Source: Bacteroides ovatus (lineage in GTDB: Bacteria; Bacteroidota; Bacteroidia; Bacteroidales; Bacteroidaceae). Taken from it: a stretch of 64,000 nucleotides of DNA. Positions 1-64,000 of the stretch are shown one piece after another (position 1 is the stretch's first letter; each line of letters begins with the position of its first letter). The notes under the pieces are model-generated. The model worked only from the letters and a program-made list of their open reading frames with translations. It ran no database searches and was not told the DNA's origin. The stretch is taken from assembly GCF_001314995.1 (NCBI RefSeq), contig NZ_CP012938.1, positions 310,001-374,000 on the forward strand, in the 5' to 3' direction. The position numbers were made by a program, and so were the translations under genes.

Positions 1-572
1 ATGGACGTATTGGCCAAAAGTTCTTATATGCAGGCTGTGGGTACGGTGGTAGCTGTTTTCCTAAAGATGTAAAGGCTCTGGTACATACTGGAATTGATAA
101 CAACTATCATATGGAGGTGATTGAAGCTGTAGAGCGTGTGAACGAGCGTCAGAAGAGTATTGTCTACGATAAACTTACCATCTTGATGGGTGATGTAAAA
201 GGAAAGACTATTGCTTTGCTTGGCTTGGCTTTCAAGCCGGAAACCGATGATATGCGTGAAGCTCCAGCTTTAGTAGTAATAGACAAACTACTGAAGAACG
301 GGGCAACTGTCCGTGTGTTTGACCCTATTGCAATGCCCGAGTGTAAGCGTCGCATTGGTGATGTAGTGATTTATACTGAAAACCTTTACGATTGTGCAGT
401 TGGTGCTGAAGCTTTGTTGTTGATGACTGAATGGCGCCAGTTCCGTCTGCCTACGTGGAACGTTATTCAGAAGGTTATGAACGGTAAGTATATTGTAGAT
501 GGGCGTAATATTTGGAATCGTGTGGAGCTGGAGGAGATGGGATTTGTTTATACTCGGATTGGGGAGAAATAA
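1..572 (+). CDS. UDP-glucose/UDP-ManNAc 6-dehydrogenase family, C-terminal part
   Basis: This is the 3' part of a nucleotide-sugar dehydrogenase; the start lies before the window and the first complete codon is at base 3. These enzymes oxidise the C6 hydroxyl of a UDP-sugar to a carboxylate with two NAD+, supplying a uronic acid for the capsule. The visible protein opens with the active-site block GYGGSCFPKDV, which contains the catalytic cysteine and the following lysine. It continues through the central helix into the C-terminal UDP-binding Rossmann domain, where LLGLAFKPETDDMREAP is the conserved family motif. The protein ends normally (GRNIW...). UDP-glucose dehydrogenase is more likely than UDP-ManNAc dehydrogenase, but without the N-terminal half the substrate is not settled. 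Confidence 0.92.
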   Translation, partial: GRIGQKFLYAGCGYGGSCFPKDVKALVHTGIDNNYHMEVIEAVERVNERQKSIVYDKLTILMGDVKGKTIALLGLAFKPETDDMREAPALVVIDKLLKNGATVRVFDPIAMPECKRRIGDVVIYTENLYDCAVGAEALLLMTEWRQFRLPTWNVIQKVMNGKYIVDGRNIWNRVELEEMGFVYTRIGEK

Positions 573-630
573 TTTTTTCATTTAATATCTGCAAGTACAA
601 TGTAGATTTTATATCTTATAATTATTTTAA

Positions 631-2178
631 ATGAGTAATAGTTCTAATAATAAGCGTATAGCTAAGAATACTTTATTTTTATATTTACGAATGATAGTTG
701 TTATTATCATTGGATTATATACAAGTAGAGTTATTCTCCAAACGTTGGGGGTTGAAGATTATGGCATTTATAACCTTGTAGGAGGAATTGTATCTATGTT
801 ATCTTTTCTTAACTCTGCGATGGTAGGTGCTTCTCAGCGTTTTATTTCTTATGAATTAGGCTGTAACAATATCCAGAAACTTAAAAAAGTATTTGCGACA
901 TCTATTATAGCACATTGCACGTTGGCAGTTATTATATTAATTATTGGAGAAACTATTGGCTTATGGTTTGTGAACACTCAGTTGAATATAAATGCAGATA
1001 GAATGATTGCTGCTAATTGGGTTTATCAGTGCTCTATCGGTATCTTTTTATTAACTATTGTTAGTGTACCATTTAATGCTTGTATTGTAGCTCATGAACG
1101 AATGAAAGCTTTTGCCTATGTTAGTATATTAGAGGCGATCTTGAAGCTGTTAATTGTTTATGTATTGTTGATAGTTCTGATAGACAAGCTTATTACCTAT
1201 TCAATTTTAATGTTATGTACTTCGACTATAACTAGTTGTATATATGTGTTATATTGTAGGCATAACTTTGAAGAATCCCGAACAACAGTAATTGGGGATA
1301 AAAGACTATTTAGAGAAATGTTCGCTTTCACCAGTTGGAGTATTATTGGCAACTTTGGATTTACTTTTAGAGATCAAGGGTCAAATATTATATTGAATTT
1401 ATTTTATGGTACAACACTTAATGCAGCAAGGGGTATAGCTCAACAAGTAAATGGTATTATTAGTAATTTTGCAGGCAATTTTATCATGGCTTTAAATCCT
1501 CAAATTACTAAACAGTATGCTAGTGGTAAAACAGAACAATCTGTTAAACTTGTCTATACAGGTAGTCGATTTTCGTTTTTTTTATTATCTATAATTACAA
1601 TACCATTTTTTATAAATATCGACTACTTATTAAAAATATGGCTAGGTAGTGTTCCAGAGTATACAGGACTTTTTCTTAGGTTGGTGATGATATCTTCTCT
1701 TATTGGAGCTATGGCAAATCCTATTGTGACAGCTCTTCAGGCGACAGGGAAAATTAAAGTTTTTCAAATTATGATTTGTGTAATTATGTTGTGTGAACTT
1801 CCTTGTGCTTATTTAATTCTAAAATTGGGTGGGGCTCCTTATACAGCTATGTATCCTACTATTTTAATTACATTAATAGCTCTTTTTGCTAGATTCATTA
1901 TCTTAAAAAAAATGATTCCAGCATATAGCTTAAAGTTTTTCTCATTTTCGATTGTACTCCGGAATGTGTTGATTGCTTTTGCTAGCTTTATTGTTTCTCA
2001 ATATGTGAGAGATTGTTTTGATACTTCATTTCTAAATTTCTTTGTTACAGCAATTGTTTCGTTTGTTATAACTGTTATCTTGATTTATATCTTTGGTTTG
2101 AATTCGAACGAGCGTAATATCTTAAATAGTAAGTTAAAGCAATTAATCAATAGGCCACTGCCTGGAAAAATTGGCTAA
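631..2178 (+). CDS. wzx: Wzx-type polysaccharide flippase (MOP superfamily)
   Basis: A 515-residue, very hydrophobic protein with about 12-14 predicted membrane helices, the usual size and layout of a MOP-superfamily O-antigen or capsule repeat-unit translocase. The N-terminal pattern (IAKNTLFLYLRM, then TSRVILQTLGVEDYGIYNLV) is typical of Bacteroides Wzx proteins. It would move undecaprenyl-diphosphate-linked repeat units from the cytoplasmic to the periplasmic face of the inner membrane for polymerisation by Wzy, for which the 8647-9852 product is the candidate. It follows the UDP-sugar dehydrogenase after 58 bases and is strongly AT-rich. It was recognised from topology, size and context, so the precise substrate cannot be stated. 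Confidence 0.9.
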   Translation: MSNSSNNKRIAKNTLFLYLRMIVVIIIGLYTSRVILQTLGVEDYGIYNLVGGIVSMLSFLNSAMVGASQRFISYELGCNNIQKLKKVFATSIIAHCTLAVIILIIGETIGLWFVNTQLNINADRMIAANWVYQCSIGIFLLTIVSVPFNACIVAHERMKAFAYVSILEAILKLLIVYVLLIVLIDKLITYSILMLCTSTITSCIYVLYCRHNFEESRTTVIGDKRLFREMFAFTSWSIIGNFGFTFRDQGSNIILNLFYGTTLNAARGIAQQVNGIISNFAGNFIMALNPQITKQYASGKTEQSVKLVYTGSRFSFFLLSIITIPFFINIDYLLKIWLGSVPEYTGLFLRLVMISSLIGAMANPIVTALQATGKIKVFQIMICVIMLCELPCAYLILKLGGAPYTAMYPTILITLIALFARFIILKKMIPAYSLKFFSFSIVLRNVLIAFASFIVSQYVRDCFDTSFLNFFVTAIVSFVITVILIYIFGLNSNERNILNSKLKQLINRPLPGKIG

Positions 2179-2427
2179 AATAGTCAATTTTGAAAATCTT
2201 ATTAGATACAAGTATTATAAACACTGTCAGTAGGTGGAATGTCATATTTTATTTAAATACAAGAACCTGTTTTAGAGTTATCTATCTACCCATTAATCGA
2301 TATCAATGCCTCTCTAATAGTGATATACATATACTATGACTTTTACGTTGTTTGTATTTATTTCTATCTGTATAAAATGACTGTGTCATCCCCAATATAA
2401 GTGGATGATTGGCAAATAAATATTTTT

Positions 2428-3420
2428 ATGAAAACAAAAATCGTTTATGTATTGGTAAGTGACGAGAAGGACCTTTATTTGGAGCAAGCTTGGCTCTCAG
2501 TTTATTCCTTACGACTTCATAATCCAACAGCATATGTAGTGGTGTTGATGGATGATAACACAGAACGTTCACTAGTTGGTAAGCGCAATAAGTTTTGTGA
2601 GTTAGTAACCGAAATAAAGGTGGTAGATGTACCTATTGAATATACACCTGTGCAGCGTTCACGATATATTAAGACTAAAGCTCGGCAACATGTGGTTGGA
2701 GATTTTCTTTTTATTGATACTGATACTGTCGTAACTGATACCTTAGATGAGTTAGACAACATGGAAATGGAAATTGGTGTAGTGCCAGAGTTTCATATAG
2801 ATTTGAATCATTTTCCAGGTGTAAGTGGTTTACACGCTATAGCCCAACAGCTTGGGTGGAGTTATAATGAAAACGATAAGTATAACTATAATAGTGGTGC
2901 TGTTTATGTAAAAGATACACCAACTGCACATCAATTCTATCAAATGTGGCATGAATGCTGGCTAAAGTCAGTGACAGTACTACATCGGCATCATGATCAG
3001 CCTCCATTGGCAATGGCCAATCACTTGTTAAACCATCCCATTGTGCCTTTGAATGGCGTTTGGAACTGTCAAATATTAGAACGTGGTATTTTCTATTTGC
3101 CTGATGCAAAACTGGTGCATTATTTTGCTACCTCACGGTTGAAAAGTAAGGATGATTATATCTATGTGTTAGAAGATAGTGATATTTTTCGTGAGGTGAA
3201 AGAGTTGGGGGCTATTAGTAAGCGTACGCATCAGTTGCTTGCCGACGCAAAGAGAGTTTGTAACTCTCGTACGCAAATCGTAGCAGGTGCGGAGGCTGAT
3301 TTGCTTTATACACATGTATATCGTGTTATTAAAAAACTCTATCGGCGATATCCGGGTATGTTTCGATTGTTGAATAATATGCTTAAATACTTAGGTAATA
3401 TTAAAAGTAACTTAAAATAA
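2428..3420 (+). CDS. GT8-like glycosyltransferase
   Basis: A cytoplasmic GT-A-fold protein of 330 residues. The sequence FLFIDTDTVVTDTLDEL carries the DxD metal/nucleotide-sugar motif in the setting seen in GT8-related enzymes. Further on, YNSGAVYVKD and an HDQPPLA segment match the 'NSGxxx' and 'xDQ' blocks of that group. The frame stays open upstream to a GTG at 2401, but the ATG at 2428 followed by a Lys-rich start (MKTKIVYVLVSD) fits the beginning of the first beta-strand better. It is preceded by about 250 non-coding bases and followed after 12 bases by the nucleotidyltransferase gene. It likely adds one sugar of the capsule repeat; donor and acceptor are unknown. Confidence 0.82.
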   Translation: MKTKIVYVLVSDEKDLYLEQAWLSVYSLRLHNPTAYVVVLMDDNTERSLVGKRNKFCELVTEIKVVDVPIEYTPVQRSRYIKTKARQHVVGDFLFIDTDTVVTDTLDELDNMEMEIGVVPEFHIDLNHFPGVSGLHAIAQQLGWSYNENDKYNYNSGAVYVKDTPTAHQFYQMWHECWLKSVTVLHRHHDQPPLAMANHLLNHPIVPLNGVWNCQILERGIFYLPDAKLVHYFATSRLKSKDDYIYVLEDSDIFREVKELGAISKRTHQLLADAKRVCNSRTQIVAGAEADLLYTHVYRVIKKLYRRYPGMFRLLNNMLKYLGNIKSNLK

Positions 3421-3432
3421 TCAGATCGTAAA

Positions 3433-4164
3433 ATGAGACCTTTACACATTATTATGCCCATGGCTGGCGAAGGATCCCGCTTCCTGAAAGAAGGATGGAT
3501 GGTACCTAAGCCTTTGATACAACTTCATGGTGACCCCCTCTTTATAAGAGCTATTAACAGTTTGGATATAAGTGATATAGAAATGAAATACTCTTTTATT
3601 GTTCGTCAGGAGCATATTGATAAGTATGATATTGATAAAATGATAAGAGATTACTTACCAGTAGCTAATGTATACTCTGTTTTGAAGACTACGAGGGGGG
3701 CAGTAGAGACATGTCTGCTAGCTGAACAAGGTATTGATAAAGATGATGCCATTATTGTGATGGATTGCGATTTAGAATTTCGTAGTCTAAATTTTGTCGC
3801 TATAATTAAAGAGATACTATCTAAGACGATAGAAGAGGTAGATGGAGGTGCGTTGGTTTCTTTTCAATCGAACATGTCTAAATACAGTTATGCACAAATA
3901 GATGAGAACAATAATGTGTTGAGAACAGCAGAGAAGGAGGTTATTTCGAATCATGCGCTATGCGGAGCATATTTTTTCTCCAAAGCCGAAGGATTCTTAT
4001 CAGCTGCTTATCATTTATTAAATGAAGTGAATTTTAGCAAATCAGAGTTTTATGTATCGTTGTTGTATAATTATCTACTTCAAAAAGGTGAGACTGTACA
4101 ATTAGCAGAGATAGAAGAGTATTATTCTTATGGGACTCCCGAGGAGTTAGGTAGATATTTATGA
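3433..4164 (+). CDS. Sugar-phosphate-type nucleotidyltransferase
   Basis: A 243-residue NTP_transferase-fold enzyme. The signature loop is intact: IIMPMAGEGSRF near the start, then VPKPLIQL containing the catalytic lysine, and DAIIVMDCDLEF providing the metal-binding acidic residues. It would condense an NTP with a phosphorylated small molecule to make an NDP-activated donor and PPi. Its stop overlaps the next start by four bases (ATGA at 4161), so it is probably translationally coupled to the acyltransferase, HAD, kinase and second nucleotidyltransferase genes that follow. The length is shorter than RmlA or GalU (about 290) and close to LicC-type cytidylyltransferases. Together with the kinase at 5745 this suggests a CDP-activated substituent, which is an inference. 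Confidence 0.85.
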   Translation: MRPLHIIMPMAGEGSRFLKEGWMVPKPLIQLHGDPLFIRAINSLDISDIEMKYSFIVRQEHIDKYDIDKMIRDYLPVANVYSVLKTTRGAVETCLLAEQGIDKDDAIIVMDCDLEFRSLNFVAIIKEILSKTIEEVDGGALVSFQSNMSKYSYAQIDENNNVLRTAEKEVISNHALCGAYFFSKAEGFLSAAYHLLNEVNFSKSEFYVSLLYNYLLQKGETVQLAEIEEYYSYGTPEELGRYL

Positions 4165-5183
4165 CAAGAGAAAGATTAATATTTATAGACTATTGTAAGG
4201 CTATAGCCATTGTATTAGTGTTTTTAGGTCATTCTAAAAGTGCAATAGGAGGAGAATGTCAAGATATAATTTATGCATTTCATATGCCCTTATTTTTCTT
4301 TGTGTCAGGGTTCTTGTTTAAGAAGATGCCATGGCGGGAACAATTGTGTAAATTACGTGATGGTTTGATTATTCCATCGTTATTTTTTATACTTTTCTCA
4401 TATATAACTCTCTATGTCCCACGTAATATATCTCATTGCAATTATACAGATATGTGGTCGTTTTTAGAGGTGTTTGTGTTAGTGCCTGTTAAAGATGTAG
4501 TTCGTGGTTTGTCAGTTTGTGATAACGGAAGTATATGGTTTGTATTCTCTTTATTGTTGAGTACACTTACTGTAAGGGTTATACCCGATAAAGTGATAGC
4601 ATGGTGTTATAATCATTTTCTGATTTTTTTGTTTTTTGTTCCGTTATTGGGTTCGGTGTGGGGATATTTTTTCCCTAAAGAGTTGCCTTGGAACTTTCAA
4701 CGTTATTACATAATTTGTATTTATTTCCTCTTAGGTAATATATGTGCACAATATTACATTGCACACAAAGAAAAATATAGTAGAATAAATATTTATTATC
4801 AAATTCTGTTTGTGGCTTTAGGTGCTTTGTTGTTTTTATTTGTCCATCCTATTTTGAGATGGCACAATTATAGTGCATCGATATGGCTATCTTATCAGAC
4901 ATTTTTTTTGTCACTAGTAGGTATCGTGGGATCCTTGTTTGTGAGTTTTTATCTAAGTCTACAGATAGGAAGGAATAAAATAGTAGAGTTTCTTTCAAAT
5001 AATACATTCACATTATTTGCTACAGAGGTCGTATGGGGTTGGAATTTGCACAGGCTAGAATTGGTTACCTCTATGGTGATGTCTCCCTTTCTGAAAGTTA
5101 TTCTTCAGTTTGTAATGGGTGGTGTATTCGCTTATCTCCTCAATCGATTTACTCCAGTTTTAATTGGTAAAAAGAAATCATGA
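4161..5183 (+). CDS. Acyltransferase-3 family membrane protein
   Basis: A 340-residue polytopic protein of the acyltransferase-3 (OafA/WecH) family. The first block, FIDYCKAIAIVLVFLGHSKS, has the conserved catalytic-type His. AFHMPLFFFVSGFLFKK matches the second conserved block, and about ten hydrophobic segments follow. Family members transfer acetyl or other acyl groups from the cytoplasm to hydroxyls of surface polysaccharides. It overlaps the upstream nucleotidyltransferase and the downstream HAD gene by four bases each, so it belongs to the coupled cassette 3433-7281. It may acylate the same substituent that the cassette activates, or the growing repeat unit. Confidence 0.88.
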   Translation: MTRERLIFIDYCKAIAIVLVFLGHSKSAIGGECQDIIYAFHMPLFFFVSGFLFKKMPWREQLCKLRDGLIIPSLFFILFSYITLYVPRNISHCNYTDMWSFLEVFVLVPVKDVVRGLSVCDNGSIWFVFSLLLSTLTVRVIPDKVIAWCYNHFLIFLFFVPLLGSVWGYFFPKELPWNFQRYYIICIYFLLGNICAQYYIAHKEKYSRINIYYQILFVALGALLFLFVHPILRWHNYSASIWLSYQTFFLSLVGIVGSLFVSFYLSLQIGRNKIVEFLSNNTFTLFATEVVWGWNLHRLELVTSMVMSPFLKVILQFVMGGVFAYLLNRFTPVLIGKKKS

Positions 5184-5755
5184 ATGAAGAAATAAAACTT
5201 ATAATTACTGACTTCGATGGTACACTTGTAGATACTTTTGAAGCCAACTTGTGTGCTTACCAAGAAGCCTTTGTATCATGTGGACTACAGTTACATGTAG
5301 ACTTCTATCGGCAATGTTTTGGTTTGCGTTTTGAAGTTTTTATGGAGAAGGCTGGTATTACTGATTCTTCTGTGTGTCATCGTATTAAAGAAAAAAAAAT
5401 GCAGGTGTATCCTCATTATTTTGACAGATTGAAACCGAATTTAGCGTTGATACACTTTCTCAAGTCATGCAAGCAGTCGGGTATACAAATAGCTATTGCG
5501 TCTACTGCGCATAACATAAATTTACTTAATGTGCTTCGCTATTTAGGAATTGCTGACTTTTTTGATTTTATCTTAAGTGGAGTAGATGTAGCAAGAGGAA
5601 AACCTGCGCCAGATATTTATATCAAGGCTTTAGAGGTGGCACATGTTGATGCTTCGCAAGCACTAGTTTTTGAAGATTCGGAGGTCGGCTTTCGGGCGGC
5701 GGAGAAAGCTGGTTTAAAATATATAAAGATTAATCCTGAATTTTATGGAAATTGA
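5180..5755 (+). CDS. HAD-IA family phosphatase/phosphoglucomutase-like
   Basis: A 191-residue HAD-superfamily hydrolase of the beta-phosphoglucomutase/phosphatase subgroup. Motif I is TDFDGTLVDT with the nucleophile and acid/base aspartates. Motif II lies in IAIASTAHNINL, motif III is the Lys in RGKPAPDIY, and motif IV is LVFEDSEVGFRAA. The helical cap sits between motifs I and II, as in subfamily IA. It is coupled by four-base overlap to the acyltransferase before it and by an 11-base overlap to the kinase after it. A dephosphorylation or phospho-isomerisation step in making a phosphorylated capsule substituent is the simplest role; the substrate is not visible from sequence. Confidence 0.85.
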   Translation: MNEEIKLIITDFDGTLVDTFEANLCAYQEAFVSCGLQLHVDFYRQCFGLRFEVFMEKAGITDSSVCHRIKEKKMQVYPHYFDRLKPNLALIHFLKSCKQSGIQIAIASTAHNINLLNVLRYLGIADFFDFILSGVDVARGKPAPDIYIKALEVAHVDASQALVFEDSEVGFRAAEKAGLKYIKINPEFYGN

Positions 5756-6608
5756 AGTGAAGGGACATTCGGGGTGTAATATAGACATTGTACGTGAAGG
5801 TAAAAAACTCTTTATTTACAAATGTTCCGAAGATCCTAAATATTTAGATCGTTTGGTAAAGCAAGCAGAAAAACAGCGGCTGGCTTCCATGTATGAGTAT
5901 CAACATACCCGTATTCCGCAAATATTTTGTGTGGATAGGTCGAAAAATAAAGTATCTGTGAAAATGGAATATATCTATTCGAAGAACTTTATAGGTTATT
6001 TTGAATCGGCAGGATTTGAACAGATTTCCTATTTCATTAAAGCATTAATTCTCTTTATTGAAAAAGAATTAAAAGAGTCAACTATGCAAGTAGTAGATAA
6101 GCAAGTGCTGCTCGAAAAATTTAAAAGTGTAGGCGAAAAACTGATTATTAATTCTGTATTATGCAGTGATGAGGATACAAAGGAATTATTTGAAAGTTCC
6201 TTACAAATATTTGAGAAGATAGAATGCATAAAGATTCCGATAGGTATATGTCATGGTGATTTAACTTTTTCCAATATTTTATTTAATGGCAACAACTACT
6301 ATTTGATAGACTTTTTGGATTCGTTTATAGAGTCTCCTTTGATGGATATTGTTAAGGTACGTCAGGACTCTGCCTATATGTGGTCACAGCTAATGTATAT
6401 TCATGAGTATGATCAAACTAGGTTGAATATAATTTCTGAAAAGATAGATCGTGACATTACTGCTCATTTCGAACAGTACGATTGGTTCCGTACCTACTAT
6501 AAGCCTTTTCAGTTGATGAATTTTTGGCGTATTTTGCAATATGCCAAAGAGGAACAAGTTATCGTTTATTTGAAGCAAGTCATTAAATCTATATTGTATG
6601 AGTTTTAG
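5745..6608 (+). CDS. APH/choline-kinase-like small-molecule kinase
   Basis: A 287-residue protein of the aminoglycoside-phosphotransferase/choline-kinase (protein-kinase-like) fold. The catalytic loop is ICHGDLTFSNILF (Brenner motif HGDxxxxN), followed by YLIDFLDSF, in which the IDF aspartate replaces the DFG aspartate as usual in APH enzymes. N-terminal strands contain the glycine-poor nucleotide loop and a candidate ATP-binding Lys (KLFIYKC). Such kinases phosphorylate choline, ethanolamine, sugars or similar alcohols. Overlaps at both ends place it between the HAD enzyme and a second nucleotidyltransferase-like gene. LicA-type function is possible, but no LicD-type phosphotransferase is seen nearby, so the acceptor remains open. 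Confidence 0.82.
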   Translation: MEIEVKGHSGCNIDIVREGKKLFIYKCSEDPKYLDRLVKQAEKQRLASMYEYQHTRIPQIFCVDRSKNKVSVKMEYIYSKNFIGYFESAGFEQISYFIKALILFIEKELKESTMQVVDKQVLLEKFKSVGEKLIINSVLCSDEDTKELFESSLQIFEKIECIKIPIGICHGDLTFSNILFNGNNYYLIDFLDSFIESPLMDIVKVRQDSAYMWSQLMYIHEYDQTRLNIISEKIDRDITAHFEQYDWFRTYYKPFQLMNFWRILQYAKEEQVIVYLKQVIKSILYEF

Positions 6609-7281
6609 TTTGATTGTACCCATCGCCGCTAACAAAAAGGAGTATAAGAAACAGATTCCTGAAGAATTTTTGTTTACTCAAGAAGGACTAATGAGGTGTG
6701 TAAGAGCTATCATGGGCATTGATTTAACCATATTTAGCCATATTTATTTCACTATTCTTCGTAAACATAGTGAACGTTATTTTCTTAAAGAATTGTTGGA
6801 GACACAGTTTAAGCGATTAGGTTTGGAAAAAGCTATGGTAGTGGAGTTAGAGCATCATACATATTCACAACCTGCAACAGTATATGAAACTATTAAGCTA
6901 GTCGGAATATCTGGCTGCTTTATGGTGAAAGATGCTGATTGTTATCTTGAGGGTGAAGTTCTGCCTGAAAATAGTGTGGCCGTTTATCCTTTAGAGAAGC
7001 TGGATTGGGTAGACCCACAACATAAAAGCTATGTAGCAGTAGACGATATGTCTTACGTTACCAATATCATTGAAAAGCGCATCATTAGCCATTATTTTTG
7101 TGCTGGGGCATATGTGTTCGAAAGTACAGATGATTACTGTCAATGCTTTGAGTCATTAAGGGGTAACGATACTTTATATTTATCGCACATCATCTATAAA
7201 ATGCTTTTACAGGGTAATATCTTCCGTCCTATTATAGCAAAAAGTTACATTGATTTTAATATTAGAAACCAGAATTGTTGA
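6598..7281 (+). CDS. Nucleotidyltransferase-like protein with degenerate signature loop
   Basis: A 227-residue protein whose overall pattern resembles the 3433-4164 nucleotidyltransferase: an N-terminal SLIVPIAANK strand-loop, a KDADCYL acidic motif at the place of the metal site, and a late CAGAYVFES strand matching CGAYFFS of its neighbour. The nucleotide-binding loop is not canonical. GxGxRF is replaced by ANKKEY, and the expected PKP is IPEEFLF. It may therefore bind a nucleotide sugar without nucleotidyltransfer, act as a GT-A-type transferase, or partner the upstream enzyme. It overlaps the kinase gene by 11 bases and closes the coupled cassette. Confidence 0.65.
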   Translation: MSFSLIVPIAANKKEYKKQIPEEFLFTQEGLMRCVRAIMGIDLTIFSHIYFTILRKHSERYFLKELLETQFKRLGLEKAMVVELEHHTYSQPATVYETIKLVGISGCFMVKDADCYLEGEVLPENSVAVYPLEKLDWVDPQHKSYVAVDDMSYVTNIIEKRIISHYFCAGAYVFESTDDYCQCFESLRGNDTLYLSHIIYKMLLQGNIFRPIIAKSYIDFNIRNQNC

Positions 7282-7428
7282 GACAAGATATTTATTGTCT
7301 GAACACTAATTGATAGTATACTCGCTTAATCATTTATGTATTTTATATTATTTTTTATAGGTGATGGTATTAGTAGTGAAAGTGTGTTAATTTGTAATTA
7401 TATGTGATAGAATTCTTTAAATCGTTTT

Positions 7429-8538
7429 ATGGATAAAAAAAAGAATATGCGCATTTGCATAGCAGGAAGAGGAAACGTAAAAGATCCCATATTATGGTCT
7501 GGAACTCCCCGAAATTTATACGACGCTTTTACTAATATACCTTCACTTAATATAGATATTTTGGATTGGAGTATTTTTAAGCCAATTTTTAGTTTGTATT
7601 GCGTAGTATATAGCAAATTCTTTTTCACATGGGGAGCGATTTGCGATCCGTTATTATATTGTTTAGGCAAACGTACAATTAATAAGAAAATAAAATGTTT
7701 ATCTAATAAGTATGACTACGTTCTTTTTTGTAGTGGTGATCTTTGTATTACAAATTCAATGAGAAATTTTGCAAAGTTTGCTTATTATACTGATATTTAC
7801 TTGGCTGATGTAGTACCTTACTATAAAAGAAAAAAATGGGGAGTAAAAAGTTTTTTGAAACAATATAATGAGAACCTGAAAGAGCAATATAATAGGTGTG
7901 ATTTTATTTTTACGCAAAATGAATGGACAAGACAGAGTATTATTGATAAATTGCAAATTCCATCAGATAAGGTCATTAATGTGCATTTTGGTGTAAACTT
8001 AACGCCCTATATAGGTGAAAAAGATTATTCTAGAAATTTGCTATTGATAGTTCTTCGTAAAGGTTTAGAAGAGTATAAAGGTTTGTATCTATTGCTGGAT
8101 GCATTTAAGATACTTTACCAAGATATAAAGAATGTAGAGTTGGCAGTGGTGGGAACAGATGTAGGTGATGGAATAGAGGGAGTAACTTGTTATTATAATC
8201 AACCTCGTGAGACTACAGTCAAGCTTTTTCAAGAATCTACATTATATGTGATGCCGGCAATTCGTGAACCTAATGGAATAACATATTTAGAAGGATTAGC
8301 TAATAAATCTCCTATAGTAGGGTTAAATAGATTTGCATTTCCAGAGTTTTCTGGTTATGGAGAGTGGGGATTCCTATGTGAAAATGATAATCCCAATGAA
8401 TTAGCAGGGCTTCTTAAAGATGCGCTCTCTGATAAATATAGATTAAAAGAGATGGGATTAAAGGGACAGAAGTTTGTTGAGAAAAACTTTAAATGGGAAG
8501 TCGTAGTAGATAGAATACTAACAGAAATGAATCGGTGA
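7429..8538 (+). CDS. GT4-family glycosyltransferase
   Basis: A 369-residue GT-B-fold enzyme. The C-terminal half carries GT4 hallmarks: LLLIVLRKGLEEYKGLYLLL as the start of the nucleotide-sugar domain, then VELAVVGTD, STLYVMPAIREPNGITYLEGLA and the acidic EPNG-ITYLEG donor-binding segment. The N-terminal half is the acceptor domain and contains EWTRQSIIDKL before the interdomain region with VHFGVN. An in-frame ATG at 7447 is an alternative start; the first ATG is kept because both precede the first beta-strand MRICIAGRG. It stands about 150 bases after the phospho-substituent cassette. It should add one sugar to the lipid-linked repeat; donor unknown. Confidence 0.85.
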   Translation: MDKKKNMRICIAGRGNVKDPILWSGTPRNLYDAFTNIPSLNIDILDWSIFKPIFSLYCVVYSKFFFTWGAICDPLLYCLGKRTINKKIKCLSNKYDYVLFCSGDLCITNSMRNFAKFAYYTDIYLADVVPYYKRKKWGVKSFLKQYNENLKEQYNRCDFIFTQNEWTRQSIIDKLQIPSDKVINVHFGVNLTPYIGEKDYSRNLLLIVLRKGLEEYKGLYLLLDAFKILYQDIKNVELAVVGTDVGDGIEGVTCYYNQPRETTVKLFQESTLYVMPAIREPNGITYLEGLANKSPIVGLNRFAFPEFSGYGEWGFLCENDNPNELAGLLKDALSDKYRLKEMGLKGQKFVEKNFKWEVVVDRILTEMNR

Positions 8539-8646
8539 ACGATTTTGTAATTTTGTGTCAATACTTTAAACAGCAAACAATAATTTGTTAGGTTTATATG
8601 CTATTTGAATTTTTAGCTTTATAATGTATTTCAAACGATAAATTAG

Positions 8647-9852
8647 ATGATAAACTTTCTAAAAGCCTTATGGAAAGCATTCTTTATAGCTCTGAAGAGT
8701 AAATATAGGTGGCTTTTAATACTCTTTATTTTGTGGCTATATCGAGTAGATTTTATCTCTGCTGATGGAGGAGGATTAGCGAAGACTTTACAAGTAGTAA
8801 CGTTATTTGGAATGTTTTTTTTAACCATCAGCTATCGGAAGAATCTAATATCAATAGCTTATAACAGAACAAATTTACCAATCCAATCAGTGTTGTATCT
8901 ATATACTTATGCACTTATCAGCACGGCTTGGGCCTTGATACCTACATTCGCTTTTTTTCTTTCATTTCAGAACTTGGCATTACTTCTTGTTTTGATTTGG
9001 GTATTTGGGCAGTTCCGTGATTTTAAAACAATGGAAAAGTCCTTCTTAATGATTGCTGTCTTTACAATGCTTTTTGAGGTTATTACTGTCCGTTTTCTAG
9101 AAGGATTTAGTTTGTTTTTTCATTTTTTGCAAAGTGGCTCAGCGGCAGCTTTGTGTTTTTCTTATTGTATAGCAGAATTGTTAGCTATGAAGCGTCCGGA
9201 TAAAGAGCGGAAATTTCTTTTAAAGTGGACTATTGTTATTTCATTAATTGTATTAGTAATAAGTACTAGTAGTGGTGCGAATGTATCTGCAATTTGTGGC
9301 TTTGCCATTGCTTTGTTTTTTTCGAGAAAGGTATTCTATTCGTTATTACTTTTTTCTTTAGGTATTTTTCTTTATTTAAATCAAGATCTGCTTACTACAT
9401 TAATGTTCCTTGTGATGCCTGGTAAATCGTTGGAAACGGTATCAAGTGCTTCAGGTAGGCAAGCTTTATGGGATGTTTTATTGAATTTAGCTGCTCAAAA
9501 ACCTTTTCTTGGTTGGGGATATGCTTGTATTGAGCGTGCTGTAACGAATACAGGATTTATGGCAAGTGATGCCCACAATAATTATTTAGGAATTTATGGC
9601 AGTTTGGGAATAATCGGATGCGCTTTTTTAGGATTTCAATTTCTTTCTACTATACTATATTCTTTTAAAAGAAGAATGAAGTGTGGATATTTAGGCATCT
9701 TTGCAGCGACATGTTGTGCAATTCTCAATGGATATTCTTATGGTTTTCTGTCAGGCAAGGCTTGCTCTATTACAGTGATCTATTTCTCTTTAGTTGTATT
9801 ATCCTTTACTTATTCAAGAGTGAATTATTATGATAGATATGGAGTTGAGTAG
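8647..9852 (+). CDS. wzy: O-antigen/capsule polymerase (Wzy/WaaL-like)
   Basis: A 401-residue integral membrane protein with about 11 helices. A large periplasmic loop contains FLGWGYACIERAV and SDAHNNYLGIYGSLGIIG, the GWG...HNxYL...G..G pattern of the O-antigen ligase/polymerase (Wzy_C) superfamily. It is the only such protein in the window, and in a Wzx/Wzy-dependent capsule locus it is best called the repeat-unit polymerase. Wzy joins flipped repeat units at the periplasmic face by adding the growing chain to the next unit. Its 3' end overlaps the next acyltransferase start (9830) by 23 bases, which implies coupled expression. The local G+C is very low, near 28-33%. Confidence 0.85.
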   Translation: MINFLKALWKAFFIALKSKYRWLLILFILWLYRVDFISADGGGLAKTLQVVTLFGMFFLTISYRKNLISIAYNRTNLPIQSVLYLYTYALISTAWALIPTFAFFLSFQNLALLLVLIWVFGQFRDFKTMEKSFLMIAVFTMLFEVITVRFLEGFSLFFHFLQSGSAAALCFSYCIAELLAMKRPDKERKFLLKWTIVISLIVLVISTSSGANVSAICGFAIALFFSRKVFYSLLLFSLGIFLYLNQDLLTTLMFLVMPGKSLETVSSASGRQALWDVLLNLAAQKPFLGWGYACIERAVTNTGFMASDAHNNYLGIYGSLGIIGCAFLGFQFLSTILYSFKRRMKCGYLGIFAATCCAILNGYSYGFLSGKACSITVIYFSLVVLSFTYSRVNYYDRYGVE

Positions 9853-10831
9853 CAAGATTAAAATTGCAAGCTTATTATGTACCATGATGGTGGTATACCG
9901 ACATTCCCTAAATTATTTAGCTTTTTTCAATTCATGGACAGGTCACGGAATAAGTGGGTTTGTTGAGGATGGCGTCTCTCTGTTGACAGAGATAGCAGTA
10001 CCTTATTTTTTTATCATATCAGGCTTTTTCTTTTTTCGGATTTCTTATTACGAAAAAAATAATTACTTCAAAATGCTTAAGAAAAAAGCGAAGACATTAT
10101 TAATTCCATTCATCTTTTGGAATATAGTGGGAGGGGGGATACTGTGCTTGTATAATCGGGCTCAAGTAGGAGATTCAATAGTTAATTGTGTTCAGCAGTT
10201 ATTTATGAGTAATTGGTATGGACCATTGTGGTATGTGAGGGATTTAATGACACTAATGCTATTAGTGCCTTTATATGGATGGATTTTTTTGTGTAATAAG
10301 AGTTGGTTATATTTAATTATAGTACTGTTGTCATTTTATTTTTGGATGCCAAGTGATGGCAATTGGATTTCAACAGAAAGTGTGCTCTTTTTCTTTCTTG
10401 GTGGAGTTTTGCAAAAATATGAGAAAATAGTGGAAATGCAAATGCCCTACAAGATGATCATGGGATATGCTTTTTTGTGGGTGTTATATTCATTCGGATT
10501 TATCCCTATTGAGAATACTTATCTGCATAAGATTAATACAATATTAGGTTTGGTCATTTTTTGGCAGTTGGTTAATTTGCTTACAGCTAAACAAAGTGAG
10601 AAGTTATTGACATTGTCTAGTTATTCTTTTTTGATTTATGTAATGCATTTGTATTTGATAAAAGTTATGAAACAGGGATTAGGTGCCTTATTCTTTGAAA
10701 ATGATGTGATGGCATTATTATCTTATATTTTATTACCTCTTATAACTATGTTTATTATTATTGTTATAGGAAAATTATGGGCTAAAACTTCGTTAGTCAC
10801 CTATAACCTTGTAACAGGCGGAAGATTATGA
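9830..10831 (+). CDS. Acyltransferase-3 family membrane protein
   Basis: A 333-residue acyltransferase-3 protein. MVVYRHSLNYL supplies the first conserved block with the RH pair, and VPYFFIISGFFFFR the second. LWYVRDLMTLMLL resembles the middle conserved block, and about ten membrane segments are present. Two in-frame ATGs (9830 and 9839) precede the first helix; both overlap the wzy 3' end, and either could be used. It is followed by a second acyltransferase with a four-base ATGA overlap. Its likely role is O-acetylation or other O-acylation of one capsule sugar; which residue is acylated cannot be read from the sequence. Confidence 0.87.
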   Translation: MIDMELSSKIKIASLLCTMMVVYRHSLNYLAFFNSWTGHGISGFVEDGVSLLTEIAVPYFFIISGFFFFRISYYEKNNYFKMLKKKAKTLLIPFIFWNIVGGGILCLYNRAQVGDSIVNCVQQLFMSNWYGPLWYVRDLMTLMLLVPLYGWIFLCNKSWLYLIIVLLSFYFWMPSDGNWISTESVLFFFLGGVLQKYEKIVEMQMPYKMIMGYAFLWVLYSFGFIPIENTYLHKINTILGLVIFWQLVNLLTAKQSEKLLTLSSYSFLIYVMHLYLIKVMKQGLGALFFENDVMALLSYILLPLITMFIIIVIGKLWAKTSLVTYNLVTGGRL

Positions 10832-11790
10832 ATCAGAATTTGTATATAGATAGAGATACTTCATCTGTTATTAAAGGTGTATTGATAATTCTTATCGTAA
10901 TAGGGCATAATAAGGTGTTATGCTCAACTGATAATAAAGGAGCTGACTATCTTTATCTGTTTCATGTTATATGTTTTTTTATTCTACCATTTTTTTATGA
11001 TATAAAAAAGGAGATAACAGTGAAACGTCTATGTGATATAGTGGTACGGAACTGGATTCCATATTTTTGGATATGCATTGCTTGCTATGTAATATCTAGT
11101 GTGGTAAATCATGAGTTTAATTGGGATTGGAGCCATGTATGGGCTTTTGTTAATGGAACGCAAACTCCTTTACTAAAAAACTTTGGTTTTATATTTCCAT
11201 GGTTTCTTCCAACTTATTGTTCTTTTTACATACTATATTTGTTTACTAATAAATACAAATATTTTTATAGATTATTGACTGTATTGTCTTTGATTACCTG
11301 GAGTTTATCGTGGTCACAGTTCCATTATTTTAAAGGTATAATACCATTTGGTATTGGTCTAGCTATCTACTATTTTGGTTTCGGTGTGCTTTCTTTTTAT
11401 GTAAATCGTTTATCTGTAAGAATGAAATATTTAGGAGCATTTCTTTTTGTATTGCTTTCAGTAGATTATTGGCTAGATTATTCGTTTTTGTCTTACTCTT
11501 ATAAATTATTACCTATATGTTTTTTTCTGGGATTGTTGTGGATAGCACCTTATTTGAATTTTCGTTGGCTAAAATTACTGGGTGATAACTCTTTGGGTAT
11601 TTATATGATACATATCTTTCTGGCAAATATATCCTATTTAATTTTTCCAGATAATTTTTGGGGAGGGATGATTGGACTTGTGGTAACCTTGTTAATATCC
11701 TTGTGGTTGGTAAAATGGGTAGTCAAGCGAAAAAAAATGAGGAGTATATTTCTCCCAAGATCCTGGAGTGATATAAAAATGAATGTATAG
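10828..11790 (+). CDS. Acyltransferase-3 family membrane protein (second of tandem pair)
   Basis: A 320-residue acyltransferase-3 protein, distinct in sequence from its upstream neighbour. VLIILIVIGHNKVL carries the conserved His and LFHVICFFILPFFY the second block. FPWFLPTYCSFYI and LGDNSLGIYMIHIFLANISY match later family blocks. The second block lacks the usual SGF after the hydrophobic run (it reads ILPFFYD), a mild departure from the family. The start overlaps the previous stop by four bases. It ends 66 bases before the next GT4 gene. An O-acyltransferase role on the capsule is inferred from family and context. Confidence 0.83.
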   Translation: MNQNLYIDRDTSSVIKGVLIILIVIGHNKVLCSTDNKGADYLYLFHVICFFILPFFYDIKKEITVKRLCDIVVRNWIPYFWICIACYVISSVVNHEFNWDWSHVWAFVNGTQTPLLKNFGFIFPWFLPTYCSFYILYLFTNKYKYFYRLLTVLSLITWSLSWSQFHYFKGIIPFGIGLAIYYFGFGVLSFYVNRLSVRMKYLGAFLFVLLSVDYWLDYSFLSYSYKLLPICFFLGLLWIAPYLNFRWLKLLGDNSLGIYMIHIFLANISYLIFPDNFWGGMIGLVVTLLISLWLVKWVVKRKKMRSIFLPRSWSDIKMNV

Positions 11791-11856
11791 ACTGAAATAT
11801 AAGTATGTTTGTATAGATAATTGGATTAGTGTTTATAATATATTAATAGTATAATA

Positions 11857-13023
11857 ATGAAAATTCTTTGGGTTAATCCGTCTTTTTTAGATTATCGAAT
11901 ACCTGTTTATAAACGATTATATGAATTGACGGATGGAAACTTTTATATACTGTTTTCTAAAAAACGTGTATCGGAACGTATTTGTCTAAAAATACAAGAA
12001 GCCATTGGGGTTAATGCGATCTGCTTTGAAGGTGAGAAAAGAATAATCTTTGGAGAAAAAGAAGGAATGTCTAATAAATGGATGTCTTTTCCCATCACAA
12101 AAGGATTATATAAACGAATAAAAAAGATAGATGCAGATATTGTGATTGCTGAAGGATTTTTTCAATGGACTCCACAAGCTGTACGGTATGTTTTTTTTCA
12201 TAGAAAACCTCTATTAATAGAATATGAAAGAACTAAGCATACAGAAAGATCCTGTCCAAAATGGAGAATGATATATCGAAAATTAGTGGATCAATTTGTT
12301 TCTGGATATCTGTGCAATGGAAAACTTACTAAAGAGTATCTTTTTGATGAGATGAAGATAAAAAAAGATAATTTGTTTGTTGGAGGAATGTCTGCAGATA
12401 GTGAAGGCTTAGTTAGTGCTATACAGAGTATGTCCGTGGAAGAATGTATTACTTTTAGAAATAAATTAAATATAAATAATAGTGGAATCGTTTATATATA
12501 CGTAGGGCAGCTTATTGAACGTAAGGGGGTAATATATCTTTTAAATGCTTGGAAGAAACACATTCGAAAATATAATCAGGATAATTTATTAATTGTCGGC
12601 GGTGGTGACTTGTATAATAGTTTTGTAGATAAATTTGGAGATGAAGTTAGTATCCATTTTACAAATGGTATTGATTATGATAATATATATAAGTATTATG
12701 CAATATCCGATGTTTTTATCATTCCAACATTAGAAGATAATTGGAGTTTAGTGGTGCCAGAAGCAATGGCTTGTGGGTTGCCGATTGCTTGCTCCATTTA
12801 TAATGGATGTTATCCGGAATTAGTGCATGAAGGTGAAAATGGTAAGCTATTTGATCCGTTAAAGCAAGAAACGGTTATTGAGGCATTGGATACGTTTCAC
12901 CGAGTTGATTTACAGAAGTATGGAGAATATTCTAGAAAAATAGAGAAGTATTATAATCATGAACGAACAGCTAATAACATTTATGCTGCTTGCGTGGAAG
13001 TATTAAATAGAAACAATAAATGA
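11857..13023 (+). CDS. GT4-family glycosyltransferase
   Basis: A 388-residue GT-B enzyme of family GT4. The acceptor domain begins MKILWVNPSFLDYRIPVYKR, a typical start for polysaccharide GT4 proteins. The donor domain includes IYVGQLIERKGVIYLLNAWK, LLIVGGGDLY, ISDVFIIPTLEDNWSLVVPEAMACGLP and a CELV-like ending. The E-x7-E donor-binding motif lies in EDNWSLVVPEAM. Its stop codon is separated by only one base from the next GT2 start at 13025, so the two are almost certainly co-translated. It is expected to act at the cytoplasmic face on the lipid-linked repeat unit; donor and linkage are unknown. Confidence 0.88.
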   Translation: MKILWVNPSFLDYRIPVYKRLYELTDGNFYILFSKKRVSERICLKIQEAIGVNAICFEGEKRIIFGEKEGMSNKWMSFPITKGLYKRIKKIDADIVIAEGFFQWTPQAVRYVFFHRKPLLIEYERTKHTERSCPKWRMIYRKLVDQFVSGYLCNGKLTKEYLFDEMKIKKDNLFVGGMSADSEGLVSAIQSMSVEECITFRNKLNINNSGIVYIYVGQLIERKGVIYLLNAWKKHIRKYNQDNLLIVGGGDLYNSFVDKFGDEVSIHFTNGIDYDNIYKYYAISDVFIIPTLEDNWSLVVPEAMACGLPIACSIYNGCYPELVHEGENGKLFDPLKQETVIEALDTFHRVDLQKYGEYSRKIEKYYNHERTANNIYAACVEVLNRNNK

Positions 13024-13024
13024 A

Positions 13025-13993
13025 ATGTTACAGATTGATTTGTCGATAATTATTCCTGTTTATAATGCCGTTCCATTGTTAGAACGTTGCTTGAATTCTA
13101 TCTTTATCCAAACTACACAATATTCCTATGAAGTGATATTGGTGGATGATGGTAGTACAGATAATTCGGTAGAGGTTATTAAAGCTAGACCAGAAAGGAA
13201 TATTGTGTTGCATCAACAATCAAATGCAGGACCTGCAGCTGCACGAAACAAAGGCATGGAGTTAGCAAAAGGCAAATATGTAGCTTTTATTGATGCTGAT
13301 GATTATTGGAATGATGGCTATATAGAACAAACGGTACAGTTTCTAGAAGAACATGTGAGATGTGTAGCTGTATCGGTCGGGTGTAAATCCATTTCGTTTG
13401 GTAATCCACCTTGCTATTGTCCTGCTTTCGTCAATGATAACTCGAAAATTTCGGCTTTTGTTATAGATGATTTCTTTACATATTGGGCGGAACACTGTGT
13501 GCCAGGTACATGCTCTACTACTATACGAACTGATGTTGCGAAAGCTTCGGGTGGAATGCGCCGTGACTTACGTATTACAGAAGATTATGAATATTGGCTC
13601 TATTTATCAACATTTGGTAAGTGGGGATTCATTCCTAAAATCCTTTATGTAAGTGATGGTGGCATTGTGACACAAAAGCAGGGACATGTGAAGAAGGATA
13701 TTGAGCGTGCACGCAAATCACCAGATATGGCTGATTTTGAGAAGCGTATCATTAAAAGAATAACCGAAGTTGATGCGAAAAACTATATAAAAGTTCGTGG
13801 TAGAGTATCTAGAGTATTAGTATATAGTCATGTAATTACAGGTCGTTTTAGTTTGGGAAGAAAAGAAGCGTTATGTTATGGAGAACACTTTCCAAAAGAT
13901 AAAATAGGTATACTTATGAATATTGCTAAATATACAGCTTTTACTTGGTGGTGTCTTGCTTATATGTTGCGATGGAGAGAGTATCATAGATAA
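13025..13993 (+). CDS. GT2-family glycosyltransferase
   Basis: A 322-residue GT-A inverting glycosyltransferase of family GT2. Conserved elements are LSIIIPVYNAVPLLERCLNS, the nucleotide aspartate in VILVDDGSTDNS, AGPAAARNKGMELAKG and the DxD motif FIDADDYW. A later ITEDYEYWLYLS contains the ED catalytic-base region. The C-terminal ~90 residues are basic and end in hydrophobic segments (FTWWCLAYMLRW) that probably associate with the membrane. It directly follows a GT4 gene. It adds one residue to the repeat unit; donor specificity cannot be inferred reliably. Confidence 0.9.
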   Translation: MLQIDLSIIIPVYNAVPLLERCLNSIFIQTTQYSYEVILVDDGSTDNSVEVIKARPERNIVLHQQSNAGPAAARNKGMELAKGKYVAFIDADDYWNDGYIEQTVQFLEEHVRCVAVSVGCKSISFGNPPCYCPAFVNDNSKISAFVIDDFFTYWAEHCVPGTCSTTIRTDVAKASGGMRRDLRITEDYEYWLYLSTFGKWGFIPKILYVSDGGIVTQKQGHVKKDIERARKSPDMADFEKRIIKRITEVDAKNYIKVRGRVSRVLVYSHVITGRFSLGRKEALCYGEHFPKDKIGILMNIAKYTAFTWWCLAYMLRWREYHR

Positions 13994-14009
13994 AATATAG
14001 AAGATAAAT

Positions 14010-14972
14010 ATGCCTAAAGTTATAATTATACTTCCCTACTTTGGGAAATTTGATTCACTATTTACATTTTGGTTGCAATCATGCGCTTACAATAATACGA
14101 TCGACTTCCTTGTAATAACCGATGATAAGACAAAATATAATTATCCTCAAAATGTAAAGGTTGTCTATGATACATTTGTGCATCTTCGTGAAGAAATTCA
14201 GTTGCTTTATGATTTCAAAATATCATTGGAGACTCCTTATCGGTTTTGTAATTTTAGGCCTGCATACGGAGAAATTTTTCAAAATTATTTGGAAGGATAT
14301 GATTTTTGGGGATTTAGTGATTGTGATATGTTGTTTGGAGATATTATGAAGTTCATCCCTTCTGATTGGAGTTGTTACGATAAAATAGGAAAATTTGGTC
14401 ACTTATCATTAGTCCGCAATACGGAAGAAAACAGGATGTTATATAAGGAAAATGATGCATATAAAATAGCTTTCTCTACTAATCGTCCTTTATTTTTTGA
14501 TGAAGACGCGTTCCCTTATCTTTTTGAAAAGCATGGAAAGAAGATTTATCCGTTTCCTATTTTAGATTTCATGCCTAGGTTGAAAGAGTTGAAAGTACTT
14601 AATGATAAGCTAGGAAATAGGATGAGTGTGTTTACTTATGAAGAAGGACGTATTATGCGATATTCTTTATATGAAAATAAAATAGTATCTAATGAATATG
14701 CATATATTCACTTTTTGAAACGCCCCATTGAAATAGCCTGTAATGGTATACCTCAATCTTTTTTGATTGTACCCAATCAATTTATAAATATGGAGCCGAT
14801 CACATTAGACTTGATTGTTAAACATGTCGGTAAAGGAATTTTTTGGGCATATTGGCGAAATAGCTTCAAATGGAAGAACTTTAAGGATAGGCTGTACAAT
14901 AGGTTATGGGGAAACCGTGCGGATAGAAATCTAATTCAATGTATGAGGAGGAAGATTGATAGAGCAGGCTAA
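14010..14972 (+). CDS. DUF6625-like putative glycosyltransferase
   Basis: A 320-residue cytoplasmic protein resembling the DUF6625 family found in polysaccharide loci. It starts VIIILPYFGKF, continues FWLQSCAYNNTIDFLVITDD, and has YDFWGFSDCDMLFGDI. That DCD sits where GT-A enzymes have DxD, and a second acidic patch FFDEDAFPYLF follows. The pattern suggests a nucleotide-diphospho-sugar transferase with a GT-A fold, but catalytic activity in this family is not something I can cite. It begins 16 bases after the GT2 gene and ends the continuous run of glycosyltransferase genes before a 350-base gap. Confidence 0.7.
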   Translation: MPKVIIILPYFGKFDSLFTFWLQSCAYNNTIDFLVITDDKTKYNYPQNVKVVYDTFVHLREEIQLLYDFKISLETPYRFCNFRPAYGEIFQNYLEGYDFWGFSDCDMLFGDIMKFIPSDWSCYDKIGKFGHLSLVRNTEENRMLYKENDAYKIAFSTNRPLFFDEDAFPYLFEKHGKKIYPFPILDFMPRLKELKVLNDKLGNRMSVFTYEEGRIMRYSLYENKIVSNEYAYIHFLKRPIEIACNGIPQSFLIVPNQFINMEPITLDLIVKHVGKGIFWAYWRNSFKWKNFKDRLYNRLWGNRADRNLIQCMRRKIDRAG

Positions 14973-15326
14973 TCAGTAATAGAATATGTTTCGTTTGAAA
15001 TGTTATTATCATGAATGTCTGTTAAATATTATATGTGTTTTTTATGTGCTTTTATATTAATTAGTAGATTCTTTATAACTGCTGAAATAGGGATTTCATG
15101 AATTATACTAATTGTTACTCTTTAGAAATATAGACATGTATATATTATACAGTGTTCCTTATTTTGATATTTTCTTTAATAATCGATAGTTGTTGTGCTA
15201 AATAGATGATTTATAGGCTATTTTTCTTTATGTGCTATTTGTGAATGGCGTTTGAACACTGAAATATATCGTACTCTTTGATGACGCGATATGTAAATTA
15301 AAAATTAATAATATCTATTATTCCCA
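14973..15326. other. AT-rich intergenic stretch, nothing recognised
   Basis: About 350 bases between the DUF6625-like gene and the out-of-frame start of the MBOAT gene. I see no open frame of useful length, no tRNA, no clear inverted repeat and no good TAnnTTTG promoter element. It is very AT-rich and could be remnant sequence from a lost gene or recombination junction. Confidence 0.5.
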
Positions 15327-16765
15327 ATGCTTTATAATAGTTTCTCTTTTCTACTATTCTTTCCAATAGTAGCAACATTCTTTTTCTTTTACCACATAAG
15401 ATAAGACAGGGATATTTACTCGTAGTGAGCTACTTCTTTTATATGAATTGGAGTCCTACGTATAGCTTGTTTCTTGTATTTGTCACTTTGGTAAGTTATG
15501 TAGGAGCACAGATACTTCAAAAGTTTTGTGAGAGTGAGAATGATAAACTAAGAAGGGTTGTCTTAGCTAGTACACTTTTGCTTTGCTTTTCAGGATTATT
15601 TATTTTTAAATATCTCAACTTTCTGAATGATTCGCTTTGGGGACTATTTTCGCTGATGGGTATTCGAATGGAAGTGCCACATTTAGAGTTGCTATTACCA
15701 GTAGGTATCTCTTTCTACACTTTTCAAGCGTGTGGATATATGATAGATGTTTACAGGCGGCAGATTATGGTAGAGAGGAATTTTTGCACATATGCACTGT
15801 TTATCTCTTTTTTTCCGCAAATTGCAGCTGGCCCTATTGGGAGAGGCAAGGAGTTGTTGCCGCAGTTTAAGGTAAAGCACTATCTTAATAGAGAGGATAT
15901 TACTACTGGATTACGCTGGATGTTGTGGGGCTATTTTATGAAGGTTGTGGTAGCGGATAGGTTGGCTTTATATACAGATGCTGTGTTTGGCAACATAGCA
16001 CATCATACAGGGGGGTCGATATTAGTAGCTGCTGTGCTTTTCACTTTTCAGATTTATTGTGACTTTGCTGGATACTCTTTTATTGCTTTAGGGTGTGCAC
16101 GTATTATGGGATTTCGATTGATTGTGAACTTTGCACGACCTTATATGGCAACTAGCGTACAAGACTTTTGGCGGAGGTGGCATATTTCACTTTCTACTTG
16201 GTTTAGGGATTACCTCTATATTCCTTTGGGGGGTAGCCGTTGCAGCAAGTGGCGTACAAGGATGAATCTAATGATAACTTTTGTAGTGAGTGGGTTGTGG
16301 CATGGAGCTAACTGGACCTTCGTGATCTGGGGTGGATTGAATGGGCTCTTTCAAGTGATAGGTAATGTAATAAATCCTATCAAAGAACAGACGCGTTTGT
16401 GTTGTGGATTGAGAAAGGATAGTATATGGCTAAAGGCTTTTAATATCTTACTGACTTTTGTACTAATGACAGTTACATGGACTTTTTTCAAAGCACATAC
16501 ATTGGAGGATGCATTATTAGCTATTAGCAAGATGGTACTACCAGCAGGAGTTCTTTATAAACCCGACCTTTCTGTGTTACTCTATGGCACGATGGGGGTA
16601 GGTGTGTTGATGGGGTGTGATATGCTTGAAGAGAAGAATGGAAAGCATCCGTTACTAGAGAATGACTCGATAACTATTCGCTTTGCTTCGTATGTGGTTC
16701 TATCAATGATAATTCTAAGTGTAGGAGTCTTTGATGGTGGACAGTTTATCTACTTTCAATTCTAA
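15327..16765 (+). pseudogene. MBOAT O-acyltransferase with 5' frameshift
   Basis: An MBOAT-family (AlgI/PatA-like) membrane acyltransferase. The long intact frame (15425-16765, 446 residues from a GTG) holds all catalytic blocks: QDFWRRWHISLSTWFRDYLY and VSGLWHGANWTFVIWGG with the essential His. The normal family N-terminus is encoded just upstream in another frame: an ATG at 15327 gives MLYNSFSFLLFFPIVATFFF and then hits TAA at 15402. The continuation PHKIRQGYLLVVSYFFYMNW reads into the long ORF in the -1 frame. One T lost in the T-rich tract 15378-15390 explains the break. The remaining protein lacks the first membrane helix and may be inactive, unless the GTG start works or the base is a sequencing error. 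Confidence 0.85.
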
Positions 16766-16771
16766 ACAACA

Positions 16772-17680
16772 ATGGATATAAGTAAACAGGGTATAAGATA
16801 TATAGGTAAGGCACTCTTGCTATTTGTTCTGTTACTAGTGGCAGACAGAGGAATAGGGTATAGTTTGAAATGGATGTATTTCAACCAAAAGGGTGAGGAT
16901 TTTTATTATACGACTAAAGCGTTGGATGAGCAAACAGCAAACTTGGTAATATTAGGGTCGTCACGTGCTCGTAACCATTACAATCCGGAGATATTGCAGG
17001 ATTCTTTAGATATGAGTTGCTATAATGCAGGACGCAGTGGTTGTTTTCTTGTGTATCAACGGGCGCAGTTGGACCTAATGTTGGATAGATATACACCGAA
17101 GGCGATTATATTAGAGGTGACACCTTATGACATGGCAGTAGGTGAAGGGGATTATGATCGCTTATCAGGATTGTTGCCTTATCAACATCATGCTTCTTGG
17201 CAAGAGGTAATTAGTATGAAGAGTCCTTGGGAAAAGTACAAGTGTTGGTCGAATATTTATCCTTATAACTCGAAATTCTTTAAAATGGTGAAGAATTTGA
17301 AAGATTGTGGGATATTCCATGCGAATGGTTTTCAGCCTTTAGAGGGATTTTGGAAAGAGGAGAAAAAGGAATATATAAATAGTATTGCGATTGACAACCG
17401 TAAAGTGGAGGCAATGGTACACATTATAGAGGTGTGTAAAACAAAGCAAATAATGCTTACCATGGTGACTTCACCTATGTATGCCGATGTGGTGGAGACG
17501 AAGTCATTAGCTATTACTGACTCGCTATGCAAGCGAAATAATATACCTTATTATTCTTTCTTGAATCAAGCTGCCTATGATAATCAGAAATTGTTTCATA
17601 CCACAGACCATTTAAATTCTACAGGTGCAGATAAATTCAGTCGTGAAATAGCACATCTACTCAAAAATAATTTCAATTAA
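16772..17680 (+). CDS. SGNH-like acyltransferase partner of MBOAT
   Basis: A 302-residue protein with one N-terminal membrane helix (residues ~12-25) and a periplasmic SGNH-hydrolase-like domain. LVILGSSRARNHYNPE has the nucleophile-type serine block (S63/S64). NAGRSGCFLVYQ fits block II, and TDHLNSTGA gives the D-x-H pair (D279, H280). MBOAT plus SGNH pairs such as AlgI/AlgJ-AlgX or PatA/PatB pass an acyl group across the membrane and onto a polysaccharide. It starts six bases after the MBOAT stop, so the pair is one transcription unit. Because the MBOAT gene is frameshifted, this partner may be orphaned in this strain. Confidence 0.8.
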   Translation: MDISKQGIRYIGKALLLFVLLLVADRGIGYSLKWMYFNQKGEDFYYTTKALDEQTANLVILGSSRARNHYNPEILQDSLDMSCYNAGRSGCFLVYQRAQLDLMLDRYTPKAIILEVTPYDMAVGEGDYDRLSGLLPYQHHASWQEVISMKSPWEKYKCWSNIYPYNSKFFKMVKNLKDCGIFHANGFQPLEGFWKEEKKEYINSIAIDNRKVEAMVHIIEVCKTKQIMLTMVTSPMYADVVETKSLAITDSLCKRNNIPYYSFLNQAAYDNQKLFHTTDHLNSTGADKFSREIAHLLKNNFN

Positions 17681-17682
17681 TA

Positions 17683-18198
17683 ATGAAACCGTCCATTCTT
17701 TTTATTCTTCATATGCCACCGCCTGTACATGGCGCGGCCATGATGGGGAAATATATTCATGATAGTAAAATGATAAATGAGACTTTCGACTGCCATTATA
17801 TCAATCTGGCCACTGCCAAGGATATTAAGGATATCGGTAAAGTTGGACTGAAGAAGCTAATTTCGTTTTTGGAAATGCTGAAATCTATACGTAAAATGGT
17901 GAAACAGATGAAAATACTGTTGGTATATGTTACGCCAAATTCACACGGAATTGCACTCTATAAAGAGTTTGTTATTGTGCAAATGTTGAAGGGGATGGGG
18001 TGTAAGGTGGTGATCCATTTTCATAATCAGGGAGTGAGGATATTTCAAGACCACTGGCCTAATAGGTGGATATATCCACGGCTTTTTAAAGGGGTGAAGG
18101 TGATACTACTATCCGAAGCACTCTACAAGGATGTGGAGAAATATGTGGATAGGCAGAATGTACTGATTTGTCCGAATGGTATTCCTGACATAAACTAA
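17683..18198 (+). pseudogene. GT4 glycosyltransferase, N-terminal half of split gene
   Basis: A 171-residue product equal to the acceptor domain of a GT4 enzyme. It starts SILFILHMPPPVHGAAMMG, a form common in Bacteroides GT4 proteins, and ends CPNGIPDIN, exactly where the interdomain linker should continue into the donor domain. The frame stops at TAA (18196-18198), and the missing half is encoded in the -1 frame from the overlapping TAATG. The joined proteins would give about 357 residues, a normal GT4 length. This is either a recent frameshift that disables the enzyme or, less likely, a two-subunit enzyme kept together by translational re-initiation. Confidence 0.8.
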
Positions 18199-18758
18199 TG
18201 AGGATGGATAGCAGGTTTAATATTTTCTTTCTCTCGAACATGATGTTGGAGAAAGGGGTGTGGACGCTACTAGATGCGTGCCATATATTGAAAGATAGAG
18301 GATATGATTTTGTGTGCAATTTCGTAGGAAAATGGAGTGATATTGGCGAGGAGGAGTTTGCCGCCTATTTGCAGAAGCATAGATTAGAGGATGTAGTGGT
18401 TGCACATGGTGCGAAGTATGGTAATGATAAGGAGATGTACTGGATGCAGGCAGACCTTTTTATACTTCCTACTTACAATGAGTGTTTCCCTTTGGTTTTG
18501 CTGGAAGCAATGCAACATGGTGTGGCTTGCATTGCTAGTCATGAAGGGGGAATAGTGGATATTATTGATGAAGGTGAGACAGGATATATTGTTCCCATGA
18601 AGGATGCATTGGCTTTGGCCGAGAAGGTGGCTTATTGTATGGAACATCGTGATCTGTGTCGTGAGATGGGGCGCAAAGGTAGGATGAAATTTGAATGTGA
18701 GTTCACGCTGCAACGTTTTGAGGAACGTATGTGTGACATTCTTAAGAAATTGGTATAA
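18198..18758 (+). pseudogene. GT4 glycosyltransferase, C-terminal half of split gene
   Basis: A 186-residue product equal to the donor-binding domain of the same GT4 enzyme. It has FNIFFLSNMMLEKGVWTLLD at the domain start, the donor motif ADLFILPTYNECFPLVLLEAM with the E-x7-E spacing, and then GGIVDIIDEGETGYIVP. Its ATG shares one base with the stop of the N-terminal half (TAATG), which would allow re-initiation. All donor-site residues look intact, so decay is recent. The acceptor half is upstream at 17683. It is followed after 20 bases by the WecG/TagA-type gene. Confidence 0.8.
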
Positions 18759-18778
18759 TATTTAGAGTAGATATTCAT

Positions 18779-19513
18779 ATGATCAAGTTGAAAGAACTTC
18801 CTATTGTAGAGAACGTAGACGAATTAAAAACATTGCCGCAGGGTAAACTCCTAATAAATACCATAAATGCGCACTCATACAACACTGCACTGAAGGATTC
18901 GCTTTTTGCCGAGGCGCTAATAAAAGGAGATGTACTTATCCCTGACGGAGCAAGTATTGTAAAAGTTTGTAAATGGTTAAAGATGCAAAGCCAACCACGG
19001 GAACGAATAGCCGGTTGGGATCTCTTTGTTTTTGAAATGAATCGCCTTAATGAGAAAGGCGGGCGATGTATGTTTATGGGTAGTTCGGAGAAAGTGTTGG
19101 CATTGATAAAACAACGTGCAGCAGTAGACTATCCGAACCTAGAAGTAGTGACTTATTCACCTCCCTATAAGCCGGAATTTTCACAGGAAGATAATGCAGC
19201 TATTGTGGCGGCTATCAATGAGGCAAATCCAGATTTGTTGTGGATTGGCATGACTGCTCCCAAGCAGGAAAAATGGATTTATAGTAATTGGCAAAAACTG
19301 AATATCCATTGCCATGTGGGCACTATAGGGGCAGTGTTCGACTTCTTTGCAGGTACTACTGAACGGGCTCCGTTATGGTGGCAGCAACATTCGTTGGAAT
19401 GGCTTTACCGACTGATAAAAGAACCTAAAAGGATGTGGCGTAGATATCTGGTGGGTAATGTGTTGTTTTTATGGAATATATGTAAAGAAAAATATGGTTA
19501 TATAATGGGGTGA
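18779..19513 (+). CDS. WecG/TagA/CpsF-family glycosyltransferase
   Basis: A 244-residue glycosyltransferase of family GT26. The family blocks are visible: LINTINAHSYNTALKD, DVLIPDGASIVKVCKWL, ERIAGWDLFVFEMN, MFMGSSEKV and the late WIGMTAPKQEKWI, with GAVFDFFAGTTERAP. Members transfer ManNAc or ManNAcUA to undecaprenyl-PP-GlcNAc, normally the second sugar of a repeat unit. Its place at the end of the locus is common in Bacteroides capsule loci. The initiating phosphoglycosyl transferase is not in the window. The codon choice is closer to the core genome than that of the glycosyltransferases upstream. Confidence 0.88.
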   Translation: MIKLKELPIVENVDELKTLPQGKLLINTINAHSYNTALKDSLFAEALIKGDVLIPDGASIVKVCKWLKMQSQPRERIAGWDLFVFEMNRLNEKGGRCMFMGSSEKVLALIKQRAAVDYPNLEVVTYSPPYKPEFSQEDNAAIVAAINEANPDLLWIGMTAPKQEKWIYSNWQKLNIHCHVGTIGAVFDFFAGTTERAPLWWQQHSLEWLYRLIKEPKRMWRRYLVGNVLFLWNICKEKYGYIMG

Positions 19514-19570
19514 GAGGCATGGCTTTAACCAGTAATGGCATTATTTATTGCTGATTTTTAATTATCGAAT

Positions 19571-20075
19571 ATGGACTTTCGAAGAAATATTATTATTACT
19601 GGTGGTGCCGGATTTATTGGTAGCCATGTGGTACGTTTATTTGTGAACAAGTATCCCGATTACCATATTATTAACTTGGATAATTTGACTTATGCGGGGA
19701 ATTTGACTAACCTGAAAGATATAGAGAATAAACCAAACTACACTTTTGTAAAAGCAGATATTTGTGACTTTGAGATGATGCTGAAAATTTTCACGCAATA
19801 TCATGTAGATGGAGTCATTCATTTAGCTGCCGAAAGTCACGTGGACCGTAGTATCAGAGATCCGTTTACTTTTGCTCGTACGAATATTCTTTGAACTTCA
19901 AAGAGACCAGAGTCGCCCTACTCGGCTTCGAAAGCAGGTAGTGATCACTTTGTACGCGCTTTTCACGATACTTATAGTGTGCCGACTATTGTGACTGGAT
20001 AATCAAGAACGGATGGATACTATCACCAGTGGTGCTTATGAGAGCTATTACGAAGGTATATACAAGTCTAAATAG
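19571..20075 (+). pseudogene. rmlB: rmlB (dTDP-glucose 4,6-dehydratase) remnant with two deletions
   Basis: Three pieces of rmlB lie in order. Bases 19571-19894 encode the first 107 residues, with the NAD motif GGAGFIGSH, the AESHVDRSI block and an end at RTNIL. Then 19907-20002 reads [20 protein letters not shown] through PTIVTG, with the catalytic YxxxK pair, in the same frame after a stop. Then 20001-20075 reads NQERMDTITSGAYES to the natural C-terminus in another frame. An intact RmlB is about 355-380 residues, so roughly 60 residues are missing before the second piece and about 150 before the third. The product cannot be active, so dTDP-rhamnose synthesis would need another copy. Confidence 0.92.
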
Positions 20076-20216
20076 CATATAATAATAACGAAATATGTAG
20101 GTCCCTAACTTCATGCTACACACATGAATCCCCTACATTCTGCAGGTTGGGAAAAATACAGCGGTATATTCCTGATCTGTCCCCTCGTATTGGCAAAATG
20201 CTGATATGTATTCTAA

Positions 20217-20257
20217 ATATATCAACTGTCTGTGAAGATCGTTGATATATTGTTTTT
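20217..20257 (+). terminator. Rho-independent terminator closing the capsule locus
   Basis: A perfect 10-bp inverted repeat (ATATATCAAC at 20217-20226, GTTGATATAT at 20241-20250) with a 14-base loop is followed by a T-rich tail. It sits between the rmlB remnant and the MNT gene promoter and is well placed to end capsule transcription. Confidence 0.75.
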
Positions 20258-20319
20258 TAATAGCATGCTTATTGATTAAAAATAATCAGATTTGATTATA
20301 TATTTTCGGATTTACTTGC

Positions 20320-20341
20320 TATCTTTGTAGTAAAGATACTA
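20320..20341 (+). promoter_or_regulatory. -7 element and inverted repeat before the MNT/HEPN pair
   Basis: TATCTTTG at 20320-20327 matches the Bacteroides -7 consensus TAnnTTTG; a TTTG lies upstream at 20291, at slightly long spacing. Directly after it, TAGTA (20328-20332) and TACTA (20337-20341) form an inverted repeat over the expected transcription start. This is a reasonable autoregulatory operator for a toxin-antitoxin operon. Confidence 0.5.
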
Positions 20342-20356
20342 TTTATTGTATTCAAT

Positions 20357-20674
20357 ATGCAAAAAGAAGAGATATTACGATTGATCAAAGAAACAATAGC
20401 TAAGACAATACCATCTGGCGCTAAAGTTATTTTATTCGGATCACAGGCTCGTGGAGATGCTAAGGAGGATTCGGATTGGGATATTCTTATTTTACTGAAT
20501 AAAGATAAAGTCGAATTAGATGACCATGATTATATTTCTTATCCTTTTTTTGAACTTGGATGGAATATTGATGTACAAATTCACCCCATTCTTTATACTT
20601 TTAAAGACTGGATGGAAAGAAGTTTTTCACCATTTTATAAGAATGTGGAACGGGAGGGGATTGACTTATGTTAA
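20357..20674 (+). CDS. MNT-type minimal nucleotidyltransferase (antitoxin)
   Basis: A 105-residue minimal nucleotidyltransferase. ILFGSQARGDAKEDSDWDIL is the GSxxRG...SDxD polymerase-beta signature, and WNIDVQIHP supplies the third catalytic aspartate. In characterised MNT/HEPN systems (MntA-HepT of Shewanella) the MNT protein AMPylates the HEPN ribonuclease and neutralises it. The gene overlaps the following HEPN gene by seven bases, the standard arrangement. All three acidic residues are present, so it should be active. Such pairs are frequent beside variable loci in Bacteroides, and this one sits just outside the capsule terminator. Confidence 0.88.
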   Translation: MQKEEILRLIKETIAKTIPSGAKVILFGSQARGDAKEDSDWDILILLNKDKVELDDHDYISYPFFELGWNIDVQIHPILYTFKDWMERSFSPFYKNVEREGIDLC

Positions 20675-21066
20675 GTGCTGAGGAAAAAATAGCAATTGTA
20701 AATTATCGTAGACAAAAGTCTCACGAAAGTTTGAATGAAGCGAAGGAAGTCATCAAATTGGGCTTTTGGAGTTTAGCTGGAAATAGACTTTACTATGCTG
20801 CTTTTCATATGGCTTCTGCTCTGTTGTTGGATAAAGGAATAACAGCACGTTCTCATAGTGGAGTTATCCATCTGATTGGTGCTCAATTTGTAACCAAGGG
20901 ATTATTGGAAAAAGAATATGGACGTTTGTTTTCTCGGTTGTTTGAAATGCGTCAATCGGGTGATTATGATGATATGTATGACGCAACAGAAGAAGAAATT
21001 CTTCCTCTTATTGATAAAACTGTAATGTTTATTTCTAAAATGGAGGATTTGTTGACTTTTAAGTAG
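20668..21066 (+). CDS. HEPN-domain protein (toxin of MNT/HEPN pair)
   Basis: A 132-residue all-alpha HEPN protein. The core helix contains NRLYYAAFHMASALLL, with Arg and His spaced six residues apart as in the Rx4-6H RNase motif, next to a pair of tyrosines that could be AMPylation targets. RSHSGVIHLIGAQFV and the RLFEMRQSGDYDD segment match the standard HEPN family profile. It is encoded as the second gene of the MNT pair with a seven-base overlap. An RNA-cleaving toxin is the expected role. Some HEPN proteins of this subgroup are non-toxic, and activity cannot be judged from sequence. Confidence 0.85.
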   Translation: MLSAEEKIAIVNYRRQKSHESLNEAKEVIKLGFWSLAGNRLYYAAFHMASALLLDKGITARSHSGVIHLIGAQFVTKGLLEKEYGRLFSRLFEMRQSGDYDDMYDATEEEILPLIDKTVMFISKMEDLLTFK

Positions 21067-21087
21067 GGTACAGTGAAGTCCCTTATT

Positions 21088-21345
21088 TTATCTCAAATTT
21101 CTAAAATACGCCCGTATCTTCCGCATAATCTTGATTCCCATCACTACGCCATCAAATACAGCCATACCGGTATTGAACGAACGCATGAGTGCATCCGCCT
21201 TGTTGGTTGCCGGAGCAAGTGGGGCAAATATTTCGCGTGTAGTAGCTGTCATGGCTTTTTTTTGAGCATGGATCTCATTTAAAAGCTTCTTTTTACGTTC
21301 GGCAATCTCTTCTAATGTAAATTTCTGCGGGGTCTGCGCATTCAT
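21088..21345 (-). CDS. Small conserved Bacteroides protein of unknown function
   Basis: An 85-residue protein, the last gene of a three-gene minus-strand group. The N-terminal half is charged and probably helical or coiled-coil (FTLEEIAERKKKLLNEIHAQ). The C-terminal half has a moderately hydrophobic stretch, MAVFDGVVMGIKIMRKI, and ends in basic residues. It starts three bases after the stop of the holin-like gene, so it is co-translated with it. No known domain is recognised. A role linked to the inner membrane together with the YtxH and holin-like proteins is inferred from the operon only. Confidence 0.75.
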   Translation of the reverse strand: MNAQTPQKFTLEEIAERKKKLLNEIHAQKKAMTATTREIFAPLAPATNKADALMRSFNTGMAVFDGVVMGIKIMRKIRAYFRNLR

Positions 21346-21348
21346 AAT

Positions 21349-21711
21349 TTATTTATTTGAATCAGTTAAAAATAAATTAGCGAGGAAGTTCACCATCGGA
21401 GAAATGATGAGCTGCTTGCGGAAAATAATAACCAGGGCGATGAGAACAACATTGATGCCTGCTATGATGGCGAAACTCGACATCAGACCGCCCACTAAAG
21501 GCTCCAATATATAAGCAAGAGCAAAAAGCAGATAAAACAGGGCAACCATGCCAAGGATAATAAGTACTAATATCATAATTAACGTGGAAAAAAGTATGGT
21601 TAACTTCTCCGTCAATTCTAATTTGGTATATTCTTTTTGAAGCTCCAGATATTTCTTGAACTCGAAAAACAACTGCTGAAAATTCTCAATACTTTTATCG
21701 TCTGCAAACAT
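21349..21711 (-). CDS. Holin-X/Phage_holin_3_6-like small membrane protein
   Basis: A 120-residue protein with an N-terminal helical charged part (LFFEFKKYLELQKEYTKLEL) and two membrane hairpins at about residues 40-65 and 72-95, ending in a short basic tail. This matches the family usually annotated as 'phage holin family' (Holin-X/DUF1469-type), which in Bacteroidetes is chromosomal and not phage-related. It lies between the YtxH gene and the 85-residue gene. Members of this arrangement are commonly linked to envelope stress, but no precise function is established that I can cite. Confidence 0.78.
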   Translation of the reverse strand: MFADDKSIENFQQLFFEFKKYLELQKEYTKLELTEKLTILFSTLIMILVLIILGMVALFYLLFALAYILEPLVGGLMSSFAIIAGINVVLIALVIIFRKQLIISPMVNFLANLFLTDSNK

Positions 21712-21743
21712 GGTCGCTCTGTTTTTAGTCTTTGGTTACTCAC

Positions 21744-21953
21744 TTATTCTGCTATTTCTCCCTTCATCTCGGCAGCGATCTCATCAACGAGAGTTTCCAT
21801 TTCGCTGCGATTCAGCTTGATTCCCTTTTTGCGAAGAATCTCTGCGATTTTGTGACGGGTGTCTTCTCCTTTTTCAGGAGCAAATAAAATACCAAGGGCT
21901 GCGCCTACGGCTGCACCACCCAGAAAAGCTGCTAAAACATTCAATCCTTTCAT
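21744..21953 (-). CDS. YtxH-domain small protein
   Basis: A 69-residue protein with the YtxH hallmark: a glycine/alanine-rich membrane segment, LNVLAAFLGGAAVGAALGIL, then FAPEKGEDTRHKI, followed by a charged amphipathic helix. YtxH proteins are small stress-associated membrane proteins in Firmicutes and Bacteroidetes. It is the first gene of the minus-strand trio. A TATATTTG -7 element on the minus strand (plus-strand 21986-21993) lies 33 bases upstream of its start and probably drives the operon. Confidence 0.82.
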   Translation of the reverse strand: MKGLNVLAAFLGGAAVGAALGILFAPEKGEDTRHKIAEILRKKGIKLNRSEMETLVDEIAAEMKGEIAE

Positions 21954-21985
21954 AATGTATAATGTTTAAAATGATTATGATACAA

Positions 21986-21993
21986 CAAATATA
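21986..21993 (-). promoter_or_regulatory. -7 promoter element for the YtxH operon
   Basis: The minus strand reads TATATTTG here, an exact TAnnTTTG. No good -33 TTTG is seen at normal spacing, so the call rests on the -7 box and on its position before the start at 21953. Confidence 0.4.
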
Positions 21994-22097
21994 ACATTTT
22001 TATGAAAAGGTTGTTCGTGAAAACTGAATTTTTTTGCTACGTTTTATAATTCTTTTTTTCTTTTATGGTTTAATCTTATTTAACTGACTTTCGTAGC

Positions 22098-22126
22098 TAA
22101 CCTTTGAAGGTTAAGGCGTACTTTTG
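22098..22126 (+). promoter_or_regulatory. SDR promoter with embedded palindrome
   Basis: TACTTTTG (22119-22126) is a Bacteroides -7 element 27 bases before the SDR start. TAACCTT (22098-22104) and AAGGTTA (22107-22113) form a 7-bp inverted repeat separated by two bases, lying between the expected -33 and -7 boxes. That is a typical position for a repressor operator. No cognate regulator is identified. Confidence 0.5.
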
Positions 22127-22153
22127 TTTTCGAATATTGTAAATCAAAACATA

Positions 22154-22924
22154 ATGGAAGCTAAAATTGTTTTTATAACCGGTGCCAGTAGCGGAATTGG
22201 CGAAGGTTGTGCCCGTAAATTTGCGAAGGAGGGATGGAACCTGATTCTGAATGCCCGTACCGTATCGAAACTGGAAGAACTGAAAACTGAACTGGAAGCG
22301 ACGCATGGTGTCCGGGTTTATACATTGCCTTTTGATGTGCGCGACCGGAAATTGGCTGCCGCCTCTTTGGAATCATTGCCCGAAGAATGGAAGGCGATTG
22401 ATGTGTTGGTGAACAACGCCGGACTGGTGATTGGTGTGGATAAGGAATTCGAAGGTAGCCTGGATGAATGGGATATCATGATCGATACGAATATAAGGGG
22501 ATTGCTGGCTATGACGCGTTTGGTGGTGCCCGGTATGGTGGAACGTGGACGCGGACATATTATTAACATAGGATCTATTGCGGGGGATGCCGCTTATCCG
22601 GGTGGAAGCGTGTATTGCGCAACGAAAGCTGCCGTGAAGGCTCTTTCGGACGGTCTCCGGATCGATTTGGTGGACACTCCGTTGAGAGTGACAAATATCA
22701 AACCGGGAATGGTGGAGACAAACTTTACAGTGGTGCGTTATCGGGGGGATAAGGAAGCTGCCGATAATTTTTATAAAGGGATTCGTCCGTTGACGGGAGA
22801 TGACATTGCGGAAACGGTTTATTTTGCCGCGTCAGCTCCTGCACATATTCAGATTGCGGAGGTGCTTTTGATGCCTACTTATCAGGCAACAGGCACTATT
22901 TCGTATAAGAAGAAGACGGAATAG
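22154..22924 (+). CDS. YdfG-like SDR-family NADP-dependent dehydrogenase
   Basis: A 256-residue classical short-chain dehydrogenase. VFITGASSGIGEGCA is the TGxxxGxG cofactor site, NARTVSK fits NADP preference, LVNNAGL is the NNAG motif, and GSIAG with YCATK gives the catalytic Ser, Tyr and Lys. The profile matches E. coli YdfG, which oxidises 3-hydroxy acids and serine or allo-threonine and is also active on malonic semialdehyde. The frame is open further upstream, but the ATG at 22154 (MEAKIVFITG) starts right before the first beta-strand and is chosen. It is monocistronic, with its own promoter and a candidate operator. Confidence 0.87.
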   Translation: MEAKIVFITGASSGIGEGCARKFAKEGWNLILNARTVSKLEELKTELEATHGVRVYTLPFDVRDRKLAAASLESLPEEWKAIDVLVNNAGLVIGVDKEFEGSLDEWDIMIDTNIRGLLAMTRLVVPGMVERGRGHIINIGSIAGDAAYPGGSVYCATKAAVKALSDGLRIDLVDTPLRVTNIKPGMVETNFTVVRYRGDKEAADNFYKGIRPLTGDDIAETVYFAASAPAHIQIAEVLLMPTYQATGTISYKKKTE

Positions 22925-23039
22925 ACGTTTTTTTGACGGATTTCTTTGCCGGATGATAAAATTTCTATTATTTTGTTGCCCGAAACTAAATATAATAGAC
23001 GAGAATATTGAATTATTAATTAAAACAGCGTATAGGAAT

Positions 23040-23534
23040 ATGAAAAAATTAGTCGTATTAGGAATGGGAGTATGCTTGGTGCTAGCATTTGCATCTTGTA
23101 AATCCAGCGAAAGTGCCTATAAAAAAGCTTACGAGAAAGCAAAACAGCAAGAATTGGCAGAACCGCAGGTGGAAGCTCCGGTAGAGGTAACTCCGGTGGT
23201 TGCAGCTCCTGTGACAACTACTAAGGTGGCAGATACATCCGGCGTTCGTCAGGAGAAGGTTACAGTGGTTTCCGGCAACGAGGGTTTGAAAGATTATAGC
23301 ATCGTAGCAGGTAGCTTTGGTGTGAAAGCGAATGCTGAAGGCCTGAAAGATTGGTTGGATGGACAAGGATATCACTCTACTATTGCATTTAATGCTGACA
23401 AGGCAATGTATCGTGTTATCGTAAATTCATTTGCTGATAAGGCTGCTGCTGCTGAAGCTCGCGACGCATTCAAGGCTAAATACCCGAACCGTTCGGATTT
23501 CCAGGGTGCTTGGTTGCTGTATCGTGTATATTGA
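23040..23534 (+). CDS. SPOR-domain lipoprotein
   Basis: A 164-residue protein with a lipoprotein signal (MKKLVVLGMGVC..., lipobox ending FASC). A charged segment and a Pro/Val/Ala-rich linker lead to a C-terminal SPOR domain of about 75 residues (YSIVAGSFGVKANAEGL ... YRVIVNSFADKAAAAEAR). SPOR domains bind denuded glycan strands of septal peptidoglycan, so a cell-division or envelope role is likely. The frame is open to 22953, but only the ATG at 23040 gives the signal peptide directly. A strong terminator follows at 23590. Confidence 0.88.
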   Translation: MKKLVVLGMGVCLVLAFASCKSSESAYKKAYEKAKQQELAEPQVEAPVEVTPVVAAPVTTTKVADTSGVRQEKVTVVSGNEGLKDYSIVAGSFGVKANAEGLKDWLDGQGYHSTIAFNADKAMYRVIVNSFADKAAAAEARDAFKAKYPNRSDFQGAWLLYRVY

Positions 23535-23589
23535 TTTCTTTTTGGTAATATATATTGGAAAGAACGAACGTTTTTTTCCGAATAAGAAG

Positions 23590-23619
23590 GCGGTAACTGG
23601 GAAGTTACTGCTTTTTTAT
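23590..23619 (+). terminator. Rho-independent terminator after the SPOR lipoprotein
   Basis: GCGGTAACT (23590-23598) pairs with AGTTACTGC (23603-23611) across a four-base loop, with one G-U pair, followed by six T residues. Confidence 0.8.
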
Positions 23620-23715
23620 TGAAAATGAGTGGCTTTTTCGTTTAGATATTTTTATCTTTCTACTAAAAGAAGTTATAAATGATAGTGGGGAAACTTTTAT
23701 AGCAAAGAAAGTTTT

Positions 23716-23723
23716 TACTTTTG
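23716..23723 (+). promoter_or_regulatory. -7 promoter element of the sulfonation operon
   Basis: TACTTTTG matches TAnnTTTG and lies 62 bases before the cysQ start, right after the terminator of the preceding gene. The -33 box is not obvious. Confidence 0.45.
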
Positions 23724-23785
23724 TCAACTCTTAATTTGGAGGATGTTTTGCCTGAATGTGAATAGGGCATTAATTTAGAGATTGA

Positions 23786-24610
23786 ATGGAACAAAAATAT
23801 GTAATGGCTGCTATCGACGCGGCTCTAAAAGCAGGTGGAAAGATTCTTTCTATTTATAATGATCCGGCATCGGACTTTGAAATAGAGAGGAAGGCTGACA
23901 ACTCTCCGCTAACTATAGCAGACAGAAAAGCGCATGAAGCGATTGTGGCTATTCTGAACGATACTCCTTTTCCTGTTCTTAGTGAAGAAGGGAAGCATTT
24001 AGGGTATGAGATCCGTCGAGGATGGGATACTTTATGGATTGTAGATCCGCTGGATGGAACGAAGGAGTTTATTAAGCGCAATGGAGAATTTACGGTAAAT
24101 ATCGCTTTGGTGCAGAACTCTGTACCTGTGTTCGGTGTTATTTATGTGCCTGTTAAAAAAGAACTTTATTTCGGGATCGAAGGTGAGGGGGCTTATAAAT
24201 GTTCCGGTATTGTCAGTTTGGAAGATGACGGCGTGGCATTGGGGCAGCTGATTGGGAAGTCGGAACGGATACCTTTGAAGGAGGTGCACGATCATCTGAT
24301 CGTGGTTGCTTCCCGTTCGCACCTGTCGCCTGAAACAGAATCATATATTGCAGATTTGAAGAAGAAACACGGCAGTGTGGAGTTGATTTCGAGCGGAAGT
24401 TCTATTAAAATCTGTCTGGTTGCTGAAGGTAAGGCTGATGTATATCCGCGTTTCGCTCCGACGATGGAGTGGGATACGGCTGCCGGGCATGCGATAGCTC
24501 GTGCCGCGGGGATGGAAGTATATCAGGCTGGAAAGGAAGAACCTCTACGATATAATAAGGGGGATTTATTGAATCCGTGGTTTATCGTTGAGCCAAAAAG
24601 AGAACACTAA
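23786..24610 (+). CDS. cysQ: 3'(2'),5'-bisphosphate nucleotidase CysQ
   Basis: A 274-residue inositol-monophosphatase-fold enzyme. LSEEGK (E67, E68) and DPLDGTKEFI (D87, D90) form the metal site, and EWDTAAGHAIARAAG is the C-terminal metal motif; the FIKRNGEFTVNIAL stretch is typical of CysQ. It hydrolyses 3'-phosphoadenosine 5'-phosphate (PAP), the by-product of PAPS-dependent sulfonation, to AMP and phosphate, relieving product inhibition. It is the first gene of an operon with the sulfate permease, cysC, cysD, cysN and a sulfotransferase, which fits a recycling role for the sulfotransferase at 29268. Confidence 0.93.
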   Translation: MEQKYVMAAIDAALKAGGKILSIYNDPASDFEIERKADNSPLTIADRKAHEAIVAILNDTPFPVLSEEGKHLGYEIRRGWDTLWIVDPLDGTKEFIKRNGEFTVNIALVQNSVPVFGVIYVPVKKELYFGIEGEGAYKCSGIVSLEDDGVALGQLIGKSERIPLKEVHDHLIVVASRSHLSPETESYIADLKKKHGSVELISSGSSIKICLVAEGKADVYPRFAPTMEWDTAAGHAIARAAGMEVYQAGKEEPLRYNKGDLLNPWFIVEPKREH

Positions 24611-24621
24611 ATAATGTTTAT

Positions 24622-26175
24622 ATGACATTTGAAATTGTATTTGTACTATTATCCCTATTAGGAATGGTAGCGGCTTTGATAGCAGATAAGATGCGTCCGG
24701 GCATGATACTTTTTTCGGTAGTGGTTTTGTTTCTGTGTGCCGGCATTCTGACTCCTAAGGAGATGCTGGAAGGGTTTAGTAATAAAGGGATGATTACCGT
24801 TGCTCTGCTGTTTCTGGTGAGTGAGGGTATTCGCCAGTCGGGCACATTGGGACAAGTGATTAAGAAGTTGCTTCCGCAAGGAAAGACGACAGTATTTAAG
24901 GCACAGTTGCGTATCTTACCTTCGGTGGCATTTATTTCTGCCTTTCTGAATAATACGCCTGTTGTGGTTATTTTTGCCCCGATTATCAAGCATTGGGCTA
25001 AGTCGGTGAATCTCCCGGCTACGAAGTTTTTGATTCCTCTTTCTTATGTGACTATTTTGGGAGGTATCTGTACCTTGATCGGTACTTCTACCAATCTGGT
25101 GGTGCACGGTATGATATTGGAGGCCGGATTTGAAGGCTTTTCTATGTTCGAGCTCGGAAAGGTGGGTATTTTTATAGCTATTGCCGGAATCATTTATATA
25201 TTTCTTTTCTCCAAACGTCTTTTGCCGGATGCACGTCCGGATACGGCTGTGCCGGATGAAGAAGTAGAAGAAGGGGAGAAGTTGCATCGGGTAGAGGCTG
25301 TTTTGGGTGCCCGTTTTCCCGGTATCAATAAAAAACTGAAGGATTTTAATTTCCAACGTCATTATGGTGCAGAGGTAAAAGAGATCAAGACACGTAACGG
25401 ACAGCGCTTCGTCACTAACTTGGACGATGTGGTACTTCATGAAGGGGATACGCTTGTTGTGATGGCTGATGATACTTTTATCCCGACGTGGGGGGAATCT
25501 TCTGTGTTTGTCTTGTTGACAAACGGGAATGAACCGGATACTAGCGGGAAGAAGAAGCGTTGGTTTGCTTTGTTGTTGCTGGTGCTGATGATTGTGGGTG
25601 CAACGGTAGGGGAGCTTCCGGTAACGAAGGAGATGTTTCCGGATATCAAGTTGGATATGTTTTTCTTTGTGTCTATTACTACTATTATTATGGCATGGAC
25701 GAATCTGTTCCCTGCCCGTAAATATACTAAATATATTTCGTGGGATATTCTGATTACGATTGCCTGTGCCTTTGCTATCAGTAAGGCGATGGTGAACTCC
25801 GGCGTGGCGGATAGCGTTGCGAAGTTTATTATCGGATTGAGTGATGATTACGGCCCACATGTGTTGCTTGCAATGGTATTTATTATCACGAACTTGTTTA
25901 CGGAATTGATTACTAATAATGCGGCAGCGGCTTTGGCGTTTCCTTTGGCACTGTCAATCTCTGCCCAATTAGGAGTGAGCCCTACGCCTTTCTTTGTGGT
26001 AATCTGTATGGCTGCATCTGCCAGCTTCTCGACACCGATTGGTTATCAGACAAATTTGATTGTGCAAGGTATCGGTAACTATAAGTTTACGGATTTTGTA
26101 CGTATCGGGTTGCCGCTTAATATTATCACTTTCTTAATCTCTATTATTCTGGTTCCGTTGATCTGGAACTTTTAA
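24622..26175 (+). CDS. SLC13/DASS-type sulfate permease with RCK_C domain
   Basis: A 517-residue inner-membrane transporter with about eleven helices in two repeats, each ending in an SNT-like motif: ISAFLNNTPVVVIFAP and LIGTSTNLVV in the first half, TELITNNAAAALAFP and TPIGYQTNLIV in the second. A cytoplasmic RCK_C (TrkA-C) domain lies between (about residues 215-300, EVKEIKTRNGQRF ... DTLVVM). This layout is that of SLC13/SAC1-like sodium:sulfate carriers. Position between cysQ and cysC makes sulfate the probable substrate. It starts 11 bases after cysQ and ends 12 bases before cysC. Confidence 0.88.
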   Translation: MTFEIVFVLLSLLGMVAALIADKMRPGMILFSVVVLFLCAGILTPKEMLEGFSNKGMITVALLFLVSEGIRQSGTLGQVIKKLLPQGKTTVFKAQLRILPSVAFISAFLNNTPVVVIFAPIIKHWAKSVNLPATKFLIPLSYVTILGGICTLIGTSTNLVVHGMILEAGFEGFSMFELGKVGIFIAIAGIIYIFLFSKRLLPDARPDTAVPDEEVEEGEKLHRVEAVLGARFPGINKKLKDFNFQRHYGAEVKEIKTRNGQRFVTNLDDVVLHEGDTLVVMADDTFIPTWGESSVFVLLTNGNEPDTSGKKKRWFALLLLVLMIVGATVGELPVTKEMFPDIKLDMFFFVSITTIIMAWTNLFPARKYTKYISWDILITIACAFAISKAMVNSGVADSVAKFIIGLSDDYGPHVLLAMVFIITNLFTELITNNAAAALAFPLALSISAQLGVSPTPFFVVICMAASASFSTPIGYQTNLIVQGIGNYKFTDFVRIGLPLNIITFLISIILVPLIWNF

Positions 26176-26187
26176 ATAAAATTGTAA

Positions 26188-26796
26188 ATGGAAGAAAAGA
26201 ACCATATATATCCGATATTTGACCGCATGATGACGCGGCAGGACAAAGAAGAGCTTTTGGGGCAACACAGTGTGATGATCTGGTTTACCGGATTGAGTGG
26301 TTCCGGAAAGAGCACGATTGCCATCGCATTAGAACGTGAGCTTCATAAGCGTGGATTGCTTTGTCGTATCCTGGATGGGGATAATATCCGTAGTGGAATT
26401 AATAATAACCTGGGATTCTCTGAAACGGACCGGGTGGAAAATATCCGTCGCATAGCGGAAGTGTCTAAGCTGTTCTTGGATAGTGGTATCATTACGATTG
26501 CTGCATTTATCAGCCCTAATAATGATATTCGCGAAATGGCTGCAAACATTATTGGTAAGGATGATTTCCTGGAGGTTTTCGTTAGTACTCCGTTGGAGGA
26601 ATGTGAGAAACGTGATGTGAAAGGATTGTATGCGAAGGCACGGAAAGGGGAAATTCAGAATTTTACAGGAATTTCCGCACCTTTCGAGGTTCCCGAACAC
26701 CCGGCTTTGTCACTGGATACTTCCAAATTGACTTTGGAGGAGTCGGTGAACCGTTTGTTGGAGCTTGTTTTGCCAAAAGTGAAGTGTATAAAATGA
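26188..26796 (+). CDS. cysC: Adenylyl-sulfate kinase
   Basis: A 202-residue APS kinase. Walker A is GLSGSGKST (residues 35-43), followed by [17 protein letters not shown] with the APS-binding aspartate and arginine. Then come [43 protein letters not shown] and a C-terminal ISAPFEVPE block. It phosphorylates adenosine 5'-phosphosulfate with ATP to make PAPS, the donor used by the sulfotransferase at 29268. It begins 12 bases after the permease and ends seven bases before cysD, consistent with one operon. Confidence 0.95.
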
Positions 26797-26803
26797 AATA
26801 AAT

Positions 26804-27712
26804 ATGGAAGAATATAAATTAAGCCACTTGAAGGAGCTCGAAGCCGAGTCTATTCATATCATCCGCGAGGTGGCGGCGGAATTTGAGAATCCGGTGATGC
26901 TTTACAGTATCGGAAAGGATTCTTCGGTAATGGTACGCTTGGCTGAAAAAGCGTTTTATCCGGGTAAAGTGCCATTCCCGTTGATGCATATCGATTCGAA
27001 ATGGAAGTTCAAGGAGATGATTCAGTTTCGTGATGAATATGCGAAGAAGTACGGATGGAATCTGATCGTTGAAAGTAATATGGAGGCTTTTCATGCAGGG
27101 GTAGGACCTTTTACGCATGGAAGTAAGGTGCATACGGACTTGATGAAGACGCAGGCTTTGCTTCATGCGTTGGATAAGTATAAGTTTGATGCTGCATTTG
27201 GTGGTGCTCGTCGTGACGAGGAGAAGTCACGTGCGAAGGAACGTATTTTCTCTTTCCGGGATAAGTTTCACCAATGGGACCCGAAGAATCAGCGTCCTGA
27301 ATTGTGGGATATTTATAATGCCCGCGTACATAAAGGGGAAAGTATCCGCGTATTTCCGATTAGCAACTGGACTGAATTGGATATTTGGCAGTATATTCGC
27401 TTGGAGAATATTCCGATCGTTCCGCTGTATTATGCTAAGGAGCGTCCGGTGATTAATTTAGATGGCAATATTATTATGGCGGATGATGACCGTTTGCCTG
27501 AAAAATACCGTGACCAGATTGAAATGAAGATGGTTCGTTTTCGTACGTTGGGCTGCTGGCCTCTGACTGGGGCGGTGGAAAGTGGAGCTGCTACGATTGA
27601 AGAGATTGTGGAGGAAATGATGACTACGACGAAAAGTGAACGTACTACCCGTGTGATTGACTTTGACCAGGAGGGTAGTATGGAACAAAAGAAACGTGAA
27701 GGATACTTTTAA
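26804..27712 (+). CDS. cysD: Sulfate adenylyltransferase subunit 2
   Basis: A 302-residue protein of the PP-loop ATP pyrophosphatase/PAPS-reductase superfamily. [20 protein letters not shown] holds the PP-loop SxGKDSS, and [20 protein letters not shown] is the CysD family motif. [19 protein letters not shown] and [12 protein letters not shown] follow. With CysN it forms ATP sulfurylase, making APS from ATP and sulfate, driven by GTP hydrolysis in CysN. It starts seven bases after cysC and lies 12 bases before cysN. Length and motifs match full-length CysD. Confidence 0.95.
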
Positions 27713-27724
27713 TTGTAACTAGTA

Positions 27725-29185
27725 ATGGCAGATAATAAATTAGATATAAAAGCTTTTCTGGACAAGGATGAACAGAAAGACTTGTTGAGATTGTTGACTG
27801 CGGGTTCGGTAGATGATGGAAAATCTACGTTGATCGGACGCTTGTTGTTTGACAGTAAGAAATTGTATGAGGATCAACTGGATGCACTGGAACGTGATAG
27901 TAAGCGTGTAGGAAATGCAGGCGAGCATATTGATTATGCGTTATTACTGGATGGTTTGAAGGCTGAACGTGAACAGGGTATTACGATTGACGTGGCTTAT
28001 CGTTATTTTTCTACTAATGGCCGTAAGTTTATCATCGCGGATACTCCGGGACACGAACAGTATACCCGTAATATGATTACCGGAGGATCTACGGCTAACT
28101 TGGCTATTATCCTGGTGGATGCCCGTACCGGAGTGATTACCCAGACTCGTCGCCACACTTTCCTGGTGTCTTTGTTGGGAATCAAACATGTGGTATTGGC
28201 TGTCAATAAGATGGACCTGGTGGATTTCTCGGAAGAGCGTTTTAACGAGATTGTGGCTGACTATAAGAAGTTTGTTGCTCCATTAGGTATTCCTGACGTC
28301 AACTGTATTCCGCTTTCTGCATTGGATGGGGATAATGTAGTGGATAAGTCTGAACGTACTCCGTGGTACAAGGGCATTTCTTTGCTCGATTTTCTTGAAA
28401 CGGTTCATATTGACAATGACCATAATTTTACGGATTTCCGTTTCCCGGTTCAGTATGTGCTTCGTCCGAATCTGGATTTCAGGGGATTCTGTGGTAAAGT
28501 TGCATCAGGTATTGTTCGCAAGGGCGATACGGTGATGGCACTTCCTTCTGGAAAAACATCTAAGGTGAAGAGCATCGTGACTTATGACGGGGAATTGGAT
28601 TACGCTTTCCCACCGCAGTCTGTGACCTTGACATTGGAGGATGAGATTGACGTGTCGCGCGGCGAAATGTTGGTGCATCCTGACAATCTGCCGACGGTGG
28701 ATCGTAACTTTGATGCGATGATGGTCTGGATGGATGAAGAACCGATGGATGTAAATAAGTCCTTCTTTATTAAGCAGACTACCAATTTGAGCCGTACGCG
28801 TATTGATACGATAAAGTATAAGGTGGACGTGAATACGATGGAGCATCTGTCTCTGGAGAATGGTCAGCTGACTAAAGAAACGTTGCCTTTGCAGTTGAAT
28901 CAGATTGCCCGTGTGGTGCTGACTACGGCTAAGGAATTGTTCTTTGATCCTTATAAGAAGAATAAATCTTGTGGCTCATTTATACTGATTGACCCGATCA
29001 CTAATAATACTTCGGCAGTAGGTATGATTATTGACCGCGTGGAAATGAAAGATATGAGTGACACGGAGGATATTCCGGTATTGGATATGGCAAAACTGGG
29101 AATTGCTCCGGAACATTATGAAGCGGTAGAGAAAGTTGTGAAGGAACTGGAACGTCAGGGTCTTGCAGTGCGACTAATAAAATAG
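27725..29185 (+). CDS. cysN: Sulfate adenylyltransferase subunit 1 (GTPase)
   Basis: A 486-residue EF-Tu-like GTPase. G1 is [17 protein letters not shown] (from residue 27), the switch I part is [16 protein letters not shown]3 is [15 protein letters not shown], and G4 is NKMDLVD. Two beta-barrel domains follow. It couples GTP hydrolysis to the otherwise unfavourable formation of APS by CysD. There is no C-terminal APS kinase fusion, consistent with a separate cysC upstream. It is followed after 82 AT-rich bases, with three close copies of a TTTTTAAT-like word, by the sulfotransferase gene. Confidence 0.95.
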
Positions 29186-29267
29186 ATTGTTTAATAATAA
29201 ATTGAAAACTGAAAATGACAGTATCCTGTCGTCTTTAATTTTTAATTTTTAATTTCGAATTAATAAA

Positions 29268-30374
29268 GTGGGATTACTCGAATTTAATAAACTTCCGATT
29301 AATACATTGGTAGGTGCCGACTGGAAGACATTCAAGGCTATCACCGCCGGGCGTGAAATTGATGCAGCCTACAAAGGTAAATACCGATTGACGAAGGCTG
29401 TGTGCCGATTGCTTTCTCCACTGGCGTCATTACAAGACAGGCGTTACGAGAAGTTGCTGGCTAATCAGCCGTTGGAGCATGATCCGGTGTTCATTTTGGG
29501 ACACTGGCGAAGTGGAACTACATTTGTACATAATGTGTTCTCTTGTGACAAGCATTTTGGGTATAACACTACTTATCAGACTGTATTTCCTCATCTGATG
29601 ATGTGGGGACAGCCTTTCTTCAAAAAGAATATGAGTTGGCTGATGCCGGATAAGCGTCCGACGGATAATATGGAACTGGCAGTGGATCTTCCCCAGGAAG
29701 AGGAGTTTGCTTTGTCGAACATGATGCCTTATACATATTATAATTTCTGGTTCTTGCCGAAATATCAGCAGGAGTATGCCGATAAGTATCTTTTGTTTGA
29801 TGATATAACGGATGCCGAATTGAAGGTGTTTGAAGAGGTATTCACGAAGTTGATTAAGATTTCTTTGTGGAATACCCAGGGAACTCAATTCCTTAGCAAG
29901 AATCCTCCGCATACCGGAAGGGTGAAGGAACTGGTGAAGATGTTCCCTAATGCTAAGTTTATCTACCTGATGCGTAACCCGTATACCGTGTTTGAATCTA
30001 CACGCAGTTTCTTTACCAATACGATTCAGCCGTTGAAATTACAGGATGTCAGCAATGAACAATTAGAGGAAAATATCATTTCTATTTATGCAAAACTTTA
30101 TCATAAGTATGAATCGGATAAGAAATTTATTCCGGAAGGGAACTTGATGGAAGTGAAATTTGAAGATTTTGAAGCGGATGCGATGGGAATGACGGAGAAT
30201 ATTTATCAGTCTCTTTCTATCCCCGGATTTGCCGAAGCACGTAGTGATATAGAAAAATATGTGGGCGGAAAGAAGGGATATAAGAAGAATAAGTATAAAT
30301 ATGATGACCGTACGATTCGTTTGGTAGAAGAGAATTGGGATTTTGCTTTGAAACAATGGGATTATAATTTATAA
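29268..30374 (+). CDS. PAPS-dependent sulfotransferase
   Basis: A 368-residue soluble sulfotransferase (Sulfotransfer family). The 5'-phosphosulfate loop is FILGHWRSGTTFVHN (around residues 78-85), and the 3'-phosphate motif is FIYLMRNPYTVFESTRSFF with the conserved Arg and Ser. No signal peptide or membrane segment is seen, so it acts in the cytoplasm. The start is GTG; no ATG lies before the first conserved block. It corresponds by position and family to the B. thetaiotaomicron enzyme (BT_0416, from memory) shown to sulfonate cholesterol and other steroids with PAPS. Substrate identity in this strain is an inference from that match and from the operon. Confidence 0.88.
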   Translation: MGLLEFNKLPINTLVGADWKTFKAITAGREIDAAYKGKYRLTKAVCRLLSPLASLQDRRYEKLLANQPLEHDPVFILGHWRSGTTFVHNVFSCDKHFGYNTTYQTVFPHLMMWGQPFFKKNMSWLMPDKRPTDNMELAVDLPQEEEFALSNMMPYTYYNFWFLPKYQQEYADKYLLFDDITDAELKVFEEVFTKLIKISLWNTQGTQFLSKNPPHTGRVKELVKMFPNAKFIYLMRNPYTVFESTRSFFTNTIQPLKLQDVSNEQLEENIISIYAKLYHKYESDKKFIPEGNLMEVKFEDFEADAMGMTENIYQSLSIPGFAEARSDIEKYVGGKKGYKKNKYKYDDRTIRLVEENWDFALKQWDYNL

Positions 30375-30399
30375 GAAGAAAAAGAAAGGAAAAGTATTG

Positions 30400-31368
30400 A
30401 TGATTCAGAAAAACGTTCATCGCCTGTTGATGACAGGTTTCGTTGCATTTATTTCTTCCTTGTCTTTGATGGCGCAACATAAAGTTGAAATGCTTCCTTT
30501 TGGGGACATGGATCAATGGGTGGACCGTCAGATAAAGGAGTCGAGTATTATCGGTGGGAATACAAAGAATGTATATGCGATAGGGCCGACAACGGTAATT
30601 AAGGGGGATCAGGTTTATAAGAATATGGGCGGATCGCCTTGGGCTACTTCAAATGTGATGGCGAAAGTTGCCGGTATTACGAAAACTAATACTTCGGTAT
30701 TCCCGGAGAAGCGGGGAGATGGATATTGCGCCCGTTTGGATACGCGCATGGAGAGTGTGAAAGTGTTGGGACTGGTTAATATTACGGTGTTGGCGGCTGG
30801 CTCTGTCTTTACCGGTTCGGTGCATGAACCGATTAAGGGTACTAAAAATCCACAGAAAATGTTGCAGACCGGTATTCCGTTTACCAAAAAGCCGGTGGCT
30901 CTTCAGTTTGACTATAAAGTGAAGATGTCCGACCGGGAGAATCGTATTCGCGCTACCGGTTTCAGTAAGATTACGGATGTTCCCGGAAAAGATTATCCGG
31001 CAGCTATTCTGCTTCTGCAAAAACGTTGGGAAGATGCCAATGGAAATGTGTATGCAAAACGGATAGGGACTATGGTGACTTATTACTATCATTCTACGGA
31101 CTGGAAAAATAATGCGACCTATGAGATTATGTACGGTGACATCACGAATCGTCCGGAATATAAGTCGCACATGATGCGTTTGCAGGCGACTGAAAGTTAT
31201 ACGGTGAACAGTAAGGGTGAAAGCGTGCCTATTCATGAAGTGGCCTGGGGAAATGAAAATGATGTTCCGACTCATATGTGTCTTCAGTTCACGTCCAGTC
31301 ATGGAGGAGCCTATATCGGTTCTCCGGGAAATACTCTGTGGATTGACAATGTAAAACTGGTATATTAA
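30400..31368 (+). CDS. Secreted PCMD-like carbohydrate-binding/metabolism domain protein
   Basis: A 322-residue exported protein. Residues 1-25 form a signal peptide ending SLSLMAQ. The mature part is beta-rich, and its end, QFTSSHGGAYIGSPGNTLWI followed by DNVKLVY, resembles the C-terminus of PCMD (putative carbohydrate metabolism) domains. The middle has FDYKVKMSD and KRIGTMVTYYYHSTDW strands. The ATG at 30400 is preferred over the TTG just before it. It is the last gene of the sulfonation operon, 25 bases after the sulfotransferase, and ends before a terminator. Why a secreted carbohydrate-type domain is co-transcribed with a cytoplasmic sulfonation pathway is unexplained. Confidence 0.68.
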   Translation: MIQKNVHRLLMTGFVAFISSLSLMAQHKVEMLPFGDMDQWVDRQIKESSIIGGNTKNVYAIGPTTVIKGDQVYKNMGGSPWATSNVMAKVAGITKTNTSVFPEKRGDGYCARLDTRMESVKVLGLVNITVLAAGSVFTGSVHEPIKGTKNPQKMLQTGIPFTKKPVALQFDYKVKMSDRENRIRATGFSKITDVPGKDYPAAILLLQKRWEDANGNVYAKRIGTMVTYYYHSTDWKNNATYEIMYGDITNRPEYKSHMMRLQATESYTVNSKGESVPIHEVAWGNENDVPTHMCLQFTSSHGGAYIGSPGNTLWIDNVKLVY

Positions 31369-31395
31369 CAAAGCATATAGACAAAGAATAGAAAT

Positions 31396-31434
31396 AGTCA
31401 GTGATCTAATTTCATCACTGGCTATTTTTTTTGT
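31396..31434 (+). terminator. Rho-independent terminator of the sulfonation operon
   Basis: AGTCAGTGAT (31396-31405) pairs with ATCACTGGCT (31414-31423), with one G-U pair and an eight-base loop, and is followed by a long T-run. Confidence 0.85.
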
Positions 31435-31536
31435 TTTAATTCTTCCACAACAACCCCCTTCAGATGCCTTCTGAAGTTATATTACACTTTTATCGCTCTA
31501 TAAAATTCTATGAATGAATGAAAATTTACGTGTTTT

Positions 31537-31568
31537 TTTGTTTGTGTTATATTAAATATCTATATTTG
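31537..31568 (+). promoter_or_regulatory. OmpA-family porin promoter
   Basis: TTTG at 31537-31540 and TATATTTG at 31561-31568 match the Bacteroides -33 and -7 boxes with a 20-base spacer, a near-ideal sigma-AB promoter. The predicted leader to the start at 31686 is about 110 bases long and holds no ORF. Confidence 0.75.
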
Positions 31569-31685
31569 CACTAATTTTAGAAGAAAGGATGACGTTTATT
31601 GTCTCTTAATCAGGTGTGGAACATTTGGGTTGTGTATTTAGCCTGTAAGACAATTGAAATATATTATTTACTAAAATAAATTGAG

Positions 31686-32825
31686 ATGAAAAAGGGTTTA
31701 TTGTTTATTTTATTGGCAGCAGTCTCTGTATGTCTGCCTGCACAAGAAAAAGAAAATGCAGCAAAGAGTTATAGAGTGGAAACTAACCGCTTTGGTGCTA
31801 ATTGGTTTATTAGTGGTGGCGTTGGTGCGCAAATGTATTTTGGCGACAATGATGGTAAAGCTGACTTCGGAAAACGTCTTGCTCCGGCACTTGACATTGC
31901 TGTAGGTAAATGGTTTACTCCAGGTATCGGATTACGTGTAGCTTACAACGGTCTTCAGGCTAAAGGTGCTACTCCTAATGCTAATGGTCCGCTTGTAGAC
32001 GGAGGACAGTATTCTAATGGCTACTACAAAGAAAAGTGGAATGTGATGAACTTCCATGGAGATGTAATGCTGAATCTTTCCAATATGATTTGTGGTTATA
32101 GAGAAGATCGTCTGTATTCATTCATTCCTTATGTAGGAGCTGGATTCGTACATTCAGGAAAAGGCGCAGGTTATGACGAACTGGGTATCAATGCCGGTTT
32201 AATCAACCGTTTCCGTCTGTCTTCTGCTTTGGATCTTAACGTTGAATTGCGTGGACTTTTGATGAAAGGCTCATTCGGTAATTCAGGTCCTGAAGGATTG
32301 GCTGGTTTGACTGTAGGTGTTACTTACAAGTTTAAGAAACGTGGTTGGGATGCTGTTCCTACTGTACCAATGGTTCCGGAAAGCCAGTTGAACGACATGA
32401 GAGACAGAGTGAACGCTTTGAAGGGTGAAAACGAATCTTTGAAACGTGACTTGGTTGAAGCTCGTAACAAGAAACCTGAAGTGATCGTTAAGAAAGAAGC
32501 TGGATTCGTTCCACGTCTGGTTGTTGTATTCAATATTGGAAAGAGTAACATCAGCAAGAGAGAATACATGAATATCGAAGCTATGGCTAAGGGCATCAAA
32601 GCAACTGATAAAGTATTTACTATAACAGGATATGCTGATAAGGGTACTGGTTCTGCTGAATACAACATGAAGTTGAGTAAGAAGAGAGCTGAAGCTGTTC
32701 GTGACCTGATGGTTAATGAATTCGGTGTTCCTGCTTCTCAATTGAAGGTTGATTACAAGGGTGGTGTAGGCAACATGTTCTATGATGATGCTAAGTTAAG
32801 CCGTGTAGCTATTGTTGAAGAATAA
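31686..32825 (+). CDS. OmpA-family outer membrane porin
   Basis: A 379-residue major outer membrane protein. A signal peptide (MKKGLLFILLAAVSVCLPAQ) precedes an N-terminal beta-barrel of roughly residues 30-220. A short coiled-coil follows (QLNDMRDRVNALKGENESL), then a C-terminal OmpA peptidoglycan-binding domain with TGYADKGTGSAEYNMKLSKK and the RAEAVRDLM helix. Codon use is strongly optimised, as expected of an abundant protein. It has its own strong promoter and terminator. The corresponding B. thetaiotaomicron protein is a known major OmpA-like porin. Confidence 0.92.
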   Translation: MKKGLLFILLAAVSVCLPAQEKENAAKSYRVETNRFGANWFISGGVGAQMYFGDNDGKADFGKRLAPALDIAVGKWFTPGIGLRVAYNGLQAKGATPNANGPLVDGGQYSNGYYKEKWNVMNFHGDVMLNLSNMICGYREDRLYSFIPYVGAGFVHSGKGAGYDELGINAGLINRFRLSSALDLNVELRGLLMKGSFGNSGPEGLAGLTVGVTYKFKKRGWDAVPTVPMVPESQLNDMRDRVNALKGENESLKRDLVEARNKKPEVIVKKEAGFVPRLVVVFNIGKSNISKREYMNIEAMAKGIKATDKVFTITGYADKGTGSAEYNMKLSKKRAEAVRDLMVNEFGVPASQLKVDYKGGVGNMFYDDAKLSRVAIVEE

Positions 32826-32851
32826 TATACATTTGAAATAATAGAATAAAA

Positions 32852-32886
32852 GAGACGTTTCCTTTCACGGGAAGCGTCTTTTTTTG
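32852..32886 (+). terminator. Rho-independent terminator after the OmpA-family porin
   Basis: GACGTTTCC pairs with GGGAAGCGTC across a short loop with wobble pairing, followed by at least seven T residues. The ruvX promoter begins immediately after the T-run. Confidence 0.75.
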
Positions 32887-32894
32887 TATTTTTG
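32887..32894 (+). promoter_or_regulatory. ruvX -7 element, almost at the start codon
   Basis: TATTTTTG is an exact TAnnTTTG ending only six bases before the ruvX ATG (32901). Transcription would start at or within a few bases of the start codon, giving a leaderless or nearly leaderless message. Confidence 0.5.
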
Positions 32895-32900
32895 TACCCC

Positions 32901-33317
32901 ATGAGCAGAATAGTAGCAATAGATTATGGTAGAAAGCGTACTGGGATAGCTGTGAGCGATACAATGCAGCTGATTGCAAATGGATTGACGACGGTGCCTA
33001 CGCATGAACTTCTGAACTTTATCGGTGAATATATAGCTAAGGAACCGGTGGAACGGATTATTATTGGATTGCCCAAGCAAATGAATAATGAGCTTTCGGA
33101 GAATATGAAGAATATAGAGCCTTTTGTTCGTTCGCTGAAAAAGCGCTATCCGGATCTTCCGGTCGAATATGTGGATGAACGTTTCACTTCTGTTCTTGCA
33201 CACCGTACTATGCTGGAGGCAGGGTTGAAGAAAAAAGACCGCCAAAACAAGGCATTGGTGGACGAAATAAGTGCTACTATTATTTTGCAAACATATTTGG
33301 AGAGTAAACGTTTTTAG
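32901..33317 (+). CDS. ruvX: Putative Holliday junction resolvase RuvX/YqgF
   Basis: A 138-residue RNase H-fold protein. RIVAIDYGRKRTGIAVSD holds the first catalytic aspartate, IIIGLPKQMN the second strand with the YqgF motif, and VEYVDERFTS the conserved DER(F/L)TS block. The late DEISATIILQTYLE segment gives the final acidic residue. YqgF homologues act in 16S rRNA maturation and are proposed Holliday junction resolvases. The ATG at 32901 begins right at the first beta-strand. It is followed after 44 bases by def, a combination that is frequent in Bacteroides. Confidence 0.93.
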   Translation: MSRIVAIDYGRKRTGIAVSDTMQLIANGLTTVPTHELLNFIGEYIAKEPVERIIIGLPKQMNNELSENMKNIEPFVRSLKKRYPDLPVEYVDERFTSVLAHRTMLEAGLKKKDRQNKALVDEISATIILQTYLESKRF

Positions 33318-33361
33318 TATAGGACATAGAATAACTTAATTTTTTAGTAGAGTATAAAAGT

Positions 33362-33916
33362 ATGATTTTACCTATTTATGTATATGGTCAACCTGTATTG
33401 AGAAAGGTTGCAGAGGACATAACACCGGATTATCCGAATCTGAAAGAGTTGATTGAGAACATGTTCGAAACAATGGTACATGCGGACGGCGTAGGATTGG
33501 CTGCTCCACAGATCGGTTTGCCTATTCGCGTGGTTACGATTACATTGGATCCGCTTTCGGAGGAATATCCTGAATTTAAAGACTTTAATAAGGCTTATAT
33601 CAATCCCCACATTCTGGAAGTAGGGGGTGAAGAAGTGAGTATGGAAGAGGGATGCTTAAGCCTTCCCGGTATTCACGAAACAGTGAAAAGGGGTGATAAA
33701 ATTCGCGTGAAATATATGGACGAGAATTTTGTGGAGCATGAAGAAGAGGTGGAAGGTTATCTGGCTCGGGTGATGCAACATGAGTTCGATCATTTGGATG
33801 GTAAGATGTTCATTGACCATATCTCACCGCTTCGTAAGCAGATGATTAAAGGAAAGCTGAATACGATGTTGAAGGGAAAAGCACGCAGTTCATATAAGAT
33901 GAAACAGGTGAAATAA
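33362..33916 (+). CDS. def: Peptide deformylase
   Basis: A 184-residue metalloenzyme that removes the formyl group from nascent N-terminal methionine. All three motifs are intact: [20 protein letters not shown] with the metal-binding Cys, and [10 protein letters not shown] with the HExxH-type HEFDH. It begins with [18 protein letters not shown], as in other Bacteroides deformylases. It lies between ruvX and a TPR protein and is probably co-transcribed with ruvX. No unusual features. Confidence 0.96.
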
Positions 33917-33959
33917 AGATAAAAAACGTTTATATCCCTGTTAAGTAAGCGAAAAGCAT

Positions 33960-33967
33960 TATTTTTG
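33960..33967 (+). promoter_or_regulatory. -7 element for the TPR protein gene
   Basis: TATTTTTG matches TAnnTTTG and lies 25 bases before the start at 33993. The -33 box is weak. Confidence 0.4.
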
Positions 33968-33992
33968 CTTCGTTTACAAGCATAAAATATCA

Positions 33993-36023
33993 ATGGTAAA
34001 AAGAATCTTAACAGTTTTATTACTGTTCCCAACGCTGGTGTGTGCTCAAATAAATACGGATCGGGTGATGACTATTGCCCGAAACGCTCTTTATTTTGAG
34101 GACTATGTACTTTCTATTCAGTATTTTAACCAGGTTATTAACGCTAAGCCTTATCTGTATGAACCTTATTTCTTCAGGGCATTGGCCAAACTGAATCTGG
34201 AGGATTTTCAGGGTGCTGAAGCAGACTGTGATGCAGCTATCCAGCGTAATCCATTTGTGGTGGGTGCTTATCAGATTCGTGGTTTGGCAAGGATTCGTCA
34301 GAATAAATTTGATGGAGCGATTGAGGATTATAAGAAAGCGTTGCATTATGATCCGGAGAATATTACCTTATGGCATAATCTGACATTATCTCATATCCAG
34401 AAGAAGGATTATGATGCTGCGAAAGAGGATTTGGAAAGTTTGTTGAAGGTGTCTCCACGTTATACCCGTGCTTATTTGATGAGGGGGGAGGTGTCTTTGC
34501 AACAGAAAGATACAATTGCTGCCTTGAATGACTTCAATAAGGCGCTTGAACTGGATAAATATGATCCGGATGCTTGGGCTGCAAGAGCGATTGTTAAATT
34601 ACAACAGGCTAAGTATGCGGAAGCGGAAGCGGATTTCAACCGTGCTATTCCGTTGAGTGCTAAGAATGCAGGAAATTATATAAACCGTGCATTGGCACGT
34701 TTTCATCAGAATAATTTAAGAGGTGCCATGAGCGATTATGATCTGGCATTGGATATTGACCCGAATAACTTTATCGGTCATTATAATCGCGGATTGTTAC
34801 GTGCACAGGTAGGAGATGATAACCGGGCTATCGAAGACTTCGACTTTGTTATCAAGATGGAGCCGGATAATATGATGGCTGTCTTTAACCGTGGTTTGCT
34901 TCGTGCGCAAACGGGTGATTATCGCGGAGCTATACAAGATTACACAACTGTTATCAATCAGTATCCGAACTTCCTGGCTGGATATTATCAACGTTCGGAA
35001 GCTCGCAGAAAGATTGGAGATAAGAAGGGTGCGGAGCAGGATGAATTTAAAGTCATGAAGGCGCAGATCGACAAGCAGAACGGTGTGACGAATAAGGATG
35101 TAGCACAGAACAAGGATAAGGAAAATGATGAGGAAGGCGGAGAGAAGACCCGTAAGAAATCCGATAAGAATATGAATAACTATCGTAAGATAGTGATTGC
35201 GGATGATTCTGAAGCCGAACAACGCTATACAAGTGATTATCGGGGTCGTGTGCAGGATAAGAACGTAAATATAACGCTGGAACCGATGTTCGCTTTGACT
35301 TATTATGAGAAGATGAGTGACGTGAAACGTTCGGTGAACTTCCACAAATATATTGAAGACTTGAACCGTACGGGTATACTTCCGAAACGTCTTCGTATCA
35401 CAAATATGGAAGCTCCGCTGACGGAAGAACAGGTGAAGGTGCATTTTGCCTTGATTGATACGCACACATCGGCGATTGTGGAAGATGACAAGAATGCTTC
35501 GAAACGTTTTGCCCGTGCGATTGATTTTTATCTGGTGCAGGACTTCTCGAGTGCGGTTTCCGATTTGACCCAGACGATCTTGCTGGATGGTGATTTCTTC
35601 CCGGCATATTTTATGCGTGCGCTGATCCGTTGTAAACAGTTGGAGTATCAGAAGGCTGAACAAGCTGTCGAAACAGATGTTGTTCCGGGTGATAATAAGC
35701 GTAAAGAGATTACCGCAGTAGATTATGAAGTGGTCAGAAAAGACTTGGATAAGGTGATTAATCTGGCTCCGGACTTTGTATACGCATATTATAATCGTGC
35801 TAATGTTTCTGCCATGTTGAAAGATTACCGTGCCGCAATTATCGACTACGATAAGGCGATCGAGCTAAATCCTGATTTTGCGGATGCTTATTTCAACCGT
35901 GGACTGACTCATATTTTCTTAGGAAATAATAAGCTGGGTATTTCAGATTTGAGTAAAGCCGGTGAGTTGGGGATTGTTTCTGCTTATAATGTTATCAAAC
36001 GTTTTACAGATCAATCGGAATAA
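33993..36023 (+). CDS. Exported tetratricopeptide-repeat protein
   Basis: A 676-residue protein with a signal peptide (MVKRILTVLLLFPTLVCAQ) and about ten TPR units. Eight or so lie in residues 25-345 (examples GHYNRGLLRAQVGDDNRAIE and FNRGLLRAQTGDYRGAIQ), and two or three more lie near the end (YYNRANVSAMLKDYRAAI). A charged Lys/Glu/Asn linker (about residues 360-400) separates the blocks, followed by a non-TPR segment. TPR arrays are protein-interaction scaffolds, so it is probably a periplasmic assembly or envelope factor. No catalytic motif is visible. It precedes thrS but has its own spacing and promoter. Confidence 0.85.
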   Translation: MVKRILTVLLLFPTLVCAQINTDRVMTIARNALYFEDYVLSIQYFNQVINAKPYLYEPYFFRALAKLNLEDFQGAEADCDAAIQRNPFVVGAYQIRGLARIRQNKFDGAIEDYKKALHYDPENITLWHNLTLSHIQKKDYDAAKEDLESLLKVSPRYTRAYLMRGEVSLQQKDTIAALNDFNKALELDKYDPDAWAARAIVKLQQAKYAEAEADFNRAIPLSAKNAGNYINRALARFHQNNLRGAMSDYDLALDIDPNNFIGHYNRGLLRAQVGDDNRAIEDFDFVIKMEPDNMMAVFNRGLLRAQTGDYRGAIQDYTTVINQYPNFLAGYYQRSEARRKIGDKKGAEQDEFKVMKAQIDKQNGVTNKDVAQNKDKENDEEGGEKTRKKSDKNMNNYRKIVIADDSEAEQRYTSDYRGRVQDKNVNITLEPMFALTYYEKMSDVKRSVNFHKYIEDLNRTGILPKRLRITNMEAPLTEEQVKVHFALIDTHTSAIVEDDKNASKRFARAIDFYLVQDFSSAVSDLTQTILLDGDFFPAYFMRALIRCKQLEYQKAEQAVETDVVPGDNKRKEITAVDYEVVRKDLDKVINLAPDFVYAYYNRANVSAMLKDYRAAIIDYDKAIELNPDFADAYFNRGLTHIFLGNNKLGISDLSKAGELGIVSAYNVIKRFTDQSE

Positions 36024-36063
36024 CATTTTTTTGATAAAAAATAGAAAACTCAAAAGATTTAGT

Positions 36064-36071
36064 TACTTTTG
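36064..36071 (+). promoter_or_regulatory. -7 element of the thrS-infC-rpmI-rplT operon
   Basis: TACTTTTG is an exact TAnnTTTG located 34 bases before the thrS start. No convincing -33 box is found at 19-21 bases. Confidence 0.45.
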
Positions 36072-36105
36072 CGTTCAAATTGTGAAAATATAACATCATC
36101 ATATT

Positions 36106-38046
36106 ATGATAAAGATAACATTTCCCGATGGCTCCGTTCGTGAGTATAACGAAGGAGTGAACGGTTTACAGATTGCTGAAAGTATCAGCTCGCGTCTGGC
36201 ACAGGAAGTGCTGGCATGTGGCGTGAACGGCGAGACTTATGATTTAGGACGTCCTATTAATGAAGATGCTAATTTTGTTCTTTATAAATGGGATGATGAA
36301 GAAGGTAAGCATGCATTCTGGCATACAAGTGCACACTTGTTGGCGGAAGCTTTGCAGGAACTTTATCCGGGTATCCAGTTTGGTATCGGACCGGCTATTG
36401 AAAACGGATTCTACTATGATGTGGATCCGGGTGAAGCGGTAATTAAAGAAAGCGACCTTCCTGCCATTGAGGCTAAAATGTTGGAACTGGCTGCTAAGAA
36501 AGAAGACGTAGTCAGAAAAAGCATCGCAAAAACGGATGCTCTGAAAATGTTTGGTGATCGTGGCGAAACATATAAATGTGAATTGATTTCTGAACTGGAA
36601 GACGGACACATTACGACTTATACGCAGGGTGCGTTTACTGACCTTTGTCGTGGTCCTCACTTGATGACGACTGCTCCGATCAAGGCTATCAAGTTGACCT
36701 CAGTGGCTGGTGCTTACTGGCGCGGTCATGAAGATCGTAAGATGCTGACCCGTATTTATGGTATCACGTTCCCGAAGAAAAAAATGCTGGATGAATATCT
36801 GGTATTGCTGGAAGAAGCGAAGAAGCGTGATCACCGTAAGATCGGTAAGGAGATGCAGTTGTTTATGTTCTCCGAAACTGTAGGTAAGGGACTTCCTATG
36901 TGGTTGCCGAAAGGTACTGCATTGCGTCTGCGTCTGCAAGAGTTCTTGCGTCGTATTCAGACACGTTACGATTATCAGGAAGTAATCACTCCGCCAATTG
37001 GTAATAAATTGCTGTATGTGACTTCAGGTCACTATGCAAAATATGGTAAGGATGCATTCCAGCCTATTCATACTCCGGAAGAGGGTGAAGAGTATTTCTT
37101 GAAACCAATGAACTGCCCTCACCACTGTGAGATTTACAAGAACTTCCCACGTTCATATAAGGACCTTCCATTGCGTATTGCAGAATTTGGTACGGTTTGT
37201 CGTTATGAACAAAGTGGTGAGTTACATGGTTTAACTCGTGTACGTAGCTTTACACAGGATGATGCGCATATCTTCTGCCGTCCGGAACAAGTGAAAGATG
37301 AATTCCTTCGTGTGATGGATATCATATCTATCGTGTTCCGTTCTATGGATTTCCAGAATTTTGAAGCACAGATATCCTTGCGTGATAAAGTGAACCGTGA
37401 AAAGTACATCGGTAGCGATGATAACTGGGAGAAGGCTGAACAGGCTATTATCGAGGCTTGTGCGGAAAAAGGATTGCCTGCTAAGATTGAGTATGGAGAA
37501 GCAGCTTTCTATGGTCCTAAACTTGACTTTATGGTGAAAGACGCTATCGGTCGTCGTTGGCAGCTGGGTACGATTCAGGTTGACTACAACTTGCCGGAAC
37601 GTTTTGAACTTGAATATATGGGTTCTGACAATCAGAAGCATCGCCCGGTAATGATTCACCGTGCTCCGTTCGGATCAATGGAACGTTTTGTTGCCGTACT
37701 GATTGAACATACTGCCGGTAAATTCCCATTGTGGCTGACACCGGAACAGGTAGTTATTCTGCCAATCAGTGAGAAGTTCAATGAATATGCAGAGCAGGTG
37801 AAGATGTATCTGAAGATACACGAAATCCGTGCGATTGTAGATGATCGTAACGAGAAGATCGGCCGTAAGATTCGTGATAATGAGATGAAACGCATTCCTT
37901 ATATGCTGATTGTCGGCGAAAAAGAAGCAGAAAATGGAGAAGTTTCTGTTCGTAGACAAGGCGAAGGTGACAAAGGAACCATGAAATTTGAAGAATTTGC
38001 TAAAATTTTGAACGAAGAAGTTCAGAATATGATAAATAAATGGTAA
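36106..38046 (+). CDS. thrS: Threonyl-tRNA synthetase
   Basis: A 646-residue class II synthetase with the full domain order. It has an N-terminal TGS domain (residues ~1-60), an editing/SAD domain with [11 protein letters not shown] and CRGPHL, and a catalytic core with [14 protein letters not shown]. Motif 2 is [18 protein letters not shown] and motif 3 is [11 protein letters not shown]. The C-terminal anticodon-binding domain begins [11 protein letters not shown]. It charges tRNA-Thr, one of which is encoded at 49954. It heads the conserved thrS-infC-rpmI-rplT operon. Codon use is core-like. Confidence 0.98.
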
Positions 38047-38118
38047 CTTTGCAGCCGTTTCAGAATAAAATATTTAGTATAACAATAAAAAGATCAAACT
38101 AGGAAGTAAACGTTTTTA

Positions 38119-38730
38119 ATGAAGAATGACACTCTAAAAGGGCAATACAGAATCAATGAACAGATTCGTGCCAAGGAAGTTCGCATAGTAAGCGATGATA
38201 TTGAACCGAAAGTATATCCAATCTTTCAGGCTCTGAAAATGGCTGAAGAGAGAGAATTGGATTTAGTGGAAATTTCTCCTAATGCTCAACCCCCTGTTTG
38301 TCGTATTATTGATTATTCTAAATTTCTTTATCAATTAAAGAAACGCCAGAAGGAACAGAAAGCGAAGCAGGTTAAGGTTAATGTGAAGGAAATCCGTTTC
38401 GGACCCCAGACAGACGACCATGATTACAACTTTAAGTTGAAGCATGCTAAAGGATTTTTGGAAGATGGCGATAAGGTGAAGGCTTATGTATTCTTTAAAG
38501 GTCGTTCCATCCTTTTCAAGGAGCAAGGTGAAGTGCTTTTGCTTCGTTTTGCAAATGACCTGGAAGACTACGCTAAAGTAGATCAAATGCCGATACTGGA
38601 AGGTAAGCGCATGACTATTCAGCTTTCTCCGAAAAAGAAAGAAGCTTCTAAAAAGCCGGCAACAGCTGGAACACCGAAACCTGCTGCTCCTGCACAAAAA
38701 GCAGAGAAGCCGGAAAAGGGCGAAGAATAA
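38119..38730 (+). CDS. infC: Translation initiation factor IF-3
   Basis: A 203-residue IF-3. The N-domain starts [15 protein letters not shown] and contains [20 protein letters not shown], the family signature. The C-domain has [20 protein letters not shown] and [16 protein letters not shown] low-complexity Lys/Ala/Pro tail of about 35 residues follows, as in other Bacteroidetes IF-3 proteins. The start is ATG, not the rare AUU used for autoregulation in E. coli, so that control mechanism is absent. It stands 72 bases after thrS and before rpmI. Confidence 0.97.
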
Positions 38731-38798
38731 GAAAGGATGCGTAACGCGCAGGTATAGTGCGTTGCCATTATATATTTAATAATTTAAAAACAAGTAAG

Positions 38799-38996
38799 AT
38801 GCCAAAGATGAAGACTAACTCCGGTTCTAAAAAAAGGTTTACCCTTACCGGAACAGGTAAAATCAAAAGAAAGCACGCTTTTCACAGTCACATTTTGACT
38901 AAGAAATCCAAGAAGAGAAAAAGAAATCTGTGCTACTCTACAACTGTTGATACAACAAATGTAAGCCAGGTTAAGGAACTCTTAGCAATGAAGTAA
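38799..38996 (+). CDS. rpmI: 50S ribosomal protein L35
   Basis: A 65-residue basic ribosomal protein. [20 protein letters not shown] and the following [20 protein letters not shown] are the standard L35 sequence. The frame is open for 14 codons upstream, but only the ATG at 38799 gives the conserved N-terminus. It lies between infC and rplT in the usual order. Confidence 0.97.
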
Positions 38997-39094
38997 TCAA
39001 AAGCGTAAAAGTATTATTAAAGTATTAACCGAATGCATTAGCCTGAAGTTCGCTGCGTGAAGTAGCGGCGCTAACATTCAAAAAAAGTAAAACT

Positions 39095-39445
39095 ATGCCA
39101 AGATCAGTAAATCATGTTGCTTCAAAAGCAAGAAGAAAGAAAATTTTGAAATTGACCAGAGGTTACTTTGGTGCAAGAAAAAATGTATGGACCGTAGCTA
39201 AAAACACTTGGGAAAAGGGTTTGACTTACGCGTTCCGTGACCGTAGAAATAAGAAAAGAAACTTCCGCGCTCTTTGGATACAACGTATCAACGCTGCTGC
39301 ACGTCTTGAAGGAATGTCTTATTCTAAATTGATGGGCGGTCTGCACAAAGCCGGTATTGAAATAAACCGTAAGGTTTTGGCTGATTTAGCTATGAATCAC
39401 CCGGAAGCTTTCAAAGCTGTAGTTGCTAAAGCTAAAGCTGCTTAA
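39095..39445 (+). CDS. rplT: 50S ribosomal protein L20
   Basis: A 116-residue L20. [20 protein letters not shown] and [20 protein letters not shown] are diagnostic blocks. It binds 23S rRNA early in 50S assembly. In other bacteria L20 represses its own operon by binding an mRNA structure. The 98-base spacer from rpmI contains a small hairpin (CGCTGC pairing with GTAGCG near 39050-39066) that could play such a role; this is speculative. The gene ends before a strong terminator at 39469. Confidence 0.97.
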
Positions 39446-39468
39446 GCATCAATAGTTTACGAGTTACA

Positions 39469-39508
39469 AAGTGTCAGTTACTAAGCTAGTAACTGACACT
39501 TTTCTTTT
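39469..39508 (+). terminator. Terminator of the thrS-rplT operon
   Basis: A near-perfect hairpin of about 13 bp (AGTGTCAGTTACT with AGTAACTGACACT, five-base loop) is followed by TTTTCTTTTG. Strong operon end. Confidence 0.88.
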
Positions 39509-39568
39509 GTTAGGTGGATAAAAGGGAGTGAAAAAAATGTTAGTAGGTAAACAAATTCCTTTTTTTTT

Positions 39569-39600
39569 CTTGTTAGTCTCATAGATTCTTATTACATTTG
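39569..39600 (+). promoter_or_regulatory. Promoter of the structured RNA after rplT
   Basis: TACATTTG at 39593-39600 is an exact -7 element, and CTTG at 39569-39572 is a close match to the -33 box with a 20-base spacer. It lies after the rplT operon terminator and points at the RNA beginning near 39607. Confidence 0.65.
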
Positions 39601-39606
39601 TGATAC

Positions 39607-39793
39607 AAAAATATTAGCCGTATCGACTGGATCGGGAAACTCTTCAAATTAATCTGATGCACCGAGAAAGCTTCGTTCTTCAATGGCGGGCCACATCCTT
39701 CGGGACAGCTTTAAGCCGGTGGATTACAAAGAGGGCGAGCGCTCAAATCTTGTTCTATCAGAGTTTCATCACATCGTCGATGCGGCTTTTTTT
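39607..39793 (+). ncRNA. ssrS: Structured RNA, probable Bacteroidales-1/6S RNA
   Basis: About 187 bases with no conserved ORF, richer in G+C than its surroundings, between its own promoter and a T-run. The ends pair: AGCCGTATCGAC (39616-39627) with GTCGATGCGGCT (39776-39787), 12 bp with one G-U, directly followed by seven T residues. Inside, GAAACTCT (39636-39643) pairs with AGAGTTTC (39760-39767), CACCG (39660-39664) with CGGTG (39717-39721), and AAAGCT (39667-39672) with AGCTTT (39707-39712). A rod of nested stems with a closing stem and internal bulges is the 6S architecture. The Bacteroidales-1 motif, later assigned to 6S, is described downstream of L20 genes, as here. 6S RNA sequesters RNA polymerase holoenzyme. 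Confidence 0.72.
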
Positions 39794-39805
39794 ATATACT
39801 TTTCT

Positions 39806-40567
39806 ATGATATTTTATTTCTCCGGTACAGGTAATTCTAAGTGGATTGCAAATCAGCTTTCCAAAGAGCAAAAAGAAGAGTTGGTTTTTATTCCTGATGC
39901 GCTAAAGAATGGAGCATTGGAGTTTAGTTTGCAGGCAGATGAAAAGATCGGCTTTGTATTTCCTATCTATTCGTGGGGACCTCCTGAAATTGTACTTAAT
40001 TTTATTCGGCAACTCTCTTTAAAGGGGTATAAAAGACAATATTTGTTTTTTGTTTGTTCCTGTGGGGATGATACCGGGCTTACGCAGCAGGTGCTGGAGA
40101 AGGCTTTGAGTCATAAAGGCTGGAAGTGTCATGCAGGCTTTTCTGTGACTATGCCCAATAATTATGTATTGCTTCCCGGTTTTGACGTAGATAAGAAAGA
40201 ATTGGAGGAGAAAAAACTGGCAGATGCTATTCCGACTCTCAATCAAATAAATGCTTCAATAAGTAGGAGAGAGGAGTTGTTTCTTTGTCATGAAGGGAGT
40301 ATTCCTTTTATTAAGACGAGGATTATCAATCCTTTATTTAATCGCTTTCAGATGTCTCCCGGGAATTTTTATACTACGGATGCTTGTATTGGATGTAAGC
40401 GTTGTGAGAAGAGTTGTCCGGTAGGGAATATTATGATGATGGGCAGAAAGCCTGTTTGGGGGATGGATTGCACCTCATGCCTGGCATGTTATCATGTTTG
40501 TCCGCAACATGCGGTGCAATATGGGAAAAGAACGAAAGATAAAGGGCAGTATTTCAATCCTAATTAA
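39806..40567 (+). CDS. EFR1-type flavodoxin/ferredoxin fusion protein
   Basis: A 253-residue protein. The N-terminal flavodoxin-like domain starts MIFYFSGTGNSKWIA with the FMN phosphate loop SGTGNSK, followed by FVFPIYSWGPPEIV. The C-terminal part has two [4Fe-4S] motifs, CIGCKRCEKSCP and CTSCLACYHVCP. EFR1-family proteins are presumed electron-transfer adaptors; partners here are unknown. The frame is open to 39683, but that extension would be read through the structured RNA and is not family-like, so the ATG at 39806 is chosen. Its stop codon lies in a short tandem repeat shared with the convergent xpt gene. Confidence 0.85.
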   Translation: MIFYFSGTGNSKWIANQLSKEQKEELVFIPDALKNGALEFSLQADEKIGFVFPIYSWGPPEIVLNFIRQLSLKGYKRQYLFFVCSCGDDTGLTQQVLEKALSHKGWKCHAGFSVTMPNNYVLLPGFDVDKKELEEKKLADAIPTLNQINASISRREELFLCHEGSIPFIKTRIINPLFNRFQMSPGNFYTTDACIGCKRCEKSCPVGNIMMMGRKPVWGMDCTSCLACYHVCPQHAVQYGKRTKDKGQYFNPN

Positions 40568-40591
40568 TCTACTCGCCAATTAATCTACTCG
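40562..40591. repeat. 16-base tandem duplication over two convergent stop codons
   Basis: AATTAATCTACTCG occurs at 40562-40575 and again at 40578-40591 (period 16). The first copy contains the EFR1 stop and the second contains the reversed xpt stop codon at 40585-40587. Confidence 0.8.
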
Positions 40592-41157
40592 TCTTTGATT
40601 TTAATGCAGCAATTGGATAAGTCTTCAATGATAGCCAGGCTTTCTACTCTGACGCTTTGCTCCTCAAGTTTTTTACGCCCATTTTGAAAGGCTTTTTCAA
40701 TAATGAATCCCATTCCTACCAAGTTTGCTCCGGATTGCTTGATGAGGTCGATAATGCCTAATGCGGCATTGCCATACGCGAGGAAGTCATCCACGAAAAG
40801 AACATTGTCATTTGGAGTGAGGAAATCGGCACTGATAACGACTTCATAATCACGATCTTTAGTGAATGAGTGCACAGTGGTGCTTAGTGCATTCTGGATG
40901 GTTTTAGGAGACTTCTTCTTTGCAAATACAACTGGTAAATCCATCAGGTAGCCTGTCATGATAGCAGGGGCGATGCCGCTGGCTTCGATTGTCATAATCT
41001 TATTTACGTTTGTGGCTGCAAAACGGCGGACAAACTCAACTCCGATTGATTTCATCAGGACAGGGTCCATTTGATGATTAATAAAACCGTCTACTTTCAG
41101 GATACCTCCTTCGTAGCACTTTCCGTCTTGCAGAATTCTTTTTTTAAGTAATTGCAT
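40585..41157 (-). CDS. xpt: Xanthine phosphoribosyltransferase
   Basis: A 190-residue purine salvage enzyme. The PRPP-binding motif is [17 protein letters not shown], and [20 protein letters not shown] with [11 protein letters not shown] is the typical Xpt start. [14 protein letters not shown] and [11 protein letters not shown] are further family blocks. It converts xanthine and PRPP to XMP. It is on the minus strand downstream of paaK, with an 89-base spacer holding a strong hairpin (41180-41232). The length equals that of B. subtilis Xpt within a few residues. Confidence 0.94.
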
Positions 41158-41179
41158 GCTGTATGATATTAATTAAATA

Positions 41180-41232
41180 ATGTGCTAATATTCCATTCCG
41201 CATGGTGAACAGCGGTCGGTATATTAGCACAT
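41180..41232 (-). promoter_or_regulatory. Hairpin in the xpt 5' leader
   Basis: On the transcribed (minus) strand a perfect 12-bp stem (plus-strand ATGTGCTAATAT at 41180-41191 and ATATTAGCACAT at 41221-41232) encloses 29 bases with an inner CCGC/GCGG hairpin. It sits 23 bases before the xpt start. It has no T-run on the transcribed side, so it is unlikely to be a simple terminator; a leader control element or mRNA processing site is possible. Confidence 0.6.
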
Positions 41233-41246
41233 GGAAATTTGAATTG

Positions 41247-42554
41247 TTACTTGTTGTCTCTTAAGTCTTTTACTCGGACGGCTTTTCCTTCGCTTTGCGG
41301 GAGAGAGCCTTTTTTTACCAGTTTAACTTTGGGAGTCACCAATATTTCATCCTTTAATTGGCGGGTTATATCCTTGCGGATCTTCTCCAGTTCAATATAA
41401 TTGTCAGTGGAAAGGTCGCTTAATTCTACTTCGACGATCATCTCGTCTTGGTTGTTGACTGTTTCCAGTGTAATCAGGTAATTGCTGCCTAATTCGGGAA
41501 ATTGTACGAGTATCTTTTCTACTTGCATCGGGAAGATATTTACTCCCTTGATAATGAACATATCATCACTGCGTCCCTTGATACGATCAATACGGATGTG
41601 CGTGCGGCCGCAGGGGCATTTTCCCGGAAGAATACGGGTTAAGTCACGGGTGCGATAGCGGATTAACGGCATCATCTCCCGGTCGAGAGTCGTAAGTACT
41701 AATTCTCCGATTTCTCCTTCCTGAACGGGTTCTCCTGTTTCCGGATCGATAATTTCTACCAGATAACAGTCTTCCCAGAAGTGCATTCCGTTTTGTTCCT
41801 GACATTCGAAAGCAACACCGGGACCGTTCATTTCTGTCATACCGAAGCTGTTGTATGCTTTTACGCCCAGCATCTTTTCTATTTTCCGGCGTTGTTCGTC
41901 GGTGTGAGGTTCAGCACCGATAACCAGCGTTTTCAGTGTGGTTCCTTTGGGATCAAGGCCTTCTTCCTGAAAGACTTCGGCAAGGCGGATGGCATAGCTG
42001 GGGATAGCATGTAAAGCGGTAGTCTTGAAGTCGTTGATGAATTTAATCTGTCGTTTACTGTTTCCGGCTGCGGCAGGGACTGTCAGACAGCCCAGGCGTT
42101 CTGCACCGTATTGGAAGCCTAACCCTCCTGTAAACATACCGTATCCGGAGCTGTTTTGGAAGACGTCGGTCTTGCGTATTCCTACTGCGTACAGGCAACG
42201 GGCTACCAGGTTGGCCCAGGAGTCGAGATCGTGCTGTGAATGAACAATAACTGTCGGGTTTCCGGTAGTACCACTAGAAGAGTGAATACGTACACCATCA
42301 TTGCTCATATCACCTGCTACCAGCCCGAAAGGATAGTGGGCACGCATATCGGCTTTGGTAGTAAAGGGCAATTTGCGGATATCGTCTAATGATTGTATGC
42401 TATCTGCAGTGATGCCATGTTTGCTGAAAACTTCTTTGTAATATGGGGAGTTTGCAGCTATATTGATTGTTTTCTTAAGCCGTCGAAGTTGTAATTCCTG
42501 CAACTTCTCCCGGCTCATGGTTTCTAGTTCTTCTTCCCAATATTGTGTATTCAT
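41247..42554 (-). CDS. paaK: Phenylacetate-CoA ligase (AMP-forming)
   Basis: A 435-residue adenylate-forming enzyme. IHSSSGTTGNPTVIVHS is the P-loop-like A3 motif, YNSFGMTEMNGPGVAFEC the A5 motif, and GELVLTTL with LIRYRTRDLT the later motifs. The C-terminal domain ends KLVKKGSLPQSEGKAVRV with the catalytic lysine region. It interconverts aryl acetates and their CoA thioesters with ATP. Next to the indolepyruvate oxidoreductase genes iorA and iorB, it would run in the ATP-forming direction, releasing phenylacetate or indoleacetate from the CoA ester. It starts 14 bases after iorB. Confidence 0.93.
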   Translation of the reverse strand: MNTQYWEEELETMSREKLQELQLRRLKKTINIAANSPYYKEVFSKHGITADSIQSLDDIRKLPFTTKADMRAHYPFGLVAGDMSNDGVRIHSSSGTTGNPTVIVHSQHDLDSWANLVARCLYAVGIRKTDVFQNSSGYGMFTGGLGFQYGAERLGCLTVPAAAGNSKRQIKFINDFKTTALHAIPSYAIRLAEVFQEEGLDPKGTTLKTLVIGAEPHTDEQRRKIEKMLGVKAYNSFGMTEMNGPGVAFECQEQNGMHFWEDCYLVEIIDPETGEPVQEGEIGELVLTTLDREMMPLIRYRTRDLTRILPGKCPCGRTHIRIDRIKGRSDDMFIIKGVNIFPMQVEKILVQFPELGSNYLITLETVNNQDEMIVEVELSDLSTDNYIELEKIRKDITRQLKDEILVTPKVKLVKKGSLPQSEGKAVRVKDLRDNK

Positions 42555-42568
42555 GATAATGTCTGTTA

Positions 42569-43150
42569 TTACATTAGCTTTTCTGCAATTTCCTTGCCGG
42601 CGGCCAATGCTTTAAGATTCATTTCTACAATTGCTTCTCCCTTGCGCAGGAAGATTTCACGGATGCTGTCTTGTACTTTTTCGTAGTCGATGTCAAGGAA
42701 TGGAATGGTTGCTCCCAGTAAGACTATGTTGGCAACGCGGGCGGAGCCTACTTCTTTGGCTACTTTGTCTACGTTCAACACAATTTTGTGAGGCAGCTTA
42801 TTGATTTCTGCCATTACTTTGTCTGCTTCCGGATAATTGGGGATATTGACAAACGGAGTTTCGTTAGTCACTAACCAACCGTTAGGGCTAAGATAGGGGA
42901 GGTAGCGCAATCCTTCCATGGGTTCCAATGAAATGATAAGGTCGCATTTACCTGATGGGATCAAGTCTGAAGCAATCGGCTGGTCGCTGATACGGAGGTT
43001 GGATTGAACATCTCCTCCGCGTTGGCTCATTCCGTGCACTTCTGCTTGTTTCATATATAATCCTTCTTTCAAGGCAGCTTTGCCGATCACTGTAGCAATA
43101 GACAGAATTCCCTGTCCACCGACTCCTGATAATATAATGTCTTTCTTCAT
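42569..43150 (-). CDS. iorB: Indolepyruvate:ferredoxin oxidoreductase, beta subunit
   Basis: A 193-residue gamma-type subunit of the 2-oxoacid:ferredoxin oxidoreductase family. The start, DIILSGVGGQGILSIATVIG, is the GGQG motif of the POR gamma domain, and EVHGMSQRGGDVQSNLRI is the conserved second block. With IorA it oxidatively decarboxylates aryl pyruvates to aryl-acetyl-CoA, CO2 and reduced ferredoxin. It lies three bases after iorA on the minus strand. No odd features. Confidence 0.94.
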   Translation of the reverse strand: MKKDIILSGVGGQGILSIATVIGKAALKEGLYMKQAEVHGMSQRGGDVQSNLRISDQPIASDLIPSGKCDLIISLEPMEGLRYLPYLSPNGWLVTNETPFVNIPNYPEADKVMAEINKLPHKIVLNVDKVAKEVGSARVANIVLLGATIPFLDIDYEKVQDSIREIFLRKGEAIVEMNLKALAAGKEIAEKLM

Positions 43151-43153
43151 GGC

Positions 43154-44746
43154 TTACTTACTTCTTTTTTTGCGTGCTAATGTCTGGATACACTCTCTGC
43201 GTGGAATAATGACAGATACACCACGATATTCGATCTCTTCGCGAATGATTTGCTTCATCTCCTCATAGTTTTTCTTCAACGGAGTAACGACGCGGATATG
43301 AGCCGGATCTACTCCGATACCTGCACAGATCGCTTCGATACGTCCGGTTCCGGCAGAGTCCTGTCCGCCTGTCATGGCGGTAGTTTCATTGTCGGAGATG
43401 ACGATGGTTACACTGGCATTCTCGTTCACACAATCTAATAGTCCGGTCATTCCGGAATGGGTGAATGTGGAGTCTCCGATTACAGCTACAGCCGGGAAAA
43501 GACCTCCGTCAGCCGCACCTTTCGCCATCGTGATGGAGGCGCCCATGTCTACGCATGAGTTGATTGCATTGAAAGGAGCATTCGCGCCTAGCGTGTAACA
43601 GCCGATGTCGCTGAATACTTTATGAGATGGGTATTCTTCTTTCAGAACTTCGGTCAATGTGATATACATATCGCGGTGTCCGCAACCTTCGCAAAGTGCG
43701 GGCGGGCGCATTTCTACGACAGAAGGAATACCGAATTCTGATTTATTTTCTTTACCTACGGCGCGGGCTACAGAGTCAGGATTTAGTTCTCCATCCTGTG
43801 ACAGGGTACCGTCCAAGCGTCCTTTTACTTTAACGCCGATGCCCAGATAACCTTTCAATTGTTTTTCTACAAATGGTTGTCCGTCTTCCAGAACGAGGAT
43901 TTCGTCACAGGATTCAATCAATTGATGTAATTGCTTTTTAGGCAATGGATACTGGCCGATTTTAAGTACCGGATATTCGCAACCTTCAGGATAGTTTTCC
44001 ATCAGATAGTTGTAGCCGATGCCACAAGCGATAATTCCTAACTTTTTGTTAGGACCATCTGTATATTTATTATAAGGTGATTCTTCCGAAGCTTTGATAA
44101 ACTCGTCTTGGCGGGCAAGTAATACTTTGTAGCGTTTACGGGCATTTCCTGGTAACAAGATGAACTGACGAGGATCTTCGCTGAAAGAGATGCCATTCTG
44201 TGGTTTTTGCGCTTTGCGTTCTACTCCAGAGCGGGAGTGTGCAAGGCGGGTTACCATACGCATCAAGATAGGTTCGCCCAATTTTTCAGAGAATTCGAAA
44301 CCACTGTATACCATATCATACGCTTCCTGCTGATTGCTGGGTTCGTACATAGGGATCAGTGAGAAATCTCCGTAGAAACGGCTGTCTTGTTCGTTCTGCG
44401 AAGAGTGCATGCTGGGGTCGTCTGCTGCTATCACGATCAATCCGCCTTTCACGCCTGTGATGGCAGAGTTGACAAAACAGTCGGCAGCTACATTCATACC
44501 TACGTGCTTCATACAAACTAATGCCCGTTTACCAACGAATGACATACCCAACGCAGCTTCCATCGCTGTTTTTTCATTGGCGCACCAACGGTTGTGTATA
44601 TTCTGTTCGGTCGTTATTGGGGCCATTTGAATATATTCCGTAATTTCAGTTGAAGGAGTACCAGGATAGGCATAAACACCTGAAAGTCCGGCATCCAGTG
44701 CAGCTTGTGCAATGGCTTCATCGCCAAGTAAGAGTTGCTTGCTCAT
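43154..44746 (-). CDS. iorA: Indolepyruvate:ferredoxin oxidoreductase, alpha subunit (no ferredoxin domain)
   Basis: A 530-residue TPP enzyme. The N-terminal PYR domain starts LLLGDEAIAQAALDAGLSGV and includes the YPGTPSTEI motif. The TPP domain has PPALCEGCGHRDMYI, SDIGCYTLG and AVIGDSTFTHSGMTGLLDCV. Full-length archaeal IorA is over 600 residues and ends in a 2x[4Fe-4S] domain. Here the protein ends at RRECIQTLARKKRSK with no CxxCxxC motif, so electrons must leave by another protein. B. thetaiotaomicron has been reported to use this type of enzyme to make phenylacetate from phenylpyruvate. Operon order on the minus strand is iorA-iorB-paaK, possibly continuing into xpt. Confidence 0.93.
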   Translation of the reverse strand: MSKQLLLGDEAIAQAALDAGLSGVYAYPGTPSTEITEYIQMAPITTEQNIHNRWCANEKTAMEAALGMSFVGKRALVCMKHVGMNVAADCFVNSAITGVKGGLIVIAADDPSMHSSQNEQDSRFYGDFSLIPMYEPSNQQEAYDMVYSGFEFSEKLGEPILMRMVTRLAHSRSGVERKAQKPQNGISFSEDPRQFILLPGNARKRYKVLLARQDEFIKASEESPYNKYTDGPNKKLGIIACGIGYNYLMENYPEGCEYPVLKIGQYPLPKKQLHQLIESCDEILVLEDGQPFVEKQLKGYLGIGVKVKGRLDGTLSQDGELNPDSVARAVGKENKSEFGIPSVVEMRPPALCEGCGHRDMYITLTEVLKEEYPSHKVFSDIGCYTLGANAPFNAINSCVDMGASITMAKGAADGGLFPAVAVIGDSTFTHSGMTGLLDCVNENASVTIVISDNETTAMTGGQDSAGTGRIEAICAGIGVDPAHIRVVTPLKKNYEEMKQIIREEIEYRGVSVIIPRRECIQTLARKKRSK

Positions 44747-44794
44747 ATATATTTCTTTTATTTAGTGTTGATCACAGTTTGTTAATCTATCGGG

Positions 44795-44828
44795 CAAAGA
44801 TAGGCTTTTCCGTTCGTTTTATCACAAA
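44795..44828 (-). promoter_or_regulatory. Promoter of the iorA-iorB-paaK operon
   Basis: On the minus strand TATCTTTG (plus-strand 44795-44802) is an exact -7 box, with a TTTG (44825-44828) 22 bases upstream as the -33 box. It lies about 50 bases before the iorA start. Confidence 0.6.
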
Positions 44829-44829
44829 T

Positions 44830-45867
44830 TTACTTGAAAATCTTTCTTTCATTCAGGGCTTTCCAGTATTTTCTTGCATTTGCCATGTGGTCAGCATAAT
44901 TGGATGCAAAGTTGTGAGTTCCGGAAAAATCTTCTTTAGCACACATGTAGATATAGTTATGTTTGGTATAGTTTAATACGCTGTCTATTCCCTTTTTAGA
45001 AGGGATACGGATGGGGCCTGGAGGCAGTCCGGTATTTATGTAGGTGTTATAGGGGGAATTGACTTTTAAATTTTCGTTGGTGATTCGGCGCAGACCGAAA
45101 TCCTGTAGTGCAAATTTGATGGTAGGATCTGCCTGCAAAGGCATATCTTGATGTAAACGGTTGATATACAATCCGGCTACCATTGGCTTTTCTTCATTGT
45201 TGTTGGTTTCTTCTTCAACGATGGAAGCAAGAGTGCTGACTTCTTCCGGTGTCATGCCGATAGCGGTGGCTTGTGCCAGACGTTCTTTGTTCCAGAAGCG
45301 TTCGTGCTCATTCTTCATTCGTTTAAAGAAGTCGTCTACGCTCATATCCCAATATACCTGATAGGTTTCAGGTATGAAAAGGCTGGGGAGTGTTATGGTT
45401 GTGTATCCCATTTGAGCCTGGAAAGTAGAGTCGAATAACTGGCTGGCGATTTCGGCAGAGTCTATCATGAGTTGTTTTCCAATGCTTCGTGCTAACCGGT
45501 CTAATGTCCGGACACTTCCTATGGTAAGGTTGATCGCTTCCTGATAGCCTCTGGAAAAGCGACTATATACGTGATAGATATTGTCATTTGGGCGAATGGC
45601 ATAACGTCCGGTATGGATATTCTGATCGAAATCTTTATATTTTGCCATCCACTGGAATCCGGTGAACTTATTGACATGCCCGAATTTTTGTATTTTATGA
45701 TAGATAGAGTCGGCTGTGTCATCCCGGTCTACATAAATATATACAGTTTTAGATGGATGAAATTGAGGAGCAAACAGATAGTAATAAAAGGTGCCTCCGG
45801 CAATTGCACAAAGGAGGAATGCTCCGATTAGAATTGATAGTAGAATATTTCTCTTTTTTCTCTTCAT
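44830..45867 (-). CDS. mltG: Endolytic transglycosylase MltG (YceG-like)
   Basis: A 345-residue protein with one N-terminal membrane helix (after MKRKKRNILLSILIGAFLLC), a LysM-like domain and the YceG catalytic domain. ASIVEEETNNNEEKPMVAGL has the catalytic Glu, MPLQADPTIKFAL the second block, and YNTYINTGLPPGPIRIPSKK the third. MltG cuts nascent peptidoglycan and releases strands, acting as a terminator of glycan polymerisation. The ATG at 45867 is preferred because it precedes the basic stretch of the membrane anchor; an ATG at 45897 is also in frame. It is the last gene after queH and the nuclease. Confidence 0.92.
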   Translation of the reverse strand: MKRKKRNILLSILIGAFLLCAIAGGTFYYYLFAPQFHPSKTVYIYVDRDDTADSIYHKIQKFGHVNKFTGFQWMAKYKDFDQNIHTGRYAIRPNDNIYHVYSRFSRGYQEAINLTIGSVRTLDRLARSIGKQLMIDSAEIASQLFDSTFQAQMGYTTITLPSLFIPETYQVYWDMSVDDFFKRMKNEHERFWNKERLAQATAIGMTPEEVSTLASIVEEETNNNEEKPMVAGLYINRLHQDMPLQADPTIKFALQDFGLRRITNENLKVNSPYNTYINTGLPPGPIRIPSKKGIDSVLNYTKHNYIYMCAKEDFSGTHNFASNYADHMANARKYWKALNERKIFK

Positions 45868-46029
45868 CTTTTGAGGTATATTTAAAAAGTTCGTCAAAGA
45901 TAAAAAGAATTTGGATAGGTGTAATCCCTTTCTATAATGAATCGTTGAAAAGAGGATGAATTACTCCGGACTTTTCTAATATTTAAAGATTGAATGTGCT
46001 GATTGTATTAGGTTGTATTGCGATTATTA

Positions 46030-46055
46030 ATTCGTTCTACAATTGTGGAACGAAT
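46030..46055. promoter_or_regulatory. 26-bp near-perfect palindrome upstream of mltG
   Basis: ATTCGTTC (46030-46037) and GAACGAAT (46048-46055) are perfect inverted arms around ACAATTGT, itself a palindrome. Only the two bases flanking the core break full symmetry. It lies in the 235-base gap between the nuclease and mltG genes and looks like a dimeric-repressor operator. The TACA-N2-TGT core resembles BlaI/MecI-type sites with one mismatch, which is only a suggestion. Confidence 0.5.
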
Positions 46056-46102
46056 CAGAATTTGTATGTAGATAAGTTAGTCTTAGTGAAGCGAGTTATT
46101 AA

Positions 46103-46981
46103 TTAGTTCGGCCAGAGGGAATAATTTGCATTTGCTTCTATTTTGTTTTCTATCTCATCGGGTAAAGGTGCGAAGAAATCCATGTTAGTCAGGCTCTCGA
46201 TGCTATCCACTGTGACTACATATGAAGATAGAGGTTCTACTGCCTGCTCGTTGTTAAATAAGAAGCCGATAGCCCGTATTGGTTTGGCAAAAGGAGATAG
46301 GACTACTTTGAAAAACCGTTGAGGTACTGCGACTTTATTTTTCCCAATCGTTTTAGGTTGTTTTTCAATAATAGGTCCACATATAATAATAATGGCACTA
46401 TCTGCTATAGCCCAATTCCGGATTTTTTCTTCCAGATTTTTCCATCCTCTTCTGTTTAACTGGGGATGTTGGGGGCACATATTGCTGAAATAGAATGATT
46501 CTTTCATGGCTTCAGGGCTCCATTTCATATCTGCTGCAGGAGCCATGTGGCCTTTATCATAACCTGAACGGGTGTAGTCGGCATTAGTTGCAATCGGGCC
46601 TGTCACTAATGGGTCGGCGATAAAACGATTGCCTCTTTTTTCTTTTCCTTTGGTTTCTTCCCGGGTTAGTTCGTAAGAGACCCAGTTGGGTATTTTTAAA
46701 TCTTTGTTATATGATACGGTATATCCGCTGTGTCGGATGATTTGTTCTTGCAGGGGAACTAATGATATGGGTGTCTCCAGATCTTTGCCAAGTGGAATTT
46801 GAAGGGAGGTATCGGTTTGCAGTTCATTATTTTTCTGGATATTAATCTGTTGGCAATATAAGTAGACGCCAAAAAGAATAGGTATGAGCACAATAATGGC
46901 GATGATACATCCTAATCTGTTATTGGAATGTGATTTCTTTTTGAATAGCTTTCTGTTTTTGCCTTTTTTACTTCGATTCAT
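46103..46981 (-). CDS. Membrane-anchored DNA/RNA non-specific endonuclease
   Basis: A 292-residue protein. The first 25 residues are very basic and are followed by one membrane helix (CIIAIIVLIPILFGVYLY). The rest is an ectoplasmic NUC (beta-beta-alpha metal) domain. SGYDKGHMAPAADMKW carries the active-site motif, with DKGH in place of the more usual DRGH, and FYFSNMCPQHPQLNRRGWKN holds the metal-binding Asn region. It probably degrades nucleic acid in the periplasm or at the surface. It follows queH on the minus strand by 27 bases. The mltG gene follows after a gap with a palindrome. Confidence 0.9.
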   Translation of the reverse strand: MNRSKKGKNRKLFKKKSHSNNRLGCIIAIIVLIPILFGVYLYCQQINIQKNNELQTDTSLQIPLGKDLETPISLVPLQEQIIRHSGYTVSYNKDLKIPNWVSYELTREETKGKEKRGNRFIADPLVTGPIATNADYTRSGYDKGHMAPAADMKWSPEAMKESFYFSNMCPQHPQLNRRGWKNLEEKIRNWAIADSAIIIICGPIIEKQPKTIGKNKVAVPQRFFKVVLSPFAKPIRAIGFLFNNEQAVEPLSSYVVTVDSIESLTNMDFFAPLPDEIENKIEANANYSLWPN

Positions 46982-47008
46982 TGGTTAGCTGGTGATGGCG
47001 GGTTTGTT

Positions 47009-47590
47009 TTATTCTTCTTTTCTCATGCTGAATTCACAACCGCAATATTGTTGGTTGTAGAAGTTATACTCTTTAATGATGGCGATGCGTCGTTCGCTAA
47101 GTCCGCCTTTCCGCCAATTCTGTTCCCAGTATGTGACATCCGGGTATGAAGCGGTGGCATATTGTCCGGCTTCATTAATCTGCTCCAGACTTTTCCAACG
47201 ACTGGAAGCAAGCGTTGTGGTTATTACGGAAAGACCATGTTCATGTGCATAACGGGCGGTCTCCAATAAGCGTAGTTTAAAGCAACGTAGGCAGCGTCCT
47301 CCTCTTTCGGGTTCCTGCTCCATTCCTGCTATATGGCATCGCCAGTTTTCATGATCGTAATCAGCATCTATTATCTCCAATCCCAATGATTGGGCATAGC
47401 GTGTACATTCGTCTTTTCTTATCATATACTCTTCCAGCGGATAGATGTTAGGATTGCAATAATAGATAACAGGGGTGATGTGATGTTGCATCATACATTC
47501 AATAATGGCTGATGAACAAGGAGCACAACAGGTATGAAGTAAGACTTTATCGGCTCCTCCCGGAACTTCGAGTTGGAATTTCTTTTTCAT
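47009..47590 (-). CDS. queH: Epoxyqueuosine reductase QueH
   Basis: A 193-residue DUF208/QueH protein. VLLHTCCAPCSSAIIE has the CC..C motif, YYCNPNIYPLEEYMIRKDE follows, and RGGRCLRCFKLRL gives the second cysteine pair. TTTLASSRWK and the end QQYCGCEFSM supply the remaining conserved cysteines, which bind an iron-sulfur cluster in characterised QueH. It reduces epoxyqueuosine to queuosine in tRNA, replacing the cobalamin-dependent QueG. It is divergent from the DUF3352 gene. The full set of cysteines suggests it is active. Confidence 0.92.
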   Translation of the reverse strand: MKKKFQLEVPGGADKVLLHTCCAPCSSAIIECMMQHHITPVIYYCNPNIYPLEEYMIRKDECTRYAQSLGLEIIDADYDHENWRCHIAGMEQEPERGGRCLRCFKLRLLETARYAHEHGLSVITTTLASSRWKSLEQINEAGQYATASYPDVTYWEQNWRKGGLSERRIAIIKEYNFYNQQYCGCEFSMRKEE

Positions 47591-47767
47591 GCTGTAAAGT
47601 TAGTACATATTTACGATACGAGTCAATGGTTTATGCTTTATTCAGAATAGTTTTTTATAAAAATAGGAGGGAGGATATCTCCTTTATACTGTTTTTTATA
47701 AAATCTTGTTTATTGAACTAATTCACTAAATGAGTATGAATTAACTAATTAATCTCATCTTTTTTAC

Positions 47768-47775
47768 TATTTTTG
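47768..47775 (+). promoter_or_regulatory. -7 element of the DUF3352 gene
   Basis: TATTTTTG is an exact TAnnTTTG, 27 bases before the start at 47803. No clear -33 box was found. Confidence 0.45.
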
Positions 47776-47802
47776 TCCATTCAAGTTTATAACAATTCAA
47801 TA

Positions 47803-49845
47803 ATGGATGAATTAAATTGCGGGCAAGGAGAGCAAAATGCAGGCCCGGAGAAGAAAAAAAGTACCTCGAAAATAGTGAAGAGAACTTTAGTTGTGACTGC
47901 ATTGGCTTTGGCGGTATATGTTGTATATTCCGTAGTTTATTTATTTGTCTCACCTGATCGTAATATTCAGCAGATCTATCTGGTTCCGGAAGATGCGGCA
48001 TTTATTATTCAGTCATCGGCTCCGATTGAAGATTGGGAGAAGTTTAGTGGAAGCGAGACGTGGCAATGCCTGAAGAAAGCGAAATCTTTTGAGGAGGTGA
48101 CGAAAAGTGTGGAGAAGCTGGATTCCGTTGTTAAAAGCAATAAGGTATTATTGTCGCTTGTTGGTGAGCGGGATATGCTTATTTCGCTCCATAAGACTCG
48201 TCCCACTAATTGGGATTTTCTACTTATTCTGGATATGCAGAAGACATCAAAGATGGACTTATTGAAAGACCAGGTTGAAACCGTATTGGTTATGAGTGGT
48301 TTTACTGTGACTAATCGGATGCATAATAGCATTAATATCCTTGAAATGCGCGATCCCGAGACGAGGGATATTTTCTATATTGCTTTTGTCGATAATCATT
48401 TGGTTGGTTCATACACATCCGGACTTGTCGAGTCGGCTATTGATTCGCGTAATAAACCTAAAATCGGGCTTGATCAGTCTTTTATTGAAACAGAGAAGTT
48501 GGTTTCCGGTAAGGGGCTTGTCAGGGTTTTCGTCAATTATGCGCGTGTACCTCAATTTATGTCTATTTATTTAGGTACAAGAAATGAGTACATTGATCTG
48601 TTTAGCAATTCCATGAATTTTGCCGGACTTTATTTAAATACGAATAAGGAGCGGATGGAAGTGAAAGGATATACATTGAAAAAAGATTCTGCCGATCCTT
48701 ATGTCACTGCTTTGTTGAATTCGGGAAAACATAAAATGAAAGCACATGAGATTCTGTCCGGGCGGACAGCTCTTTATACGAATATAGGTTTCAATAGTCC
48801 GGTGACCTTTGTAAAGGAACTGGAGAATGCACTGTCGGTTCACAATAAACAGTTGTATGATTCTTATCAAAGTTCCCGGAAAAAGATAGAAGGGTTATTC
48901 GGTATATCTTTGGAAGAAAACTTTTTGAGTTGGATGTCAGGAGAGTTTGCTATTACCCAATCCGAACCAGGTTTGTTAGGACATGATCCCGAACTGATTC
49001 TGGCTATCAGGGCTAAAAGTATTAAAGATGCCCGTAAGAACATGGAATTCATTGAAAAGAAGATTAAGCGACGTACTCCGGTTAAGATTAAGACTGCTAA
49101 TTATAAGGATTTCGAGATTAATTATGTCGAAATGAAAGGCTTTTTTCGCTTGTTCTTTGGAAAGCTATTTGATAAATTTGAGAAGCCATACTATACTTAT
49201 GTTGACGATTATGTAGTTTTTAGTAATAAAGCTGCTTCTTTACTTTCCTTTGTAGAAGATTACGAGCAGAAGAATTTATTAAAAAATAATCCGGGTTTTG
49301 AAAATGCACTGTCATATTTAAAATCAAGTTCTACTATTTTCTTATATACAGATGTGCGCAAGTTTTATTCCCAGTTGAAACCGATGATGAATCCTGCTAC
49401 ATGGAATGAAATACAATCAAACAAAGACGTTTTGTATTCATTTCCTTACTGGACTATGCAGATTATAGGAGAGGATCAGTCGGTTTCTTTGCAGTATGTG
49501 ATGGATTATAGCCCATATCAACTGGAAGAGGTTGACGTTGCTATTGCTACCGATGAAGATGATAAGGAAATGAACGAAGATGCAGAGACCGAAAAAGAGC
49601 AGATGAGCGAACTGAAACGTTTCTATATCGAAAAGTTTGAAGGAAACGTTTTACGGGAGTTTTATCCGGAGGGAGCATTGAAGAGTGAAGCGGAAGTAAA
49701 AGAAGGGAAACGCCATGGTCGTTACCGCGAATATTATGAAGATGGGACATTGAAACTTCGTGGAAAGTATGCAAATAATAAACCGAAGGGTACATGGAAG
49801 TACTATACCGAGGACGGAAAATTTGAACGCAAAGAAAAGTTTTAG
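47803..49845 (+). CDS. DUF3352-type membrane-anchored protein with MORN-like tail
   Basis: A 680-residue protein. A short cytoplasmic N-terminus is followed by one membrane helix (LVVTALALAVYVVYSVVYLF) and a large extracytoplasmic part of the DUF3352 type, with EDAAFIIQSSAPIEDWEKF near its start. A Glu/Asp-rich hinge (about residues 570-600) leads to two or three MORN-2-like repeats: EFYPEGALKSEAEVKEGKRH, YYEDGTLKLRGKYANNKPKG and YYTEDGKFERKEKF. The ATG at 47803 is chosen because it gives a short cytoplasmic N-terminus. Function is unknown; a structural or binding role at the envelope is the most that can be said. Confidence 0.8.
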   Translation: MDELNCGQGEQNAGPEKKKSTSKIVKRTLVVTALALAVYVVYSVVYLFVSPDRNIQQIYLVPEDAAFIIQSSAPIEDWEKFSGSETWQCLKKAKSFEEVTKSVEKLDSVVKSNKVLLSLVGERDMLISLHKTRPTNWDFLLILDMQKTSKMDLLKDQVETVLVMSGFTVTNRMHNSINILEMRDPETRDIFYIAFVDNHLVGSYTSGLVESAIDSRNKPKIGLDQSFIETEKLVSGKGLVRVFVNYARVPQFMSIYLGTRNEYIDLFSNSMNFAGLYLNTNKERMEVKGYTLKKDSADPYVTALLNSGKHKMKAHEILSGRTALYTNIGFNSPVTFVKELENALSVHNKQLYDSYQSSRKKIEGLFGISLEENFLSWMSGEFAITQSEPGLLGHDPELILAIRAKSIKDARKNMEFIEKKIKRRTPVKIKTANYKDFEINYVEMKGFFRLFFGKLFDKFEKPYYTYVDDYVVFSNKAASLLSFVEDYEQKNLLKNNPGFENALSYLKSSSTIFLYTDVRKFYSQLKPMMNPATWNEIQSNKDVLYSFPYWTMQIIGEDQSVSLQYVMDYSPYQLEEVDVAIATDEDDKEMNEDAETEKEQMSELKRFYIEKFEGNVLREFYPEGALKSEAEVKEGKRHGRYREYYEDGTLKLRGKYANNKPKGTWKYYTEDGKFERKEKF

Positions 49846-49900
49846 ATAACGTCAACAAAAGTTGATTTAAAAATTAAGCTCAAAAAATAATCGGATTCTT

Positions 49901-49930
49901 TTTGTTTTCTCAAATAAAGCTGTAATTTTG
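49901..49930 (+). promoter_or_regulatory. tRNA-Thr promoter
   Basis: TTTG (49901-49904) and TAATTTTG (49923-49930) match the -33 and -7 boxes with an 18-base spacer, 23 bases before the mature tRNA. Confidence 0.7.
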
Positions 49931-49953
49931 CACGCCGTAAACGAGAGACAAAC

Positions 49954-50026
<73 letters not shown>

Positions 50027-50030
50027 CTCA

Positions 50031-50075
50031 AATTAGAACGCTGATTATTATTTAATAATCAGCGTTCTAATTTTT
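50031..50075 (+). terminator. Terminator after tRNA-Thr
   Basis: A long perfect hairpin of about 20 bp (arms beginning AATTAGAACGCTGATTATTA, two-base loop) is followed by a short T-run, directly after the tRNA. Confidence 0.9.
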
Positions 50076-50145
50076 ACAGGATTTCCTGTTCTTAAAAAGG
50101 AAAATCCTGTGTATGTAATAGATGTGAAATATAAAAATGTAATCT

Positions 50146-50241
50146 ATGTTGAGTCGTATTATTGTTTTAGTTGTCGCCGGAGTAGCTGTAGTCTATATCG
50201 TTCGCTTTATAGATAACTTTTTCTCCCAGCGTAGAAGATAA
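50146..50241 (+). CDS. 31-residue putative membrane microprotein
   Basis: An ATG-to-TAA frame of 32 codons encoding MLSRIIVLVVAGVAVVYIVR followed by FIDNFFSQRRR. A single membrane helix spans about residues 4-20, with a strongly basic C-terminal tail. It lies in the gap between the tRNA terminator and the convergent ROK gene, whose stop is three bases further on. The codons resemble core genes. It could equally be a fortuitous frame, but the ideal helix plus charged tail favours a real small protein. No domain is recognised. Confidence 0.5.
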   Translation: MLSRIIVLVVAGVAVVYIVRFIDNFFSQRRR

Positions 50242-50243
50242 AA

Positions 50244-51452
50244 CTAGCTTTCAAACATTCTACTGCGTGCCAACATGCACGCGCCGACGATTCCTGCTTT
50301 ATCTTTCAACTTAGAGGTGATGATGGCTGAATCTTTATTAACCAGATTTAGAGAGTACTTGCGTACAGCTGTTTTTATAGGTTGTGTGATATAATCACCG
50401 GTTAAAGATAAAGTTCCACCTATAATTACTAGTTCCGGATTGAAGATATTGATTAACCCGGCAATCTGTTTGCCTAGTTTCTGCCCGATTTCTTCTACGA
50501 TTTCAATGCAAAGCAGGTCTTCTTTATTCACGGCAGCAATTATCTCATCAAGAGTGATCGGGTTTTCCTCGGTTGTGATTCGCGTAGATAGTATGGAGCT
50601 TTCCCCACTTTGAATACGCTCCAATAAAATACGATGAAGTGCTGAACCGGAAGCTTCCGTCTCCAGACAGCCTTTTTTGCCGCAATGGCAGATTATTTCA
50701 TTATCATAAGCACTCATGTGTCCAAATTCACCGGAGAATCCGGATTTTCCAGTATAAACCTTACCATCAATAATGATTCCGATACCTACTCCCCAACTTA
50801 CATTCACAAAAATGATATCTTTTTCTCCTTTCACGCAGCCTTGCATATATTCACCATAAGTCATTGCACGCGTGTCATTATCAACAGTTACTTTATATCC
50901 CAATTTTTCGGATAATACATCTGCTAACGGCCTTTCCTCGAAATTGAACTGGCTGAAGCTATACCCTGATTCAGGATTTACACGTCCCGACACATTGACA
51001 TTAATATTTAAGATCTTCTCTTTATTAATAGTGAGCTTCTTTATAAAATTAAGAATATGTTTGCATAACTCATTCATCCCTTCGATTGAGTTCTCAAACT
51101 TATAAGGTATATTCATTTTCAATTCTACCATATCGCCTTTGAAATTTATTAGTCCGATATTGACGGCGAATCTTTTGATGTCTACCCCCAAAAAGTAACC
51201 GGATTCCGGATTGAGCCCATAGAGATTGGGATGGCGTCCACCACTTGTTTCTAATTTGCCATAATCATTAATATATCCGTCATCACACATTTCACCAATA
51301 AATTTGGTGACGGTCGGTACACTTAAATCCAGCTCTTTTGAAAGATCGGGAATTGTAGAACTGCCATTATATATATAATGTGTAATAATCCTCTTTTTGA
51401 CGAGAGCGCTTTTAGAGCCCTTTTCTATTTCTTTCAAGAATTGTTGGTTCAT
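50244..51452 (-). CDS. ROK-family transcriptional repressor (NagC/XylR-like)
   Basis: A 402-residue ROK protein with an N-terminal winged-helix domain (STIPDLSKELDLSVPTVTKF, then DYGKLETSGGRHPNLYGL). A sugar-kinase-like ROK domain follows with DVSWGVGIGI-type nucleotide segments and the zinc motif CHCGKKGCLETEASG. The ATG at 51452 is chosen; an upstream in-frame ATG adds only eight residues. It is divergently oriented to the sugar-utilisation operon starting at 51787, separated by a 334-base region with repeated TTATTAATAA palindromes. The simplest reading is that it represses that operon and is relieved by a sugar or sugar phosphate. Confidence 0.9.
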   Translation of the reverse strand: MNQQFLKEIEKGSKSALVKKRIITHYIYNGSSTIPDLSKELDLSVPTVTKFIGEMCDDGYINDYGKLETSGGRHPNLYGLNPESGYFLGVDIKRFAVNIGLINFKGDMVELKMNIPYKFENSIEGMNELCKHILNFIKKLTINKEKILNINVNVSGRVNPESGYSFSQFNFEERPLADVLSEKLGYKVTVDNDTRAMTYGEYMQGCVKGEKDIIFVNVSWGVGIGIIIDGKVYTGKSGFSGEFGHMSAYDNEIICHCGKKGCLETEASGSALHRILLERIQSGESSILSTRITTEENPITLDEIIAAVNKEDLLCIEIVEEIGQKLGKQIAGLINIFNPELVIIGGTLSLTGDYITQPIKTAVRKYSLNLVNKDSAIITSKLKDKAGIVGACMLARSRMFES

Positions 51453-51495
51453 AACTATGCATATTTGGTAATTCACACAAAGATAATTAATTTTT

Positions 51496-51759
51496 TTATT
51501 AATATATGGTTTTGGAACCTTGAAAATTAGAATATCTTGTATGTTATATTCCCTATATATTGTGTAATGGACTTATATATAGGATAATGTAGTTATGGTT
51601 GAACGCGGATATAATAAATAAAATATGATGATTTATAAGGTAATTACCCCATCTATTAATTAATAATGCAAGCAATAGTGATTTTATTAATAAAATATTT
51701 TATTATCTATTGTTTATTTAATAAATATAGCTATATTTGTGCCGTGATATTATTAATAA
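51496..51759. promoter_or_regulatory. Operator/promoter region between the ROK gene and the sugar operon
   Basis: TATATTTG (51732-51739) is an exact -7 box, with TTG at 51710-51712 as a partial -33 box. A perfect 16-bp palindrome, ATTTTATTAATAAAAT (51681-51696), lies upstream. Its core TTATTAATAA recurs at 51750-51759, just after the expected start, and nearly so (TTATTAATAT) at 51496-51505 beside the ROK gene. This is the pattern of a repressor with paired sites flanking a promoter plus an autoregulatory site. Confidence 0.55.
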
Positions 51760-51786
51760 AAGTCTATATCCTTAAATGAATTAAGT

Positions 51787-53661
51787 ATGAGAAACTATTT
51801 TTTAGGTCTGTGTTTATTATTTGCTTTGTGTTTCACGGCATGCTCTCATTCAGATGATTCTGTTGATGTGCTAATTATTGGTGGTGGTGCTAGTGGGGTA
51901 ACTGCTGGTATTCAGTCTGCTCGAATGGAGGCTGTGACATTGATAGTGGAAGAAACAGAATGGCTGGGTGGAATGCTCACTTCTGCAGGTGTAAGTGCTG
52001 TTGACGGAAACTATGATTTACCGGCAGGCCTATTTGGAGAGTTTCGCGGACATTTGGCAGATTATTATGGTGGACTTGATTCTCTAAAAACCGGTTGGGT
52101 GAGTTCAGTGTTATTTGAACCTTCAGTTGGAAATAAAATTTTCCATGAAATGGTTAATGCAGAGGAAAATCTAAAAGTATGGCATAATGCTACTTTGGTC
52201 AAATTGGAGAGAGAAAATGATTCTTGGATTGCTCAAATTCAGATGCAAGATCATACGATTAAAAAAGTAAGTGCTAAAATATTGATTGATGGTACCGAGC
52301 TAGGGGATATAGCAAAAATGTGCGGTGTGAAGTATGATATCGGTATGGAAAGCCGTCATGATACAAAGGAAGATATTGCTCCGGAAGAGAAAAATAATAT
52401 AGTTCAGGATATTACATATGTAGCAATTTTAAAAGATTATGGCAAAGATGTGACTATTCCTTGTCCTGAAGGATATAATAAGGATGAATTTGCTTGTGCT
52501 TGTGCCAGTCCTGTTTGTATCACGCCTAAAGAGCCGGATCGTGTATGGTCTAAGGAAATGATGATAACTTATGGAAAACTTCCTAATAATAAATACATGA
52601 TTAATTGGCCGATAGAAGGCAATGATTATTATGTAAACTTGGTCGAAATGACCCGTGAGGAACGTGAAGAAGCTCTGAAATATGCAAAACATTATACGAT
52701 GTGTTTCGTCTATTTTCTGCAACATGAATTAGGTTTTAATACATTGGGCTTAGCTGACGATGAATATCCTACTGCTGACAAATTACCCTTTATTCCTTAT
52801 CATAGAGAGTCTAGGAGAATCCATGGATTAGTGCGCTTTAGTCTAAATCATGTTTGTGAACCGTTCAAACAGTCCCAACCTCTTTATCGTACTTGTATCG
52901 CTGTAGGAAATTATCCTGTGGATCATCATCATACCCGTTATCATGGATATGAAGAATTGCCTAATCTTTATTTTCATCCGGTACCTTCATACGGTTTGCC
53001 TTTAGGAACTTTGATTCCAAAAGATGTTGAAGGATTGATCGTTGCTGAAAAATCAATATCTGTTTCTAATATAATTAATGGTACCACTCGTTTGCAACCG
53101 ATGGTTATGCAGATCGGACAAGCAGCGGGAGCATTGGCAGCCCTTGCAGTGAAAGAAAATAAGAGTATTAGCGAGGTGTCTGTTCGTGAAGTGCAAAATG
53201 CAATATTGGACGCGAAAGGATATTTATTGCCTTATTTAGATGTTGCAATAGATCATCCGATGTTTAAATCGTTGCAACGTGTAGGTTCTACAGGAATTTT
53301 GAAGGGTATAGGTAAAAGTGTCGATTGGGCTAATCAAATGTGGTTCAGAGCAGATACTTTGTTATTGGCGAATGAACTGGAAGGATTAGGTGATGTCTAT
53401 CCCTTTGTCAATAAGCAAGTTATTGAAGGTAATAACACCATATCAATTCAGAAAGCTACAGAGATGATAGGAGAGATTGCCGAAAAAGAAGGTATCGAAA
53501 TAAAGGAGGGTAGAGTAGAAGAGATATGGGATGAATTTGATTTGAAGAATTTTGATATGGATCGAGATATTCTACGAAGTGAAATGGCAATTTTGATTGA
53601 TCAGATATTAGATCCTTTCAATAATAAAAAAGTAGATATTACAGGACAGTATATTCAATAG
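51787..53661 (+). CDS. FAD-dependent oxidoreductase lipoprotein
   Basis: A 624-residue exported flavoprotein of the FAD_oxidored (PF12831) type. A lipoprotein signal ends LCFTAC (C19), followed directly by the dinucleotide fold VDVLIIGGGASGVTAGIQ. The E-LG-G-LTS stretch (EWLGGMLTSAGVSAVDG) is typical of the family. A late INGTTRLQPMVMQIGQAAGA block forms the second FAD contact. Residues 480-624 are a helical C-terminal extension. PF12831 proteins occur in many glycan loci, with few known substrates; oxidation of a sugar hydroxyl is possible. It is the first gene of the operon and 44 bases before the DUF4434 gene. Confidence 0.85.
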   Translation: MRNYFLGLCLLFALCFTACSHSDDSVDVLIIGGGASGVTAGIQSARMEAVTLIVEETEWLGGMLTSAGVSAVDGNYDLPAGLFGEFRGHLADYYGGLDSLKTGWVSSVLFEPSVGNKIFHEMVNAEENLKVWHNATLVKLERENDSWIAQIQMQDHTIKKVSAKILIDGTELGDIAKMCGVKYDIGMESRHDTKEDIAPEEKNNIVQDITYVAILKDYGKDVTIPCPEGYNKDEFACACASPVCITPKEPDRVWSKEMMITYGKLPNNKYMINWPIEGNDYYVNLVEMTREEREEALKYAKHYTMCFVYFLQHELGFNTLGLADDEYPTADKLPFIPYHRESRRIHGLVRFSLNHVCEPFKQSQPLYRTCIAVGNYPVDHHHTRYHGYEELPNLYFHPVPSYGLPLGTLIPKDVEGLIVAEKSISVSNIINGTTRLQPMVMQIGQAAGALAALAVKENKSISEVSVREVQNAILDAKGYLLPYLDVAIDHPMFKSLQRVGSTGILKGIGKSVDWANQMWFRADTLLLANELEGLGDVYPFVNKQVIEGNNTISIQKATEMIGEIAEKEGIEIKEGRVEEIWDEFDLKNFDMDRDILRSEMAILIDQILDPFNNKKVDITGQYIQ

Positions 53662-53705
53662 GTAATGATAATATAAGTGTTAACTGCTGTTTTAATTAAA
53701 CTAAT

Positions 53706-54803
53706 ATGAAAACATTAGATCGAAGAGATTTTCTAAAAAAAGCGACATTAGCTGGTGCATCAGCTTTGGCTGTACCAACTTTGTTTGAATCTTGTACTTC
53801 AAAGGCTAGTGCCAGTACAGTAGTGGTAGCTGATGGTTTGGAAAGTAAACTCATTGTTCCTAAAAACAATGGATTAAAAATCACCGGAACTTTTTTGGAT
53901 GAGATTTCACATGATATTCCACATCAAAACTGGGGTGAGAAAGAATGGGACATGGATTTTCAGCATATGAAAAATATAGGAATTGATACGGTAATAATGA
54001 TCCGTTCGGGTTATCGTAAATTTGTAACTTTTCCTTCTCCTTATCTGCTGAAGAAGGGGTGTTATATGCCTTCTGTTGATTTGGTAGATATGTTTTTGCG
54101 TTTGGCTGAAAAGTACGGAATGAAATTCTATTTTGGACTATACGATTCGGGCAAATACTGGGACACAGGAGATATGACTTGGGAGGTGGAAGATAACAAA
54201 TATGTGATTGATGAGGTCTGGGAAAATTATGGTTCCAAGTATAAAAGTTTCGGAGGATGGTATATCAGTGGTGAAATAAGTCGGGCAACGAAAGGTGCGA
54301 TTGGTGCTTTCCATACATTAGGAAAACAATGTAAGGATATATCTAATGGATTGCCGACTTTTATATCGCCTTGGATTGATGGAAAGAAAGCAATAATGGG
54401 AACGACGAAAATGACTAAAGAAGATGCCGTTTCTGTACAACAACACGAAAAAGAATGGGATGAAATTTTTGATGGAATTCATGATGTGGTAGATGCATGT
54501 GCATTTCAAGATGGTCATATTGATTATGATGAATTGGATGCATTCTTTTCTGTCAATAAAAAATTAGCAGATAAGTATGGTATGCAATGTTGGACAAATG
54601 CCGAATCTTTTGACCGTGATATGCCTATTCGTTTTCTACCCATTAAGTTTGATAAACTTCGGCTGAAACTGGAAGCTGCCAAACGTGCCGGATATGATAA
54701 GGCTATTACTTTTGAATTTTCTCATTTTATGAGTCCACAGTCAGCCTATTTGCAAGCTGGTCATTTATATGACAGATATAAAGAATATTTTGAAATAAAA
54801 TAA
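53706..54803 (+). CDS. Tat-exported DUF4434-type TIM-barrel protein, glycosidase-like
   Basis: A 365-residue protein with a twin-arginine signal (LDRRDFLKKATLAG) and a Cys at residue 30 that may or may not be lipidated. The mature part resembles DUF4434: GTFLDEISHDIPHQNWGEKE near the start, DTVIMIRSGYR, then MKFYFGLYDSG and GWYISGEISR. Candidate acidic residues in the style of clan-A glycosidases are E190 (WYISGE, end of a strand) and E337 (ITFEFSHF, penultimate strand), with E300 (WTNAE) a further option. No catalytic activity is established that I can cite. It sits between the FAD lipoprotein and the sugar MFS, so glycan cleavage or modification is likely. Confidence 0.75.
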   Translation: MKTLDRRDFLKKATLAGASALAVPTLFESCTSKASASTVVVADGLESKLIVPKNNGLKITGTFLDEISHDIPHQNWGEKEWDMDFQHMKNIGIDTVIMIRSGYRKFVTFPSPYLLKKGCYMPSVDLVDMFLRLAEKYGMKFYFGLYDSGKYWDTGDMTWEVEDNKYVIDEVWENYGSKYKSFGGWYISGEISRATKGAIGAFHTLGKQCKDISNGLPTFISPWIDGKKAIMGTTKMTKEDAVSVQQHEKEWDEIFDGIHDVVDACAFQDGHIDYDELDAFFSVNKKLADKYGMQCWTNAESFDRDMPIRFLPIKFDKLRLKLEAAKRAGYDKAITFEFSHFMSPQSAYLQAGHLYDRYKEYFEIK

Positions 54804-54808
54804 ATGTT

Positions 54809-56212
54809 ATGAAGTCTACAATCAATTTTGGTTATCTTATATTCCTTTCTGTTGTGGCAGCATTGGGAGGCTTTTTGTTCGGATATGATACCGCGGTTAT
54901 ATCGGGAACAATTGCCCAGGTGACTCAACTATTTCAGTTAGATACGTTGCAACAGGGATGGTATGTAGGATGTGCTTTAGTAGGCTCTATTGTAGGTGTT
55001 CTTTTTGCAGGAATCTTAAGTGATAAGTTAGGAAGAAAACTTACGATGGTTATTTCAGCCGTATTGTTCTCTACATCAGCTTTGGGGTGTGCACTATCTG
55101 CCGATTTTACTCAATTGGTGATCTATCGGATAATAGGTGGAGTAGGGATAGGGGTTGTTTCCATTGTTTCTCCTCTTTATATATCTGAAGTAGCCGTGGC
55201 ACAGTATAGAGGACGCCTGGTGTCATTGTATCAGTTGGCTGTAACAGTCGGTTTCTTAGGAGCTTATTTAGTTAACTATCAATTATTGGCATGGGCGGAG
55301 AGTGGTACGCAATTGAGTGTGGATTGGTTGAATAAAGTATTTATAACTGAAGTATGGAGAGGTATGTTGGGTATGGAAACATTGCCAGCAATCTTATTCT
55401 TCATAATCATATTCTTTATTCCGGAAAGTCCTCGCTGGTTAATCGTACGTGGAAAGGAATTGAAGGCTGTAAATATATTAGAAAAAATATATAATTCAAT
55501 TACAGAAGCGAAAAGTCAATTAAGAGAAACGAAATCTGTACTGACCTCTGAAACGAGATCGGAATGGTCGTTATTAATGAAGCCTGGAATCTTCAAAGCT
55601 GTTATTATCGGTGTTTGTATTGCCATTTTAGGGCAATTTATGGGAGTGAATGCAGTGCTTTATTACGGCCCTTCTATTTTTGAAAATGCAGGACTTTCAG
55701 GTGGCGATTCTCTTTTTTACCAAGTTCTGGTAGGACTAGTCAATACTTTGACCACCGTTCTGGCTCTTGTCATCATTGATAAGGTAGGCCGCAAGAAACT
55801 TGTTTATTACGGAGTTTCGGGAATGGTTGTTTCTCTGATTCTCATCGGCCTGTACTTCCTCTTCGGAGATTCCCTGGGAGTATCCAGCCTCTTCCTGCTT
55901 ATTTTTTTCCTGTTCTATGTATTCTGCTGTGCCGTTTCTATCTGTGCCGTGGTGTTCGTGCTCCTCTCTGAGATGTATCCCACCAAGGTTCGCGGACTGG
56001 CCATGTCGATAGCAGGATTCGCTCTGTGGATCGGAACGTACCTGATCGGACAGTTAACCCCCTGGATGCTCCAGAACCTTACCCCCGCCGGAACATTCTT
56101 CCTGTTCGCCCTCATGTGCGTGCCGTATATGCTGATTGTCTGGAAACTCGTGCCGGAGACTACCGGGAAGTCGCTGGAAGAGATTGAAAGATATTGGACC
56201 CGTTCGGAATAG
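54809..56212 (+). CDS. Sugar-porter MFS transporter (XylE-like)
   Basis: A 467-residue MFS sugar:proton symporter with 12 helices. Family signatures are GGFLFGYDTAVISGTI, LSDKLGRKLTMV, YRIIGGVGIGVVS, PLYISEVAVAQYRGRLVSLYQ (in part), PESPRWLIVRGKE and the C-terminal PETTGKSLEEIE. It would import the monosaccharide released by the operon's other products. The last third (from about 55.86 kb) is markedly G+C-rich with many C-ending codons (57% by hand count in three 60-base lines, versus 37-43% in earlier lines), so the gene looks mosaic. It starts six bases after the DUF4434 stop. Confidence 0.9.
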   Translation: MKSTINFGYLIFLSVVAALGGFLFGYDTAVISGTIAQVTQLFQLDTLQQGWYVGCALVGSIVGVLFAGILSDKLGRKLTMVISAVLFSTSALGCALSADFTQLVIYRIIGGVGIGVVSIVSPLYISEVAVAQYRGRLVSLYQLAVTVGFLGAYLVNYQLLAWAESGTQLSVDWLNKVFITEVWRGMLGMETLPAILFFIIIFFIPESPRWLIVRGKELKAVNILEKIYNSITEAKSQLRETKSVLTSETRSEWSLLMKPGIFKAVIIGVCIAILGQFMGVNAVLYYGPSIFENAGLSGGDSLFYQVLVGLVNTLTTVLALVIIDKVGRKKLVYYGVSGMVVSLILIGLYFLFGDSLGVSSLFLLIFFLFYVFCCAVSICAVVFVLLSEMYPTKVRGLAMSIAGFALWIGTYLIGQLTPWMLQNLTPAGTFFLFALMCVPYMLIVWKLVPETTGKSLEEIERYWTRSE

Positions 56213-56252
56213 TAAAACAAAAAGACCTTAATAACTTAATAATAAAAGATGT

Positions 56253-57416
56253 ATGGATTTTAAGAAACTGGCAAATCAATACAAGGATGAACTCTTGGAT
56301 AATGTTCTTCCTTTCTGGCTTGAAAACTCACAAGATCATGAATATGGAGGCTACTTCACCTGTTTGGATCGTGAAGGAAGAGTTTTCGATACAGATAAAT
56401 TTATCTGGCTGCAAGGCCGCGAAGTGTGGATGTTCTCTATGCTTTACAATAAAGTGGAAAAACGTAAGGAATGGCTGGATTGTGCCGTTCAAGGTGGTGA
56501 GTTTTTAAAAAAATATGGACATGATGGAGACTATAACTGGTATTTTTCCCTTGACCGTTTGGGTAGACCATTGGTAGAACCATACAATATCTTTTCATAT
56601 ACATTCGCTGCCATGGCTTTCGGGCAATTAAGCCTTGCAACCGGTAATCAGGAATATGCTGACATTGCCAAGAAAACCTTCGATATTATCCTTTCCAAAG
56701 TAGATAATCCGAAAGGTAAATGGAATAAACTTCATCCGGGCACTCGTAATCTAAAAAATTTTGCCCTGCCGATGATACTATGCAATCTTGCTATGGAAAT
56801 TGAGCATATTTTAGGCAAGGACTATTTGGAACAAGCGATGGATACTTGTATTCATGAAGTTATGTCTGTCTTCTATCGTCCCGAACTTGGTGGTATCATT
56901 GTTGAGAATGTAGATGTGAATGGTAATCTGATAGATTGCTTTGAAGGACGGCAGATTACCCCTGGCCATGCGATTGAAGCCATGTGGTTTATAATGGATT
57001 TAGGGAAACGCCTAAACCGTCCGGAATTAATCGAAAAGGCTAAGAATATCACTCTTACAATGCTTGAATATGGTTGGGATAAAGAATATGGAGGTATCTA
57101 CTATTTTATGGATCGTAACGGTTGTCCTCCCCAACAACTGGAATGGGACCAGAAACTCTGGTGGGTGCATATTGAAACACTCATATCTCTTCTGAAGAGT
57201 TATCAATTGACCGGAGATAACCAATGTCTGGAATGGTTTGAAAAAGTACACGATTATACATGGACCCATTTTAAAGATAAAGAGCGTCCCGAATGGTATG
57301 GATACTTAAATCGGAGAGGTGAAGTGCTACTACCACTCAAAGGAGGAAAATGGAAAGGATGTTTCCATGTACCAAGAGGGTTATACCAATGCTGGAAAGT
57401 ATTGGAACAGCTATAA
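56253..57416 (+). CDS. N-acylglucosamine 2-epimerase family protein
   Basis: A 387-residue (alpha/alpha)6-barrel AGE enzyme. FIWLQGREVWMFSMLYN, PGHAIEAMWFIMDLGKR, GCPPQQLEWDQKLWWVHIE and KGGKWKGCFHVPRGLYQC match true GlcNAc/ManNAc 2-epimerases (renin-binding protein type) more closely than cellobiose 2-epimerases. It interconverts the C2 epimers of an N-acetylhexosamine or a related sugar. With a ROK (NagC-like) regulator and sugar MFS in the same locus, it would feed ManNAc/GlcNAc-type sugars into amino-sugar catabolism. No sialic acid lyase is present in the visible part. Confidence 0.88.
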   Translation: MDFKKLANQYKDELLDNVLPFWLENSQDHEYGGYFTCLDREGRVFDTDKFIWLQGREVWMFSMLYNKVEKRKEWLDCAVQGGEFLKKYGHDGDYNWYFSLDRLGRPLVEPYNIFSYTFAAMAFGQLSLATGNQEYADIAKKTFDIILSKVDNPKGKWNKLHPGTRNLKNFALPMILCNLAMEIEHILGKDYLEQAMDTCIHEVMSVFYRPELGGIIVENVDVNGNLIDCFEGRQITPGHAIEAMWFIMDLGKRLNRPELIEKAKNITLTMLEYGWDKEYGGIYYFMDRNGCPPQQLEWDQKLWWVHIETLISLLKSYQLTGDNQCLEWFEKVHDYTWTHFKDKERPEWYGYLNRRGEVLLPLKGGKWKGCFHVPRGLYQCWKVLEQL

Positions 57417-57468
57417 ACAATAATGGATATGTTAACCAATCTATATTAATAATCTAAAAATTAATTCT

Positions 57469-60400
57469 ATGACAGAGTTTAACTCAAAAATCAAGAAGAA
57501 CTCTCGTATATTGAAAATATTTATGTTTTCAATATACGCGCTATTTGCATGTGCTATCAGTAGTCATGCACAGAGTTTAGTGAAAGGAACTGTTACTGAT
57601 GGTATAGGAGAACCGCTACCAGGAGTAAGTGTTGTCGTAAAAGGAACTACTAATGGCACTATTACAGATGTAAATGGAAAATATAGCATTCAGGCCACCG
57701 CAAAAGACATTTTATCATTCTCATATGTTGGAATGTCAGATCAGGAAATAAAGGTAGCAGGTCAGACGACCATTAATGTGGTTATGAAAGATGATGTGGC
57801 AGCTTTGGATGAAGTGATTGTGGTAGGATATGGTACTGCCAAGAAGCAATCTTTAACCGGAGCCGTATCTGCGGTGAAAGGCGACGAACTGCTGAAAGCA
57901 CCGGCAACCAATGTGTCGAGTCTTTTAGGTGGACGTTTGCCAGGTATTTCATCTGTTCAAGTATCTGGTGAACCCGGAGACGATCAGGCTACATTACGAG
58001 TTCGTGGCTCTATTTATAATGTTACTTATATAGTAGACGGAATGCCTCGTTCTATTAATGATATTGACCCTAATGATATCGAAAGTGTATCTGTTTTGAA
58101 AGATGGAGCTTCTGCAGCTGTTTATGGATTAAAAGGAGCCGGTGGTGTTATTATTATAACTACAAAAAAAGGTCAGGAAGGAAAATCCAAAATCACTTAT
58201 AATGGTTCAATAGGAGCATCTATGAATGCAAACTTCCCGCAGTTTATGAATGGACCTCAATTTGCATATTATTATAATATGGCTGACATGATGGATAAAA
58301 TGGCTAATGGAAGCATTTCAAACATTAGTCAATATAATCCCGTTTTTACAAAGGCGAATGTGGAAGCTATGTTGAATGGTGATCCTACTGACGGATGGGA
58401 TAATGTTAACTATATTGATAAAGTATTTGGAACTGGTATCAACCAGAAACATAATGTAACCATACAAGGAGGCAGTGATAAGATGCGTTACTTTGCTTCT
58501 GTGGGTTATTTAGGTCAAAAAGGTAACATTGACAATTTCTCTTACAAGAGATACAATTTAAGAACTAATCTTGAGACTCAACTGGCTAAGAACTTCCAGT
58601 TAAGTTTAGGTATTGCAGGAAATGTCGGTAAACGTGAAACTCCGGGATATGCTTCAGGCGGTACGGATTCTAATTCCGAATTGGGTGAACAAGGTTGGTT
58701 GTCAGTAGCTCATCAGACTATAATGATGCATCCCTATTTGCCGGAAACATATGACGGACTTTATACTGCTACTACACAGAATAACACAAGTCTGCCCAAC
58801 AGTCCGTTGGCTGCTATTTATGAATCCGGATACAAGCATACCAATAGCTTTGATTTGCAGACCAACATCTCATTGCAATACAATGTGCCTTGGGTTAAAG
58901 GTTTGAGTGTAAAAGTAACCGGAGCTTATGACTATACAACTTCTCATAATAAGAATTTGAATACGCCTTACTCCACATATATACATAAAATGCCGACTTC
59001 GACAGCAGATTGGACTTGGTCTAAAGCAGACGATCCTCGCGGCACAGCAAATGGAATAAATTTAGGTGAAGGACAGTATAGTTCTCATCAAATGGTAGGC
59101 CAAGGAAGTATAAACTATGCAAGCTCCTTCGGAAAACATAATGTAGAAGCAATGGTATTGGCAGAAATCCGGGATTATAAAGAAAACAGTTTCTCCGGCT
59201 ATAATAAGAACATGAGTTTCTCTGAACTACCGGAATTGAGCTTTGGACAACCGGCAGACTCTCCAATCTCGGGATACAGTGATGCAAACCGTAGTATTGG
59301 TTATGTTTTTCGTTTGAAATATGACTATGACAATAAGTATTTGGCAGAGTTTACAGGTCGATATGATGGTTCTTACAAATTTGCCGGCAATGTTAGTGGG
59401 AAACGTTGGGCATTCTTCCCGTCAGCGTCAGTAGCGTGGAGAATATCTAAAGAAGATTTTATGTCTAGTCTGACATTTCTGGATGATATGAAGATACGTG
59501 CATCTGTCGGTTTATTAGGAAACGATGCAGTGAGTCCGTATGCTTTCCTTAGTACTTACAATTTGATGGATGGTAACAAAAATGCATACCAGACAATTCT
59601 GAATGGAAAAGTAATGCAAGCATTACGCGCCTCTGTAATTGCCAATCCTACTCTAACTTGGGAGAACACCTTAACCTACAATGCAGGATTTGACTTTACG
59701 ATGTGGAATGGTCTGTTGGGAATGGAGTTTGACGCATTCTATAATTATACCTATGATATTTTGACAGCAATGGGAGGCGATTACCCGCCATCTATGGGAG
59801 GATATTATTATACTTATGCCAACTATAATAAGGTGGATAGCAAAGGCGTTGAAGTAACGGTGAGCCATCGTAATAAATTAAACTTGGCAGGTAAGCCATT
59901 CTCCTATGGCGCAAGCTTCAATCTGACATTTGCAAGAAACCGTTATCTCCGTTATCCAGATAGTCCGAACACAGTAGAGTGGAGAAAACGCACAGGACGT
60001 AGTGTTGATGCTTCTGTTGTGTGGGTTGCAGATGGCTTATTCCGTTCGGAAGAAGAAATAGACAATTCAGCCTGGTATGGCACTCGTCCTAATGTCGGTG
60101 ATATCAAATACAGAGATTTAAATGGTGATGGTAAAATAGACGAAGATGACAGAACACGTGTTGGACGTGGCAATCGTCCCGAATTAACTTACGGTTTGAA
60201 CCTGAATTGTGCTTGGAATGGATTCGATTTAAGTGCACAATTTACTGGAGGTGCACTGTTTGATGTATCGTTGACAGGAACTTATTACAATGGATATGAC
60301 GATAATACAGTCTGGACACAGGCATTTAAAGAAGGTGCCAACTCACCACTATATCTGGTTCAGAATGCATATACAGTAGAAAATCCGAATGGAACATTCC

Positions 60401-60693
60401 CACGACTTACACTGGGTAATCAAGGACACGGAGGAGATAATGGATTAGCTTCCACTTTCTGGTTGCGTAACGGTAGATACCTTCGTCTCAAATCCGCACA
60501 ATTGGGTTACACATTCCCCAAGAGATGGATGAGTCCTGTCGGCATTCAGAATCTTAGAATTTATGTAGAAGGTTCTAATTTATTCACGATTTCCGGTCTT
60601 CCTGATGGAATCGATCCTGAATCTCCGGGAGTAAATAACGGATACTATCCTCAACAACGCACCATTATGGGCGGTATAACTTTGACTTTCTAA
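57469..60693 (+). CDS. SusC-like TonB-dependent outer membrane transporter
   Basis: A 1074-residue SusC-family protein. A signal peptide (IFMFSIYALFACAISSHAQ) is followed by a carboxypeptidase-D-like N-terminal domain (VKGTVTDGIGEPLPGVSVVV). The TonB-box region ALDEVIVVGYGTAKKQSLTG and the plug (AVSAVKGDELLKAPATNVSS) come next, then a long beta-barrel ending in the terminal aromatic (GGITLTF). It imports oligosaccharides across the outer membrane with TonB and the SusD partner encoded 18 bases downstream. The substrate cannot be inferred from the transporter sequence alone. Confidence 0.96.
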   Translation: MTEFNSKIKKNSRILKIFMFSIYALFACAISSHAQSLVKGTVTDGIGEPLPGVSVVVKGTTNGTITDVNGKYSIQATAKDILSFSYVGMSDQEIKVAGQTTINVVMKDDVAALDEVIVVGYGTAKKQSLTGAVSAVKGDELLKAPATNVSSLLGGRLPGISSVQVSGEPGDDQATLRVRGSIYNVTYIVDGMPRSINDIDPNDIESVSVLKDGASAAVYGLKGAGGVIIITTKKGQEGKSKITYNGSIGASMNANFPQFMNGPQFAYYYNMADMMDKMANGSISNISQYNPVFTKANVEAMLNGDPTDGWDNVNYIDKVFGTGINQKHNVTIQGGSDKMRYFASVGYLGQKGNIDNFSYKRYNLRTNLETQLAKNFQLSLGIAGNVGKRETPGYASGGTDSNSELGEQGWLSVAHQTIMMHPYLPETYDGLYTATTQNNTSLPNSPLAAIYESGYKHTNSFDLQTNISLQYNVPWVKGLSVKVTGAYDYTTSHNKNLNTPYSTYIHKMPTSTADWTWSKADDPRGTANGINLGEGQYSSHQMVGQGSINYASSFGKHNVEAMVLAEIRDYKENSFSGYNKNMSFSELPELSFGQPADSPISGYSDANRSIGYVFRLKYDYDNKYLAEFTGRYDGSYKFAGNVSGKRWAFFPSASVAWRISKEDFMSSLTFLDDMKIRASVGLLGNDAVSPYAFLSTYNLMDGNKNAYQTILNGKVMQALRASVIANPTLTWENTLTYNAGFDFTMWNGLLGMEFDAFYNYTYDILTAMGGDYPPSMGGYYYTYANYNKVDSKGVEVTVSHRNKLNLAGKPFSYGASFNLTFARNRYLRYPDSPNTVEWRKRTGRSVDASVVWVADGLFRSEEEIDNSAWYGTRPNVGDIKYRDLNGDGKIDEDDRTRVGRGNRPELTYGLNLNCAWNGFDLSAQFTGGALFDVSLTGTYYNGYDDNTVWTQAFKEGANSPLYLVQNAYTVENPNGTFPRLTLGNQGHGGDNGLASTFWLRNGRYLRLKSAQLGYTFPKRWMSPVGIQNLRIYVEGSNLFTISGLPDGIDPESPGVNNGYYPQQRTIMGGITLTF

Positions 60694-60711
60694 ACCTTTA
60701 AAAGTTCTATT

Positions 60712-62373
60712 ATGAAAACAAAAGTATTAAGTATCATATTGTTGGGAGCCTCTTTAGGGCTTGGCTCATGTAGTGATTATCTGGACATGACTCCAACAGA
60801 CAGAGCATCAGATAAACTTGTATGGAGTAAACTCGACTATGCAGAACAGGCAGTCAACGATTTCTATCGCTATATAGATTATTTAGGAGTCTACAGGGAT
60901 GGACAATGTTTGGCAGGAATGACAGAAGCTCTGACAGATCAGCTTAAATATGGTTCCTACAATTATATGGCTAAATGTCAGATACCTAGTGAAATTGCTT
61001 ATGGAGGTTCTGTTCTCACAGTGAATTATGTTAGTACTTACCTTGGCAACTGGGGGACGATGTACGAATATGTGCGCCGTGTCAATGAAGGTATCAACAA
61101 ATTAAAGAAATATGCTTCATTTGGTCAGGCTGATGAAGAACGCTTGGAAGCTGAAATGCGTTTCTTCAGAGGGTATCTCTATACAGATTTATTAAAGCGT
61201 TATAAAGAAGTGATTATATACGATGAGAATCTGGATAATATAAAAAAGGATATGCCAGTTAGTTCGGAAGCCGACGGATGGAATTTTGTATATAATGATC
61301 TAAAATATGCCGGTGAACATTTGCCTGTTGATAAAACTCCTAACGGACGTTTAACTAGCGGAGCTGCTTATGCAATGTTATCGAGAGCTATGTTGTATGC
61401 GGAAAGATGGGATGACGCTCGTATTGCAGCTGAAAAGGTGATGGGAATGGGTTATGAATTAGAAGCAAAAGAAGACTATTCAAATGCCTTTAAAGCAGGA
61501 AGCAAAGAAGCCATTCTACAATATTGTTATGATAAGAGTTCCACTGTGACTCATGACTTTGATGGATATATGGTTCCTGGAGGTGATAAAGCGCTCGACG
61601 GCAATTCCATGACCGGAGGATTCGGTACCCCGACACAAGAAATGGTTGAATCGTATGAATATGCAGATGGTAGTGGCTTCCCCGATTGGAGTGCATGGCA
61701 TACTGCTGAAGGTACTACAACGACTCCTCCTTATGCCAAATTGGAACCACGTTTTAAAGCTACCATTCTCTATAATGGAGCAACATGGAAAGGCAGACCG
61801 ATAGAATCTTTCGTAAACGGTACTGATGGTTGGGCTGCATGGAAAACAGATGCCAAACCGGAAGGACGTTCTACTACCGGGTATTATTTACGTAAACTGG
61901 TAGATGAAGCTCATAATTTTACTTCCATACAAGCCAGTACACAGCCATGGACAGAAATTCGTTACGCAGAGGTATTACTGAATCATGCAGAAGCATGTTA
62001 TCATCTGAATGGCTATACGGATAAGGCAAATAAAGACATAAAAGATATTCGTAACAGAGTGGGATTGTCTTACACAGACAAAAGTGGGGATGATTTAATG
62101 AAAGCCATCCGTCAGGAACGCAAAGTAGAACTTGCTTATGAAGGACATTATTATTGGGACATGCGTCGTTGGAAATTATCTGCGACAGCATTTACCGGTA
62201 TTCGTCTTCATGGAATGAAAATAGAGAAAAATGCAAATGGGTCTTTCACTTACATTTATACAGAATGTGATGATAAAGATCGTAATTTCCCGACTAAGAT
62301 GTATCGTTTCCCAATGCCACAGGCAGAGTTGGACAATAACGGTGCGGTAACTCAATATGCAGAATGGCAATAA
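60712..62373 (+). CDS. SusD-like outer membrane glycan-binding lipoprotein
   Basis: A 553-residue RagB/SusD protein. A lipoprotein signal ends GLGSC at about residue 20, followed by SDYLDMTPTDRASD. TPR-like helices occur in the first half (LEAEMRFFRGYLYTDLLKRY, AYAMLSRAMLYAERWDDA). The late IRYAEVLLNHAEACYHL and RQERKVELAYEGHYYWDMRR blocks are the family signature. It forms the lid of the SusC barrel and captures glycan. It is 18 bases after susC and 18 bases before the DUF5018-like lipoprotein. Confidence 0.95.
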   Translation: MKTKVLSIILLGASLGLGSCSDYLDMTPTDRASDKLVWSKLDYAEQAVNDFYRYIDYLGVYRDGQCLAGMTEALTDQLKYGSYNYMAKCQIPSEIAYGGSVLTVNYVSTYLGNWGTMYEYVRRVNEGINKLKKYASFGQADEERLEAEMRFFRGYLYTDLLKRYKEVIIYDENLDNIKKDMPVSSEADGWNFVYNDLKYAGEHLPVDKTPNGRLTSGAAYAMLSRAMLYAERWDDARIAAEKVMGMGYELEAKEDYSNAFKAGSKEAILQYCYDKSSTVTHDFDGYMVPGGDKALDGNSMTGGFGTPTQEMVESYEYADGSGFPDWSAWHTAEGTTTTPPYAKLEPRFKATILYNGATWKGRPIESFVNGTDGWAAWKTDAKPEGRSTTGYYLRKLVDEAHNFTSIQASTQPWTEIRYAEVLLNHAEACYHLNGYTDKANKDIKDIRNRVGLSYTDKSGDDLMKAIRQERKVELAYEGHYYWDMRRWKLSATAFTGIRLHGMKIEKNANGSFTYIYTECDDKDRNFPTKMYRFPMPQAELDNNGAVTQYAEWQ

Positions 62374-62391
62374 ATCTAAAATGAAAACATT

Positions 62392-64000
62392 ATGAAAAAG
62401 AATATATTATATCTATTATTAGGGATTTTGGCTCTCACGAGTTCTTGCCAGGATCCGGAATATGTGCTTCCTACTGCGGACAGACAGGGAATCACGAGCT
62501 TGACTGCACTCTTTACTTCTGGGCCATACGTGGATAAAGAGGCTGTGGTATATACTATTGCAGATGCTTCTGTAGATAAGTATGTAATTCCTATGCCATG
62601 GTATTATCCGGAAAATAGTGATAATGAAACTTCAGAATATATGAAAGCGATGAGGATTCAGGCAAAGTTGGCACCAAACTGTACTATTGAACCGGTTCTT
62701 TCAATTCTCGATCTGACTAAAGAGAATTATTTCACTTATACAGACGCTCAAGGATATAAGAAACAAATCTGCATCACAGGCGAAAGAGTTAAGTCTACTA
62801 AGTGTCAGTTATTAAGTTTCTCAATACCGTCTGAAGACATTACAGGTATTATTGATGAAGACCACAAAACTGTATCTTTAATCTCTGCGGAAGATTTATC
62901 TTCTTGCTTGGCAGATTATTCACTGTCGGCTCATGCGACCATGTCTCCGGATCCTAAAACAGAGCCTCTTAATTTTAATTCACCTGTTGAGCTTACAGTG
63001 ATTGCTCACGATGGAGTGACAAAGCAAACTTATACTATTCAAAAAGCAGTACCGGATAAGATTCCTTACGGATATAGAAAAGGTAGTGAGACAGAATTAT
63101 TTAAATTGGATATGGGAGTTATCGGCTTACCTTGGACTGGAGCAAATGCACCTTCTTTAGCTGTTTCCGGAAATAATCTGGTAGTTTGCTTGGGTGATGG
63201 TACCACAACTCCTGCATATTACAATGCATCTACGGGAAATAAGATTGGTAATGTAACTTTGGGTAGTGTGAGTGTTGCATCTTTAGGATGTATGACAAGT
63301 GATAGTAGGGGAAATATATTATTAGCAACGAAGGCTACTAATGGCAAGTCTTTCTCAATCTATAAGACTTCTTCTGTTACGACTGCTCCAACTTTATTGA
63401 CTACTTATACTAATAATACAGGGTTAGATATGGGTACGAAAGTGTCTATTCAAGGAGATATTAATACTAATGCCTCTATTATTGCTACTTGTGACGGAAC
63501 AGCCAGTTCAGGTTCCAATAAGTTTGTTCGTTGGATTATAACAGACGGTGTATTGGGAAGTCCTCAAGTAGTAACAGTGAATGGTGTAGGTAATTGGGGA
63601 GCTCCCGCATCAAACACTAAAGTTGTGACTAAAGGAACTACTGCTCAAAGTGATTATTTTTTGTCATACTATGATTCTAACATTCTTTATTGGGTGAATG
63701 GAACAAATAATAATGCAAGTAAATCTCTGGAAGACTCCGACAATGGTAATTCTTGGGCAATGAATAACAACTGTCTGGATACAAGAAGCTTTAATAATGC
63801 ACAATATCTTGTATTGGTATGTACAGCTCATTTCCCGCAATGGGGTGGAACTCCATGCTTATATATGTATGATGTAACGTCAGACGGATCATTCACTGGT
63901 ACAATATCTACTTCAGATGCTCTGTCATTCAATCCTTCACTTTCCTCATACAATTCATCCGATGGTGTAGCTGCAACAGGTGATGTATTGCTTGCTCCGA
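62392..64000 (+). CDS. DUF5018-like surface lipoprotein, 5' part (runs off the window)
   Basis: The visible 536 codons begin MKKNILYLLLGILALTSSCQ, a lipoprotein signal ending TSSC. ITSLTALFTSGPYVDKEAVV follows, the start of the DUF5018 type found with SusC/SusD pairs. After two or three beta-sandwich segments the sequence becomes Thr/Ser/Asn/Gly-rich (for example NLVVCLGDGTTTPAYYN), resembling a beta-propeller. It is probably the third outer-membrane binding protein of the locus (surface glycan-binding protein). The stop and any following enzymes lie beyond base 64000. Confidence 0.8.
   Translation, partial: MKKNILYLLLGILALTSSCQDPEYVLPTADRQGITSLTALFTSGPYVDKEAVVYTIADASVDKYVIPMPWYYPENSDNETSEYMKAMRIQAKLAPNCTIEPVLSILDLTKENYFTYTDAQGYKKQICITGERVKSTKCQLLSFSIPSEDITGIIDEDHKTVSLISAEDLSSCLADYSLSAHATMSPDPKTEPLNFNSPVELTVIAHDGVTKQTYTIQKAVPDKIPYGYRKGSETELFKLDMGVIGLPWTGANAPSLAVSGNNLVVCLGDGTTTPAYYNASTGNKIGNVTLGSVSVASLGCMTSDSRGNILLATKATNGKSFSIYKTSSVTTAPTLLTTYTNNTGLDMGTKVSIQGDINTNASIIATCDGTASSGSNKFVRWIITDGVLGSPQVVTVNGVGNWGAPASNTKVVTKGTTAQSDYFLSYYDSNILYWVNGTNNNASKSLEDSDNGNSWAMNNNCLDTRSFNNAQYLVLVCTAHFPQWGGTPCLYMYDVTSDGSFTGTISTSDALSFNPSLSSYNSSDGVAATGDVLLAP

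Follow-up and report, generated by a model that had tools for sequence, protein, structure and literature searches.

A Bacteroides ovatus sugar-scavenging operon in which a flavoprotein gene adjoins a predicted DUF4434 glycosidase gene

Gene content of the operon within and beyond the window

The locus is a sugar-scavenging operon of a gut Bacteroides, B. ovatus, and its cutting enzymes are encoded just past the edge of the window, by which we mean the whole 64,000-nucleotide stretch of DNA that was analysed. We propose, with moderate confidence, that it is a PUL for an O-acetylated glycan with an N-acetylhexosamine (ManNAc or GlcNAc) in phosphodiester linkage, for example a teichoic-acid-like or other phosphorylated bacterial surface polymer. 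The first gene encodes a FAD_oxidored (PF12831) protein (51787-53661; Pfam, 5.7e-95) and lies directly upstream of a DUF4434 gene (53706-54803; Pfam, 1.2e-89) whose product has a twin-arginine-type signal (TAT_signal_seq model above cut-off). The plus-strand run continues with a sugar porter MFS transporter (54809-56212; Pfam Sugar_tr, 5.6e-109; TIGR00879 above cut-off), an N-acyl-D-glucosamine 2-epimerase (AGE; 56253-57416), a SusC TonB-linked outer-membrane transporter (57469-60693; TIGR04056, 2e-302), a SusD glycan-binding lipoprotein (60712-62373; Pfam SusD_RagB, 7e-74) and a DUF5018 protein (62392-64000; Pfam, 1e-161), real but truncated by the window end (full length 565 aa, L004:392-2089). 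Gaps of 5 to 52 bases separate these seven plus-strand genes, all of which had been listed in an earlier note made from this DNA; that note also placed a ROK gene in the operon, and here it did not stand, as the ROK-family transcriptional regulator with its winged HTH (50244-51476; Pfam ROK, 4e-58; HTH_24, 2e-7) is on the minus strand and divergent. The ROK gene precedes 51787, the start position given in that note.

Past the window the same strand encodes NAGPA, a protein with a phosphodiester glycosidase domain (about 64180-65178; PF09992, 97.5 bits against a curated cut-off of 25), and then, as assigned from Pfam domains, a stand-alone GHL10(-DUF4985) protein (about 65232-66635), a metallophosphatase (MetallophosN/C, calcineurin-like; about 66658-68091), a SASA esterase-GHL10-DUF4985 fusion (about 68060-70753) and DUF5009 (about 70708-72162), where the run ends (L004:10162, about window position 72162). 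From gene spacing, we infer that the run from the FAD gene to DUF5009 is one transcript. The claim that the locus lacks a classified glycosidase or lyase is accurate for the window and largely an artefact of its stopping at 64000, since NAGPA, GHL10, phosphatase and SASA esterase genes follow at once; none of these hydrolytic genes can be placed in a named GH family of the classical kind. In Pfam scans of the 12 same-strand proteins (E 0.001), no GH89, GH20, BNR-sialidase or sulfatase domain and no amidase, peptidase or muramidase domain was matched. The adjacent SusC and SusD genes (57469-62373), together with NAGPA, GHL10, SASA and phosphatase domains and DUF4434 as a predicted glycosidase, are those of a PUL.

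The closest known region is BT0435-BT0453 of B. thetaiotaomicron, matched to the operon by gene numbering only; there BT_0435 is PDB 4H41, BT0438 is GH89, BT0439-40 are SusC/SusD, and the operons are BT0439-BT0443 and BT0453-BT0449. Gene numbers of this region appear in sections of PMC6989115, PMC5238430, PMC8225759 and PMC10434189, and for B. thetaiotaomicron operons with corresponding gene content the literature describes induction in the gut by unknown substrates. BT0438 (GH89) and BT0442, listed as DUF4855 in passages of PMC8225759 and PMC10434189, are both absent from the B. ovatus operon. A GH89 PUL like that of BT0438 was considered and set aside: the operon contains no NAGLU (PF05089) match, and NAGLU is present in B. 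finegoldii (L007).

DUF4434 and its pairing with the flavoprotein

An AF2 model and fold comparison place DUF4434 among (beta/alpha)8 barrels of the clan GH-A type, with 4H41, Cwp19, GH5 and GH164 as nearest folds, and the protein is a relative of 4H41 (BT_0435). All 137 domains retained in the alignment (105 near and 32 far, 134 distinct sequences, after 3 of 140 rows with <150 aligned residues were dropped), down to about 16% identity, carry Glu190 at the end of strand 4 and Glu300 following strand 7, whereas R100, D147, E337 and H340 are not constant among the far domains. The model and alignment predict a clan GH-A-type glycosidase, which differs from known members such as the GH5 mannanases and GH164 beta-mannosidase in sharing only 10-14% identity in the compared rows; paralogs with the same acid pair need not share a substrate. 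As a predicted glycosidase, DUF4434 does not have to belong to the oxidative or non-standard release route that the earlier note put forward. In the literature searched, we found no paper naming the family and no reported function, and among the matches listed for "4H41" none was by title on this protein. The PDB title of 4H41, "putative alpha-L-fucosidase," is the depositors' own label.

The oddest part of the operon is the flavoenzyme gene adjoining the predicted glycosidase gene. The FAD protein has, by eye, a lipobox-like N terminus, and a search made independently of DUF4434 detected its close subfamily in 15 of the 80 genomes covered from the genus; a DUF4434 gene lies directly downstream in 14 of these 15 (coordinates compared by eye), and the remaining genome has a transposase gene overlapping the end of the FAD gene. 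The gene pair is thus conserved, in keeping with the suggestion that the two proteins work together. The reverse pairing fails: 14 of the 28 DUF4434-bearing genomes of the genus had no match in the FAD search (in 3 of them DUF4434 lies at the edge of a contig), and on this genomic evidence the FAD step seems to be optional. A 48%-identical FAD protein in another genus (L206) has no adjoining DUF4434, and we therefore claim the pairing for the close subfamily only. Across the wider FAD_oxidored family, 23 of 28 FAD matches in loci that had been fetched by DUF4434 are same-strand neighbours of a DUF4434 domain, <=250 bases away. A second DUF4434, 51-57% identical, co-occurs with the FAD protein (two-by-two counts 8, 6, 1 and 58), and one FAD-bearing locus contains a GDPD plus 3-keto-disaccharide-hydrolase fusion. 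Attempts to assign a reaction from the fold failed, the AF2 model (pLDDT 83.5) matching generic flavoprotein folds only, at a TM of about 0.3, and the sequence had no match in the PDB at 1e-3. Nor could the FAD protein be tied to a particular downstream enzyme: no cluster stood out, the lowest uncorrected p besides FAD itself being 0.04 (a 184-aa cluster).

Epimerase, related loci and the proposed pathway

The epimerase is of the true AGE type claimed for it, scoring 731.8 bits against a cut-off of 600 with the NCBIfam equivalog NF052547 and matching the AGE structures 6f04 (8e-159) and 2gz6 (9e-155), and it probably receives the released amino sugar. A role in sialic-acid catabolism was rejected because the Pfam scan of the operon gave no DHDPS-family match, the lyase expected of a sialic-acid (nan) operon, and because a different epimerase adjoins an N-acetylneuraminate-lyase-like gene at 802-804 kb of the same genome; a second lyase-like gene is at 1859 kb, and with both genes the lyase models score below their own cut-offs.

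In 67 of 75 loci a sugar porter MFS gene is no more than three genes away from DUF4434 (6 of 81 had no anchor ORF under the ORF filter used and were left out), and a DUF4434-porter-epimerase module is found in many Bacteroidales loci. The SusC-SusD-DUF5018-NAGPA-GHL10-phosphatase-SASA set recurs, whole or in part, in L140, L149, L150, L152, L153 and L154. We compared 58 of 98 DUF4434 loci (>=15 kb, with SusC), among which related loci are not independent, with 40 other SusC loci, all from this one genome; AGE was present in 46/58 versus 3/40, GHL10 in 24/58 versus 0/40, MetallophosN/C-type phosphatase in 12/58 versus 0/40, and any phosphatase or NAGPA in 26/58 versus 2/40. In a 41-locus subset from a one-genome-per-species collection, in which some pairs still share one genome, the counts were 17/41 versus 0/40 for GHL10, 13/41 versus 2/40 (p 0.003) for any phosphatase or NAGPA, and a borderline 5/41 versus 0/40 (p 0.055) for phosphatase alone. 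NAGPA alone was not significantly enriched (10/58 versus 2/40, p 0.11; 5/41 versus 2/40, p 0.43), SASA (7/58 versus 3/40) and GDPD (3/58 versus 3/40) were not enriched in DUF4434 loci, and in 32 of the 58 loci no phosphatase, NAGPA or GDPD gene was detected in the stretch read. Other enzymes in related loci include GH89 and an annotated GH3 (B. finegoldii) and GH97 (L148), and since the enzyme sets differ, the substrate probably varies between loci. Domain fusions in relatives tie DUF4434, phosphatase and GHL10 together: all eight candidate phosphatase fusions were scanned with Pfam, and five are phosphatase-DUF4434 fusions (L142, L143, L144, L146 and L015), the remaining three (L140, L078 and L087) proving to be GHL10-phosphatase fusions instead. 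SASA-GHL10 and SASA-NAGPA fusions are also present here.

The human uncovering enzyme NAGPA and the DUF2233 protein 3OHG share with the operon NAGPA a domain and an NLDGGGS-type motif, but the sequences align over only part of the domain, and activity of the operon protein on a sugar-1-phosphodiester is predicted; the literature searched yielded no paper on an uncovering enzyme/DUF2233 protein or a phosphodiester glycosidase in Bacteroides. In the pathway that we propose, SusC/SusD would import oligomers, SASA would strip O-acetyl groups, GHL10 would cut the backbone, NAGPA would cleave sugar-1-phosphodiester bonds and the metallophosphatase would remove phosphate. DUF4434, exported by the twin-arginine route and using Glu190 as acid/base and Glu300 as nucleophile, would release the terminal amino sugar next to the MFS porter, through which ManNAc or GlcNAc would enter, to be interconverted by AGE and passed to GlcNAc catabolism. 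The ROK protein would regulate the pathway, and the FAD protein may be an accessory that acts on the substrate or product of DUF4434 in a subset of species.

Alternative substrates and an oxidative route

A host-glycan PUL, degrading mucin-type or other host chains with a terminal amino sugar and carrying its phosphoester enzymes incidentally, is possible, though we think it unlikely. In passages of PMC5238430 the BT_0439 SusC is called implicated in host-glycan degradation and was detected after growth on GOS and, of two milk-oligosaccharide columns, in one, though not on lactose, and BT0438 is an active GH89 alpha-N-acetylglucosaminidase according to PMC8225759; the operon, however, has none of the GH89, GH20, BNR-sialidase or sulfatase matches sought, and this reading leaves NAGPA, phosphatase and SASA unexplained. 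Beyond a second operon there are genes for a sialidase, a GH2 mannosidase-like protein and a GH20 protein, but the sialidase set forms a run of its own, some 20 kb beyond the end of the operon studied here. That second operon encodes a GHL10 protein whose only PDB match is Cwp19 (GHL10; 3e-9), reported in sections of PMC6016235 and PMC6811678 to be a peptidoglycan lytic transglycosylase, and peptidoglycan or wall-glycan scavenging would have GHL10 cut an amino-sugar backbone. Against this stand the lack of an amidase, peptidase or muramidase match in the operon, the lack of any PDB match at 1e-3 for its own stand-alone GHL10, and a report, in PMC9967864, that another GHL10 protein acts on starch, so that family membership does not reveal the substrate. 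Such scavenging seems to us very improbable. Wall teichoic acid is joined to muramic acid through a GlcNAc-1-phosphate link and has ManNAc in its linkage unit, and on this reading NAGPA would cleave that link and AGE would handle the ManNAc.

The flavoprotein raises another alternative, in which it would oxidise a ring hydroxyl on the glycan and leave DUF4434 to finish cleavage of the oxidised sugar, the pair forming a non-standard releasing unit. The adjacency in the genus, the recurrence of more distant neighbours and the GDPD fusion all favour this, and oxidative (3-keto) glycoside cleavage in gut Bacteroidota likewise has an oxidoreductase encoded next to a glycan-acting protein. That system uses NAD-dependent Gfo/Idh/MocA enzymes and PF06439, neither of which was matched among the 12 operon proteins, and PF06439-like domains occur in just 3 of 98 DUF4434 loci; the invariant acid pair of DUF4434 is an ordinary one, the FAD search drew no match in half of the genomes that carry DUF4434, and no downstream enzyme cluster stood out with FAD presence, all of which make the route doubtful. 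We are equally hesitant about a version compatible with the phosphodiester-linked amino-sugar glycan, in which the FAD protein and DUF4434 are an extracytoplasmic oxidation-coupled glycosidase pair, the former converting a ring hydroxyl or unusual sugar of that glycan to a form cleavable by DUF4434 or removing the DUF4434 product.

If the proposed pathway is true, it explains the use of phosphate-linked amino-sugar polymers as food by gut Bacteroides; DUF4434, for which a structure has been solved, becomes a candidate glycosidase whose two catalytic residues are named, and the flavoenzyme, whose role is obscure, acquires a conserved partner. Should the pair prove to be oxidation coupled, the FAD family would gain a role in glycan breakdown and DUF4434 would be a new glycosidase family.

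Predicted glycan-cleaving genes beyond the window end

The window spans positions 310001-374000 of one contig 6.47 Mb long, and past its end at 64000 the same-strand run of genes goes on, with small gaps or overlaps, to L004:10162 (about window 72162; L004 and L005 are stretches of this contig beyond the window). By domain match, this continuation of the first operon encodes, all on the plus strand, an NAGPA phosphodiester glycosidase, a GHL10-DUF4985 protein, a phosphatase with MetallophosN/C domains, a fusion of SASA esterase with GHL10-DUF4985 and, as the last gene, DUF5009, which ends at L004:10162. The genes listed in the earlier note were all present and correctly typed, although the minus-strand ROK gene diverges from the run and DUF5018 is merely cut by the window end. 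Its claim of a glycan locus devoid of glycan-cleaving enzymes does not survive the discovery of NAGPA, GHL10, phosphatase and SASA genes past 64000; the apparent absence arose because the window stops there. No classical GH family is represented among the predicted enzymes of the runs beyond 64000, which leaves the surprise lessened but not gone: the locus is an ordinary PUL with an unusual enzyme set.

A second, convergent run, partly paralogous to the first operon, occupies L004:10818-18999 and L005:91-11589 on the minus strand (about window 72818-92600), in the order SGNH, GHL10, NAGPA, a SASA-NAGPA fusion, DUF5009, proteins that lack a Pfam match, GHL10, SusD, SusC and a second AGE (N-acyl-D-glucosamine 2-epimerase). 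The two AGE proteins are 90% identical, and adjoining the second is a 154-aa remnant of the MFS gene, 98% identical (DNA, 97% over 522 bases). Beyond this run, the plus strand carries genes for a BNR sialidase, a GH2 mannosidase-like protein and, cut by the end of the stretch, a GH20 protein (L005:11704-16999). The same arrangement is found in a relative, G103 (L139-L140), with a 97% identical DUF4434; there an IS1182-family transposase (L139:15261-16952) lies between the SusD and SGNH genes.

Enzyme partners of DUF4434

Of 81 DUF4434 loci, the 75 that had a usable anchor entered the module counts. A sugar porter stood within three genes of DUF4434 in 67, and AGE (41 loci), ROK (29), SusC (45) and a FAD_oxidored relative (19) also occurred alongside; the porter and AGE frequencies define a core of DUF4434 plus porter, often with AGE. 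The downstream enzyme set differs among loci (in B. finegoldii it includes GH89 as well as a gene annotated as GH3), and that of the first operon recurs, whole or in part, in six (L140, L149, L150, L152, L153 and L154). One B. finegoldii record labelled a plasmid, L007, carries thrS, infC, rpmI and rplT and therefore looks like a chromosome piece. In a variant locus (L142:4891-14685), several DUF4434 proteins are encoded together with a PfkB sugar kinase, a permease of the sugar/ureide type and a member of the ADP-ribosylglycohydrolase family.

In a comparison between 58 DUF4434 loci and 40 other SusC loci from the B. ovatus genome, AGE (46/58 versus 3/40), GHL10 (24/58 versus 0/40), MetallophosN/C-type phosphatase (12/58 versus 0/40) and any phosphatase or NAGPA (26/58 versus 2/40; 26/58 versus 5/40 with GDPD added) were enriched, and NAGPA alone (10/58 versus 2/40; p 0.11), SASA (7/58 versus 3/40) and GDPD (3/58 versus 3/40) were not. 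Among the 41 DUF4434 loci from a one-genome-per-species collection, the enrichment of GHL10 (p 2e-6) and of phosphatase or NAGPA (p 0.003) persisted, whereas phosphatase alone was weaker (p 0.055), as was NAGPA alone (p 0.43). Within the stretch read, 32 of the 58 loci had no phosphoester gene.

Domain fusion is the best link among these enzymes. SASA-GHL10 and SASA-NAGPA fusions are present at the B. ovatus locus; a calcineurin-like phosphatase and DUF4434 form one protein in five loci from related genomes (L142:9091-11277, L143:6979-9165, L144:7305-9578, L146:10732-13047 and L015:17644-19830), as do GHL10-DUF4985 and a MetallophosN/C phosphatase in three (L140:2345-5020, L078:4454-7135 and L087:2856-5537).

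Published work describes B. thetaiotaomicron BT0438 as an active GH89 (PMC8225759). A table of genes with iron-supply-dependent expression includes BT0438-40 (GH89, SusC and SusD), BT0442 (DUF4855) and BT0446-49, which comprise DUF5009, calcineurin-like phosphoesterase and family-10 glycosylhydrolase genes (PMC10434189). By these entries, the B. thetaiotaomicron DUF4434 gene, like that of B. ovatus, has DUF5009, family-10 glycosylhydrolase and phosphoesterase types nearby. Other reports describe Cwp19 as a lytic transglycosylase (PMC6016235, PMC6811678) and a different GHL10 protein as active on starch (PMC9967864).

Pairing of the FAD gene with DUF4434

The earlier note had joined the FAD_oxidored protein (51787-53661) and DUF4434 (53706-54803) in a possible oxidative release route, and their pairing as genes is well supported. 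DUF4434 lay directly downstream of 18 of 19 close FAD genes in the fetched loci, the window's own included, a count biased because the loci were fetched by DUF4434; at the 19th (L062) the locus search places DUF4434 there, the ORF script having taken an overlapping minus-strand ORF. For a fair test, 80 genomes of the genus were searched for the FAD gene (E 1e-80) and coordinates were compared with those of a DUF4434 search. The FAD gene was found in 15 genomes, with DUF4434 directly 3' in 14, G109 being counted through a 54%-identical DUF4434 paralog. G110 is the exception: its FAD gene has a DDE transposase gene overlapping the 3' end (L196:6174-9482), and the search found no DUF4434 in this genome. 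DUF4434 occurred in 28 of the 80 genomes, 14 of which gave no match in this FAD search, including three (G101, G102 and G114) with DUF4434 at a contig edge. Distant FAD_oxidored proteins (about 26-27% identical) adjoin DUF4434 domains in L032, L043, L056 and L080, others (about 25%) stand two genes away in L044, L057 and L060, and a 48%-identical relative in another genus has no DUF4434 beside it. At one locus with the FAD gene, DUF4434, MFS and AGE, a glycerophosphodiesterase and a 3-keto-disaccharide hydrolase domain (PF06439) make up a single fusion (L148:12657-14132).

Fold comparison assigned no reaction to the FAD protein. By pattern match only, a loose lipobox was present in 15 of the 19 FAD proteins and a twin-arginine pattern in none, whereas the neighboring DUF4434 protein (pair at 51787-54803) bears a twin-arginine signal, which makes the site of flavin loading a puzzle.

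Predicted substrate

By its score, the first-operon AGE is a true N-acylglucosamine epimerase, and a lyase-like gene elsewhere in the genome adjoins another epimerase rather than this one, which together point to ManNAc/GlcNAc freed from a glycan. A host glycan is the less favored source; the AGE type, the enrichments and the fusions instead favor an O-acetylated, phosphodiester-containing amino-sugar glycan, a prediction that we consider about evenly balanced between right and wrong.
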